From NCBI RefSeq assembly GCF_032854445.1, contig NC_088297.1:3469991-3533990 (forward strand): DNA of 64,000 bases. Reading direction: 5' to 3'. Below, in pieces: positions 1-64,000 of the stretch; the stretch's first letter is position 1, and each line of letters opens with the position of its first letter. This stretch comes from Liolophura sinensis (Eukaryota; Mollusca; Polyplacophora; Chitonida; Chitonidae). Made by a program: the position numbers and the translations under genes. The notes under the pieces are model-generated. The model was not told the origin of the DNA. It was given only the letters and a program-made list of their open reading frames with translations, and did not search any database.

Positions 1-525
1 AAAAGGTGTCACTCGTGTATACTGTACAAAAGGTGTCACTCATGTATACTGTAGAAAAGGTGTCACTCATGTATACAACACAAAAGGTGTCACTCATGTA
101 TACAATACAAAAGGTGTCATGTATACACTACAAAAGGTGTCACTCATGTATACTGTACAAAAGGTGTCACTCATGTATACAATACAAAAGGTGTCATTCA
201 TGTATACTGTACAAAAGGTGTCACTCATGTATACTATACAAAAGGTGTCACTCATGTATACTATACAAAAGGTGTCACTCATGTATACTGTACAAAAGGT
301 GTCACTCGTGTATACTATACAAAAGGTGTCACTCGTGTATACTATACAAAAGGTGTCACTCATGTATACAGCACAAAAGGTGTCACTCATGTATACTATA
401 CAAAAGGTGTCACTCATGTATACTGTACAAAAAGTGTCACTCATGTATACAATACAAAAGGTGTCATTCATGTATACTATAAAAAGGTGTCACTCATGTA
501 TACAATACAAAAGGTGTCAAAGAGT
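1..525. repeat. 27-bp minisatellite, truncated by the window edge
   Basis: About 19 copies of a 27-bp unit built on AAAAGGTGTCACTCATGTAT run from the first base to about 525. Copies vary at a few positions (ATG/GTG, TATAC/TGTAC). Because 27 is divisible by three, several frames stay open on both strands; these frames are not genes. The array continues left of the window. Confidence 0.95.
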
Positions 526-636
526 AACATTCATGGCAATGCATACAGGGTTTTTAACTTGATTTTGCAGACATTTCACAAGTGAAAGAGTAACATTCAT
601 GGCAATGCATACAGGGTTTTTAACTTGATTTTGCCG
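521..636. repeat. 66-bp spaced direct duplication next to the minisatellite
   Basis: The stretch beginning AGAGTAACATTCATGGCAAT at 521 recurs at 587, with about 48 identical bases in each copy. The second copy runs into a dispersed repeat at about 600-720. Confidence 0.9.
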
Positions 637-725
637 ACAAAAACTACATTGGTTGGATTGGCCTATTTCAGGGCTGTACAAAAAGTATAGTTTTCTCGAT
701 CTACACAGAATTTGTTTGAATCAGC
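590..725 (+). repeat. Dispersed repeat R1, copy 1
   Basis: The core AACTACATTGGTTGGATTGG followed by a CAGGGCT..ACAAAAAGTAT stretch recurs at about 26250, 27045 and 31255. No terminal repeats or coding capacity are visible. The family is unidentified. Confidence 0.6.
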
Positions 726-2228
726 ACCTGGCAAACATGCGAGAAGGCTGAAGAATTACAGTAGTCAGTAGGCTTACTTAGACAAACAGTTCATGAATAA
801 TACTGAGACTTTTGATAGAGGAAACAATTTACAGAAACTTTTTAGAGTCCTGATTTAATCAAACTTTTGTAAAGTTACAAGTTTCCAAAATGTCCCCGAA
901 CTAGATTCATGCGCAACTATATTTTCGAGAAATGTCGACAATATTAATACATGTAGTAGGAAACGCATTCTGCGGACATGGCATGGCCTGAAACAGTACA
1001 CAGCTGTCAGGATGTGCATATCCACTTACCCTTATGCACGCATGCATTTCATTTCATGACTTCATTTGTACAGACTGGAACATGTGATTATTTTGTTGTC
1101 TCTTTAATCAGCAGGTTCCAGTTCTCCATCTATGTAATATATACACAATTTCAGGGATGAGACAACATACCCCCAACGCTGGGATGGAAAAGAGGAAACT
1201 ATTCATCATACTTGTACTTTTGACATTTTTAGCATTTCTGAATTAAATTCTGAACATTTGTCTGATGCAGGAATTCCTCCAGAAAGAGGACAAATCTCAT
1301 GCCTGACAATTTACCGTACCATGCATTATGTTTTTCTGATCATTGTGCGCATGCCTGGGAGAGATGTTTTAACTACAGTGCCATATGAGTTACGTGAGCT
1401 TGTCTGTTGGAGAAAACCAGACGAAATAAAAACAAAAAGTTAGAAAAATGCAAAGCACTTTGTGTCATCTTGTATTGTGTGATTTCATACAGCCAAGGTT
1501 ACATCCAGAAAGATAGTGAAGGTTCTGATCCTGAACTTTACGACAGAGGTACCCTTTGTGACTGTGCATAGAGAAATTTTGTATAACGCAATTCAAAATG
1601 ATGCTTTCTGAGAGCTATTAATTCAGTCTGGAAGACATTTGTATGAAAACTTTACTTTTCATTCGCACCTTAGTAGTTTTAATACAGGTTGATTGTTAAT
1701 GCAGTCAATGGTTTGGGAGACCAAATGTTTTCTGGAAACAAAATTAATTTAGACATGGCACTGATAGCATGTAAGGCAAGGGTCATGACACTGCTTTGTG
1801 CTGAAGAGTATTTGCTCTTGCTGCAGTCAACTGTGTCCTGGTTTTTCAGTACATTTGCCAAAGGTCAGTGGTATACCTCGGCCACTCATGGTTTCCTCCA
1901 CCCAGAGAACAGAGTCATAAGCAAGTGCCCATCAGAAGATGGTGAATCCCCCCCACCATCAAACATGTAGTGCTTTTCTGAAGGGCAGCTTTCATTCACC
2001 AGATGTTAAGGACAGACTTTGATAAAGTTTCATTTCAGTCAAGCTCAACTCTCATTCCATCTTCTGAGAAGGATGGAACAGTCTTGAGAAAACCTGAACA
2101 GCTGTGACTAAATTTTCCAGTCCTGAATTGTGGTGAAAATGTTGACTTTTGAAAAAAAGACATACCTCATAAAATTTTGTTTCTCTATGTCAACATATAT
2201 ACTTGAGTGTTCTATTACATGTACCTAC
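726..2228. other. Non-coding stretch, no gene seen
   Basis: Only short open frames without recognisable domains or splice context occur here. A weak piece resembling the tail of the tRNA-headed SINE-C type (GGTTTCCTCCACCC) lies near 1859-1920. Confidence 0.5.
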
Positions 2229-2588
2229 CGGCCCGGATAGCACAGTTGGTAGAGCGTCCGCTTCGGGACCGGTAGATCCAGGATCAATCCTTGATCGAGT
2301 CACACCTAAGACTTTAAAAGAGGAAGTTGTAACTTCCTCGCTTGGCGTTCAGCATGAAGGGGATAGTGCAATGACTGGTTGACCCGTATCAGTATAATGG
2401 CTCGGGCGGGCGGCTTACTTGCCTTCGGTAAGTCGTCTCAGTGAAGCAGCACTAAATAAAAGAGCGGTGGAAATCCGTCCTGCAACACGGAGGCACATTA
2501 TACGTACATGCACCCTAATGATTCCTTCGTCGTCATATGACTGAAAAATTGTTGAGTACGACGTTAAACCCCAAGCACTCACTCACTA
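2229..2588 (+). mobile_element. tRNA-derived SINE-B, full-length copy
   Basis: The head has a Pol III A-box-like TAGCACAGTTGGTAGAGCG and a B-box-like GGATCAATCC. A conserved body follows, ending in GTTAAACCCCAAGCACTCAC and a short ACTC run. It matches the copy at 43148-43520 almost base for base. It is a SINE, not a functional tRNA gene. Confidence 0.85.
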
Positions 2589-2629
2589 TTACATGTACCA
2601 CTATTTACATTACTTGTATAAATATAAGA

Positions 2630-2690
2630 GGCCAGCATGAGCTGGACTTGAACTCACAGCCATCGCATTGGTGCACATCTCAAAACAATT
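2630..2690 (-). mobile_element. SINE-A fragment
   Basis: The stretch matches GCCAGCATGAGCTGGACTTG of the abundant SINE-A followed by its B-box region. Only the tRNA-like part remains. Confidence 0.6.
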
Positions 2691-2699
2691 GAGAGAGTT

Positions 2700-5360
2700 T
2701 CCTGGGGCTGAATATGAAATCCCAACGGTAGTATCAAATGAAGAAAAGAAACAAAACAGAATTCTTCAGCTTTTTCTTGACCTTTATTCTCTCCAAAGGT
2801 AAATGCTGACGTGTACGTAATGGAAGGTCTGTTCAGACTGGATACAGTAAGTCAAAATGGCACACATCTTTATAAGCTCAAAACTATGATCACATAATAT
2901 TGAACACTATCATATCTACACTAGGTCTATACAAGTATCTACGTTTTATATACAGAGCTTTGAAAATATAAACATTATATACAGTGTAAATTGTACGCTT
3001 TTCTACAATGTTAATCATACATTATTTTGTTCAGCTCTACGTTTCTGTAGCATTTCTTAAATAACATCCTCATTTCATAGAAACGATCCAGTTGTACACA
3101 TCATGTACAGTTTGTAACATTACCTAGACAAGCACTTACACTTCAATAAAAACTATCTCAAACTGTAATCACAAAATGCACAACCAGCTGTCCCTTTGCA
3201 TAAATACAGCTGAAAAATAAAAGTACACATACCCCATATACTGTATCTGGATGGAGAACTACGTTCACATAAAGCGATGACGAGTGAAGGGAGATAACTC
3301 TTGCATGAACTTGAAAGAGACCAGATCCCTGTACATACTTACACATGCGGTGTCTTTGTTTACACGTACATAAATATACTTTAACATGGGTCACTGAATT
3401 ACAGCTAACTTTTCTTGAAACAGGTATTCTTGATGAAAGTAATTTGAAAGATGATAACAAAACAAGTGGGCACGAGTTCAACTTTTGCACTGCTATAGTA
3501 GAAACATGCAGTAGCTCTTTTAACTTCCTTGTGCATAACAGTGTTTGAATTCACGAAATAACGTCATAAATAAATATACACAAAGAGACACTACATTTGA
3601 ATTGTCAGGACAGTATTCACTTCATCTTGTGAAGAGTTTTAAACTAGTAACAAAATCACAGCGCTGACAGGCTGCCATCTTTGTGCAGATGTATTACATG
3701 TTCCTCACACGTGTAAACACGTCCGAATCTCACTTGACTGTACAGGCATGATATTATCAAAACATGCTAACAACATACACAAGTAGTTTGTAATCTGGTT
3801 ACAACTATTCCACACAATTTTTAGAACAACTTTATGCAAATGAATCCACCCTTCCCTCACCCCGAGGGCTGTAACAATGTGCTAACCCTTAACACCAGCA
3901 GCAAAATACGGTCACATTACGTGTTCATACACAATTCTTGACAATGTACAACTTGTTGGTCAACAGTGCACAACTACACCACACCACACAGAAAACTCCA
4001 GACACAGCTCAGCTAACATCTGGTATCATTGGTCTGTTACAAGCTATATACAGCACATTAATTAAACATAAAACAACCGATGTACACACATTGTACAAAA
4101 AAAAAAAAAAAAAACACTGGTGTAACATAAAGTACCAATAAGGTCCACTGAACCACAGGATTCTTCAGGCTTGTTTTTACACTGTGCATATTCACAGCTA
4201 ATTTGCATACTGTTTAATAAACACTGTTTATTGATTGAACTTTTAGTCAAAATTGGTCCAAATGATAAATGCAGCTATTTTTTGGTTCAAATCCTGTAAT
4301 AAATACAAGTATGCTTGAAAATGAGAATTTTGCCAAACAACCCAAGTTTGTTAATTAAACCAAATTTTCAGCATTTACCAAGAATAACTCCTGTTATTGT
4401 CTTTTCAGAAAATATCACTTGTACATGTATCATTTGTAGAAATTTATCAAACTTCACCAAAAAAACTCTTCAGAGGAATATAAGATGAAAGAATCAACCC
4501 GAATCAAGCAACATACATCACTCTGAAAAGAGCTAAACTTGGATGAAATGCAATATTTTAAAGACCAGTACCACAAAAATAGGCAACATGTAAAAATAGG
4601 AACAGCCTGAAAAATTGCAGTACCTATAAAATATAATAATTGCATTGTTGTGGCCAATTCCTGAATAGAACATTGTATACACATGGATTATGATATCTCA
4701 ATATGACCTTGGTCTTTACATCTAAAATCTTTCTTAAAATCTAACTGAAACTTTCTTTCACTTCTCAAAAATGAAACAGTACAGTTTACACCTGGGAACT
4801 ATAAACTTGTCAAAGTTCATATACATGTAAACCTTACATACTAGTTGTCTTAACTTTCAATTTCGAACTCCTTTCAAAATCCCACACTTAAAAACAGTAA
4901 TAAGTGACTGGTAAAATATTGCTTTTCATCACGTGAAAATGAATATGTTTTACTATAGGCACAACATAACTGGTGTGCAAGTTTTTGTTTGCTTTTTTTT
5001 CTTATTTTTATCCTGAAAATATCAAGGAATTGACTCAAGTGAAAGAAATGCAAAGCAATAGAGATGATAAAAACTTAACATACATCGACCTGTGGTAATC
5101 ATTCACTTTGAAGTATCAGGTACAAAATGCTTCCTGGACACAGGTGTGTGTAAACTAAGGTAGCAAAGCAAATTATAACATCAACGCATTTAACAATAGT
5201 GTAATATCACAACAAAATGGCACAACAAAACCGTGACAAATTTACACTCAATACACACACCTGTAGGTACGCACGTACTTAATTTCAACACCAAACCTAC
5301 GTGTATACACTCTGTGCAAAAGTGTCATAAACAGTGAGTCACACAGAGGCCTTCTGCAAA
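2700..5360. other. AT-rich non-coding region downstream of lipin
   Basis: No open frame has recognisable homology. A poly-A tract lies near 4098-4115. Part of this could be a very long lipin 3' UTR, but nothing in the sequence proves it. Confidence 0.4.
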
Positions 5361-5367
5361 CTCATGG

Positions 5368-5558
5368 CTTTGATTTATTTATTTGTTTATTTTATTGGTG
5401 TTCTATGCCTAAATCAAGGATATTCCACTTTTACGACAGCAGTCAGCATCATGGTTGCGAGAAACAGGCCGTGCCGCTGTTTGCTGGCAGACCTTTCCAC
5501 ATGCTCTAGGAGAGGAAGCCAGCATCAGCTGGACTTGAACTCAGAGCAAGCCTGCCTT
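5368..5558 (-). mobile_element. SINE-A, 5'-truncated
   Basis: TTTATTTATTTG tail, then a diverged body, then GCCAGCATCAGCTGGACTTG. Read on the minus strand it is the usual head-to-tail SINE-A with the A-box end missing. Confidence 0.75.
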
Positions 5559-5559
5559 T

Positions 5560-6676
5560 AAGGCAGTCAGCAATGTCAGTATTATACATAATATATTTAC
5601 ACATCCACACATAGAGTACAGAAAAGTGTGAGACAGTGAGTCTTTATCACAAAAAATGCAGCCAAGCAGCAAACAGTAAATCAGCTAGATATACATGATC
5701 TACCAATATAAACATGTAATCTGAAAAAAACAACACATTCTATATACAACACACACATATACTTATGTTTGTGAGTCAAGGTGCTATTCCATTCCCCAAC
5801 TTAAAATTTAAGTTGTGCCGGTAAAATATTCAAAGCCTTGTCATGTTCGGTGCAGACTGTCGATGGACACGTTTTAAATTCCAATCAATAACCACCCACT
5901 CCCATAACCCACCCACCCATCCCACCCCACCCACCCTACAAACATCTTTCAAATTACAGAATACCATAATACATTTTAGGGATACAGAATCAATGCTAAT
6001 TGGTCAGTAGTTGAGATAGGAGGTCCTGCGTTATAGGATATAACTTTGGTCACACTTGAGCGCTCACCAGATAAATCTACAAGACCTAAAATCCTCAAAT
6101 GGCAAAAGTTAGCAATGTATCTATGTCCCTTTTAAATGGAAAAACAATAGCATAGGGTTTAGAAAACTGAAAGACTGAAATCAGTAATTCACTAGCTGGT
6201 ATCACTGGCAACAAAAAGCCAATGGAGAAATGTCTACGTGTGCATAAACTTACAGTTGATCACACTAAAAATGAAACTATTCAGAAAATGGAAAGACTGA
6301 AATGATCAAATCACTGGGAACATGAGCAGTAAATAGTCACGAGAGGAAAAGTCAAAGCTTCAGCCTAAATAAAGCAACAATCGTTTGTTGATCACACTAA
6401 ATTAAAATACTCAGAATCTAAATTTTAAAATATGCTTTCACAGATTGCATTGTGGCTCAATGTAGGTTCCAAGATCAGTCTCTGTGTCCAGCATGGCTGT
6501 ACCATCGCTCACAAACTTTGTAAACACTTGATTCTCACCACAAATCACAGTGCAGAGTAACACTTGGTAAATTCTAAAACTCTTGTGTCTCGATACATTT
6601 TACACCGACAATAAAACTCCTGGGAGTCCAAAGCACAAAAGCAATTATTGATCACATTCAGATTTTAAGATTCAAC
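5560..6676. other. Non-coding stretch
   Basis: No gene, array or element boundary was recognised. A CCCACCC-rich tract lies at about 5895-5940. Confidence 0.4.
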
Positions 6677-7105
6677 CGCTTGTACCATGCTCCTACCAGT
6701 GCACGCGCCGCTCTCTACCATTCGCTTTACATCACTGCCATTAATACACAAGCCTGACCTTTGCTGCCTGTGAACCATGAGACCCAAGTAGGCTTGTTTC
6801 AGCTTAGCCTCATCACTTGTCTCTTCCCGCTGAACTATACAATCAGCATTCATCAATAAAACTGTTTCAGGTTTTGGTTAGAATCGTGATGTACATACTT
6901 TAGCTAAAGACAATGCATGTCTATAAAGTGTTGTTAGAGACATTGGACTGTTTTTGCTTTCTGACATCACTCCCAGCCTCATGACTGTGACCCCAGTGAC
7001 CTTGGAGTTGTTCAAGATTTTTGTTCAAAATTTACTAGTGGTGGCAGGGATGTAAAGCGAAAGTTAGAGAGCGACGCATGCCCTGTAAAGAGTAAGCGCT
7101 TGTAC
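6677..7105. mobile_element. MITE, Mutator-like type (family M1), with 9-bp target-site duplication
   Basis: The element spans 6686-7096 and is flanked by a perfect 9-bp direct repeat, CGCTTGTAC, at 6677-6685 and 7097-7105. Its ends are inverted repeats of about 40 bp, including CGCCGCTCTCTA on the left and TAGAGAGCGACG on the right. It has no coding capacity. A 9-bp duplication with long terminal inverted repeats is typical of Mutator-like elements; this class assignment is inference. A second copy lies at 14149-14557. Confidence 0.8.
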
Positions 7106-7974
7106 ATTACAATGCAAAATAAATTTGACTTAACAAATCTGCAATTGAATGTACACATGAAAGCCTACGCGAGTTCAGGTAAATGATTTCGCCAAATTAC
7201 TATCACAAATTCAGTTGAGTTCTCCACCACTCTTATTATCTTTGTTCTTTGCCCATCTTAGTGCGACTGCTCGCTGACCGCCGATTCCTTATCACTGACT
7301 ATCGATGTCAGGGTAGTACTACATGATGCGTCACGTATAAATCAAGGCAAAATATGAGGTCCAGATGTTACACATGGGCAACTGAGGGAATTCGGTCCGT
7401 GATTTGCCTCCGAACTGAAGGGCGAAGGAGCACTCATTGGGTAATACTGCCACAGAGACCATTTAGCTTGTTGATACACAATAAATGTCTGCTCGGCTAG
7501 TTTGCACAGTCAAATATATGAGAATTTTGTCTCTTTTGGATAGAAGTGAAAAGTTTATTCCTCAGTGTTATTACCCACCAAGATAACAAAATGCTACGAC
7601 TTCACTTCCATCAAGCACAGTTAAAAAAAATGTTGGTCATGCTACATTGCTATTCTGATATGTTGTAGAGAAAAGCACAAGCTGTATGTGGTGGTATGGC
7701 ATGGTATTACCATTAATGAACCAACAGCTACATTATCTTGAAAATGCAACATTCTCCAAGTTGTCAATGTAAATATCATGGTGCGTATTCACATTCAAAA
7801 TTTTGGGCACCCCGTATGCATACCTGCATATACCCTCACAGCCTGAAAACAGGTACACATAACTACTGTAAATGTGTATGTAACGACTGTGTACATATAA
7901 CAAAACGTGTATTAGTAACTACAGCATATATGTAACCAATGTGTACTTGTAACAACTGTGTAGGCCTGTGTGTA
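7106..7974. other. Non-coding stretch, possible lipin 3' UTR end
   Basis: A minus-strand AATAAA hexamer (plus TTTATT near 7553) is the first I noticed downstream of the lipin stop codon. No other feature was recognised. Confidence 0.3.
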
Positions 7975-8445
7975 ATCACAGTGTACATGTTACTACTGAG
8001 TACATGTAACAACTGTTCAAGTGTACATGAAATGACAGTTTAAGTGTACATGTAACTACCAAGTACATGTAATGACTGTTTAAGTGTACATGTAATGACA
8101 GTTTAAGTGTACATGTAACTACCAAGTACATGTAATGACTGTTCAAGTGTACATGAAACGACAGTTTAAGTGTACATGTAACTGAGTACATCTTATGACT
8201 GTTTAAGTGTACATGTAACTACCGAGTACATGTAACGACAGTTTAAGTGTACATGTAATGCGGTTTAAGTGTACATGTAATGCCTGAGTACATGTAACAA
8301 CTGTTCAAGTGTACATGAAACGACAGTTTAAATGTACATGTAACTACCGAGTACATATAATGACTGTTTAAGTGTACATGTAACTACAAAGTACATGTAA
8401 CGACTGTTTAAGTGTACATGTAACTACAAAGTACATGTAACGACT
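7975..8445. repeat. 40-bp minisatellite
   Basis: About 11 copies of a 40-bp unit consist of two related half-units, each with GTACATGTAA. Some half-units are missing, so the array slips between 20- and 40-bp steps. It lies 0.8-1.2 kb downstream of the lipin stop codon on the lipin strand. Confidence 0.9.
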
Positions 8446-8829
8446 AAATACTTGCAGCACTTCATCAGTCAGATCAATGCTTTTGTCGGCAACACTCTAT
8501 GCTGCACAAATACACTGTTACCTTCAGTTTATATCTCTGCAAATAAACTGCGAAGGATATTTCAAAGCAATGCGCTGGTAGTGGTGATATTTCTGATACG
8601 ATGAATACGTACACATCCTACTTGTGATGGGAATACACGGGATATGTAACGCCTGGAAAGAATTTTACCCAAACACATAATCAACATCTAGCTAAACTTC
8701 TACACACAAGCACCTCCAAACTGAGCCTCCCTCACAGGGAGGTCATGGTCTTTGGTCTGCTAATTCACATTGTGGCCAACAGTATGGTTAAGAAACATGA
8801 AGCAAATAAAAAAAAAATAATAATAAAAT
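8446..8829. other. Non-coding stretch
   Basis: Nothing was recognised apart from an A-rich tract near 8808-8828. Confidence 0.4.
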
Positions 8830-8977
8830 ACAGTCATCGCCATTCCTGTGTATCAGGGTGTTAGACTTTGCACATAGCTATGATGACTGCATGGGTACAC
8901 CGGCCACAAGTTGTAAACATCAGATTTTACACGTACAAGCAATTGAGCAAATCCTGCATAAAAAAATATGCAGTCAC
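8830..8977. repeat. Repeat B, copy 1 (148 bp)
   Basis: Nearly identical to 11915-12062 inside a lipin intron; both begin ACAGTCATCGCCATTCCTGT and end at TATGCAGTCAC. Flanks differ, so this is a dispersed or transposed segment. Confidence 0.9.
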
Positions 8978-9092
8978 CGTGACATTGTCAGACTATGTCT
9001 TCATCGACTATGACAAGTTTAGTAAAAAATACTCTCCGACATTTGTAAAAAATGTAACAAAGTGAAGTAAACGAATGACATTCACATAGATA

Positions 9093-9151
9093 AATGGCTC
9101 TTGTTCTGGACCAGTGAACAATGACTCTTGTTCTGGACCAGTGAACAATAA
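9093..9151. repeat. 29-bp tandem duplication
   Basis: Two adjacent copies of a unit containing CTCTTGTTCTGGACCAGTGA lie just downstream of the lipin stop codon. Confidence 0.85.
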
Positions 9152-9219
9152 CTGATGTAAACTCACACATACAGGTAAGTATTAAAGTATACTATTTCTT
9201 GACACCTTTTGCGGGGGTG

Positions 9220-9442
9220 TTACTTTTTCTCCGTATTAGACTGACTGGAAATGACCTTGTTTTCTGTGAGCTTGACCTCCAGAAGGCCTTGCAATGACAC
9301 CTCTGGCAGGGGTTCACGCCAGTACGACACAGACCGGAACTCATTCGGGACGAGCAACTCTGAATGGAGAATTGTTTTTCCGAACACGATCCTCTGTAAG
9401 GGAGGGAAGAAGTGATCAACCACGTCCACCAGCTTGTGATAC
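9220..9442 (-). CDS. LPIN: Lipin exon 16, C-terminus and stop
   Basis: Residues 1114-1187. The acceptor CTCACTGACAG precedes G-TAT-CAC, completing a Ser codon split with exon 15. It encodes the conserved [13 protein letters not shown] and [10 protein letters not shown] stretches typical of lipin C-termini. About 30 residues after WREPLP form a non-conserved, Lys/Ser-rich tail ending at TAA. Confidence 0.9.
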
Positions 9443-12400
9443 CTGTCAGTGAGGAACAGTGTTCTTTTGTCATGAAAAGAGTTCAACTGACAGAGTTCAT
9501 ATTTCACAACAACAGTGTTCATTTTTCATAAAACTGCTCATTTCCCTAAAACTGTTCATTTTTCACAAAAACAGTGCTCATTTTTCATAAAACAGTGCTC
9601 GTTTTTCATAAAACAGTGCTCATTTTTCATAAAACTGTTCATTTTTCACAAAAACAGTGCTCATTTTTCATAAAACAGTGCGCGTTTTTCATAAAACAGT
9701 GCTCATTTTTCATAAAACTGTTCATTTTTCACAAAAACAGTGCTCATTTTTCATAAAACTGTTCATTTTTCACAAAACAGTGCTCATTTTTCACAAAAAC
9801 AGTGCCCATTTTTCACAAAATAGTGCTCATTTTTCACAAAACAGTGCTCATTTTTCTGGGTCACTGAAATGGAATGTAGAATTATTGGGAGTTTTTTAAC
9901 CAAAATAGGAAAATGCAGAGAAAGTAATCAAAAAAACTATTTTTTCTGAATCAACATAGGGATCACAAACAAATGACTATACTAAACCAATGACTGTCAT
10001 GTGATTAGTGTTCAACACTATTCACGTATTGAAGAATTTTTCGCTTTTAATAACAGCGGTCAGTCTCATGAGTTAAGGAAACCAGAATGCCAGGGGGCAA
10101 ACCACCACTCTTCATCAGACACATGATAAACTTCCATACTTGAGGCATGATCTGGATTTGAGCCTCGTACTTCACTGGTCAGAGTAAGGCTGAAGTGAGA
10201 AGCCTTTAACTCACTGAGCAATAAAGCACACACACACCCCTCCCAACTCCCCCCCCCCCCCCCCACACACACACCCCTCCCTGAAAAGATCACAGACTTA
10301 CGATGATTGGAAGGTGAGAATTTTTTCATGTCGCAGCTCCCCCTTGTGGTTGATTGTGAAGATTCGAGAGAAGGGTATGTCCAGGGCTTTGTACGCATAA
10401 GCATCCTAAAATGTACAACAATACAACAACAACCCCACATCAATACAATATTACAGAAGAAGTGAGTATTTGATCAGATTTTCTGCATCTGAGAATGGAT
10501 TCTGGTAATGAAGATACATTTGCAGAAGAGATCGATCCACCTCAATTCATGTTGGGGCTTTCATGGCTCAGCGTGATGACCCCAGAGCTTCTCACCAATT
10601 CCATCACTGTGAGTTCAAGTCCAGCTCATGCTGGCTTCATCTCCGGCCGTTCATGGGAAGGTCCTCCAGAACCCTGTGGATGGTCCTGGGTTTCTCCTGG
10701 GCTCTGATCAGTTTCCTCCCACATTAACGCTGGCTGCCGTCGTATAAGTGAAATATTCTTGAGTATGATATAATATACCAATCAGATAAGTCAATAAATC
10801 AATTGATGTCAGATGCTTCAGTTTTTTAATTGGTAGAGTTTAAAAGGCGAACTCCATTCCAAAAATCACGCTGAGGAATTTCCAATATGACCTTAAAGCA
10901 GGTATTGAATGTTATACTGTTGTACTCAAGAATATTTCACTTATACGATGGCGGCCAGCATTATGGTGGGATAAAACCGGGCAGAGCCTCAGGGAAACCC
11001 ACGACTATCCACAGGTTGCTGAGAGACCTTCCCACAGCAAATTGCTAGCACGCTAACCAACTGAGCCACAAAGGCCCCCTTCAAGGTTATAAGGCAAACA
11101 GACTTCAAAATTTTGTCCAGTCAATTATGTACATACATGCATTTAGAGACCAAAAAAAAAGAGAGAGAGAGAGAGAAAAAGAGAGAGAGAGAGAGAGATC
11201 AGGAAAAAAAAACACACCTTATGCAGTCTGTAAGCTTTAACAAGGGTTCTCAACCATGAAATAATATGTTTTTCAAGGACTTTCAAGGTCATGAAAACCA
11301 TTCAACAACATTTAAATATTTTCCAGAAAAAGTGGCAGCCCTGAATATGATATACTTCACTGAAAAACTGTCAAGAAACGCTTCTTTCAAGGTCTACAAG
11401 GTCTTGAAAAGCCTTTCGACAAAATTCAAGTAATTTCAAGGACGAGTTACGACTCAAGGAGTAGACAACAGGATAGATTTTCCAAAAAGTGGCGCAGAAC
11501 TTACGTTGATCTTGTTCCCAAATCCAGCGTAGAAGGGCCTTTGGTTCTGAGGGAAGAGCTGGCCGATGTCACTCATACAGCTGATTTTAAACTCCTCAGG
11601 CTTCTTCTCAATCACCTCCCTGAGGAGAAAAAAAACAATGCCACTGATGAAACTGTTTATTTGCTCTAAAGGGATACAGAATCGATTCTGCCTGGCTGGT
11701 TTAAGAGACACGCAAGTCCAGGCTATGCTGAGCCTATCTCCACTATCAATTGTATTTTACTGTTAGAACGGTATACAATTTGATCTCACACTGTTTAAGG
11801 ACAATTTTTTTTCACATTTATGGCCCTAGAAATTGTCACGCAGTTGTTTTCTGAGTCCATATTATTTCTTTTGAACTGAATTCATTCAATTTAACAATTA
11901 CAGAGTTTTTACAAACAGTCATCGCCATTCCTGTGTATCAGGGTGTTAGACTTTGGACACAGCTATGATGACTGCATGGGTACACCGGCCACAAGTTGTA
12001 AACATCAGATTTTACATGTACAAGCAATTGAGCAAATCCTGCATAAAAAAATATGCAGTCACTAGACTATATAAGTTAGAAGGTATACAATTTGATCTCA
12101 CACTGTTTAAGGACAATTTTTTTTTTAATTTATGGCCATAGAAAGAAATTGTCATGCAGTTGTTTACTGAGTCCGTATTAATTCTTTTGAACTGAATTTA
12201 TTCAATTTAACCAAGGAATATTCTTGAGTACAGCGTAAAACACCAATCAAAATATATAAAGGAAAATTTAACCCACGAAAAATTTATCTCCACTAATCAG
12301 CTTCGATTCTCTATCCTTGAGTAAAATACTACATGTATTACATGTTCCAGGGCCCATACAAAATTATCACAGTTGTCCAGTGATTGAACAAACCTTTGGC

Positions 12401-15400
12401 CTGAAGATTTAGCAAAACCAGCAGGTGACTTTCCAAGCCTGCAAAACTGTGAAAATCCAAAACAGGAAAAAAAACTGGCATAATTTTTTTTCAAAATTGA
12501 TAAAAAAAAACTTGGAATTCAACATGATTAAGCCATATACAATATGAATTCCATATGAAGTTTTACTTCAATACAAGAAACTAAAGAAGTCCAGACAACA
12601 GTTTTGAGATGGACTGTTAGAATGACAGAGGCACTAGTAGATTAGGGGTACACTGTAAACGGTACAGGTAGATGACTGTCAATACACCTGGTGAGTTACC
12701 TATGGAATGCACTGATCAGTGAGATAGGTGACAGCATCAGGGGACCTTCCGGCAATACCAGGTTGTCCTGGCAAATGTTGCGCAGCAGATCTTTGGTGAC
12801 TTTGGACTGACCAATGGCTCTGGCCGACAGATACATGAACTTATAGCCGTTGTTACTGATCTTAGTGTAGAGTTCAGCCACTCCAGACTGTGACCAGTCC
12901 CGTCCCAGGATCGGCAAAATCTGACCAAGGACGTCTGATCTGCAAAGAGCATAAAAATAACAGTTGCTCACTTGATGGTTAAACACTTGAGGTTCATTCG
13001 ATATGCAAAAATGCACTTTCAGAAGCACAAAATGACACTTTTGAAGCTAAGTTTTCCTGACAAGAAATGCAGTAATTATTTTCAACATGACTTCCGCCAT
13101 ACACACACCATGCAGGTGTTGAAATAACGCCGGTGTACATGTCGGCGACAGGCAATTTTTCTCAGCGACAGGTCACAAAAAAATACACCTGTTGCAGCGA
13201 CATGTAGGGTCAATAAATTTCTAATCATGTTAAGTGTTAAGTCAATATCCATGCATGCCTATCTTTACTTGGCGTTCCGATAATGAAAATGTTGAGGTAG
13301 GCCACTTTTAGGATTCCAGTCCAGTTAGGAAACAGCGTGAAACACTAGTTAAATAAATCAATAATAAAATGTGAAGTTAATTATATAGTCCCGGTCTCTT
13401 CCTATCGCCCAAAAGTCTAAAATTGCTCATTTTTCCCGCTCAAGGCTCAGACTACATGTAGCGTCACGATGTAAAGGGGAGCAACTCAAGAAACACACGT
13501 ATAAATCGGAAAGCACCCAGAGCGGAAGCTTTTTCTCGGTTGTTTCCCTGGAATGGGAAGTGCGTACATGCACAAGTACAGATTGAGCCATCGCAAGTAA
13601 GTTTCACGTTGATGATTGACTGTGCACAAGTCCCAGTGCCCAAAGAATATTTAACATAAACTGAAATGCTACAGAAACCAAATATTCTTGTGACACTGTA
13701 CACTGATATTGCCTCGCCAAGGTGGCTATGTTGAGGAAAATAATTTCACCAAACTGAAATTACATGTTCCCAACATGTGACAATGGCAATCGGCAGAGCA
13801 AGCACAGAATAGACTTTTTAAAAGTCAGACTGATGGGGACAGATAGATACCTGTTGGTGACAGGTACAAACAAAAATCTACCTGTTTATCACAGGCGGTT
13901 TTAAAAAAAAAATATTTCTACCCCTGATCATGGTGGCATCTCCTTGTATTAAAAAAGGCCAGTCAAGAATCATTTTTTTAACTGGTGGTTGTTAAACATT
14001 GTACGGATGGAAGACAAGCAGTTTCCAGTTAACTTCATGTAAAACCACACAAAAATAGCCCTATTTCCTGCCACCAAATGTCCCTAGGATCAATGCAAGC
14101 AGGGGAATCCAGAAAATCCCATGTCAAATCCACTTTCAAAGGCTGTGCAAACTTATTCATATCCCTCACTGTGCATGTGCCGCTCCCTACCCTCACCTAA
14201 CCGCGCCCTACCCTCACCTAACATCACTGCCACTACTAGAAAAGCTTCACTTATGGAGCCCATGTGGTGCACATAAGCTTCTTTATGCTAAACCGCACCA
14301 ATGCTGTCCTTCCACAGTCCTTGTTTCAGGTGCTGGGTATCAGGTATCATGTTGTGTATACTTTAAATAAAGACAATGGATGTGTGTAAAGTATTACTAC
14401 AAACAAGAGTTGAAACAGTTTTTGTATTTTCTGACATCACTTTCTGTCTATTCACCATGAACCCTCGGCCTTGATCAAGATTTCTCTACAAAATTCTCAG
14501 TTATGCAAAGAGAGCGTAGAGAGCGGCGCATGTGCTGTAAAGGGTATGAAACTTACTTGGTAATCGTGCCATCGATGTCCGAGATAACGATTTTGTCGTC
14601 ATATCTCCAGAGGTAAATGTGAGAGGTACAGCGTGAGGTGCCCTGGTACTGAGTGGTCACTGAGAACGTGATCTCATTCTGACCTTCGTGAAGATTCAGC
14701 TTTATCTGTGTGATATTACAACAAAAAAATACAAATTGGGTTATTACTTTTATTTTTTGTTTATTACATTGTTGTTACACATAATACGGAAGGATTTTTT
14801 GACTTATATCAGGGACAACAGTTTCTGGGTGGAGGAAACCGAAGTGTCCACTGGTTATCGTCACGAAGCATGCCAAGGCTCCACAAGCATTGGTGATAGG
14901 TTCCTAGGTCATTGTTCTGCGCTAACACATTAACCACTAGGCCACGGAGGGGAACTAAAGAATACATTTATGAGTGCATTGTTTCACACCAACTTTGTTT
15001 AGTGACATTAAATTTATTTATTTTATTCGAGTTTAACAACTTCCTCAAGGGCATGAGACTAAATTAGACGTTTTTCCAGCTTGACATTGCTGCCATCATT
15101 CACTTACAATTTCGTCGGAAGAGAGGCGTAGAGATTTTTGGTACTTCTTGTTGGGAACGTCAGCTGACTCGGAACTGATACTCTGGACTTCCGTTCTAGA
15201 CATGCTTTTGTCAGAGGAATCCGTCTCATTATCACTGGAGTCTTCGTCTTTCAACCTGTACAGAAATAAGGGGGATAAATGGGAGTCAGTTCTACTGTTC
15301 TGTCTTGATACCAAGTGCTGATCTTGCACCGAGGTGTCATTTTCCTCTTTCAAAAGAAACGGTCACAAGAGAAACCGGAATATGATGTCTTGTCACTCGT

Positions 15401-15549
15401 ACCCCACGCTCTATAAGGTAAACAATTATTGCGTGAAACCACCACAAAGCAGGTGTATTTGTGTTTCTAAATGTGGGCTTCTTAACTATGAAGTGTTGGT
15501 TTTAGACCACAAATTAAAAAGCTCTTTAAACTTCAGTGCCATACTTTAT

Positions 15550-15586
<37 letters not shown>

Positions 15587-18500
15587 GCCAGAAGTGAATT
15601 TGTTTCACAGTGAAGAAATCTGATTATGCCCACTCAAAAAAGCTGTGTCGTTTAGGCTGAGGCTGAAGTTTGAAGGACATGCAATTATTTGATGCACTCG
15701 TTTCCACGACCCATGCGTTTACATCCGCAATTTTTACTACACCCTCAATCCACCTCAGCAATAAATCCTTGTCCAATGCGTTTAAAAATGAAACATGTTC
15801 CATTTTCACTGCTTCAATGTACACGTATGCTGAGTCTTGTGGAGACAATTCTGCGTAATTATGTAATTCCCATTCTCATAAAAATTAACAAAGGAGTAAG
15901 CACTGACGCCATCCTAGGTCCGGGGAAACACAACATTGTTAACACCAACCTTTTAGTTGCATCATGAGATGGTTTCCTGGGACTGCTGGGAGCACTTGAA
16001 GCAGGACTAGGTGGCACCTCACTGAGTAAAGCTTCACTTTGTACCTAACGCACAAACAGAAGAGATTTATTTATTTATTTATTTGGTTGGAGTTTAAGGG
16101 AGTATTAAAGAATACACGACTTCTGTGACCCATTATCATGGGAGGCAAAAGGGCAAAGTTCAAGGAAAACCCTGCACACCTTGAATTCTCACGTGACCAG
16201 AGAAGAGGCCAGTATGAGCTGGTAGTGAACTCACAGCAATTGAACTGGCGAGCGAATAGAGAGTTGAAGATGTAAACATAAATCCTATACAAGTACTGAA
16301 AGCTTAGTCCCTTCCAAACATGGATACTGACTGGTGTTGTATGTACCAATGTTGGAAGTATTTCCAATATATTTTATGCTGATTTAATTTACTTTATTTG
16401 TTGTTGGTTATTTGATGGGTGTTCCAGATCCAAGAATATTCCACTTATATGACGGAGACCAGGATTATGTTGGGAGGAAACCAGGCAGAAGTGAATATTC
16501 TTGAGTACGGCATAAAACACTAATCAAAAAAGTAAAATACCAAATGCATCTAAGATCTACTTACACAAAGCTGAATCAAGACAAATGGAATCATGTAGGT
16601 AGTGATTAAATATCTCATTAATGTCAGATATCATTGTGATTTTTTGTACTCTAAATGCTATACTCTATATTCTTTGTACTCTAAATGCTATACTCTATAC
16701 TCTTTGTACTCTAAATGCTATACTCTATACTCTTTGTGCTCTAAATGCTATACTCTATACTCTTTGTACTCTAAATGCTATACTCTATACTCTTTGTGCT
16801 CTAAATGCTATTTCACAAATGGACCAGATTAAAAAGCAACAATACTGTGCAATTCCGAAAAAAGTGCTTTAGTAAGTTGTGGTTGCTCTTGGGAACTATA
16901 ATTCTGAAAAAGACAATTTTGATTATAGCTGTTCAAGGGCTAGTATAGGTATTTTGTTTCCTCAAACCTCATACACACTCAACCAATACCTGGTCGGTCT
17001 GAGAGTTTGAAAGACTGAACTCATAACCCCTTGGCCATGAACCCTGGTTACTGTACTTCTTCAACCTTTTTCGCATATTTACATGGTGTATGTTAAAGTG
17101 TATTGTGAGGGATCTATTTTGTGGTGACTGATAAAATGATACATTTCGAGAAACCCTGAAATTTGTCAACCCAACTAATTTTGACTTCAAAATAAATAAA
17201 TAAATAAACAATTAAAATGAAAAGATGAATAAATCGCACTGAAAGCTGTTCTTTCAAATGCAAAAAGGTTGAGGAATTAAGGTACATTAACAATAATGTG
17301 GCAGATAAGAATACAAACCTTCTTTGAGGACTGCACCACCACCTCGGTCACCAATTCCGTGGCGGCATTGTTCAGGACAGGTACCTTCCCTGCCACTATG
17401 GATGTGGAGATGGGAGGAGCCTCACCACTGGTTGCCACAGCAACAGTAGTTGACATGATGACAGCACTGCTACCTGATGGCGATGAGATACTAACAGCCG
17501 GAGTAGCAACGCTGACAGTTGGTGTGGCAACGCCAGCAGTCGCTATAGCAACACTCACAACTGGTGCGGCAGTGTTGACAGCCGGTGCGGCAATGCTGAC
17601 AGCTGGTGAGGCAACGCTGGCAGTCGGCATGGCAACGCTAACAACTGGTGCAGCAATGCTGACAACAGGCTCAGCAACACTAACAACTGGGGCAGCATCG
17701 CTGACAAGCGGTGCACCTGCACCAACTGAAACCGTGGCACTGACTGAAATTTTCGCAATAGGCGTTGCCTCAGCTTTTGATTCAGCGCTTGCCGTGACCT
17801 CTGAAGCTGGCACGGTGACAGCATTCACCGTGCTGATGACTTCTGCAGCTGGTGCCGAGGTCACTTCCCCTGGGCTACAGGATGTCACTGTGCCATCTGA
17901 AGACGGTGCTATAGTGGTGTGCTGCACAGTTGTCGTCGTTGTTAAGTACGCTGATGTTGTTTGGGTTTCATCAGGCGGGGCCCGTCTCCAGGAGAACCAG
18001 GACGTCACGCCTGTCTTCTTCCCTTTCTTTTTTGGCATGTGCTCTTTGATTAAATTTTGGACCGCAGACTGAAAATGATACAAGTCAGATGAGAGACCTA
18101 TGCGTGGGTGCTCTTATTTTATTTTCAATTAAGTTCACTTCATGCAGTCAGGATTATGAGTGGAGGAAAGCCGAGTCTTGAATGGAGGAGGTTTATTTGG
18201 GAGGCCGATACAACCTGGTACTACAGTAACATTTGGAGAAGGTAAATGTACATATGGCCATCTCCTCTGACCTAAGTTCTCATTATATTTCATTTAAATT
18301 CCGAGGCCAAGTAGCTGATTACTTTTCCTGTGTAGACTTTTACTCACTACAATGAGAAATGCCCAACCTACCTCTGGCAAATACTTCTGAAAAGCCACTA
18401 GAGATAAGATCTGGGGTGCAGCCGTGGCCCAGTTGTAAAATCTGAAAGGATAATTTATTCATTTTTACCCTACAGTATTGGTGTTTATTTTTTAGCTGAC

Positions 18501-21500
18501 TTACAACCACTTTTGTTTTTCAGTGTAACAGTTAAATAGAATATGCATATAGTAGCAGGCATGGTTGACACAGAGATCAGATGCCTGTTTTTCAGTGTAA
18601 CAGTTAAACAGAACGTGTATATAGTAACCGGCATGGTTGACACTGAGATCAGATTTCTGTTTTTCAGCATAACAGTTAAATAGAGCACGCATATAGTAGC
18701 CAGCATGATTGACACTGACAACAGACTTCTGTTTTTCAGTGTAACAGTTAAATAGAACATGCATATAGTAGCCAGCATGGTTGACATTGACAACAGACTT
18801 CTGTTTTTCAGTGTAACAGTTAAATAGAACATGCATATAGTAGCCAGCATGGTTGACATTGACAACAGACTTCTGTTATTCAGTGTAACAGTTAAATAGA
18901 ACAAGCATATAGTAGCCGGCATCGTTGACACTGAGATCAGACCAATATATAAACTCAGATCAGACTCCTGTTTTTTGTTGTTTTTTTTTTTTTTGTTTTT
19001 TTTCTGTGTAACAGTTTAATATAGAAATCAAACTTGTTTTTTCATTGTAACAGTTTAATATTGAACTCAGACTTGTTCTTCAGTGTCACAGATTAATGGA
19101 ACATGTATGGAGCACGCGTAGAGACACTAGCGTGGTGGACACGGAGATCAGCCTCATTGTGATTCATTGTAACAGTTGAATATTCAGATCAGTTTAACAG
19201 AAGACACACAGAGACACCAACATCGTTAACACACGTCTCATGTCTCCATATTACATGTACGATAACTGGTGACAGATGTTTGACAGGGATAATGGAGACT
19301 GTCACACGCCTGTGGGAGGGGGGGGCGTCCACAACCGTTGCGTGTCATATTTCCTGTTTACTATACCCCAATATTGTGTTGAAATAACGATGACTAACAC
19401 AGGCAAGCGTTCGTGTTAATGAGATTAAATGTCTATGCTGATGTACATGTCTGTAACTGATGACAAATTACGGCAGGAATATCTGGATAGATGCATATGA
19501 ATGTCTATGGTTCTTTAGTATTAAAACACACACTAAAGGAGTTGACTATGACATAAAACCCCAATCAAATAAATGAATAACTCCATATATAATTCATACA
19601 AATCTGAATTTGAACAAGATTTGACAAAGCCTTACTTGTCTCCTATCCTGACCACCAGGTCCGGGTGCTGTACCAAACTGAGGTCCTCGCACAGTGTGTC
19701 AAAGGTCACAACATTCTGCATGAAGTTCTCCATGGAGACCTGGCCGTCCATGTCTGACAGTCCTCCGCAGAGGGACAGCGAGACTTCCCCCAGGTGGCGT
19801 ACTTCTGACAGGAGGTAGCTGGCGGGTGGGCCCCCGATGGCACCCTCAACAGAGTGTGGGGACTGGGGTAGGGAGGCGCCCCGCCCAGATTCTGCGTCCT
19901 CTTCTTTCTCTTTGATAGACATGAAGTGGAAGGAACTGTAACAGAGATCTGATTGTTGTTTAATGTAATATTGACGAGTTATCTGCAAGGAACTGTAAGA
20001 AAGATCTGATTGTTGTTTAATGTAATATTGACGAGTTATCCGCAAGGAACTGTAACAGAGATCTGATTGTTGTTTAATGTAATATTGACGAGTTATCCGC
20101 AAGGAACTGTAACAGAGATCTGATTGTTGTTTAATGTAATATTGACGAGTTATCCGCAAGGCACTGTAACAGAGATCTGATTGTTGTTTAATGTAATATT
20201 GACGAGTTATCCGCAAGGAACTGTAACAGAGATCTGATTGTTGTTTAATGTAATATTGACGAGTTATCCGCAAGGCACTGTAACAGAGATCTGATTGTTG
20301 TTTAATGTAATATTGACGAGTTATCCGCACGGAACTGTAACAGAGATCTGATTGTTGTTTAATGTAATATTGACGAGTTATCCGCACGGAACTGTAACAG
20401 AGATCTGATTGTTGTTTAATGTAATATTGACGAGTTATCCGCAAGGAACTGTAACAGAGATCTGATTGTTGTTTAATGTAATATTGACGAGTTATCCGCA
20501 CGGAACTGTAACAGAGATCTGATTGTTGTTTAATGTAATATTGACGAGTTATCCGCACGGAACTGTAACAGAGATCTGATTGTTGTTTAATGTAATATTG
20601 ACGAGTTATCCGCACGGAACTGTAACAGAGATCTGATTGTTGTTTAATGTAATATTGACGAGTTATCCGCAAGGCACTGTAACAGAGATCTGATTGTTGT
20701 TTAATGTAATATTGACGAGTTATCCGCACGGAACTGTAACAGAGATCTGATTGTTGTTTAATGTAATATTGACGAGTTATCCGCACGGAACTGTAACAGA
20801 GATCTGATTGTTGTTTAATGTAATATTGACGAGTTATCCGCAAGGAACTGTAACAGAGATCTGATTGTTGTTTAATGTAATATTGACGAGTTATCCGCAA
20901 GTCCATGTAAGATGGTGGTCAGTTTTATGGGTGGGGAAAATGCAGTGACAAGTTAGAGACAAACACTCCCTTACATGACACACAAATATGCACACAGCAC
21001 TGAAGGAAGACAAGTGCTCTTCAATGCACATTACACTGCACAAACGTACTGTCACCAAATCCTCATGAACAGTGACAGTGGGTGATCCACAAATTCTTGT
21101 AATGTATAAGACCCAGGTTGACAGAGAGAAACAGGATTTTTTTGCTATTGTTTGCAAGCATATTTATCTAAAAATGCACTCACACGTACAAGATTACAGT
21201 CAGGTCCAGATAAAATGTAGATGAAAAGGTACAGCACCTTTTGTCAGGTACCTTAAATGACCTAATATTTTATACATATAATCAAATTCCTCCTTTTTCC
21301 TGCTTATGAAAGTTTTATTGATTTCAAAAATGTGTTTTGATGGTTGTTGGGAAGGTAGGATGATATTCTACTGGGGAAATGTAACTCTTAGCCCCAAAAG
21401 TCATATTTTATGACATTTTTTTATCTCCAAAAAATACATTTCTTTCACTGAAATTTTAGGTCATTTTTGGTAAGTCAAGGACATTTCCAGCCCAATGTTA

Positions 21501-24500
21501 CATTTAACAACTGTAAAGATTTAAAAATACTCAATGAATTAATGTTACAAAGAATACTCTAATACAACAACAGCAGAAGCCTGTTGACAACAAGTTTTAC
21601 ACAAATCAGAAGTATTACAATTCACCTTTTAAATCTACGTACCTTTTGGGGAAGTATAGTTTGGCGACCTCAGGATCCATTTCTTCTTTGGTCAGATCTT
21701 CCAGGTAAATACCTTCCTCCTCAGGCTTGTGGCGTATCGCCTTTGTCTTCCTCATGAAATAGAACAGCCCCCCGGAGTCCTGAGCCTGGGGCTTCACTAC
21801 GGAATCTAAACAATAAACATATGCTCCTTACATGTAGGCTTTTGTCCTGCTCATAATAGTTTATAACTCAGACTTCATGTGGGATACTTTATCGATTCAT
21901 AAATACTTCTGGTTAAGTTTTATCTTTTCTTTTCATGTGTTTTTCTTTTATGATTGTGGGTTTCCCCTGTAAAACACCGATGAAATAAGTAAATAAATCT
22001 TTTCTTTCAATCATAAAGGTTTAAGTCACATACATACTATAAAAGTGGAAAAGGTTATTTCAGCCTGTGTTAATCAGACATGAGTGCACACATACTGGAG
22101 CCTTGTGGGCTTGTGGAGGCAGGTTGGTCTTTAGTGGTCGGGGTCTGGTCCTGTGATGTGGAAGGGAGGGGCTGGGGCAGCTGTCCCCACTCCCACAACG
22201 TGTCGGGGGGCTGGAGCAGATGCTCCACCTCCGTCTCCTCCTGACGCTGTCTTTCACACTCTGTGTCACTCTTACAGCTTGGGCTCGGGCACCGCGTTGC
22301 TGAGGGACTACAACAACAACAACGACGACACATACATATGCAGTGAACATTTGTTACGAACAGCAAAGGCGGAATCTGTAGTATTTCTGTAGCGTAACTT
22401 TTTCATCAAGGTTTAATCCCATACTCAAGAATTTTTCACCTACAACAATGACAATCTGTTTTATGTACAGAAAAAACCAAAACCATCAACCTCTGGTAAT
22501 TTACTGACGAACTTTTCACATAGGTGACATACTGATACATGGGAAGTCGAGTGCCCTTCAGTGAAGGTTAGACAGAACAAACAGCTACATGAGTGTCACT
22601 GACGGTTTTTTATCACCAACACCCTCCAAAACAGTGAGAATGACATGCACAAATCAGATGAGATCTGAACGCACCTTCCTACAGGTGTGACATCAGTGTC
22701 GCTGAACGGATGAAGTTGAGCCTCAAACTGACTGCTCGCCCATATATCTGTACGGTCCATCCTGTCTTCCTCGGCCAGCGGCAAACTGACAGACTTCACC
22801 ATATTTGGCGGCGCAGGCGGAAGCTTCAGGTCTTCTTCATCAGACGTTACGTCCATTTCAAATATTTCCGTGTCGGGGCTTGACTTTGCCGAAGGTCTGG
22901 AATTGTTCTTCTTGTAAGGCATTTTTTTCTTCCTTCGCCGCTTCGACTTTGTGAGCTCTTCGGCAGCAGGTTTGTCTTCCCGACGTTTCACCTTGGGAGT
23001 TGTGTCCCTTGATCCGGATTCTTTAGACGAGTTGTCGCTTTCTCCGAAAGAGTCCTTGGAACTGTTTTTGGACAGGGGGGATGTTTTACTGGATTTGCCC
23101 GACACTGATAACTGTGAAACCTGTTTATTGGCAGGAAGTTTCACCTGCTTGGACTGTGTTTTGCTGCTGGAATGCTCAGATTTGAACTTATATGATGTTT
23201 CATCAAGCTGTTTCTCACAGCTCAACGATGGGGCTTGGTCATCTCTAGGTGCTTCTTTCTGATTGGTCAACTCTTCACGCTCAGCCTTTTGAGCCTGTTT
23301 CCGGAGTTCCTGGACGCCCTGCTCCATGAGGTCTGCCGTGGAAGGAATCGGGGAAGTGGCAAGATAAGGCGGAATCTGTAAAAGATTTCCGTATAAATTT
23401 TGCTAGTTTCATAAACAATTTTAAAGAAACAAAGATATACAATAACACTTTTATCAAATTTGCATAACTCCCAATGACCTGTCTTTGGACTGTTCAATAT
23501 GATGACATGGTTTTAACCTACTGTCTTCTTTTTTTTAAAAACAATTACGACAAATTGCTGTAAGAAAAAAAAATTGGGATTTGATTTCGAATACCGTCCC
23601 AAGGCTGACTTTCAAAAAACTTTTGCAAATCAGTTTTTCATCACTTTCCTGTTAAATCATGTCGCTGAATCATTGTGCTATGGACGCCATTCACGGAAAA
23701 ATGTACATTTATCCATAAGAGTCGTTAGAACCAGGGGTAATTCTTGGCACTCGAGCCCATGCAATGTGGCCTCTGTGCCCACCCATGTTAACTTTCTGGA
23801 AACAGGCATGCCAGGAAACAGAATCATACACCGTACACTGTCTACATGTACATCACAGATTTATTTATTTATCTATTTGATTGGTGTTTTACGCTGTACC
23901 CAAAAATATTTCACTCATACGACGTCAGCCAACATTATGGTGGGTGGAAACCAGGCAGAGCCCGGGGGAAACCCACGACCATCCGCAGGTTGCTAACCGA
24001 CCTTCCCAGGTACGGCCAGCATGAGCTGGACTTGAACTCACAGCGACCGCATTGGTGAGAGACTCCTGGGTCATTACGCTGCGCTAGTGCGCTAACCAAC
24101 TGAGCCACGGAGGCCCCCGTACATTACAGATGATTTGTCACTGCGGCCATGTAGAGCTCAGGTGCTCCCTGTGATTGACATTAACCCGTATCTCAGACAT
24201 TCATTCTAAAACACAGATTCCTCAATCAAATGACGACACTCTACAACATGACACTTTGATTCTCTGCAAGTCTCTAGCACCATACCAAATGCGGCACTGC
24301 ATGCAACCACTAACTCATTCACAAAGCGTACCTCCTGGAAAGCCTCTTCTTCAAGTTCCTTGACAAAAAACGCTTCTCCAGTCTCCCCGAGCTTCATGTG
24401 CAAGTCGACGGGCTCTCCGTTAATTTCAATGTCCACCTGAGCAGGTAAGGTGAAGAAATACAGATTGGGGTAAGGACATTTGTATTCTTTTCTTTAACCA

Positions 24501-25307
24501 TAAATTACATGTACATGTACTTACAGAGAGACAGATATGTAAGGAGAGGCAGGACTAGAAATAAGGGCATTTTAGGGACCAAAAGCTCCAGTCTGTTAAC
24601 TCTATATATGTTATATACCAGGAAACACTAACAATGGCTTTGAGCAGATAATAGCTCCAGGTAGGGCAACAAGTAGAAAAGTTGGAGGTGGAAGGCTTTA
24701 TTTCTTGAATTTTGGAAACAATGCATGGTGCCTGTCCAGCAGTAGTTTCACACCTTTACGTGATTTAAGCATAGTTGACTAACAAAGAACTAAGGAAACG
24801 ACATCAATTTATTTATATGATTAGTGTTGCATGCAGTACTGAAGAATATTTCACTTATCCAACGGCGGCCAGCAATGGGAAGAAACAGGGCAGATCCGAG
24901 GGAAACCCACGATTATCAGCTGGTTGGAAACATCGTTAATACCTGAGTGTGCTAATGTGACTAGCAACAAGAAGAAATATTACTTATTTATTTGATTGTT
25001 GTTTACAGCCAGACTGAAGATTTTTTTACAGTGCCTGGGATACCACTGGCCACTGGCAAAATACTAACCAACTTTCCCACATGAATCAAGAAGTACGTAT
25101 ATGCACATGTGTACGCACCACTTTTTCCCTGGAGCGCAGAACGCCCAGCTTGCCGAAGCGGACGTGAAACGGGGAACAGAGATAGCTGCCATCTTCCTGC
25201 TGCACAATCACAACGTCGATCGCCCCTGTCAGCGTGGCAGAATTGATCTCATTGTAGAAGCCCTTCACGTTGGAGAGAAGGCGGCCCACATAGCTAAAGT
25301 AACTCAT
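9220..25307 (-). CDS. LPIN: Lipin, Mg2+-dependent phosphatidate phosphatase (whole gene model, 15 coding exons)
   Basis: Lipins dephosphorylate phosphatidate to diacylglycerol at the ER and nuclear membrane, and also act as nuclear co-regulators. The coding exons are 25307-25119, 24436-24332, 23375-22675, 22307-22096, 21805-21643, 19935-19636, 18441-18372, 18068-17319, 16044-15950, 15255-15108, 14705-14557, 12939-12700, 11619-11505, 10405-10302 and 9442-9220. They total 3564 nt (1187 residues plus stop), all introns are GT-AG, and all phases agree. The N-Lip domain is residues 1-110. A basic nuclear-localisation-like run KRRRKKK is at 243-249. C-Lip/HAD lies near 890-1130, with catalytic DIDGT at 954-958 and the co-activator-type LGQIL at 965-969. 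Vertebrate lipins have about 900 residues; the extra length is mainly an Ala/Val/Ser repeat in exon 9. Exact ends of exons 5, 9 and 10 are slightly less certain because these linkers are poorly conserved. Confidence 0.95.
9488..9855. repeat. 21-bp minisatellite in lipin intron 15
   Basis: About 17 copies of a 21-bp unit contain AGTGCTCATTTTTCATAAAAC, some with CACAAAAAC instead. It begins about 45 bp upstream of the exon 16 acceptor on the lipin strand. The sequence between array and acceptor still resembles a unit (ATGACAAAAGAACACTGTT). Confidence 0.92.
10010..10225 (-). mobile_element. Degenerate SINE-A remnant
   Basis: TATTGAAGAATTTTTCGCTT, then CAGCGGTCAGTCTCATGAG and GGAAACC, follow the order of the SINE-A body. 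The tRNA-like end is strongly eroded. Confidence 0.4.
10229..10280 (-). repeat. Poly-G/GT tract just downstream of the lipin exon 15 donor
   Basis: On the lipin strand a run of 16 G (10249-10264), flanked by GGGAGGGG blocks and short GT repeats, begins about 20 nt after the exon 15 5' splice site. Such G-rich introns can form quadruplexes or act as splicing enhancers; function here is inference. Confidence 0.8.
10302..10405 (-). CDS. LPIN: Lipin exon 15
   Basis: Residues 1080-1114, encoding [20 protein letters not shown] then KGELRHEK, which matches the conserved HAD-domain end of lipins. Acceptor TACATTTTAG, donor TCATC|GTAAGTC. Confidence 0.93.
10555..10803 (+). mobile_element. SINE-A, near full length
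   Basis: The head has TGGCTCAGCGTGATGACC and GAGTTCAAGTCCAGCTCATG (B-box region). The body ends GTCGTATAAGTGAAATATTC and the tail is AATAAATCAAT. It lies in lipin intron 14. Confidence 0.85.
10917..11080 (-). mobile_element. SINE-A with internal deletion
   Basis: ACTCAAGAATATTTCACTTA through GGAAACCCACGA, then GCTAACCAACTGAGCCACAA at the head. Part of the tRNA-like middle is missing. Confidence 0.8.
11152..11210. repeat. GA-rich microsatellite
   Basis: An interrupted (GA)n run follows an A tract, in lipin intron 14. Confidence 0.9.
11505..11619 (-). CDS. LPIN: Lipin exon 14
   Basis: Residues 1041-1079, encoding [12 protein letters not shown] and [11 protein letters not shown], both lipin HAD-domain signatures. 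Acceptor TTTCTCCTCAG, donor ATCAAC|GTAAGT. Confidence 0.95.
11765..12211. repeat. A-B-A' composite repeat in lipin intron 13
   Basis: Segment A (11765-11896, starting GTATACAATTTGATCTCACA) is repeated as A' (12077-12211). Between them lies segment B (11915-12062), which also occurs alone at 8830-8977. The step from A to A' is about 312 bp. Confidence 0.85.
12216..12262 (+). mobile_element. SINE-A 3' end fragment
   Basis: GGAATATTCTTGAGTACAGC then GTAAAACACCAATCAAAATA is the terminal part of SINE-A. Confidence 0.7.
12700..12939 (-). CDS. LPIN: Lipin exon 13
   Basis: Residues 961-1041. It starts [16 protein letters not shown], immediately after the catalytic loop, so LGQIL fits the LxxIL co-activator motif of lipins. 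[13 protein letters not shown] and [10 protein letters not shown] follow, as in other lipins. Acceptor GCTCTTTGCAG, donor CCATAG|GTAACT. Confidence 0.96.
12945..14148. other. Lipin intron 12, unannotated part
   Basis: No gene was recognised. Two AT-rich pieces near 13125-13215 and 13840-13920 share CACCTGTT/GCGACAGG-like words and may be remnants of one repeat. Confidence 0.35.
14149..14557. mobile_element. MITE family M1, inserted at the lipin exon 12 donor
   Basis: The element spans 14158-14548, with inverted ends CATATCCCTCACTGTGCATG and, on the right, CATGTGCTGTAAAGGGTATG. The 9-bp flanks are AAACTTATT (14149-14157) and AAACTTACT (14549-14557), differing at one base. The right flank is the lipin exon 12 splice donor read on the opposite strand. 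The family matches 6686-7096. Confidence 0.8.
14557..14705 (-). CDS. LPIN: Lipin exon 12, catalytic DIDGT exon
   Basis: Residues 912-961. It encodes [41 protein letters not shown] (954-958) is the HAD-family DxDGT motif, whose first Asp is the nucleophile. Donor ACCAA|GTAAGTTT directly abuts the MITE at 14158-14548. Confidence 0.97.
14795..14957 (-). mobile_element. Degenerate SINE-A
   Basis: GGGTGGAGGAAACC, then TCCTAGGTCATTGTTCTGCG and CTAGGCCACGGAGG mark the head end. The body is eroded. Confidence 0.6.
15108..15255 (-). CDS. LPIN: Lipin exon 11
   Basis: Residues 862-911. A Ser/Asp/Glu-rich linker ([13 protein letters not shown]) is followed by the conserved [14 protein letters not shown] entry to C-Lip. 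Acceptor TTTCTGTACAG, donor GAAATT|GTAAGTG. Confidence 0.93.
15552..15584. repeat. (AT)n microsatellite
   Basis: A run of about 16 AT dinucleotides in lipin intron 10. Confidence 0.95.
15950..16044 (-). CDS. LPIN: Lipin exon 10 (linker)
   Basis: Residues 831-862, a Ser/Pro-rich linker ([15 protein letters not shown]). Placement rests on acceptor TTGTGCGTTAG, donor ACTAAAAG|GTTGGT and exact phase agreement with both neighbours, not on sequence conservation. Confidence 0.75.
16066..16258 (-). mobile_element. Degenerate SINE-A
   Basis: A TTTATTTATTTATTTATTTG tail, an eroded body with ATTATCATGGGAGG, and GGCCAGTATGAGCTGG near the head. Confidence 0.65.
16386..16535. mobile_element. Two SINE-A fragments in opposite orientation
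   Basis: A minus-strand 3' piece (16386-16488, CACTTATATGACGGAGACCA) meets a plus-strand 3' end (GAATATTCTTGAGTACGGCA, about 16491-16535), forming a short inverted repeat. Confidence 0.7.
16645..16815. repeat. 30-bp minisatellite in lipin intron 9
   Basis: About 5.5 copies of TACTCTAAATGCTATACTCT plus ATACTCTTTG. The open frames here come from the period being divisible by three. Confidence 0.95.
17319..18068 (-). CDS. LPIN: Lipin exon 9, with coding minisatellite
   Basis: Residues 581-830 in one 750-nt exon. The start ([18 protein letters not shown] then TSWFSWRR at 602-609) matches the KKGGRWWFSWRR region of other lipins. Then comes an Ala/Val/Ser/Thr-rich extension. Residues about 698-777 are roughly eleven 7-residue repeats of the type AAPVVSV, encoded by a 21-bp tandem repeat. 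In vertebrate lipins the equivalent linker is only some tens of residues. Acceptor TATCATTTTCAG, donor TCAAAGAAG|GTTTGT. The repeat makes the antisense strand open as well. Confidence 0.88.
17478..17717 (-). repeat. 21-bp coding minisatellite inside lipin exon 9
   Basis: About eleven degenerate 21-bp units encode AAPVVSV-type heptads. Base changes are mostly conservative, keeping Ala, Val, Ser or Thr. No unit contains a stop codon or a frameshift. Confidence 0.88.
18372..18441 (-). CDS. LPIN: Lipin exon 8
   Basis: Residues 557-580: [20 protein letters not shown] then LPE, matching the conserved YYNWAxAAPxILSLxxFQK block of lipins. Acceptor ATCCTTTCAG, donor TGCCAGAG|GTAGGT. Confidence 0.94.
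18521..18950. repeat. 72-bp minisatellite in lipin intron 7
   Basis: About six copies of a 72-bp unit contain CAGTGTAACAGTTAAATAGA and CATATAGTAGCCAGCATGGT. Two minus-strand frames stay open through the array, but they stop before exon 8. More decayed copies continue to about 19200. Confidence 0.93.
19539..19580 (+). mobile_element. SINE-A 3' end fragment
   Basis: TGACATAAAACCCCAATCAA then ATAAATGAATAA. Confidence 0.55.
19636..19935 (-). CDS. LPIN: Lipin exon 7
   Basis: Residues 457-557, including the lipin signature [11 protein letters not shown] and the end [11 protein letters not shown], continuing into exon 8. The acceptor CTCTGTTACAG is the last of 17 near-identical copies in the adjacent array. 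This innermost acceptor is chosen as the default because it leaves no array residues in the protein. Donor GAGACAA|GTAAGG. Confidence 0.9.
19936..20904 (-). repeat. 57-bp array of repeated 3' splice sites abutting lipin exon 7
   Basis: Seventeen 57-bp units lie between the exon 7 acceptor and 20904. On the lipin strand each unit ends GATCTCTGTTACAG, the intron's own acceptor, followed by TTCC, the first bases of exon 7. The unit next to the last has GATCTTTCTTACAG. Units differ at only a few positions. No unit has a stop in the lipin frame; each encodes a 19-residue module containing [17 protein letters not shown]. Confidence 0.97.
21335..21500 (+). repeat. Dispersed repeat R2, copy 1
   Basis: GGAAGGTAGGATGATATTCT, then TTATGACATT..GAAATTTTAGG, shared with 33105-33250 (same strand) and with 31480-31640 and 33405-33560 (opposite strand). 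No coding capacity. Confidence 0.6.
21643..21805 (-). CDS. LPIN: Lipin exon 6
   Basis: Residues 403-457, with [20 protein letters not shown] and LYFPK, a conserved lipin block. Acceptor TTATTGTTTAG, donor CCCAAAAG|GTACGT. Confidence 0.93.
22096..22307 (-). CDS. LPIN: Lipin exon 5
   Basis: Residues 332-403. [11 protein letters not shown] and [13 protein letters not shown] match lipin linker motifs. The acceptor at TTGTTGTTGTAG is set by phase with exon 4; the nearby CCTCAG would shift frame. Donor GGCTCCA|GTATGT. Confidence 0.85.
22675..23375 (-). CDS. LPIN: Lipin exon 4, with nuclear localisation-like basic run
   Basis: Residues 99-332. Starts [12 protein letters not shown], the conserved end of N-Lip. 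Then a Ser/Lys-rich region with KRRRKKK at 243-249 resembles the lipin nuclear localisation signal. It ends with [13 protein letters not shown]. Acceptor ATCTTTTACAG, donor GTAGGAAG|GTGCGT. Confidence 0.92.
23861..24118 (-). mobile_element. SINE-A, full-length copy
   Basis: On the minus strand the head is GGCCTCCGTGGCTCAGTTGG (A-box TGGCTCAGTTGG), with B-box GAGTTCAAGTCC. The body ends at GTGTTTTACG read in reverse, and the tail is (AAAT)n. It is a good reference copy for the family and lies in lipin intron 3. Confidence 0.92.
24332..24436 (-). CDS. LPIN: Lipin exon 3, N-Lip
   Basis: Residues 64-98: [20 protein letters not shown] then [11 protein letters not shown], almost the vertebrate lipin sequence around the conserved Gly mutated in fatty liver dystrophy mice. 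Acceptor TACCTGCTCAG, donor CAGGAG|GTACGC. Confidence 0.96.
24809..24925 (-). mobile_element. SINE-A fragment
   Basis: GAAGAATATTTCACTTATCC, CGGCGGCCAGCAATGGG and GAGGGAAACCCACGATTATC. Head missing. Confidence 0.75.
24984..25085 (-). mobile_element. Degenerate SINE-A fragment
   Basis: TTATTTATTTGATTGTTGTT tail and a decayed body ending CCAACTTTCCCACATG, about 35 bp from the exon 2 donor. Confidence 0.5.
25119..25307 (-). CDS. LPIN: Lipin exon 2, start codon and N-Lip
   Basis: Residues 1-63, beginning [20 protein letters not shown] and running through [20 protein letters not shown], the N-Lip signature. The exon starts at 25341 (acceptor TTGTTCTTCCAG), giving 34 nt of 5' UTR before the ATG. 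Donor AAAGTG|GTGCGT is a modest match but is forced by the Val-Val-Asp join to exon 3. Confidence 0.96.
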
Positions 25308-25341
25308 CCTTCACTCTGTAGCTAACGGCTCCAGCACACCT

Positions 25342-26225
25342 CTGGAAGAACAAAGACAGGGTTACTCACGTCAACTGACCATAAGAAAGAACAAAGCAGG
25401 AACACATCCTTAAAATTTCATAAACGGTTTTCAACACATTTTCTCATAAACTCCAGTCACTTGTGACACCATAACCTAGGCAACATCACCTCCAGAGGGC
25501 AGTCATTATTAAAGTGTATACTAATTTCAACTCAAAACACACCCCAAAAATACTTACATGTACCACAGTACCTTATGTACCACTGCATCAAACATACATG
25601 TATAGTGTACATATATACATACACACATGTAAATATAAGTAACTACATAGATCACTGACATTAGTTTCCACCTTCACCGAACTGGCACGGTGCTTCTATA
25701 TCATAATACATGTACATGTAAGCCCATTAGACTGAACTACGGTTATATAATTACTGACTAGGCAGATGGAAGGATCACTGACTGGTCCTTACCTTCTCAA
25801 AACTGGTGTATTGAGTACACACTGAGGTAAACCCTAGAGTTAACCACATGTGCGTTAGACTGTGATATGGTTACACAGTTATTGGCAGTACTGCCAAACA
25901 TTAATGGTAAATCCCTGTGGCAAATGACAGCTTTCTGGGATGAATCGTATAAGTGGGCCTATCATTAGGGGTGTGTGTGGGGGGGGGGGGGGGGGGGGGG
26001 GAATCAGCCCAGAGGGCTGACTATAAACCTGTAAACTACTGGTTCAGCTTACATGTACATTGTATGCCCCGATTCATCCGCTAGATCATTGACCTCACTA
26101 CCTGACAACAGATGCACAAACCACATTGCTTATCTGCACCTCACAGAGGCATTACAGGTCATAACACAGATCTATATACTAAACCACATTGCCCTGTGCC
26201 TCACAAAACCAACATACATTCTAAT
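25342..26225. other. Lipin intron 1, proximal part
   Basis: AT-rich with many ACATGTAC words. A run of about 23 G at 25979-26001 follows a short GT repeat. No gene was recognised. Confidence 0.4.
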
Positions 26226-26234
26226 TCCTCAACC

Positions 26235-26395
26235 TTTCTGCATATGAAAGAACAACTTTCAGTCCAATTGATGAACATTTTTAACTTGAGATAAAACTAC
26301 AATAGTTGGATTGGCCAATTTCAGGGCTTCACAAAAATCATAAATTTATCAATCTGTACAGATTAATGCCTGAATAGAGTATGCTTGAATAAATA
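26235..26395 (+). repeat. Dispersed repeat R1, copy 2
   Basis: AAACTACAATAGTTGGATTG, GCCAATTTCAGGGCTTCAC and ACAAAAATCATAAATTTATC match the R1 core. Confidence 0.65.
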
Positions 26396-27039
26396 CACGT
26401 CCCTTGCAAACATGTGAAAAGATGTACGGATTACAGTATACATGTGCATAATTTCATTCTAATTTGCAGTTTTACTAAGCTCATTACATGGGGCACTTGT
26501 ATACTGTATTCTCGACCATGTCAAATGTGTCTTCTGAGTAGGTTATCCCCACTTTGCTGGGTGGTGAAAACAATGGTCCCATCACAGATGATGAAGCAAT
26601 TCAGCTTTACATTGGTCTTCCTTACTTAACTGATGGGTCTTTACTGAATAAATTCACAACATGGTTGCTCTGTGATAGGAATATAAGGATACGGAAATAT
26701 ACGGCGTCAGTACCCTTCATTTTGGGCTCGGCAATATGAAGGTTACTGACACCATATATTTCCATATCCTACATATCCTATCACACAGTAACCATGTGAC
26801 TAAGGGAACACTTACATGTGCTTCAATATATGTACCTGCCTATAAAATGACTATGCTCTATGTTAAAACTACATGTACAGTGTACACATATATTTACAGT
26901 ACAATGTAAATTATGTATAACTGTATGAACTGTAAAACTGAATACACTAGATGTACATTCAGGAAGTACCAAATTCATGATCACATGTTCATCTACATGG
27001 AACAATACCTGCAACATTACCTTAATTCCTCAACATTTT

Positions 27040-27200
27040 CCCAATTACAAAAGAGCAACTGTCAGTGCAATTTATGCACATTTTTCATTTGATTTTGGAG
27101 ACCAAACTACATTTGGTTGCACTGGCCAATACCAGGGCTTCACAAAAAGTATTATTTGATCAGTGAACACTGGAAAATGCCTTCAGAATATTACACCTGA
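27040..27200 (+). repeat. Dispersed repeat R1, copy 3
   Basis: AAACTACATTTGGTTGCACT, CCAATACCAGGGCTTCACAA and AAAGTATTATTTGATCAGTG match the R1 core. Confidence 0.65.
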
Positions 27201-28794
27201 ATAGACACGAAGCGAACATGAAATGAATTAAATATAATTCCTAGCATTTATTACATTATTTCACAGGAAAGCACAGTCTATGCATGTATCTGTTACTTGT
27301 GTACTTGTGTACTGTAACAGCACATACCGGTATACTGTGCATGATCTATTTCTGATTTTAATTGAGAGTCCATATTTAAACATACACATATATACAGTAA
27401 CTTTTTACTACTAGACATGAAAATCTGGTTATTAAAACTTCATTGTTCATTTTTTCTCTCTGTACTTCTTTGTCTCTTTTTGAACGGGATGCTGTATTTA
27501 ATATGTCACAGTGTACAAAAAAAAAAAAAAAATCTGTCAATCTGATATTACTGTGAAAAATTAACATGTGCACTGGACAAATATTCACTGAGGATACAAA
27601 TGTTGAGCTGATCTACATGTATGTAGGTAACCCAGGCCAAATCACACATACACCTTACCCAATCAATAGCATTTTTGTACCTGTACACTACAGTAAATAC
27701 TGCATCAGCTATCAGGTGTGCCCCCAAATACAGACTCACATATATACACGTACGTACATACACATTTGTACATTATCTGCGCATTAATACCAATATGAAC
27801 AATCCTGTGCGTAACAAAAAAAAAATACAATGCGGATAATACAATTCACCAGGGTGAGGGTGCTAATCTTATTTACAGGTAACCTGCTGAACTATTAGAT
27901 GTGACAGGGCCATATATATATACATGTAGTCACTTTGGTTCTGGAAGACATTTGGGCTCCCCAAACTGTTGGCCCCCAAAACCAAATAAGCTGTATTAAA
28001 ACCAGCAAAGTAAATTAAACAAAAAAATATGATGGTTTACCAACAGAAAGTTAAGTTTTCATACAAATCTCTTTTATTCATATGCTAAAAAGCTGTTAGA
28101 AAGCATCAATTGGAGTTGCGTTTTTAAAGTTTCTTCATGCACAGTCACAATGTCACCATTAAAGGTTGGGATCAGAACACTGAATGTTTTTCCAGATCTG
28201 GCCCTGTTCATGTATGCCCATAAACACCATACATGTATGTCCAACAAAGGGCAATTAAACTACCCTATTTCTTCTAAAATTTGGGGCATCTGGTCTGCTC
28301 TTTTTGGCTAATATACATGCAGCTGTAGCAGGAATATTAAGTTTCTTTTTCCTCAATGGTTGGACCATTTAATGAACAACATACTCATATCTTTACTTTT
28401 CCAAAAGGCTGGTAAAGAAATATAATATTCTACTTTCAACATTAATATCTGTCCCAAATTTCAGAAGAACTATGGTACCACCCTTTGTCGGGTACTGCAC
28501 ATTTTACAAAACAAACACTCTGAATTTAATCTACGGTCTAATCACACAGAGCCGGATTTGAACACCTGATCTCACTGTCTCCTGTGCTCACCAGAGGCAG
28601 ATGTAGCAAGTCAGTGCTGTACTCATCTCAGAGTCCTGATCCACTTTGGCTATAGATCCTAGTGTACATACACACACACACGTATATACGTATATACATA
28701 CAAGTGAATGGCAAGATGAGGCTGACATCCATGACAATGGTTTCAGCTCATCACATGATCATCTCTCATACAAAATATAATCAAAACCAAAACC
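27201..28794. other. Lipin intron 1, no gene seen
   Basis: AT-rich with A tracts near 27517 and 27818. Nothing coding was recognised. Confidence 0.4.
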
Positions 28795-28795
28795 C

Positions 28796-29124
28796 CTTGT
28801 ACAGAGAATACATGTACATCCCTGCTGCTCAATAAAGTGTTAAGATAAACAGAAAACATTTCACGGATTGCTCAATATTTGACTGGTGTTTTACGCCATA
28901 CTCAAGAATATTTCACTTACACGATGACGACCAGCATTATGGTGGAAGGAAACCGGGCAAAGCCCGGAGGAAACCCACGACCATCCGCAGGTTGCTGTCA
29001 GACCTTCCCACGTATGGGCGGAGAGGAAGCCAGCATGAGCTGGACTTGAACTCACAGTGACCGCATTGGTGAGAAGTCATTACGCTGCTCTAGCGCGCTA
29101 ACCGACTGAGCCACGGAGGCCACC
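28796..29124 (-). mobile_element. SINE-A full copy with duplicated left flank
   Basis: The SINE is at 28875-29124, with head GCCACGGAGG at the right and possible target duplication TTGCTCAA on both sides. The preceding 75 bp (CCTGCTGCTCAATAAAGTGT) also precede the SINE at 32381. Confidence 0.88.
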
Positions 29125-29886
29125 GGCTTGCTCAACAAGATGTTGATATACGGTGCACCGCATATACATGTATGTCTGCATAGCTATATGTATATGTATG
29201 ACTAAGTCTCTACTGCACACATGTACCGGTATGCTGAATAAGGTCCAAAGTTCATGTTCCAGTTGAAAGATAATGATGATGTAACTTAACAAATGCATGT
29301 TACTCATGGGTAATTCAGGATCTGTTACAGTGTCACTACAGTCACTGAGTCATGTCAGTTCTCCAGACTGGGAGAAGGGTACATGCATGTACCCTGATTC
29401 TTCTAAACTTTGGGATACATATAAGAAGTGATAAAAGTAGAAATACTACATTTCTTTAACAGCCTTTTGCAAAAGTAAAGAAATGAGAATGTTGTTCGTT
29501 AGATGATCTAAACATGTGAGAAAAAAGGAAACTCAATAGTCCTGTTAGAATTACATATATATTGGTTAAAATGAGCAGACAAGGTGTCCCAAATTTTTGT
29601 AGAAATAGGGTATACTGTACATATGTAACAGTGCTTCATATCCTGACATTAGATCTGCATATACAGGTTTTGTACATGCGCACTGCATGTATAGTATTAA
29701 GACCTGTGAATTGGGTCAAAATCAACTGGGTTCACTACTGCTTGTTGAGGGAGATGAAAATATCTTAATCACTGAGTCACTGTATACTATACTATGGTGA
29801 AGAAAGTGAAACCTGCCTACTGACATGCTGTAGGTCCAGACAAAGAACAGGTGCCCCTTAAGCATGGTGAAAAAGCCACTGACCAG

Positions 29887-29920
<34 letters not shown>

Positions 29921-31244
29921 CAGCCACACTGCTTTCCCTATCCCTTTTATAACACACTCACAAACAATGTGAACAGTAAGTGACCCATCAAATCACTAAT
30001 CAGCTCATTCTGCAAAGGTATCAGAAAGTATTAGTTACATATATCCTTTGTACTTACTTTTCTCACAGGGGATGGATACTGTGTTAATTGTTGTTTTTCC
30101 CCCCTCAGCAGTTCATCCAAGGCTCTGACTGTGATGTCAAGCATAGCTAAGCAGTCTGTGTTGTGTGGGTGGGGAGTGGGGTGTGGGGTGGAGAGAAGGG
30201 GTATGGGTGTTTGCCATTGTGTGGCCAGGCCAACAGTGAAGCCTTAGTGTGCCTTTAACCCTTTCAGCAGTGATGATAGCCGGTAGACATGCCAGGCGGA
30301 CAGTGAAGTGTCCGTGAAGAATTGGTGTAGCCCACCTTGACTTACAAGTGCAGGGACATACTGGTACTACAAGTACATGCATATGTCCAGTACATGTATC
30401 TAATCTAAGCAGAATTCTCAAACCACTGTGAATTCAGTATAACACTGACACTTCACTCAGCACTTTTGGACTTTAGTGTCAATTAATTATAACCTGACTG
30501 ATGTCGGAAGACAAAACCTTCCAGGAATCTTATAAGTCTACTGAGGCCAGCTAATGCATTTTTATTTTGGTATTTTGGTTGCACAGAACAAAGAACATAG
30601 AATCAAATGGCCGAAATGATGATTTTTGCTGATTCCTACAGTTAAATTAATTAAAAGTATTAGACGACACTGAATTTATGGCATTCAAAGGCTAGGCACA
30701 TTACCTTTCTGATTACCTTTCCAGAAAGAATTTCTTACCTAAGAGCTATATTTTTCATTTTTTATGTTAAAATCTTCTTATGGAGGCCTATCTCACCAGG
30801 GTTAAATTCGTTTTGTTTTCACCTTCAGTCCTTTAGTCCCTTGACCAAACAGTGTGCTGATGATTGGCAAAACTACGAATTGGGAGTAAAAATCTAAGAT
30901 TTTGCATATGTTCATTAGGTATGTATACATTAAATTTAATTAGTTAAAATTTTAGGGAAATCAGACATGGTGCACCAGAAAAATTTCCTGAATTTGGGTG
31001 ATTTCAAAGACAAAAATGTGCAAAATCACGTGTTATTTCCATGGAAGTCGGATACTTCTTATTATGTTAAGAGTTAATGATAATTGCCTTCCACTGAGAA
31101 GTTTGACTTTAAAACACGTGTACCGTACTAATACACATGTATAGCAGTAATGTTTTGATTCCTTTATTTAATTGTTTGATTGTTGAATTCTGAATTATGC
31201 CATCACTTATGTGGAAGAACCAGGTAGTAATTCCTCTGCCCATT
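29125..31244. other. Lipin intron 1, no gene seen
   Basis: Contains an (AC)n run at 29890-29920 and a GTGGGG-rich patch at 30163-30195. No element or gene was recognised. Confidence 0.4.
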
Positions 31245-31400
31245 CGCACATATAGAGGACCAACTTTTAGTGCAATTTGTATAAATTTTTCAGCAGATTT
31301 TGGAGGAAAAACTACATTGATTGGATTGACCAGTTTCACGGCGTCACAAAAAATATAATTTTATAAGTCAAGACTGAATAATGACTTCAGAATATCCTTA
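31245..31400 (+). repeat. Dispersed repeat R1, copy 4
   Basis: AAACTACATTGATTGGATTG then CAGTTTCACGGCGTCACAAA, with further shared sequence GACTTCAGAATAT downstream as in copy 3. Confidence 0.65.
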
Positions 31401-31479
31401 ATAATGTATTTTGGCCCGATTTTTCTGATGCCTCGTGTTTTCTAATGTTTTGCTTACATCATGTACGATAAATGCCTTC

Positions 31480-31640
31480 AAATTTTGTCCCCAAAAAGTG
31501 GAATTTTAAAGGGCTAATATTGTAATAAATGGTATAACTTTAGGTCCTTAACCTTACATTTGACCAATAGGCCATCATCCTACATACCATACAAACCTCA
31601 AAACACTTTCTAAGATCTTTAGAACTCACACAATCAGGCC
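31480..31640 (-). repeat. Dispersed repeat R2, copy 2
   Basis: Reverse of the R2 consensus: CATCATCCTACATACCATAC then AAACCTCAAAACACTTTCTA. Confidence 0.55.
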
Positions 31641-31668
31641 AAGTGTGAAACTCACTCATGGGCAAAAC

Positions 31669-32247
31669 TTCAAGGAGAAGAAAACTTAAATATCAAACAA
31701 ATACCATTGAAAAGAGTATGCATTTTCTCGCAGGTGAATGCCATAAAAAAAATTCTAATATGTAGCTCAAGTTGATAAAGTATAAATAATGTCAGCGCCA
31801 AAATCCGCTGTGGGCGACTCCATTTTGCCTAAGAGCTAGTCCTGAAGTCTTTTGTGTTGGGAGTAGAATTGTCGCGGAAAGCGCCGAAGTGTAGTTCGTA
31901 CATTTCCGGTAGAACTCTTTTTCCCAGAAGGTAGCGAACACTACAGCTCGTTTTCCATTTGACGATCGGGAAACCAGAATGATGGACGTAGGTTCCAAGT
32001 TTACACAAACAAGCTGGCAGTTTTAAATGACTCTCATTGGCTGAGAGGCAACACACCCCCAGCAATTACAGGGTGTTAAAGATGGAGGACGTGATGGACT
32101 CAGGGATTTATGCCAACTTTGCGGTTTTCAGGCTTTATGTGTATGGCAAGGAAAAATACCAAAATTATGCAGCAGGCACCACCAGATAGACAAAATGTGC
32201 TCTTTTCAGCTTATGATGTCATAATCTTAAGTTTTCTTCTCCTTTAA
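31669..32247. mobile_element. MITE family M2, TTAA target (piggyBac-like), copy 1
   Basis: The element at 31673-32243 has inverted ends AGGAGAAGAAAACTTAA and TTAAGTTTTCTTCTCCT. It is flanked by TTCA on the left (31669-31672) and TTAA on the right (32244-32247); the left is probably a mutated TTAA. About 571 bp long, with no transposase frame. The second copy is at 60631-61199. Confidence 0.85.
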
Positions 32248-32295
32248 GGTGACTTTCCATAAAGTATTTTTAGACTCATCGAATGCCTCAGTCAA

Positions 32296-32622
32296 ATCTA
32301 CATGTACACTGAGAATGCATATACAGACCTGCTGCTCAATCAAGTGTTAAAATACACAGAACACATTACACCAATTGCTCAATATTTATTTATTTGAGTG
32401 GTGTTTTACACTGTACTCAACAATATTTCCCTTACATGACGGCGGCCAGCATTATGGTGGGAGGACAACGAGCAGAGCCCAGGGGAAACCCACAACCATT
32501 CGCAGGTTGCTGGCAGACCTTCCCACGTACGGCCAGAGAGGAAGCCAGCATGAGCTGGACTTGAACTCACAGCGACCGCATTGGTGAGAAGCTCCTGTGT
32601 CTTTACGCTGCGCTAGCGCACA
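32296..32622 (-). mobile_element. SINE-A with the same left flank as the copy at 28.8 kb
   Basis: SINE at 32381-32622, ending at CTGCGCTAGCGCAC, with the last head bases missing. The left 80 bp repeat the flank CTGCTGCTCAATCAAGTGTT seen at 28.8 kb. Confidence 0.85.
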
Positions 32623-32909
32623 GGGTGATGTGTAGGTTTGAGAGTCCTGTTGATCATATAAAAGGTGCTTTAGGGTTTACTGGGAACTGGTAGGATGATA
32701 TCCAGCTGAAAAACTGTAAGCTGCAGGACATTAATTTGCTTCTGGAAATGTTGACTCACTTACTGTCTGTTAAAGTCTGTTAACTATACAGATTCACAAC
32801 AAATGTGCACTCAAAGCCTTGTCATGCCCTTGATCTAGCACCTTCACCTACAATGTTGAACCATTCTACATGACCCTTATCTAGCCACAGAACTGTCAAC
32901 TGTTAGGTA

Positions 32910-33025
32910 AGGTTATGTCACTGAGAGGTCATCTAGATAAGCCAGTCAGGTTATGTCACTGAGAGGTCATCTAGATAAGCCAGTCAGGTTACATCACTGA
33001 GAGGTCATCTAGATAAGCCAGTTGG
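32910..33025. repeat. 38-bp minisatellite
   Basis: Three copies of GTCACTGAGAGGTCATCTAG followed by ATAAGCCAGTCAGGTTAT. Confidence 0.93.
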
Positions 33026-33104
33026 CACTGTAAGTTGGGTAATTCACTTAAAACATCACGAAGCTGTTCATTTTGCCTGATTCTGCCAGGTTTGTTGATC
33101 CACA

Positions 33105-33250
33105 AAAGGGTGTTTATAAGGTTTGTTTGAAAGGTAGGACGATACTCTGCTGGAAAATTGAAAGTTTCTGCAGTAACAGTAATACTTATGACATTTACTT
33201 GCCTCCGAAAAAAGCAAATTTTTGGGCAAAATTTTAGGACATTTACAATG
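33105..33250 (+). repeat. Dispersed repeat R2, copy 3
   Basis: GAAAGGTAGGACGATACTCT, then ACTTATGACATTTACTTGCC and AAAATTTTAGGACATTTACA. Confidence 0.55.
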
Positions 33251-33404
33251 TACTCCTGGCCATGGCAGTGAAAAGCCACTAACACTGTAGTGTGATATAA
33301 CCAGTCCAGCTGTGTTGACAGGAAATTTCCACTGGGACACTAGAATTATCCTTCTACATGCTGGTCAGCCACAACTAGAGCATGCAGGCTTACAGTATTG
33401 GCCC

Positions 33405-33560
33405 TAAAAATGCGTCCACAAAGTGCACTTTTAAAAGCAAATAAAGACCACAAAAATATTATTTAAGGGGCTGAAACTTAAAACTTACAAGGCTAGCATC
33501 CTACATGTACCTTCCAAACAAACCTCAGAACACCTTTCTAATTTCAGCGCAGTTAGAACT
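33405..33560 (-). repeat. Dispersed repeat R2, copy 4
   Basis: Inverted relative to the copy at 33105: GCATCCTACATGTACCTTCC, AAACCTCAGAACACCTTTCT. Confidence 0.55.
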
Positions 33561-33778
33561 GTATTTAAGGGAATGTACATGTGATTAATGCAGCAGTATA
33601 TTTTATGCTGACATCAGCATTTACAACCCAATAGGAAAATATTGTAGAATGATGTTTTTTTTTCCATTTCTCTACCCTGCACCCCCCACCCCTATGTTTT
33701 CAGGGGTTTTATTGAACATTTTTAAACATTTCTGAACTTTATGGACCTTTGTGTTATTGACAACAATTGTTGAGAAAG

Positions 33779-34565
33779 AGATGTACAAAATCACAAGAGT
33801 TCTTGAGTAATAGTTGTACACAACCACAAGAATTCTTGAGAAACAGTTGTACACAATCACAAGAGCTCTTAAGCAACAGTTGTACAAGTACACAATCACA
33901 TGAGTTCTTGAGTAACAGTTGTACACAATCACAAGAGTTCTTAAGTAAGTTGTACACAATCACAAGAGTTCTTAAGTAAGTTGTACACAATCACAAGAAC
34001 TCTTGAGTAACAATTGTACACAATCACAAGAGTTCTTGAGTAACAGTTGTACACAATCACGAGAATTTTTGAGTATGTTGTACACAATCACACGAGTTCT
34101 TGAGTAACAGTTGTACACAATCACAAAAGTTCTTGAATAACAGTTGTACACAATCACAAGAGTTCTTGAGCAACAGTTGTACACAATCACAAGAGTTCTT
34201 GGGTAACAGTTGTACACAATCACAAGAATTTTTTTTGTACACAATCACAAGAGTTCTTAAGTAAGTTGTACACAATCACAAGAACTCTTGAGTAACAATT
34301 GTACACAATCACAAGAGTTCTTGAGTAATAGTTGTACACAATCACAAAAGTTCTTGAGTAACAGATGTACACAATCTCAAGAAGTCTTGAGTAAGTTGTA
34401 CACAATCACAATAGTTCTTGAGTAACAGTTGTACACAATCACAAGAATTTTTGAGTATGTTGTACACAATCACACAAGTTCTTGAGTAACAGTTGTACAG
34501 AATCACAAGAATTCTTGAATAACAGTTGTACACAATCACATGAATTCTTGAGTAACAGTTGCCTA
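33779..34565. repeat. 33-bp minisatellite with two palindromes per unit
   Basis: About 24 copies of a 33-bp unit; some are shortened. Each has TTGTACACAA and CAAGAGTTCTTG, two short near-palindromes with 2-nt centres. The open frames on both strands are a by-product of the 33-bp period. It lies in lipin intron 1, about 1.2 kb downstream of the putative first exon on the lipin strand. Confidence 0.95.
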
Positions 34566-34751
34566 CAGTTGTTTTCACTGACAAAAAATCTTGAGTAATA
34601 CATGCATCTACATATACATGTGCTCAGTAACAATAAACTCTGTTTGGTTTACAGCGATATACATGTATATTACAGAGATATCGTCTCTCTCTTTTCCGCT
34701 GTTTGCACGTACATTAAGTTTTCCCAGGCATAAATCGACGCCAACCGCCTG

Positions 34752-34795
34752 TTACTTATTTATTTGATTGGTGTTTTACCCTGTACTCCCAACTA
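34752..34795 (-). mobile_element. SINE-A 3' end fragment
   Basis: CTTATTTATTTGATTGGTGT then TTTACCCTGTACTCCCAA. Confidence 0.7.
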
Positions 34796-35758
34796 CATGC
34801 TCGTACAAATTAACCAACATTCTGTTCTTACGTTGACCTAACCAAAAAATAGTCCATCATGGCAACAACACAAACTAACAATAAAGGATATTTCCATGGT
34901 CCATTCTACTGAGGTTAGTCAATTACAAAGACCACACTGTTGATGTGGATTTATGCCAAGGAAGACTTAATGTACATGTGTACAGCAGTAAACCACAAAC
35001 CCAACATTTTCAGGGCTGTTTCTTGGAACTGTGTGGCTTGATGAGTGTAACTATAGGTGAAGTAGCAACAGCTGTGATAAAAAAACATAACCCCATTGGT
35101 CAAGGATTTGGGTAACTCAAGTCGTAGCAAACCAGCCCTTTATCGTAAGAAATTGAAGGCGGCATTAGTGTCATCTTCATGTGTACAATTTATGTTCATA
35201 AATGTTTGTGCATATCAGATTATGGCTTAAAACCGTATAAACATAAAGAAAATAAGGAATACCTTGATACTCATCAATAAAAAAATCTACAGGTACATGT
35301 ACTTACAGTCCAATTATTTGGCTAGTTGAATTAACTTACCATATGTCATATATATTTTAATCCATGCTACTAACACCCTCAGATCCACTGATTACCAGAT
35401 CCACTGATTTACCAGATCCGTTCACTTCAAACTTCCCATAGCAACCAAAACTACGGGGTGCCAATACTGCCATTGCATGTCCATTCTAACACAACCTTAC
35501 TCTTATTCTTCGTATCAGTCAGTTAGTGTACATATTATATTTAAAAATAGGTATGACCTAGACACATACAAGGACAGTTAAACAGGGTATATTTTTAGCA
35601 AAACTCCGACCACTGAACAATAATATATATGACCTGGTCAAAAATCAGACGATCAAGACTGTCAGCAAACCGTGAAGAACAGTCTGAGAGAAGTTGGACT
35701 ATTCAAGAAATGTCATTCTCACTCAAGACTGTCATGGAATTCAGCGACAGATACTTAC
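34796..35758. other. Lipin intron 1, first kilobase
   Basis: No element was recognised. A short tandem piece near 35382-35420 repeats CAGATCCACTGATT. Confidence 0.4.
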
Positions 35759-35930
35759 CAAATCTTTCCACAATTATCATTCTGACCTCTGTTCGACTCT
35801 GACAGGCAATTCTCTTCCTAATCTAGCGATTATTTAGCACTAAATTGGACTAGTATCTACATTTTGGGCTACCGTACGTCAACTACTACGTTCCCGGTAT
35901 CCCACCATTTTGTCTGTCTCGCGTCAGTGG
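35759..35930 (-). other. LPIN: Probable non-coding first exon of lipin
   Basis: On the minus strand a strong donor, GATTTG|GTAAGTATC, ends at 35759. The sequence just upstream is locally richer in CpG. Exon 2 has a 3' splice site in the 5' UTR, so an upstream non-coding exon must exist; this is the best candidate I see. The transcription start is not determined, so the upper boundary is approximate. Confidence 0.55.
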
Positions 35931-35993
35931 GTCACATGACCGGCTCACCTCATGTCGAAAGGGGGCGGGGCGTGTGGGTCTGGCTCTGATTGG
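35931..35993 (-). promoter_or_regulatory. Probable lipin promoter: E-box, GC box and CCAAT box
   Basis: GTCACATGAC (35931-35940, E-box/M-box type), GGGGGCGGGG (35961-35970, Sp1-type GC box) and, on the lipin strand, CCAAT at 35989-35993, all within 63 bp just upstream of the putative first exon. No TATA box was seen. Confidence 0.5.
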
Positions 35994-35999
35994 CAGCTC

Positions 36000-37540
36000 A
36001 GATATGGCTCGACTGCTAAAACCGTACGTTCATTATACTAAAATTATATATTCTCTCATGTGTTAGATTATGCGATCAGTGACAAAAAAGTGAATCAGCA
36101 AAATATTTGAAACCCTGCCCACATACATGTACACAATGGGAGGGGCAAATAAATACTGAAAAGGGGACAAAAATAGTCTCTATGCAACATATAAACTTAT
36201 AATACACCGCATACATTTTTGCCGCTTAAGTATGTTACCGTATTGTGGACACAGCTGTGACTATTCACACATATATACGTGCACACCTACACATTTCATA
36301 TTCAATAATCACTTACCAAGTGGAATACAGCCAACAGGTGAGAGGAGTACAGAGTTTTATTGTTGTGTCTGTATAGTAGTATATGGATATACAGTATGCT
36401 TTATATAAGGTCTTTACCAAATGTATTTTACCACTAGGCTTACATTTTAATGAAAACATTCTACAGGCCTGTGTGCTCATAGAAATTTACATTACTGAAT
36501 TTTATTTATAAATCATACGTTAACAAAAAAGGGACTTGGTTTACAGCCCATTGCCAGGTATTTATAGGCTGGGGCCACATGTAGGCGTAAATGTGTACAT
36601 AGGCTATACCTATACCTACTGTGCTTATTTGGGCAGTAAGTTAACCAAATAAATAAATAGCTACACACACATACACACACACAAAAGAAAAGAAATATTT
36701 ATATAGCTTCATACAATGACACAAAATCGTGATGTCCAGTCTCAAGAAGACTAGAAGGTATACACGTATTTCGGCAATGAACCATTTAACAATATAGTTT
36801 GTCTGCCTTTATACGTACACGTCCGTTTACAGGGTACATGCTAATACAAGAGTTGTTTTTATGTATGTATGTATGTTTTACAGATCTATTCAGCTGCATA
36901 TGTGCTAAGCACAATAGTTCTTTTTCTCTGTACGCTTAAAAGCTTTTGTGTGTCGTCATGTATAATCACAATTAACATAGATGACCCATTTATTGTCCAT
37001 CTTGTGACACTGTTATAATACATTATGACACATATATACAATTGGTGTCGGGTGCTATATATTTATATACCTATCTGATGGCCTTGACAGGTTAGGCCTA
37101 TAATTTGCATAATCACTTATCTCAATACACGATTTTGATATATATGCAATTTTTTATGCGTATATTGATATAATATATATATGTATTTGTATATTCAGTA
37201 TAGCTTCTTTAATAAAAGCAAAGGATATTGTTTGAAAACAAAGATCTCACAGCAGTTTTTGAAGTTGCTTAGTTTTATAAATTTATATACTATAATATAT
37301 AATTATAACTATATATATTTATTTATTTATATAAATAAATTTATAAATACTCAAACCTGCACTTGCTTAATTGGGTCCTCAGCGATGCATTAGACGAATA
37401 TGTGTATTGCGCTAGTGAATGGTTGTGGAGAAACTCAAACGACATATCATGTAGCTGGACAGAAATTCCATCAAATTAAGAAGAAAAATAAGAAGACAAA
37501 CACTCAGTCTTCATGCCAAACAACTACCGATCATTTATTA
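36000..37540. other. Intergenic AT-rich stretch
   Basis: Contains an (ATGT)n run near 36860-36878 and TA-rich tracts near 37140-37350. No gene was recognised. Confidence 0.4.
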
Positions 37541-37547
37541 AGCCTAC

Positions 37548-37775
37548 TTTCTTTATACACTACTGAGGAGGACACAGCCCTTCCCAGAATGAATAAATGA
37601 ATGTTTGGGTTTTACGTCGTAGGCCTACGTATCAATTTTTCAGTCATATGACGACGAAGAGTCATTAGGTGTGTCATCGTACTTCTTTAAATTTCTTTAT
37701 ACACTACTGGGGAGGACACAGCCCCTCCCAGAATGAATAAACGAATGTTTTGGGTTTTACGTCGTAGGCCTACCA
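37548..37775 (-). repeat. 80-bp direct duplication containing SINE-B 3' ends
   Basis: TTTCTTTATACACTACTG through GGGTTTTACGTCGTAGGCCT occurs at 37548-37626 and again at 37693-37773. The shared end plus TTTTTCAGTCATATGACGAC is the reverse of the SINE-B tail. Confidence 0.8.
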
Positions 37776-37817
37776 CGAAGAGTCATTAGGTGTGTACATA
37801 TAATGTATTTTCTTGTG

Positions 37818-38078
37818 GCAGGGCGAGTCCGTGCTGCAGCCACTGAAGTGTCATGCCGAAGACACCAGACATGACACCCACCGAGTCACATTATGCTGAC
37901 ACCAGACCAATCAGCCCTGCTTCCTTGCTCTAACACCTCAATGGTGAGCCCCCAAGCATGACAGCAACAAGTAGGATGTTCAAAGTCTTTGGTATGACCC
38001 GATCCTGATTTTATCTGGGGTCTCCCGACTTCGAGCGGGACGCTCTAACCATTAGTCCACCGTAGCTGTCCCCCAGCC
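37818..38078 (-). mobile_element. tRNA-derived SINE, third type (SINE-D)
   Basis: On the minus strand the head contains GGACTAATGGTTAGAGCGTC (A-box) and then TCGAAGTCGGGAGACC. The body contains GGTGTCATGTCTGGTGTCTT. It is distinct from SINE-A and SINE-B. Confidence 0.65.
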
Positions 38079-38092
38079 GTTCCCAGGGTTGA

Positions 38093-38335
38093 TTTGATTT
38101 GATTTGATTGGCGTTTTGCGCCGTACTCAAGAACATTTCACTTATACGACGGCGACCAGCATTATGGTGGGAGGAAACCCACGACCATCCGCAAGTTGCT
38201 GACGGACCTTCCCATGTACGGCGGGAGAGAAATCCAGCATGAGCTGGACTTCAACTCACAGCGACCACACTGCTGAGAGGCTCCTGGGTCTTTACGCTGC
38301 GCTAGCGCGTTAACCGACTGAGCCACGGAGGTCAG
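38093..38335 (-). mobile_element. SINE-A, full-length copy
   Basis: TTTGATTTGATTTGATTGGC tail and CGCGTTAACCGACTGAGCCA at the head end. Complete A- and B-box region. Confidence 0.9.
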
Positions 38336-38993
38336 TTGGTGACTGGTTGGCTGAGTAACTGTGGCCTGTGTCATAACCAAAGATCACAAGAAATATTATC
38401 AAGAATACGTAAACACTAAAGCACTTCGTAACCACGACCACAAAATGCATGAGCATTATCATCATTGAATTGCATTAAAACATGATCATATATGCAGGAC
38501 CACCATATACAGGTAGGACACACATCATTATCAGGTAACCACCTCCCTCATTTCCCGGAAATGGACCTGACCACTACACTGTGTATGCGCAGAGGCCTGT
38601 ATACATTATTGGTTCAAATGGCCAAAACGTTTATTTTTGACGCAACTGAGAAGTTCCTGTTTGTATATACTATATATATATAATGACTTGCCCTAAAAGT
38701 ATTGTAAGTGATATACAAATGTATTATTCAATTTAGGTGAGACAGTTATTTTGTATTAACAGGCCTGTAGATATATTTATCCTCTTACACATGAGCGCTT
38801 GTATAAAACCATAGTTATAAATTGATTAATGGTGTTGATATACACCTAATATAGATATAGCTTATATAAATCATGGAAGTATATATATGGAAACAAACAT
38901 GTGAAATGGGCAGGTCCGCTATGTAATTGTGTTTTACTATACACATATACGTGGGTATATAGGTACGTCTGGCTATATATTAGGCATACACCA

Positions 38994-39297
38994 GTACACT
39001 CTAAAAAAAAACTATTCCATTAAGTTGGCAGAATACTAGATCTATAAGTTATCCAAATGATGACAGAATAGATTCTGTTATTGCTACAGTAACGTTATAT
39101 ACATGTACATGTTTATGGCAGACTTGTTCTGTTATCCCAATAGAATACAATGTGTTCTTTTGTTGCTGTAACAGGGTATATTCTGTTGCCCATAACATAA
39201 TATTATATATGTTGCCGTAACGTGATCCGTCCTACCATCAAACAGAATTAATATACATGACAAGTTAAATTTGACAGCTTAGTTTTTTGAGTGTTTA
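38994..39297. mobile_element. MITE family M3 (TA target, mariner-like), copy 1
   Basis: Ends CACTCTAAAAAAAAACTATT and AGCTTAGTTTTTTGAGTG are inverted. The left flank is TA; the right TA is degraded. The interior has several CTGTTA/TAACAG words in inverted arrangement and no coding capacity. Confidence 0.7.
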
Positions 39298-39299
39298 CA

Positions 39300-40200
39300 T
39301 ATGCAGACATATATACTGACCTTATTATGATTCAGAAATTCCTGTCACAGCTTGAGCAGCCGCTGTCTTTCACATTGCAGGCTGCATATGATTCACATAA
39401 CTGCAAACAGCTAGGCTACAACAGCCAGCTCGTAACTACATCTCTTCGTGGAAGTTACTTGCTTAACTTAACTTAACGTTAAATGACTTATATAATCCTA
39501 TATACGAATACTGCATATGTAACTACCGTTAGATATGCTTCTGAACAAGCTACTGTGGACAGTACCAGATGTATATTTAAGTCTATACGTTTTCTAGGTC
39601 ATGCTGTCATACATTGTAAGTAATTACCCGAGATAGACGGAGAGAGAAGAATAAACACATATGATAAAGCACTTGTTTGTACAATTCAGGTCGCACACGC
39701 GACTGCCCGACTAACCGCATATGTTGTAGGTCATGAATATTCAAACCAAAAAAACAAAAAAAAGGGTCTGGCTATATGTGTCGACCAATCAAATCGACCG
39801 AAACTGGAGGTGTTTCTGTGGGTGTGTCCTCACCTAGTTTTCAGTAGCAACAAATATGTAGAGCATAACAAACTGACTTATACCGACCGCCTCAGGCAAC
39901 AGCTTGTGACTACTTATACATGCAGACATATAGCCCTACACACTGGAGTAGGTCCGACGCAGACTATCAACAATCCGTTATATTTTCACCTGAGGTCAAG
40001 GGTTCGCGCTAATCGCTCCAAAAAGAAAAAAGAAAAAAAATTCCTAGTAAATGAATTTTATCACACAGATAAGAGGTACACGTACCTCGCCTAGAGAGTT
40101 TCATAATATACAGTACATGTACCTAGGCCTTAGGAACTTAAATAGATACGGTACCTAAAATTAAATATTTCACAGTAACGTCTGTTTCTTAACGGGTAAT
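39300..40200. other. Intergenic, nothing recognised
   Basis: No gene, array or element was seen. Confidence 0.4.
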
Positions 40201-40207
40201 ACGCATA

Positions 40208-40425
40208 CGGGGCCTCCATGGCTGAGGTGACCCAGGGCGCTGTGGGTTCAAGTCCAACTCATGCTTGCTTTCTCCTCTCCGGACGTACATGGGAAGGTCT
40301 TCCGGCAAACTGTTGATGATCGTGGGTCTGCCCGATTTCCTCCTACCATAATGCTGGTCGCCGTCGTATAAGTGAAATATTCTTGAGTACGGCGTAAAAC
40401 ACTAATGAAATAAATAAATAAATTG
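40208..40425 (+). mobile_element. SINE-A, shortened head
   Basis: GGGGCCTCCATGGCTGAGGT, B-box GGGTTCAAGTCCAACTCATG, end GAGTACGGCGTAAAACACTA and tail (AAAT)n. About 30 bp of the tRNA-like middle is missing. Confidence 0.88.
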
Positions 40426-40711
40426 TGACACATGCACATATATGGCACAAACACGATTGCAGCTTTCATTGTCTCGATCGGCTGTAGCTTTAAGTCAGGA
40501 GGGTTGACAGTCAGCCTGGCACGGGGCAGTGCTTTACACACCATGGTTTCTTCGTCTTATATATAACTGACCAAACTGCACCGTCATAAGTGAACAATTC
40601 TTAAATGAGCCAAGCACGACCACGCAGCAAATGCACAGCTGAGTATAGAGAGGCCTATATCTATACATGCATGCCCTCGACAGTATGAGGAATTTTAACA
40701 ACACTTAAAAG

Positions 40712-40965
40712 TACACTCAAAAGAATATTCTGTTAAATTTCAGAGGGCGTCTGTTATCTGAGTGATGCAGATTATTCAGTTAAATATAGCACACATATTC
40801 TATTTAACATATTCAAACAATTCAACATAACGATAGATTCTATTAGAATAACGGAATGATATGTCGAATATGACTCAATGATATGTTATAATAACAATAT
40901 ACATTCTAGCATCACTCAGACAACAGACTTTCTGTTAAATTTAACAGACTGATTGTAAAAGTGTA
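40712..40965. mobile_element. MITE family M3, copy 2
   Basis: TA target duplication at 40712-40713 and 40964-40965. Ends CACTCAAAAGAATATTCTGT and GATTGTAAAAGTG; sub-terminal TCTGTTAAATTT and AAATTTAACAGA are inverted. 250 bp. Confidence 0.75.
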
Positions 40966-41109
40966 AAAGAAAATATACATTTGTGCCCGATCCGGCAACA
41001 GTGAATAATTGTGTTGAATAAAACTTGGGGCCCCCGTGGCATAAGGGGTTAGCATGTCAGCACGTGTATTGTCTTTGTTCGTATAGAATTTGCCAGAGAG
41101 AGAAAGACG

Positions 41110-41292
41110 CGAAGCAGTCGTTTAAAACTAACAGACCCAGATACTAATAACAGATTGGTGCTTGTCACAAGTCCAAGCTGTAAACACAATTTCGTGCAAA
41201 TCTGTCCAGAACTTTTGGCATGACGTTGCTGACAGACAAACAGACAACAGGACAGATCAAGAGACAGACAAATAAATGCCAATAAAAAAACT
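41110..41292 (+). mobile_element. Possible RTE-type LINE 3' tail
   Basis: TTTCGTGCAAATCTGTCCAG, AACTTTTGGCATGACGTTGC and runs of GACAGACAAACAGACA resemble the 3' end common to RTE-like LINEs and their SINEs in invertebrates. No reverse transcriptase is present here. Confidence 0.35.
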
Positions 41293-41359
41293 ATCCTCTT
41301 ATCTTTGAGATGATACAAGAAAACACATTATTATATATGGCATATACGGCAGATATACG

Positions 41360-41605
41360 CGGTACAGCGCGGCGTAATGACCCAGGAGGCTCTCACCAAT
41401 GTGGTCGCCGTGAGTTGAAGTCCTGCTCATGCTGGCTTCCTCTCCGTACATGGGAAGATCTGCCAGCAACGTATTCGTAGGTGTGGATGTTCGTGGGTTT
41501 CCCCCAGGATCTACCCGATTTCCTCCAACCACCATGCTGACCGCCGTCGTATAAGTGAAATATTCTTGAGTACGGCGTAAAACACTAATCAAATAAATAA
41601 ATAAC
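41360..41605 (+). mobile_element. SINE-A, nearly complete
   Basis: GCGGCGTAATGACCCAGGAG, GTGAGTTGAAGTCCTGCTCA, ending TACGGCGTAAAACACTAATC with tail (AAAT)n. The first head bases are missing. Confidence 0.9.
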
Positions 41606-42002
41606 GACGGATACACTCACCATGCACAGCTAGAGGCTACTGCTGCAAGTTGCGCATGCTCCATGGCGTAGGTTCGTGTTAAACTGCTTATATATTCCCT
41701 TTCTCCTGCAAATATATACCGCTATAATATTTCGTGTCTTCTATCTATATGACTCACTCATTTCCCTATATATACCTATCCATTTGAATATACCGAAAAA
41801 GATCGAGGTGTTCGATGCTTCACTTTGGAGTCAAGACATATGTACGAGCCCAGATGATAAATCTGTGATTATATAAACGCGTAGGTTTGTACCCTGGATC
41901 TCATATCATGCCAGGCCATAAATAGTATTGATTTTACGAAAGTCTCTTATGAGAGTCCCGGGACAGTAAAGACGTGGTGTACATGGGTGGTCATCCGGAT
42001 CT

Positions 42003-42218
42003 GCTTTTCAGAAAAATTGAACATTCGTGTCAAGATTGAACATTCGTGTCAAGATTGAACATTCGTGTCAAGATTGAACATTCGTGTCAAGACCATGTAT
42101 ATGTACAGGTACTTGTATCTGCGGCCCATACGCATAACCTTGCTTGTTACCTTCTTAAAGATTTGTTATCTTCTTAAAGATTTGTTATCTTCTTAAAGAT
42201 TTGTTATCTTCTTAAAGG
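42003..42218. repeat. Two neighbouring 19-bp arrays
   Basis: Four copies of TTGAACATTCGTGTCAAGA (42016-42092) are followed, after about 50 bp, by four copies of TTCTTAAAGATTTGTTATC (42151-42215). The units are unrelated but share the period. Confidence 0.93.
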
Positions 42219-42228
42219 GGATTATATT

Positions 42229-42295
42229 TATTTATTTATTTGATTGGTGTTTTACGCCGTACTCAAGAATATTTCACTTATACGAAGGTGGAAAT
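42229..42295 (-). mobile_element. SINE-A 3' end fragment
   Basis: TTTATTTATTTATTTGATTG through CACTTATACGAAGGTGG. Confidence 0.8.
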
Positions 42296-42639
42296 GGGAT
42301 TATACGTTATATGTTTATATGTTATCTATCTGTTTGTTTGTCCGTCCGTGGGTCGGTCAGTAAATTTAAATGAAAAGTTATACGTCCTATCGTAATTTTG
42401 TCCACGTTTGTACACGGATAAGTACAAATCCGTTAACCATGGAATCGGTGAGAGGGTTAAACGATCCTTCATCTTTAACACACACAACGACAGATATGCA
42501 GTGCATATTGTCCCATTGTCTGTAGTGTGGGAATTTGTACATTTAGCCGTGATGGGGTTAAAACAAAATACATTGGCTTTTGATGTCGCATAAAAGAAAT
42601 TTTCACTTATATACATGTACACGTAAGACAGCGGTCTAT

Positions 42640-42805
42640 TTAGGGGTGGAGGAAACCTTGATGCCCTCAGTAAACCCCCGCCCAAGGCTGGGTATATATG
42701 CGTCTGGCTATAGCCTCCTGACATCACAGTCGAAGCTGAATGAGCAAGAACAAGATTCGAACACGCAACCCCTTTGGTCAAGAGCCTCACAGTTAATTGC
42801 AGAGA
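42640..42805 (-). mobile_element. Degenerate tRNA-headed SINE
   Basis: Minus strand has the B-box-like GTTCGAATC, preceded by GACCAAAGGGGTTGC. The body is unlike SINE-A or SINE-B and resembles the SINE-C type weakly. Confidence 0.45.
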
Positions 42806-43147
42806 TCCATCGATCCACCTGTTTGACAACATGGAGACCTCTTCACATATATTCTGAGTGATTCATATTTATTATAACGTTCCCTGTCGACATTTTTGCC
42901 AAAGGATAGTCCAGGATGGATTCAAAAAAAAAAAAAAAAGAAACAGAAAAAAGCAAGAATATTAAGGATATGCACCTAGTACCTTAGTAGCCCGTATATA
43001 AGTTAGTATATACATGTAAATACAAAAGGAAGCATATAAAACCATTTAAGGCAATACAATGAGGAGTGTTAAGTTTTGCCGCAATTTATATTAGTTTTTC
43101 TCACAATAAGGAGCGGGTAAGCAGTAAACCTTGTCTCACTCAAACGA

Positions 43148-43520
43148 CCGGCCAGGATAGCACAGTTGGTAGAGCGCCCGCTTCGGGACCGGTAGATCCA
43201 GGATCAATCCTTGATCGAGTCACACCTAAGACTTTAAAAGAGGAAGTTGTAACTTCCTCGCTTGGCGTTCAGCATGAAGGGGATAGTGCAACGACTGGTT
43301 GACCCGTATCAGTATAATGGCTCGGGCGGGGCGGCTTACTTGCCTTCGGTAAGTCGTCTCAGTGAAGTAGCACTAAATAAAAAGAGCGGTGGAAATCCGC
43401 CCTGCAACGAGGAGGCACATTACACGTACAAGCACCCTAATGATTCCTTCGTCGTCATATGACTGAAAAATTGTTGAGTACGACGTTAAACCCCAAGCAC
43501 TCACTCACTCACTCACTCAC
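43148..43520 (+). mobile_element. SINE-B, full-length copy
   Basis: Nearly identical to 2229-2588: GGATAGCACAGTTGGTAGAG, GGATCAATCCTTGATCGAGT, ending in GACGTTAAACCCCAAGCACT and a CACT/ACTC tail of several units. The low divergence suggests recent activity. Confidence 0.88.
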
Positions 43521-45157
43521 GCAAACGTCTGGAGTAAAATAAAACATATACTTCATAGAACATTACCGAGCGCGCGGTACTTGTACATGAACTAAAAATT
43601 TATATAGGACAGCATTTATTTCTCATTTAATAAAACATCAAATCTGACCTCAGACCGATATACAACTCAGCACATTATATTAAGTCAGTTTACAAAAAGA
43701 AAATAGGTTAAGAACGGCCCTTGTCCGATATTCTGGCCAATAAAACACCTGAGAGGAAGCCGAGGTTAACTGTGTGTGTCTGGAAGGTGACCTGTTAGGT
43801 CAGTTTATCTGAGTAAACGTCTGTGCACTGCTGAAGTGGGTCACTCTACCCTTGATACCTGTTACCCTGGATGCATGTCACCCTGGCTACCTGTCCCCGT
43901 GGATATCTATCGCTAAGGCTAACTGTGTATGTACGAGGGGTGAGGGATACGAGTGACTTGGTAGCTTCACTCGTATTCGTCAAGATATTCGTCCTCTTCA
44001 CATGTATAGAGAAGCGCACTGTGTTTTCTTTCCACGCACATTACAAAGCAATCAAAAAGGCTATACCGTAGATTTTCGTCTCTGCACGTGTTACCCTTCA
44101 TTATTGTCCATGAGGATCCTAAAATTTATTAAGCGGATGGCATTGTAACTTATGAAAACTGTAGAATGATTTTAGCGCTTTAAATAGTACATGTACACGT
44201 TTGAGATTTTCTGAAAGGAAATAATTTGTCAGTAAACACAGAAACTGAATGTGATTCGATTAGAAAATATGAATTGTTTGCCCAGAATATCCGGGAACAG
44301 CTTTTTCAAGAATTTTGATTTGTGCATCTTTTTGAGGTATATTGTCTAAAGATATTTTATAAATCCCTGGACTGATTATCAATTAGACAACGCTCTTCTT
44401 GTAAGACAATGCTTCGGATTTAGGACAACTACGGATTTTTATGGACTGCCCGGGCTTGTGGACAACAAGTGGTCGAAGACCCTCGTGTGACCGTTAGTGC
44501 AACCTCTTGTATAGGCCCTACGTTCGTTTAAAATAACGAGTCGTTCAGCAATTAGACACGTAGACCACACTGTCGGTGACTTGCCACAGGTCGGTGGTTT
44601 TCTTTCGTGGGAAATTCTAACAAACTCCACCCGTATCAAAGTAGGTTTAAATGAAACCTTTCCAGGCCTTAAAGAACAATAATAAATATATACCTGGCCC
44701 ATGAATAACAACTTCAGTTTATCCCATGTTATCCATTAATGAGACACATGCGTGTTGCCCAGCGCGAGAATGGTGTTTTGACACAGTTTGCAGCCGACTG
44801 AATTGCTTACAGGCGGGAAATACATTTTATTCGTTATAACAAAATATTCCCTGTCTGCTATCAGTATATAGGTAAGGTTACATGATTCTTTGTAGAAAAC
44901 ATAAGTGGGTATTGTGGCTATTAATTAGAACAATAATATCTGTAAGACGGACCAGAAACTAGAGATCAAGTGATCTCTTCGGTAGAAAACGGTCCTCTCA
45001 ACGTTGTTGCATAGGGAACGCCTATTTTCGAATCACTGTCAGCGATCTTGTATCCGTTGGATGTGTATAATTTTCAGCTTTCCAGATAGTCTGAGTATTT
45101 CTGCAGAGCTTTCGAGACGTTATTTTGTACAGCTAGGCCTTACTGGTCGATAGCGAA
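43521..45157. other. Intergenic, nothing recognised
   Basis: No gene or element was seen. Short CACCCTGG/TACCTGT repeats lie near 43830-43900. Confidence 0.4.
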
Positions 45158-45269
45158 GTGTCAAAAAGGGGCGTTTGCCAGAATGCTTTAACATTGGGGG
45201 GCCATTTTGTTTCAGACACGAAAGGATGGTCACGTGACCTCCAACTTGCGACCCGTCTTACCGAATACA

Positions 45270-45735
45270 GGGAATGTCCCAAAGCTAAGCTGGAGGTTCC
45301 TACCGTAACGTTCAGCCTCGGTCATATGGATTTCCACGACGACAATTTCACTAAAAAAAAGCCTGTTCGAACCGTGCCTTATTTTTGCTATCCGTAAGGA
45401 GATGGACCACGAAAATTTTATCTTACCCAACATTCTCTTTAAGAATTGCATGCCTAATGCGGCCCATCGCCCTGGGCAAAGATGAAAAAGAAAATCCAAA
45501 CATGGCAGACGTTGAACTGAGTTGTCCGATTCGAAAGTTTAAATGGCTGGATTACTGTTGAAAGATGGTTTACCAATGCTGGCTTTGGCATATTGCATTT
45601 CGGGCTTTTAGGGAATTGGTGGATAACAAAAATAAGGTGGGGTTCGAGCTTTTTTTTTTTGGTGAAATTGTCCACGTGGAAATCTATATGACCGAGGCTG
45701 GGCGTTACCGTAGGAACTTTGCTTTGGGCTATATA
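45270..45735. repeat. Long imperfect inverted repeat
   Basis: Left arm 45270-45400 and right arm 45605-45735 are inverted relative to each other. Both contain TTCCTACSGTAACG-like sequence, CAGCCTCGGTCATAT and a homopolymer-flanked GACAATTTCAC segment. The loop is about 200 bp. Open frames here follow the arms and are not genes. Confidence 0.75.
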
Positions 45736-46148
45736 GAGACCCATGAGGGCTTCTTACAGCATCCATCTTACCGGACAGATGGATTGCAATTTGGTGTTGC
45801 TACGTATTTATATAGATGCCTGGGCAAGTCTGTGCAGGGGTCAAACATGCATGCAAACGGTGTACACCTCCGTGATCGAGTTGCTCTGTCCAACTCCAGC
45901 GAATTTAGACGCCATTAAAACATGAAAGTGAGAAACATGGTTTTCAATGTGAATAAATTAAAAAGTTGAATTGTTGACTTTTTTTCTTTTTTTACTGTGT
46001 TCTGTCAGTTTGTGCATGATTTTGCCCCCAAACCCGTTTGCCCACGTGATATACTACTCTACGATTCTACGACAGGTTAAACTTAACCTTTAAGGCTACG
46101 GTCTCTGTCTAAGGTGAATTGTGATACACGTGCTATGTACACTACATG

Positions 46149-46410
46149 CGCCCAAAAAAGTAGTCTGTTAGTTTTAACATAAAGTCTATTGTGTGAGCGC
46201 TGCTAGAATGTGTTCTGTTACTATAACATAATGTACCATGTCAGATATTCAACACCTTATCCTCACGGCCTAGTACAATCTTTATGTTGAATTAAAAGAA
46301 TGAGCATGTGTTTAACAAAATAATCTGCCACAATAACGGAATGCATTCTAACATCACACAAACACGAAAACCTTTCTGTTAAATGTAGCTGAATAGTTTT
46401 TTGGGAGTAT
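46149..46410. mobile_element. MITE family M3, copy 3
   Basis: Ends CCCAAAAAAGTAGTCTGTTA and GAATAGTTTTTTGGG are inverted, and ATTCAACA..TATGTTGAATT lies inside as in the copy at 56.6 kb. Confidence 0.65.
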
Positions 46411-46445
46411 ACAGTCTTGATCAGCCTGCTACGTTCGTTTTATAT

Positions 46446-46485
46446 CGTAGAGAGCGGCGCACGCGCTGTGAAGAGCAAGCTCCCG
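46446..46485. mobile_element. MITE family M1, isolated terminal fragment
   Basis: GTAGAGAGCGGCGCACGCGC then TGTGAAGAGCAAG matches the right end of the M1 elements. Confidence 0.6.
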
Positions 46486-46739
46486 ATCCTGACTAAGATC
46501 GGGCGGTGCCAGGCGGTTTGCTCCACACGGACAGTCTGTCTGTCCGTCATATATAAGCGCATGAAATATCCATGAATATGGCATAAAACCCTGAATCGAA
46601 ATAATGAATAAATGTACACTGTAGTTTTTAAAGTGTATATTTGGTTCCAACTCTAGATCATTTACCTTCCATTCAAGAGGTGTTTCAGACAGGTAGGGCT
46701 ATTTACCTGATGTGCTGACGTTTCCCATGTGGGTTCTGT

Positions 46740-47050
46740 CGCATCACGTGCATGACTCTCTATAAATTATTGTGTATATGCAAGTGATACATTATGGTAA
46801 AAATGCATCTCACGCACGTGCACGACTCACTAAAACTGTTGTGTATATACGAGTGATATATTGTGGCTAAAATGCATGTCACGCACGTGCATGACACTAA
46901 AAATATTGTGTATGCACGAGTGATACATTGACAAAAATGTATGTCACGCGCGTGCATGACTCACTAAAACTATTGTGTATGCACGAGTGATATATTGTGA
47001 CAAAAATGTATGTCACGCACGTGGATGACTCACTAAAACTATTGTGTATA
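46740..47050. repeat. 69-bp minisatellite with CACGTG in most units
   Basis: About 4.5 copies at a 65-70 bp step. Four carry CACGTG within CACGCACGTGCATGAC-like sequence; one has CGCGTG instead. Confidence 0.88.
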
Positions 47051-47081
47051 GGGCCATGCCACCGAAGTGGTCGATTTTGAC

Positions 47082-47145
47082 TTGAGAAGTGTTTTACGCC
47101 GAACTCAAGAATGTTTCACTTATACGATGACGGCCCACGACCAGG
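47082..47145 (-). mobile_element. SINE-A fragment
   Basis: GTGTTTTACGCCGAACTCAA through CACTTATACGATGACGGCCC. Confidence 0.75.
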
Positions 47146-47535
47146 CGCACCCCACTGCACTAATGACCTAAATTAGTGAGAAAATAAGACACCGTTGATT
47201 GGAATGTGATTTTATATTATAAATTTCGAATTATGTGCACAGGTATTTATAGCTTGTAGGCCTACCTGGGATTATAATAGTCCCAGCCTGTACATATCTC
47301 TACATTTTTGCACATAGGTCCTTTTCCTTGCGGTATAGGTGTACTTTAAACAAACGTTACTGAGCTGTGTGTGTGGAAAATGTAATAAATGTCAGCATAA
47401 GAAATGTGATATAAATGATTCCAGTATACATGTAAAAAGCTGCTGCGAAAAGTATATGTAGGTCAAGCCACTTCGATCATTACGCGCTGCAGATTTAAGT
47501 CCATTTCGTTTACAGAAGTTTTTAGGAATGTTTCT

Positions 47536-47665
47536 GTCACGTGATGAATTCTGCGGCGGCATTTCGAACATAGTGCGAGTGACGTTGTCATTGCGTGGAA
47601 GGCGATTTATCTCATTTTGAAAAAATTTATCTCATTTTGAGGACGTTTTACAGCCGGATATTAAG
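47536..47665 (+). promoter_or_regulatory. Candidate TTF2 promoter and first non-coding exon end
   Basis: GTCACGTGAT (47536-47545) is an E-box of the CLEAR/USF type, followed by GCGGCGGC and TGACGTTGTCA. A possible donor, ATTAAG|GTAAAAGG, ends at 47665. The link to TTF2 is inferred only from position and strand. Confidence 0.35.
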
Positions 47666-47669
47666 GTAA

Positions 47670-49010
47670 AAGGAAAGTGTAATTACACACGAACGAAAGA
47701 GGTAGCACTGCTGCATTTAGGTGTGTTGTATTTGCTTTTGAAATGTACCACTCAGTATATTTTTTTCTCCAGTGTTGTTGTTGTGCCAGACTACATACTG
47801 CGGAAGTGATGAATTTGAAAGCTTGAATGGTTGGAATGAGATTAAGACCCTTATTTATTCATTTACTAACCTTGAACTTAACATGTCTAAAGTATCGCCT
47901 GACGGCTTCGCTAAGTTTTCGCCAGAGTCGACTTAGAATCTTTCGAATCTTTCGAAATTAAAAACATTCAGATGTAGCCTGATCATATTTCTCTCGTAGC
48001 AGTAGCACAAATTGGGAGTTGTAAGGACTAGGGCTATATTGATGTGTTGATTTCCACGTGCCTTCTGATGTCATTTTTCCCCCACGGTAACGTGCTTTTA
48101 CTGGTTTTTCATTGGTTAAAATTGAATGGTGGGATGTTCAGTTTGCATACGAAGAAAAACAACGTAAATTAATTACGTTTATTATTCTAATTTCTGTCCC
48201 CTATCTCTGTCATTTATATGACATGGCTTCGTGATTTATACCTTTGTGTAAAGGATTAACTTAACTTGTTCTGAAATGCTTTGGATTAGAACTTCCATCA
48301 GACAGCATGTCAAGTCCATAGCCAGTTGTTTATACCACTACACCACTCGAGTTGATGTGCTAGAACGTGGTTTTTAGACACATTTAAGAGAGATGACCAT
48401 GGTAAGGGTTGAATGTGCGTGTGTCACATGCTTTTGTCATGTGAACTTCATCTGAAAAAGGCCTCCACCATATTTGGTCCACCTCATTCAGCAAAGCATG
48501 AATGGAGTGACGTAAGTAGTGGTGTAGAAAGTTACATGTAAATATAACCTTAGTCAACAGCCCACGATTCTCCGGCTAGCCCAACATTGTCGGGATATTC
48601 TGACTTAAACTTGCAACAGATCTTGTGATAGGCCTGACGGCATGCTGCAGAATTAGTGTCAGAAGTTGTTCCATGTGAAAAAAATCAGAGTTTCCAAACA
48701 ACATTGCTGACGCTAAATTACCCATCTTACCCTCTTGTTTGAGCTACACTTGAATCCTTCTCTCCTTGTCTACAATCTAATTTCTAACTGGTTTGTCCAT
48801 TGTCATTGATATTTTGCTGAACAGAGTCTCCCACACCTGTTCTCCCTTCAAACTTTCACTCGAACCGCGTTGGCCACCAATGTACGCATGAACTTCTTAC
48901 ATCACACGAGTAGTAGACATCCTCCCGAGAACATCAGAACAAACACTAGCCGTCCCCACTTTGTATTTCTTGGAGTTGTTGTTGTAGCTTTTCCAACCTG
49001 CCTGGTCTAG
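47670..49010. other. Probable TTF2 first intron, no gene seen
   Basis: No coding similarity was recognised. Confidence 0.35.
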
Positions 49011-49100
49011 CCCCACCTTCATCAGAGGTCTAGCCCCACCTTCATCAGAGGTCTAGCCCCACCTTCATCAGAGGTTTAGCCCCACCTTCATCAGAGGTCA
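49011..49100. repeat. 23-bp tandem repeat
   Basis: Four copies of TCTAGCCCCACCTTCATCAG followed by AGG. Confidence 0.95.
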
Positions 49101-49522
49101 GCTGCCAAAGGCTCTACCAGTACCTGACCATGTGATCTTTTTCTTTGTTGTGGCTGGTTATGTTATATTAGTCAGCCAGGTAAACACTCTCAAACCCCTT
49201 CCAAATTTGCATTTATTTCTCTCAAAAAACGTTGCTAGTATCATTCAGAATAGAATTATCTTGCTTTAAAAAAGGCTGTTTTTTCGTAGTTAGATCAGAC
49301 ATTGAGGTACATTCTGTGAGAAGCAAACCATTTTTTTTTTTTTTCAATGAGGCCAAATATGGCAGCACATTGCCAAGAGGCCAGGGAGCCTCAGTTTTGT
49401 ATCATCAGCTTCCTAACAATGACAGGAGCCCAATGCGCAGGAAATCAGCTGATTTGACAAAGTTTAACCCAAATTTTTGGTCACAGAATGTGAATCTAAA
49501 GTGGTATGAACTGTTTATTTTT

Positions 49523-49662
49523 TGATTTATTTTGATTGGTGTTTTACGCCGTACTCAAGAATGTTTCACTTATACGACGGCGGCCAGCATTATGGTGGGT
49601 GGAAACAGGGCAGAGCCCGGGGGAAACCCACAACCATCCGCAGGTTGCTGACAAACAGGTAT
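49523..49662 (-). mobile_element. SINE-A, 3' half
   Basis: GTGTTTTACGCCGTACTCAA through CCATCCGCAGGTTGCTGACA. tRNA-like head absent. Confidence 0.88.
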
Positions 49663-49947
49663 GAACTGTTGGTTACATGGTAATTGCACTACTCTGCATA
49701 TGCAGACTATTGGTTTTTAATTTTGAGCAGGGTTTTTTTGTAAGAAAGGTGCATCCTAGTTGTGAGTTCTGTTGTTACAGTTCAATAGTCGGTGTCCACC
49801 AGTGTTTTTTTATCGGCTGTGCTCATGTTTGCCTGGATGTTCTTGGGGTTACATGAATCAAAGAAAAAATTTTTAGTTGTTAGTATTTGAATGCAATGTC
49901 TTGTTGATTCCTGCAGTTTTTCAGCACCAATCCTAGCATTGCTGTGT

Positions 49948-50042
49948 TTATTTATTTGATTAGAGTTTTACACCATACTCAAGAATATTTCACTTATGCG
50001 AGGGTGGCTAGCACTATGGTGTGAGGAAACCGGGAATATCTC
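49948..50042 (-). mobile_element. SINE-A fragment
   Basis: TTTATTTATTTGATTAGAGT, ACTCAAGAATATTTCACTTA, ending AGGAAACCGGG. Confidence 0.82.
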
Positions 50043-50095
50043 TGTGTGGTGACATGACAGCAATCAAATAAAACTATTATGTTGTAGCCATTGCT

Positions 50096-50152
50096 TTGTA
50101 GCAGGTGCTTTGTAGCAGGTGCTTTGTAGCAGTTACTTTGTAGCAGTTACTT
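50096..50152. repeat. Short 14-bp repeat
   Basis: Four units of the GCTTTGTAGCAGGT / ACTTTGTAGCAGTT type. Confidence 0.85.
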
Positions 50153-50544
50153 TCCACAGAGGCTGTGCCTTATACTTGTCATGGTTTTTTATCAACACAA
50201 TCTTGCAGAATTGAAAATTTGTTACCTAACAAATTACCAATGACACACATGTTCTTCTATTTTACAGTATAATTTTTTTGTTAAATTTTTGCTGTGCTGT
50301 TAAAGACATTTGTTTGATGTTAAGATAAAATGTGGTGGTCCTTTTGCACATCATATTCTTCAAAAGAATTTTGAAAATAGTCATTACCTGTGAAACACTC
50401 CCCGATAAACTGCATTAGGATCATTCTAGTAAGTTTTAATGGATTTTCAAGCGCTAAAAATGTTATATTGTGTAAAAAATCCAACATAAAAAGTAATTGC
50501 TATTGTGAAATTTCTGGATAAAGAACTGTGTTGACTAAAGCTGA

Positions 50545-50910
50545 CTAAATACACTTTAATGATGGCACACTGTATGGTGGTACACTTTAACAATGATATA
50601 CTGTATGGTGGTACATTTTAATGATGGTACACATTAATAATGGTTCATGTATGCTGTATGGTGGTACATTTTAACGATGGTACCCATTAATGAGGGTACA
50701 CATTAATGATGGTACATGTGTGCTGTATGGTGGCACATTTTAACGATGGTACACTTTAATGATGGTAGGCTGTGTGGTGGTACATTTTAATGATGGTACA
50801 CTGTATTGATGGTGTGCTGCATGGTGGTGCATTTTAATGATGGTACACATTAATGATGCTAAACTTAATGATACACTGTATGGTGCTACACTGTATGATG
50901 AGAATAGTGC
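50545..50910. repeat. Degenerate ATGATGGTACA-type array
   Basis: About 13 loose copies of a unit near 27 bp built on ATGGTGGTACATTTTAATGA. It ends about 70 bp before the 3' splice site of a TTF2 leader exon. Confidence 0.8.
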
Positions 50911-50976
50911 TGAAAGAGATGTTAAACCCTAACCAAACATACAATATCAGCTGTATTTTTGCTCCTTAATTTTCAG

Positions 50977-51081
50977 AGGAAAGCTGGAGACTAAAGAGGC
51001 AACCCTGAGGTACAGATCTGTGGGAAAAACTACCAGAGTAGTCTCCCCTGGATCGTTGATATCTGAATAGGCTACAGCCAG
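50977..51081 (+). other. TTF2: Probable non-coding TTF2 leader exon
   Basis: A good 3' splice site (CTTAATTTTCAG) at 50976 and a consensus donor (CAGCCAG|GTAAGTTC) after 51081 bound a 105-nt exon containing no ATG. It would join to the acceptor at 52317, 15 nt before the TTF2 start codon. Confidence 0.55.
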
Positions 51082-51134
51082 GTAAGTTCAATCATCCTAG
51101 AGCAAGACTTCAGCTTGTGCCAAAAGCTTTGGCA

Positions 51135-51297
51135 CGGCTTACTTGCCTACGGTAAGTTGTCACAGCGAAGCAGCACTAGATAAAAGAGCGCTGGAAATCC
51201 GTCCTGCAACAAGGAGGCACATTACATACACTCTAAGGGCTCCTTCGTCGTCATATGACTGAAAAATGGTTAAGTACAACATTGAACCCCAAGCATG
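51135..51297 (+). mobile_element. SINE-B, 5'-truncated
   Basis: GGCTTACTTGCCTACGGTAA, GGAAATCCGTCCTGCAACAA, TCATATGACTGAAAAATGGT. The tRNA-like head is missing. Confidence 0.85.
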
Positions 51298-51334
51298 CTC
51301 TCATTCACTCTTGTCCCTTAAAAGAACATGGGGA

Positions 51335-51635
51335 GCGGTTAATGGTCTAGTGGTTAGAAGCACTTCCCTTTCAGATGTTAGGACATATGAGGTGCTGGTT
51401 CAAACCTGGCCTTGGACAAGGAATTTGTCACATTCTTGACAATCGGCAGTCTACTATGAGTGCATGATCATTTGTGCCTTTTAACCTTTGGACTTTTCCA
51501 CCAATATGGTGTGCATAAAAGGACGTCACGTATGGGAAAGTTTGTCAGCAACTAACCCAAGGTTGGTGGTTTATGCTGGGCATTTTAGTTTCCTCCACCC
51601 ATAATACTGATAAACAGCAATCAAATAAACAGATA
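51335..51635 (+). mobile_element. tRNA-derived SINE-C
   Basis: A-box-like TGGTCTAGTGGTTAGAAGCA and B-box GGTTCAAACC. The body includes CCACCAATATGGTGTGCATA and CCCAAGGTTGGTGGTTTATG, shared with 57055-57345. Tail ATCAAATAAACAGATAAA. Confidence 0.7.
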
Positions 51636-51639
51636 AAAT

Positions 51640-52317
51640 GAAGTTTATGGTATTTCCTTGTTAGTAAAACTAGACGGTTGCAGTTTCAGTCATCATGGTA
51701 AGATGTAGAAATAAATCTGTTTTGCTCCTTTAATTATGCCTGATGGAACTTTTTTAGCAAGCAGAAGTTTAAGAAAATGAATATTGGCCATGTTGAGACA
51801 TATACAGCTGTATAATTTGAAGAGAAAATATGGTGTGTAAGGTGCTTATCAAAATATTTTCTGGAACAGATAGAGATGCAAGATTTTTCTGACATTTTAA
51901 AAACGTATTTACATGATTGCGTAAAACTTTTGTTCTTTAATGTCTGCTTATTTTGATGCTTTTGTGTGGTGGATTTTCCATGTTTGAGCTCTGATGGTTG
52001 TTTTGCAGAGTGTAAGGCCAAGATAAAAAAAGTTGTTTTGGTAATAAGCTCAGTTTGTTAATTATTTTACTTCTCTTTTATTTTATTAATTTCCAAGGTA
52101 ATTATTACGGATTTAAGTTGCATTCAGCACAGATCAAATAAATTCATCCAGATTTACATTCAACATTTGTTGACTTTCTAACTGCAGCAACAGATCCAAT
52201 TTAAAAGTTAAATTGTTGAATTTAGTAAAATAACTTTTCAATTAATGCCTAAAGAAAAAAGTAAAAGAACACCTGAAAAGTATAAATGTGATGAACAGAT
52301 GAATATTTTTGTCTCAG
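51640..52317. other. Last TTF2 leader intron
   Basis: AT-rich, no coding similarity. Ends with acceptor ATTTTTGTCTCAG at 52317. Confidence 0.5.
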
Positions 52318-52332
52318 GTGGCAGCAAGGAAG

Positions 52333-55300
52333 ATGGAGTCAGTGTCATGCTCCAGACATGGTGCACCATGCATGCTGAAGACTGGAAGTAAGTCAGGCCC
52401 CAACTATGGCAAGAGTTTCTACATCTGTAGTGTTCTCAGAGACAAGTGTGACTTTGTGAAAAGTGCCCCAAATGTTCCCAGCAGTTACTGTTTGAAGCAC
52501 CCTGACAATATCGCTGACCTTCAGTACATCGCTGAGGGAAAAGTCTCAGGGGAAAAGCGGCATTACTACAGGTGTCGTGAGAGAGTGGAAAGCGGCTCAA
52601 ATTGGTGTGGGTACTCAGTGATCGGCACCATACCGAGAATAGACCCGCTCAGAGATAGCCAGCTGCACAACGTTGATGAGTCCGTGATTATTACATCAGT
52701 GTCCGTGAAGAAAGCTGTGTCTGACGCAGAAGGGAAACTGTCAGCAGCTTCGCAAAAAACTGCAGCTCGCGACAGGTGCTCACTCAATGGCAGCCGGATC
52801 CAGGAACATGGTTCAAAGATCACAACTGGGAGTAGACAGACTGGAGTGAGTAACACGGGAATGCCTGATAACGGAGCGAATAGTACAATAGTGGCAGGTA
52901 GTCATGCTTCGTCATCGTCAGAAGTCATCAATTTAGATGAAACTTCCTTCGGCCTGGCCGACACGCCACCAATGATTATGGCAAACTCAACTCTAATCGA
53001 AGAAGATAATGCTGTTAACACTGAAGTAAATGCACCCCCTAAAAGCCTGACAAGCTCTATTCATATAGATCTGACGAAAACGGCGCCAGTTACATCACTG
53101 TCCTCCAAATTGCACCAGTCGAATGGGCACACTGCCACTCACAGCTCAAAGCAGCAGACCTCAGGTACCAGTGAACATGGTGGGAGTGGCGACCGTCACA
53201 GATCTCAGCTGACAATGGAAATAAACCAATCCATGAAGGAAAAACTGACCAGAGAGCTGAAACAAAAGAAACAAATGCTTGGCACTGTGAATCTGAACAC
53301 GCTTCCTGACAAAGGTAGACGACTTCATGACCAGGTAGAGGATCTTCAACGACAGCTGTCGTACCTCAATCTTCAGTTGGTCAACAATCCACATCTAGCT
53401 AAAGAAGCAGCTTCCGTGGCTTCAGCGAAGAGCTCTGTGCCTCCCAATGTGCCCCCTGCGCCTCCAGTACCAGCAGCATCAAAACCTGTCCCATTGAAGA
53501 TTAGTACAGCATCTCATGTACGCCCGTTGGACCCCAAAGACCACAGGGCGTCGTCAGCGCCCATTGTCCGTCCAATAGATCCAAAGTCCACATCGTCAGC
53601 ATCTTCGGTACGCCCACTGGCTCCAAAGGCTCCACCAGCCCCTCAGGTTTACACGGTGTACCCTTCCCAACCGTCTGGCTCTACTGGTCAGACCAAAACC
53701 ATTCATGTGCTTCATCAGCCTAAAGGGGCCTCAGGGGATAGCGGTTCTAAGCAAATTGTCCAAGGCACAAAGCAGACGGTGTTATCCTTTAAAACGATGT
53801 CATCTGCTTCAGGACAAAAGCAGACAATCGCTCTTGAAAAACCAGAGCCTATACCAGATCATGTTCTTCAACAAATGTATGGAGCCAATCCACAGATGAA
53901 GACTCTGTACGGCGGACGTATGACTGCAGACAGATTGAAGGAAGTGGGCTCTGTGACGAAGGACGCTATAGAAGGCCTTCATAAACAGTTGGAAAGGCGA
54001 CCCGCAGAAACGGCTGAAGTTGAGGATCCAAGAGGCTTAAAAGTCAATTTGATGATACACCAGAGACAAGCTCTGGCGTGGCTTATTTGGCGGGAGCACC
54101 AAACACCTGCGGGAGGGATTCTGGCCGATGATATGGGACTGGGAAAAACATTGACGATGATTTCACTGGTGATGAAGCAGCGGGAGCTGAAAGGCCCGGA
54201 ACAGGAAGCAACTGCTTCTGGCAGAAAGTCTGGAGATTGGATGAGTAAGGACAAGCAGTTACATAAGGTAGATAAAAACATCATCAAGTCGCGAGCGACA
54301 CTCGTCATATGTCCAGCTTCTCTTATTCATCAGTGGCAAAAAGAAATTGAAAACAGGGTCACGCCTGGGATTCTGGAAAAAGTTTTGCTGTACCACGGCC
54401 CAAACAGAGAACCCAACGTCCTGAAACTGGCGGACAATGACATCGTCCTGACGACTTATAACATAGTCAGCAAAGAAGTGGCATCTGATGCTAGCGCTAA
54501 AGATGCTGAAAAACCAGTCGAAGATCAGGACTTCCTCAAAGGGAAGAAGGGAAAGAATATGCCGAACTTGTTAAAGATTGCTTGGGAGCGAGTGATCTTG
54601 GATGAAGCACACAATATAAAGAATCATAAGTGCAAGACAGCGATAGGAGTATGCCGTCTTAGGGCCTGGTGCAGGTGGGCCCTCACTGGGACACCTATCC
54701 AAAATGACCTTATTGACATGTACTCTTTACTCCGCTTCCTTAGGTGTTCTCCCTTTGACGAATTCCAGGTGTGGAAGAGACAGGTAGCCACGAACGCTGG
54801 GACAGGCAAAGTCCGTCTAAACACTCTGGTCAAAACGTTCTTGCTAAGGAGAGAGAAGAATCAGAAAGGACCGGGAGGAAAACCTTTGGTTCCGTTGCCG
54901 ACGAAGACTATCATTGTGCACGAGTTACGGCTTTCCAAAGAGGAAAAATCCGTCTATGATAAAGTATATGCCCAGTCTCAGTCGAAGTTCAAAGACTATC
55001 TTAAAAGGCATGCTGAAAAGAACGGAGGAGACCAGTATCTAAACGACACGGCACCGGCTTCCTTAGGCGGTCGGAATCCTTTTATGGACAAGCCTGGCGC
55101 GTCGACTGGCCCGGTATTAGGTCAGAAGGGTACAGGAGGCACCCATATCCTCGTATCCCTGCTTCGCCTGAGGCAGTGCTGTGGTCATCTCAGCCTGCTC
55201 AAAGAGGCCATAGAGGATGATGTCTTGGAGACGGAGGGCATCGAACTCACTCTAGAAGAACAGATGAGAGGCCTGATGTTGGGTGACAGTGAGAAACCTG

Positions 55301-55890
55301 GCAAAAAATCGGCTAAATCCGAGAAATCTTTGGATCAGTTCGACATTGCGAAGGTAAGCACGAAGGTCAAGGCCGTGATGAACGGTCTGATGGAAGTGCA
55401 GAAGAAATCCACAAAGTCAGATCCCATCAAAAGCGTGGTGGTGTCTCAGTGGACGAGAATGCTGGAAATTGTTGCCCATCACTTGCTTAAGGCAGGGATA
55501 CGTTGTAGCGTAATCCAGGGAAACATCCCACCTCATAAACGCATGGAAACTGTTGAGGATTTCAACACTAATCCAACAGGACCCACAGTGTTACTGCTGT
55601 CCCTGAGGGCAGGTGGCGTGGGCCTGAACTTAATCGGAGGGAGCAACCTGTTCTTGTTGGACCAGCACTGGAATCCTGCCTTGGAGGAACAAGCCTTCGA
55701 TCGGGTCTACAGGGTCGGTCAGACTAAAGACGTTGTCATCCACAAATTCCTGTGCGCCGAAACGGTGGAGGAGAAAATCGCTGAGCTTCAGAAATGGAAA
55801 ACTGAGTTGGCGAATGACATTCTCACTGGGACTGGTGGTACCAAGCGTAAGCTGACGTTGGCGGACTTGCGTCTACTGTTTGGCGTTTAG
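52333..55890 (+). CDS. TTF2: Transcription termination factor 2 (SNF2-family ATPase, lodestar homologue), single-exon reading frame
   Basis: TTF2 is a double-stranded-DNA-dependent ATPase that releases RNA polymerase II and its transcripts, notably at mitosis. The protein has 1185 residues (human about 1160). A GRF zinc finger uses C6, H9, C32 and C39, and a second CHCC cluster follows (C53, H56, C81, C92). A long Ser/Thr/Pro-rich linker contains the conserved TTF2 segment TLPDKGRRLHDQVEDL. SNF2 motifs are I DDMGLGKT (599-606), II DEAH (757-760), III TGTPIQN (785-791), V near LRAGGVGLNL (1091-1100) and VI DRVYRVGQ (1123-1130). It ends LTLADLRLLFGV as in vertebrates. The ATG at 52333 is the first in the exon, which begins at 52318 after a TTTTTGTCTCAG acceptor. 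No intron interrupts the frame, which is unusual as vertebrate TTF2 has many. Confidence 0.97.
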   Translation: MESVSCSRHGAPCMLKTGSKSGPNYGKSFYICSVLRDKCDFVKSAPNVPSSYCLKHPDNIADLQYIAEGKVSGEKRHYYRCRERVESGSNWCGYSVIGTIPRIDPLRDSQLHNVDESVIITSVSVKKAVSDAEGKLSAASQKTAARDRCSLNGSRIQEHGSKITTGSRQTGVSNTGMPDNGANSTIVAGSHASSSSEVINLDETSFGLADTPPMIMANSTLIEEDNAVNTEVNAPPKSLTSSIHIDLTKTAPVTSLSSKLHQSNGHTATHSSKQQTSGTSEHGGSGDRHRSQLTMEINQSMKEKLTRELKQKKQMLGTVNLNTLPDKGRRLHDQVEDLQRQLSYLNLQLVNNPHLAKEAASVASAKSSVPPNVPPAPPVPAASKPVPLKISTASHVRPLDPKDHRASSAPIVRPIDPKSTSSASSVRPLAPKAPPAPQVYTVYPSQPSGSTGQTKTIHVLHQPKGASGDSGSKQIVQGTKQTVLSFKTMSSASGQKQTIALEKPEPIPDHVLQQMYGANPQMKTLYGGRMTADRLKEVGSVTKDAIEGLHKQLERRPAETAEVEDPRGLKVNLMIHQRQALAWLIWREHQTPAGGILADDMGLGKTLTMISLVMKQRELKGPEQEATASGRKSGDWMSKDKQLHKVDKNIIKSRATLVICPASLIHQWQKEIENRVTPGILEKVLLYHGPNREPNVLKLADNDIVLTTYNIVSKEVASDASAKDAEKPVEDQDFLKGKKGKNMPNLLKIAWERVILDEAHNIKNHKCKTAIGVCRLRAWCRWALTGTPIQNDLIDMYSLLRFLRCSPFDEFQVWKRQVATNAGTGKVRLNTLVKTFLLRREKNQKGPGGKPLVPLPTKTIIVHELRLSKEEKSVYDKVYAQSQSKFKDYLKRHAEKNGGDQYLNDTAPASLGGRNPFMDKPGASTGPVLGQKGTGGTHILVSLLRLRQCCGHLSLLKEAIEDDVLETEGIELTLEEQMRGLMLGDSEKPGKKSAKSEKSLDQFDIAKVSTKVKAVMNGLMEVQKKSTKSDPIKSVVVSQWTRMLEIVAHHLLKAGIRCSVIQGNIPPHKRMETVEDFNTNPTGPTVLLLSLRAGGVGLNLIGGSNLFLLDQHWNPALEEQAFDRVYRVGQTKDVVIHKFLCAETVEEKIAELQKWKTELANDILTGTGGTKRKLTLADLRLLFGV

Positions 55891-56640
55891 GACTTGTGAA
55901 TTTAAGTCTGGACCGTACTGATTGGCGTTGAAGACCGGTGGATTTCAATCTAGACCGAAGACTGCTGTTTGACGTTTAAGACTAAAGGTTTAAGAGTAGA
56001 AAGCAAAGAGACTGAAGTTTGACCAAGCTGTACTGGATTAATCGAGGTGACAGGAGAATTAGTTCAGACCAAGGTGCACTGTTTGATGTTTCAGACGAAA
56101 ACTACTTCAGATTTAGATCTCGGTTTGCAGTTAAGTGAAAGGATGCAATTGTGTGGATGTGCAATTCAAGGAATCATCGTGCAACCTATCTGTTGTGTGT
56201 GATACCACAGCACAGTGACAAATTTAATCAAAGACTTTGTTGAATAATTCAACTTCGGACAAATATTTAAAAGCAAAATGCATGCAGATGATGTCAGAAG
56301 TTTTCAGGTTATATTTCCTGTCATTTTTAAGGGAAAAAAAAGGTCATGTATTTTTTTTGTAAGTTATTAGAATTTTTTAGTCAGTCGAGGTGCAATCCAT
56401 TTTGATAAACTAACTTTCATATCTGTTTGACTTAAAAATACACTTTTTATGTGGTCATATATAATTTATTCTTTTTTACTCGTATGTTGTATATTGTAGT
56501 GCTAAATATTCATACTGATTTTGCGAAATTGTGGAAGAAGTATGTGTATGTAGATGTACAAAAAACAGATCAAGGAAATTGTCAGTAAATATTTATTTTC
56601 CACAATCTCGACATAATTTCTGTTTTGTGTTGTATGGATA
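55891..56640 (+). other. TTF2 3' UTR region with echoes of the stop-codon sequence
   Basis: No canonical AATAAA was seen. The CDS end CTGTTTGGCGTTTAGGACT is echoed as TGATTGGCGTTGAAGACC, CTGTTTGACGTTTAAGACT and CTGTTTGATGTTTCAGACG at about 55916, 55964 and 56078. Confidence 0.5.
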
Positions 56641-56645
56641 TGCAG

Positions 56646-57014
56646 TACACTAAAAAAAAATGAATCTACTAATTGTAACAGAAAGTCTTTTGTCTGAGTC
56701 ATGCTAGAATGCATCTGTTATTGTCACATAATACTGTGATGATATTCAACATAACATCCAACATAGCAGAGTTTTTATGTTGAATTGATAGAATATGTGT
56801 GTTACGTTTTACAGAATAATCTGTTACAATAGCCCAATACATTCTAGCATCGCTCAGACAATAGGCTTTCTGTGCAGGGGTAAAATTAATAGAACACATG
56901 TGTTATACATGTGTTATGTGTTAACAGAATAATCTGTTACAATAGGCCAATACATTCTAGCATCGCTCAGACAACAGAATTTCTGTTAAAATTAACAGAT
57001 TAATTTGTTGTGTA
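56646..57014. mobile_element. MITE family M3, copy 4 with internal duplication
   Basis: TA on both sides (56646-56647, 57013-57014). CACTAAAAAAAAATGAATCT left end and TTGTTGTG right end. The piece with AATACATTCTAGCATCGCTC occurs twice inside, about 115 bp apart. Confidence 0.7.
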
Positions 57015-57054
57015 CCTTTCCGGTAGTTTTATATATGTATATACATGGGATAGT

Positions 57055-57345
57055 GGTTAAAGTCGCTTGGCTTTCAAAGCTACGACACACGGGGCGGAGG
57101 TTCAAACCCTGATTAACAGGAAATTTTTACGTTTCTCTGCTCTCACTAATCGGGGTCTCACTGATAAAGGGGCCAACGAGGCTCATGGAGTTGTGTGCAT
57201 AGTTCGCGCAGTTGACTGCAGACCACTCATCTTACAGCACCAATATGGTGTGCATATTATACGCCACATGTGGGCAAAGTCATTAGTAACTTGCCAAAGG
57301 TTGGTAGTTTATCTCGAGTACTCCGTTATCTCCACCCATAGACCT
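57055..57345 (+). mobile_element. SINE-C
   Basis: GGGATAGTGGTTAAAGTCGC (A-box region), GGTTCAAACCCTGATT (B-box), CACCAATATGGTGTGCATAT and GCCAAAGGTTGGTAGTTTAT. It runs directly into a SINE-A tail. Confidence 0.65.
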
Positions 57346-57351
57346 GCAGGT

Positions 57352-57482
57352 ATTCCTACAACCTGCGCATGGTCGTGTGTTTCCCAATGCCCGGTTTCCT
57401 CCAACAATAATGCTGGCCGCCGTAGTGTAAATAAAATATTTTTGAGTACGGCGTAAAACACTTAACAAAAATATAAATAAGT
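57352..57482 (+). mobile_element. SINE-A 3' part
   Basis: ACCTGCGCATGGTCGTGTGT through GAGTACGGCGTAAAACACTT and an A-rich tail. Confidence 0.85.
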
Positions 57483-57484
57483 AC

Positions 57485-58490
57485 GCCTGCACAGTTTCTT
57501 AATTTGGAGTATTTGCTTAGTTCGAATCCAGTTCTTTGTTTCGCTTATATGCAGAAGACCATATCATCATACCAGCTAAACTTGTGTTTTCAGCGAATAC
57601 AGTTGGCAAAGATCAGTTTTACAACAGATTATTCGCCTATAGGAAGTCTTCAGCTTTATGGGTGTATCACTGATGGCTCTGTCCACTACAAATATGCACG
57701 TTTGAATCTATTTCTGGTTGATTTGATCGTGTTTTTGATGAGCACAGTATTTTGACACAGGGCAGATTTGAAATGCCTTAGACTGAGGTGTTCTTCCACG
57801 GAGAGAGACCCGGTACATGTAGGTTAGCGTGAACATGTCTGATTTGGACTTGGCATTATGGTGAAGACGGTGAAGATCATGTAAGCCGAAATCACGCATG
57901 CGCGTTACAGTGTGATTTGCACGTTTCAGGTAGGTTAAGCGTAGTCAAATCTCCCTTCCCATCATTCTGAAGAAAGTTCGGATTGAGAATCGGGATATCG
58001 CATTGCATATAGTAAAGCGTTCATTGTATGGGGTGATTTTTTTTTCTGAATGACACGGCACCGAAGAATATCCGATGCCCAACGAAAAAACTCCAGTTTT
58101 GCACTGAGAGAACCCTTTGAAATGAAGCGATTTATTAATTTGAAATGTTGTTCAGAAAGACAATAATTTTGGGGAGAAAACATTTTAATGTCGTTATACA
58201 TATTACGGGGGAATTGCCCACTGGTGGTTGAGGCAACCGTGAGTTTAATTGCGATAAGGAAAAAATATTTAGTGGGTAACTCTTCGCATTTACTGAAGAT
58301 ATCTTACACCTGTTTTGTTTCACACTGTCAAAAGCCGTTGTATAATGTGTGAAAAAAACCACACACACATTGCTGGATCGATAGACTTGTGTAATCGTGG
58401 GATTTATCCTTAATATTGTGTTTCATATGATCCTATTAAGTAGACATTGGGTGATCTTGGGATATGATTAATTGTGCATTCTGTTTAAGT
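57485..58490. other. Intergenic, nothing recognised
   Basis: No gene or element was seen. Confidence 0.4.
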
Positions 58491-58493
58491 GAC

Positions 58494-58635
58494 AAGGCCC
58501 TACGTGAGAAGGTCCACAGCAACCTGCAGATGGTCGTCGGTTTCCCCCGGACTCTGCCTCCCACCATAATGCTGGCCACCGTGGTATAAGTGAAACATTC
58601 TTGAGTACGGCGTAAAACACCAATCAAATAAGTGA
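58494..58635 (+). mobile_element. SINE-A, head-truncated
   Basis: CTACGTGAGAAGGTCCACAG, CCATAATGCTGGCCACCGTG, ending GGCGTAAAACACCAATCAAA. Confidence 0.88.
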
Positions 58636-59279
58636 CAAAACTGGAAAAGGCAAATACTATGACTCTTTTTGTCTTCTCTGTTCGAAATCGACCCATGCTT
58701 AACAAGGACAGAATTAAGCTGTCTTAGATGCTGCAAAGCAGCTCCGTAAGTCCATCATGTGGTTAAGGTTTTGGCATCATATCTTCTAAAGGAGAGGAAA
58801 ATATAAAAGTGATGCAAATATCAGATGAAAGAACGTAGAAAGTTATTTGCAAATATGGTCTTTTCAAACGTAGCATTTTTTCCCGGTTTTTTTCTCTCAG
58901 GAGAAAGGGCATTTGAAAATATTTTAGTATAGTGGGTATTGGGACCACCCCTTGGTATACATCGTCTTAGCATTATAGTGTTTTAAATAAGGACGTGATG
59001 CAAGTCTAATGAATTTATTTCAAGGTAAATCTGTTGATAATATCCAAACACATTCATCACAACACATTTAATCTTAATTATAAACAATATTTATGAATAT
59101 ATCAAAACTATAAATGTGATTAAAATTCAGGTTGAACACATTTGTTAACGGAAAAGACCGAATATCTAGCATATTACGTAATGTATTAAACATCTGTGAC
59201 GTCCTCATTTAGACGATTATTATCCTGGGACAATATATACTAATAGGTGGTCCAAAATACCCACCATACCAAAATTAAA

Positions 59280-59890
59280 ACTTTCAAATGTCTTATCTTA
59301 TTAGCGTGCTGGGCCTATTTGCCCAAAAGTGTATCGATCTATACCTGTGTTCATATGAATACGACTATATGCAGAAATTACTTAACAGTAATATCTTTAA
59401 AACTCGGTCCTTTTCATTTACCAAGCGGTACATTCATGATCTACTGGCGTTTGATAAGCCCATACTGTTGAAGCGGTGAAGGAAATCTATCCGCCTTCAT
59501 TGGATTTAAAGGAAACAACAGATAGTCCTGATGGTACATCTTATTTGGATCTATGGTACAAAGACGAACACTTGTTTCCTTTCACGCCGCCTTTACGACA
59601 AAAGAGATAATTTCAATTTTGATTTTGTAAATTATCTTTATTTGGATAGCAATATACCAAAAGGTCCTGCATATCGCGTATACATATCTCGCCTTGTAGC
59701 ATTTGTCAGATCTTGCGTTAATTGTGATGACTTTAATCTGCGTCACAAGTTGCTAGTTCAAAAACTAGTTTGTCAAGGATACTCCATCAAACGCCTTCAT
59801 TCTAAGTTTCTCAAATTTTACAATGAGAATAACACTCTCGTTGGAAGTTATGGACAGAGCGTTCAGAATCTCTGGCAATTTGCATTGTGA
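59280..59890 (+). pseudogene. Decayed retroelement reverse transcriptase, 3' part
   Basis: Three short frames in succession resemble the end of a retroelement reverse transcriptase found in many aquatic invertebrates. The first (to about 59470) includes SFSFTKRYIHDLLAFDKP, where the expected YxDD catalytic box reads YIHD. A second frame (59472-59610) carries SYLDLWYKDEH. The third (to 59888) carries LYDKRDNFNFDFVNYLYLDS and GPAYRVYISRL. At least two frameshifts separate them. The family name is uncertain; the copy looks inactive. Confidence 0.65.
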
Positions 59891-60626
59891 TCAACCACAT
59901 AGACGGCGCTGTTATCGTTATGTACATATCTATCGCGTACATGGATTTTTAACAACACAAATGGCGCTGGTTGCAGAGTGTAACCGTCTATCCTGTTGGC
60001 AGTTTTTATACAGACCAGCATGTCATATGTAATATCATAGATGGCGCCTCTTGTAGTATGAGATCCTTACATATTAACGGGAAAGACGTAATCATCCGTT
60101 TCTTTTGAATCACAATCTGTTTCGGTTAAGGTCTGTAACGCTCGTCATTTTCGAACTGTAACTAACACCGCCTAGCCTGGGGCTAGAGGCCGTATAGGCA
60201 GCCATGCTCATTACATCAGCATGATGCCTTTATGAACAGTTGCAGTCAAAGCGCGACTGAGATATCTTGTTTAATTGTTATTAGACCTGGAACTCATTTA
60301 TGTAATACGAATTTAAACTTTAATATGGAATTCATGCCTGGAATATCAACTGTCTGTCCGTCATCATTGAAAACTGATGACCGCTTCTCTCTTGTGTGTT
60401 ACCGGCTTTATTTCCTATTTGTATAATTTCTTACATACCTTTGTCTTTGGGAGCTAGTGTTAAACGTTGTTTTGGAAATGGATCTTGCGATTATCGACTT
60501 GGAACGCCCTTTACGGACTACGAATCGCATACGAATGTCGGATATGACGCTTATATTTACTCAATCCCGGTACTAATTTAGTCCAGACTAAAGCGCCTGT
60601 TATTTGTATTAGGGTGAGATTGGTCT
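59891..60626. other. Downstream of the reverse transcriptase remnant
   Basis: May be part of the same element; ATGGCGC words recur at 59903, 59959 and 60041. No readable domain. Confidence 0.3.
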
Positions 60627-61203
60627 TAAAGGAAAAGAAAACTTAAATTACATATACCATTGAAAAGAGTATGCATTTCCTGGAAGGTGCATGCCATAAA
60701 ATATTCTAATATGTACCTCAAGATGATAAATTTTAAATAAAGTCAACGCCAAAATCCGCTGTGGGCGACTCCATTTTGCCTAAGAGCTAGTCCTGAAGTC
60801 TTCTGTGTTAGGAGGAGAATTGCAGTCGGAAACCTCCGAAGTGCAGTTCGTACATTTCCGGTAGAACTCTTCTTCCCAGAAGGTAGCGAACAGTACAGTT
60901 CGTTTTCCGTTTGACGATCGGGAAACCGGAATGTTAGACGTCGGTTCCGAGATTACACAAACAAGCCGGCCGTTCTAACGACTCTCATTGCCTGAGAGGC
61001 ATCACAACCCCAGCATAAATTACAGGGTGTTAAGGATGGAGGACACAATGGACTAAGCAATTTATTCCAGCTTTGCCGTTTTCAGTCTTTATGTGTATGG
61101 CGAGGAAAAATTGCAAAATTATGCAGCAGGCACGACCAGGTAGCAAAAAAATGTGCTCTTTTCAGCCTGTAGTGTCATGTTTTTAAGTTTTGTTCTCCTT
61201 TAA
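60627..61203. mobile_element. MITE family M2, copy 2
   Basis: The element at 60631-61199 is flanked by TTAA on both sides (60627-60630, 61200-61203). Ends AGGAAAAGAAAACTTAAA and TTTAAGTTTTGTTCTCCT are inverted. The interior matches copy 1 throughout (for example CCAAAATCCGCTGTGGGCGA). Confidence 0.88.
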
Positions 61204-61363
61204 GATTAAAACCTGGCTTAACTGTAATACACTTATGAACAACCGGCCCCAAGAGAATGCGTAACATGAGATATGAGTTTGTTCGGTCAAAGAGCATCAT
61301 TTTGGATGTAAAATGCATGTAATGCAAAATCACGTTTTAGAGCGTCTGCTTTTGCATGTATGC

Positions 61364-61432
61364 TGTGGGTTTTATGTCGTATTTACGATTTTTCAATCAT
61401 ATGGCTACGTCGATTTGGAGCGAGGTTTACAT
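61364..61432 (-). mobile_element. SINE-B 3' end remnant
   Basis: GTGGGTTTTATGTCGTATTT, TTTTTCAATCATATGGCTAC are the reverse of the SINE-B tail. Confidence 0.5.
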
Positions 61433-62011
61433 GATAACCCCGTGTTCACATGTCAGTTCTGTCATAAAAAAAATCAAAGCAAACCGGGATATTGCATTAC
61501 AAGAACTGTACATAAATTATTGTATTTAAATGAGAGTTCAGTCCTATTTTCGTTTTTTTTTCTTTCACTGTTAGCAATTTCACTTTCACTTTCACTAATA
61601 TGGTATTCTCGATGAGCAATAAGAGTTCGTGGAATTCACCGTGCTGATGCATTCGCCTGTGCGATGCGTCTAACTGAAGTGAACAATCTTTAACAGCTAG
61701 CCACGAAAAACCCCGTCACTCTTGCGTTAACTGCTGTGCAGTAGTTTGTCTGGTAACGGAACCATTAAAAACTTTCGAATACAGCAAATCTGTTTTGATT
61801 AGTGAAAACAATATATTCGGAATGCATGGATAAGAGTGTGACCACAATTCGTAGGACTGACAATCAATCAGGGTTCGCGAATAGTCCAGTACCTGGACCT
61901 TGGTCACCTCCCCTGTTATAACAAGTCAGTCGGATCAAACATCTGGAAAAGATTCGTGCACACCGTACAATGTATGTGTATGTTCTTATGTTCTTCTTTT
62001 ATTCGGAACTT

Positions 62012-62312
62012 GCTCAGTTGGTTAGCGCGCTAGCGCAGCGTAATGACCCAGGAGTCACTCACCGGCCGCTGTGAGTTCAAGTCCAGCTCATGGTGGCTTC
62101 CTCTCCAGCCGTATGTGGGAAGGCCTGCCAGCAACCTGCGGATGGTCGTGGGTTTCCTCCGGGCTGTGCCCGGTTTCCACCCACCATAATGCTGGCCGCC
62201 GTCGTATAAGTGAAATATTCTTGAGTACGGGGTAAAACACCAATCAAATAAATAAATAAATAAATAAATAAATAAAACACCAATGAAATAAATAAATAAG
62301 TAAATAAATAGA
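62012..62312 (+). mobile_element. SINE-A, full-length copy with long AAAT tail
   Basis: CTCAGTTGGTTAGCGCGCTA, GTGAGTTCAAGTCCAGCTCA, GGTAAAACACCAATCAAATA followed by many AAAT units. The string AACACCAATGAAATAAATAA occurs again inside the tail. Confidence 0.93.
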
Positions 62313-62327
62313 TAAATATTCGGAACT

Positions 62328-62545
62328 TGAGGCCTCCATGGCCTAGTGGCTAGCGTGCTAAGGGCAGCACAATCACCCAGGGACCGCTCAGCCACCGCTG
62401 TGAGTTCAAGTCAGGCTCATTCTGACTTCCTCTCCTGTCGTACGTGGGAAAATCTGCGGCAACCTGTGGATGGTCGTGGATTTCCTCAGGTATCTGTCCG
62501 GTTTCCTCCCACAATAATACTAGACGTGTAAGTGAAATATTCTCA
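62328..62545 (+). mobile_element. SINE-A, second tandem copy
   Basis: GAGGCCTCCATGGCCTAGTG, GTGAGTTCAAGTCAGGCTCA, ending GTAAGTGAAATATTCTCAAG. It lies head-to-tail after the previous copy. A reverse-strand SINE head piece follows to about 62625. Confidence 0.85.
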
Positions 62546-62644
62546 AGCTGGGCGATTGCCTTGGTGAGAGACTGTTGCGTGGTTATGCTTCGCCAGCGCG
62601 CTAACAACCAGACCAAGAAGGTGTCATACACAGGCGCTCTTAGA

Positions 62645-62735
62645 AGAGTGAGTGAGTGCTTAGGGTTTAAGGTAGTACTTAATTTTTTCAGTCATATGAC
62701 GACTAAGAATCCTTGGAGTGTATGTAATGGCCGAA
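62645..62735 (-). mobile_element. SINE-B 3' end
   Basis: GAGTGAGTGCTTAGGGTTTA, TTTTTTCAGTCATATGACGA then CTAAGAATCCTTGGAGTGTA. Confidence 0.75.
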
Positions 62736-63454
62736 AGCAAGAATCACCATGGATATGTCATGCCTGCCTTGGAATGTTTACATATAGAACTCTCCCGTGC
62801 TAGAGTTTGTTTTGGTTACAGAAGATGCCAGGGAAGCAGTCGTGAACGTGCTTTCGTTCCTGCTCTTTAGAAACCGTTCCTTCTTGGCAGTGGTATCATA
62901 ACCTCAGGTAATTTAACTCAGCGTGGTTCGGAAATGGAGACCATTCATATTGCAGAACTAAGCGTGGTTATCTAATCTGTTATAACCCTCTGAGGCGAGG
63001 CAGCACCGGATATATCTTTGAACCGGCTTTCAAACACAAGGACAGCTTTTGTAGCTGGTGTAGGCGCTCCTTTTAAACTAGTAACACACTTAAGAAAACA
63101 AATAGAAACAAAGAACTAGCGTTATTTATAGACTGGACTTGTTCCTGCTAATTTCAAGAGTCACCTTCCGCGTCATCGTAGAATCGTTGGAAGCCGAGAA
63201 GGTTGAAAGATGAGCTATGCAACGCTCGCCAAAGGCGTACAGAGTTTTTATTGGTGGAGGAAATTATTTGATGTGCTGACGTTAAAATTGCTTGGATGTC
63301 ACCCTTTGTTTTGCTTTCATCTTCTCTGTCTTTGCATTTGAAACCTGTTCATGTTACACAAAATGTTAAACTTCGTTTACATACGGTAATAACGTATCAG
63401 TGGCCAAAAAGTGCTTTCAAACACGACGCCCGAGAATCTTAGATAATAATAGTT

Positions 63455-63562
63455 TGTTTGATTTATTTTATTTATTTGATTGGTGATTTACGCCGTACTC
63501 AAGAATATTTCACTTATGCGATGGCGGCAAGCATTATGGTGGGAAGAAACTGGGCAGAGTAG
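63455..63562 (-). mobile_element. SINE-A 3' part
   Basis: TTTATTTATTTGATTGGTGA through GCATTATGGTGGGAAGAAAC. Confidence 0.88.
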
Positions 63563-63607
63563 TTTGTTTGGCACAGGAAGCGGGAGAGTAAAAAAAAACA
63601 TAATGGT

Positions 63608-63770
63608 AGTTGTTTTTCACCGGTTACGTGTAGCCATTTGCCAGCTTTCGCACTGTCGTCGCTGCTCTGGTTTTACTCTCCATACTGTAGGCGTATTTCG
63701 CCGGTTACGGGTAACCATATGCCAGCTATGACACTGTCGTCTCTGCTCTGGTTTTACTCTCTATGCTATA
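63608..63770. repeat. Tandem duplication of about 85 bp
   Basis: CCGGTTACG..CCAGCT..CACTGTCGTC then CTGCTCTGGTTTTACTCTC occurs twice in direct order. Confidence 0.88.
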
Positions 63771-64000
63771 TATCTTTGATTATTATATTAGTAATAATCG
63801 TACTTGCACAGAAAACTTTGGTCTGTTAAATTACTTTACATTTACCTGCCGTCCAGTCTGTTCTCTTCAACAAGCGAGATATAACTGATTTATATGAAAG
63901 AGCATCCACTGGGCCATCTTCGCTTGACAGGAAGAGATTTAACTGACTTGCTCAAAACAGGAATCCCAATTCTTGCACTGTGGCGTAAACGAGCGCCCGT

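Follow-up and report, generated by a model that had tools for sequence, protein, structure and literature searches.

NAGNAG tandem acceptors are a familiar source of alternative acceptors in one phase. The closest described relatives of the locus analysed here are the mirages of amphioxus, minisatellites that arise from tandem duplication across an exon–intron boundary and that are documented for the globins BflGb6 and BflGb9 (PMC3087553) and for PGBD5 (PMC3902484), with further examples in Adh3 and troponin C (TnC) cited in both papers, each of which is drawn on here in part. According to the relevant parts of the globin report, RT-PCR of the globins together with data on Adh3 suggests that mirages do not interfere with regular splicing, the copied AG/GT signals could serve as cryptic sites, and units at the edge of a globin cluster escape homogenisation (PMC3087553). 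As far as the parts of this literature used here describe them, amphioxus units measure 10–160 bp, many contain AG or GT, and acceptors and donors are both affected. We analysed a tandem array at an acceptor of the lipin gene of the chiton Liolophura sinensis and find that it is very probably a mirage-type minisatellite that is tolerated by its host gene, its extra copies being spliced out as intron.

The window, by which we mean the whole 64,000-nucleotide stretch of DNA that was analysed, carries the lipin gene on its minus strand, and all three LNS2 matches found in a search of the genome (609,464,459 bases in 632 contigs) lie within it. The assembly, GCA_032854445.1, was first named Liolophura japonica, a name later corrected to L. 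sinensis (PMC12441733). The lipin exon that adjoins the array (Table 1) continues in the frame matched by the Pfam profile Lipin_mid. This exon had been labelled exon 7; it is the sixth coding exon found by eye, and the label would be right if a 5' UTR exon exists. Its acceptor tract contains 10 pyrimidines in 16 positions; the count is 9–14 in ten further acceptors of the gene that were identified by eye. Three further minisatellites lie in the lipin gene, one of them within a large exon and two in introns (Table 1). The two intronic ones were considered as additional mirages and rejected, as both stop short of the next acceptor. The window also holds a long open frame (Table 1) that we take to be a TTF2-like gene.

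Table 1 Features of the lipin locus, of the mirages found elsewhere in the genome and of sequences noted alongside them. Numbers without a locus or contig name are window positions; a slash marks an exon–intron junction.
Feature	Position	Strand	Period and copies	Description
Preceding lipin coding exon	21643..21805	-		Donor AAAAG/GTACGT; last base 21643; ends in phase 2
Outer array edge	20895..20910	-		TTACATGGACTTGCGG versus unit TTACAGTTCCTTGCGG
57-bp tandem array	19930..20901	-	57 bp x 17.1	98% matches (TRF); checked unit by unit
Complete 57-bp units between first copied and authentic acceptor	19936..20847	-	57 bp x 16	Cut unit by unit at TTACAG
Exon-proximal units 15 and 16	19936..20049	-		The only units with private differences (array edge)
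Lipin coding exon with authentic acceptor	19636..19935	-		300 nt, phase 2 to phase 2; AG at 19936-19937
72-bp array, next lipin intron	18509-18942		72 bp x 6	Ends ~70 bp before following acceptor; several units terminate in acceptor-like AAAAACAG
21-bp minisatellite within large lipin exon	17506-17714		21 bp	Encodes VSVA/VSIAAP-like repeats
21-bp array directly upstream of last lipin exon found	9490-9856		21 bp	Stops ~50 bp before acceptor of that exon
Open frame	52303-55890			1195 codons; GRF zinc finger, SNF2 and helicase C domains
L051 acceptor mirage	L051 9-705		32 bp x 21.9	TTTGTAG/GTTTGAGC
L071 acceptor mirage			64 bp x 6.4	TTGTACAG/GAAGCCATGTCC
L042 donor mirage			31 bp x 18.0	CTCACACAG/GT
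L049 donor mirage			66 bp x 8.1	GATCATCAG/GTATGT
L057 donor mirage			32 bp x 7.5	GGCAACAT/GTGAGTAT
L045 donor mirage	L045 184-866	-	~140 bp x 4.9	Long exon piece in unit
Diverged copies of globin exon start	L019 1380-1520		2 copies	In upstream intron
Globin cluster (G000)	C6:69353344-69458344			Eight globin exon matches clustered on the two strands; several are closely similar

The array contains seventeen near-identical acceptors, as the sequence-only reading had stated: TTACAG recurs seventeen times at exact 57-bp spacing. The copied AGs have their G at 19993, 20050 and so on up to 20848, and the last occurrence belongs to the exon itself, whose first base is 19935. Each full unit consists of about 51 bp of the intron's 3' end and 6 bp identical to the exon start, which form the first six bases of the consensus; that is, the repeat unit spans the exon–intron boundary, and its copies keep the AG signal, 16 of them copied and one authentic. 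The earlier description holds apart from small details. The array, said to end exactly at the exon boundary, does adjoin the exon but actually ends six bases inside it; and the acceptor followed by TTCC that was ascribed to every unit is found in its exact form (CTCTGTTACAG plus TTCC) in 12 of the 16 upstream copies, whereas the other four differ, three having TGCC after the AG and one an altered tract (CTTTCTTACAG). Upstream of the AG, 16 of the 17 copies share the same 45 nt.

Near-identity of this degree bears out the view that the array is recent or homogenised. Five distinct changes make up the variation among units, four altering a residue (L-V, S-A, C-S, R-Q) and one silent; they are too few for a test, and selection for a peptide is not apparent in them. 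Private changes occur in units 15 and 16, next to the exon, and recall the edge effect reported for an amphioxus globin mirage, which would favour a mirage here; they are absent from the outermost full unit, so that the edge effect, at this one locus and in one haplotype, is seen on one side only. Inflation of the copy number by the assembly is highly improbable. A heterozygosity of about 1.2% and a HiFi coverage of 14x, both given in the part of PMC11068029 used here, count towards such an artefact, but the units differ from each other in a fixed order, and the mean HiFi read length of 8.3 kb in the same source, over eight times the 0.97-kb array, makes it unlikely (PMC11068029).

A DNA search of the genome with the lipin unit returned 13 matches, all within the array, and thereby one copy of the locus in the assembly; the 15-base acceptor word was found once elsewhere than in the array. 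An origin of the unit from a dispersed or mobile repeat is thus unsupported, the genome search having given no unit match outside the array. Derivation from the window's other minisatellites was likewise rejected: aligned locally with all other parts of the window, the unit reached a best score of 28, which is also the 99% point of 300 shuffles, and no relation was shown. By eye the unit contains no donor-like GT, and it therefore makes no new intron or cassette exon.

We propose that a tandem duplication spanned the intron/exon junction, taking in some 51 bp of intron end and 6 bp of exon, and that the duplicate then grew to 17 copies, presumably through unequal exchange or slippage. Short homology for the first duplication could have come from the array's outer edge, TTACATGGACTTGCGG, which is similar to the inner edge, TTACAGTTCCTTCC. 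In the resulting gene sixteen copies would be removed with the intron, and the spliceosome would normally take the exon-adjacent copy at 19935. Acceptor strength cannot decide among the copies, because the 45 nt before the AG are shared by all but one of them, so that position and exon context must; the exon-adjacent copy would be chosen because only that copy joins the full exon and the nearby donor. This copy also yields the shortest exon, the choice expected under exon definition. We expect splicing at 19935 with at most slight leakage. Two considerations stand against a mirage that is simply tolerated: seventeen acceptors of ordinary tract strength might leak, and the lipin array is open in frame with a period divisible by three, unlike six other mirages of the same genome taken together.

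These six came from a survey of the boundaries of conserved exons. A first set comprised 59 fetched loci, representing 3 of 3 LNS2, 20 of 25 globin, 8 of 8 hemocyanin and 28 of 81 myosin matches, to which we added 11 neighbouring myosin matches that lie in the fetched loci and have 300 bp or more of flanking sequence, for a total of 70 exon matches and 140 boundaries. A second set comprised 28 of 132 kinesin matches, picked by rank before their sequence was seen, and contributed 56 boundaries (40 + 16); 40 had been intended, of which the first 28 were used, and none of these has an internal stop. Beyond the lipin array, clear mirages, judged by eye, were present at 6 of the 196 boundaries, on donors and acceptors alike (Table 1), five of them at myosin matches of the first set and one at a kinesin match. 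The globin, hemocyanin and LNS2 matches of the first set yielded no clear mirage and one doubtful globin case.

At locus L051, a myosin P-loop exon is preceded by about 22 units ending in its own acceptor, more copies than at lipin and with a frame-shifting period. The unit of L045 holds some 100 bp of exon together with the donor and thereby places copied exon ends inside the intron. In all six mirages the copied sites tested (the nearest copy, or the nearest four for L051) bring a stop, and the single period divisible by three, that of L049 (66), comes with a stop in each unit read. Functional mRNA from these genes, provided that they are expressed, should therefore use the exon-adjacent site, and in each of the six this site is also the shortest-exon choice, being the first copy for donors and the last for acceptors.

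Several other arrays were set aside. Some lie near a boundary and not across it, on the donor side of L041 (about 30 bp off) and L068, on the acceptor side of L055 (about 22 bp off) and L076, and at L007 (A-rich), and were not counted; the donor sides of L055 and L051 and the globin acceptor of L019, where the copies have diverged, were doubtful and were likewise left uncounted as mirages. Two further copies of a 20-mer on the acceptor side of L048 also stand outside the count. The L019 copies repeat the first bases of the globin exon (Table 1) and may be what is left of an old mirage in decay, comparable to one in an amphioxus globin. The globin cluster on C6 (Table 1) is perhaps a multidomain hemoglobin locus, and the genome encodes an eight-unit hemocyanin of the molluscan kind. 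This hemocyanin spoke against an amphioxus origin of the DNA, which the mirage literature had at first suggested and which was rejected; a search for the GFP family gave no match either, but it matched nothing in control genomes and is therefore of little weight.

The presence of similar arrays in unrelated genes of the same genome, on donors and on acceptors, argues against a regulatory role at lipin, in which the array would act as a splicing regulator or decoy, slowing or tuning how the exon's acceptor is used while itself staying out of the mRNA. Such a role would draw on the competition of seventeen acceptors for one donor, and it has a parallel in C. elegans, where intronic minisatellites have been linked to multiple alternative splicing decisions (PMC4039745, cited from part of the paper); we nevertheless consider it very unlikely.

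The sequence-only reading had instead proposed that splice choice among the copies generates length-variable lipin isoforms, with 19 to 304 residues added between two conserved blocks. Its structural premises are borne out: the preceding exon ends in phase 2 and each copied acceptor adds 19 residues in frame, so that all 16 upstream acceptors are in one phase, and the lipin frame runs through all 16 units without a stop, whereas the other two frames of the lipin strand do contain stops within array units. The open frame is weak evidence, however, because a unit with the base composition of the array unit was open in a given frame in 28% (0.279) of 20,000 shuffles and a period divisible by three has a one-in-three chance. 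An in-phase open array is accordingly expected by chance at about 0.09 per array (about 9% of arrays), or 0.49 for at least one among seven, and the open lipin frame, the exception among the seven mirages, fits chance. The isoform proposal is further weakened by the four residue-altering changes among five, few as these are, by the stops that copied sites bring in the six other mirages, and by an internal exon of about 1.2 kb that the farthest acceptor would yield. Amphioxus mirages, too, are reported not to disturb regular splicing in the parts of PMC3087553 and PMC3902484 used here. Taken together, we regard length-variable isoforms as unlikely and favour a tolerated mirage whose copies leave with the intron.

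Mirages could reflect either abundant arrays or arrays that favour junctions. Merged minisatellite arrays number 17 in the window, 12 in 70 kb of arbitrary sequence and 27 in 191 kb around conserved exons, a sample in which some loci overlap and are counted twice. Minisatellites fill 5–8% of the sampled sequence, and raw material for mirages is thus plentiful. Zones in which a 20-mer was found at least twice more made up 15 of 196 boundary zones (7.7%), compared with 32, 62 and 45 of 400 random zones, or 29, 51 and 51 of 400 in a narrower search (exon-locus flanks, 10-kb stretches and window, respectively). Overall, arrays are not denser near exons.

We then applied a strict rule, under which a 20-mer across the junction recurs two or more times on the intron side while the exon side is unrepeated. 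With the lipin array that prompted the survey left out, 5 of the 196 boundaries (L051, L071, L042, L049 and L057) conform to this rule; L045 does not, because its unit includes a long piece of exon. At random points the rule held for 14 of 4,000 in exon-locus flanks, 24 of 4,000 in seven arbitrary 10-kb stretches and 22 of 3,000 in the window, which gives an expectation of 0.7 to 1.4 against the 5 observed (Poisson P 0.0007 to 0.016), with the random points sharing arrays, four of the five cases at myosin matches and two of these, L042 and L049, which probably belong to one gene, separated by about 2.5 kb. Array ends therefore span junctions some 3.5–7 times more often than they span random points, a ratio in which boundaries are the ends of profile matches and not mapped splice sites, and in which the reading by eye and the strict rule were applied to the boundaries flagged as repeated and not to every one. 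The evidence that arrays near an exon tend to end across the junction, beyond what random placement would give, is suggestive only. Even without an excess, arrays of this density would leave roughly one exon boundary in two hundred with copied splice sites. A broader scenario, tentative and in our view rather doubtful, is that chiton minisatellites are seeded across junctions preferentially, as in amphioxus and independently of it, that about 3% of boundaries carry copied sites, that the outermost copy is reliably used, and that open frames such as that of lipin leak length-variable proteins.

These observations extend a lancelet structure to a mollusc, where it is not rare (6/196 boundaries). 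If this proportion held genome-wide, which is an extrapolation, arrays of this kind would number in the thousands in the chiton and, with their near-identical splice sites, would offer a natural experiment on how the spliceosome picks among equal sites and on whether junctions seed tandem duplication and intron gain. We found no earlier report of mirages in molluscs in the open-licence literature, which leaves their absence from print unproven; in a text search, a chiton genome paper (PMC12005716) does not mention minisatellites and uses 'tandem' once, for gene duplication.

The array shares features with several known systems. Like intron gain by tandem genomic duplication, it involves a duplication that copies splice signals, but, unlike that process as described in the parts of PMC4974935 and PMC3443670 used here, the lipin copies sit inside an existing intron. 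As in a coding VNTR, the repeat is open in the host frame. With NAGNAG sites it has in common alternative acceptors in one phase, and it differs from them by its 57-bp spacing, its 17 sites and its minisatellite origin. The closest correspondence is with the amphioxus mirages, which are likewise tandem boundary copies that retain splice signals; the chiton array differs in its mollusc host, in combining 17 acceptors in one array that is open in the host frame, and in having counterparts at myosin and kinesin exons. The range of mirages in the parts of the published accounts used here is the cephalochordates, and the chiton case falls outside that range but not outside the definition, so that, as far as our searches show, mirages in a mollusc represent a new phylum for a known structure.
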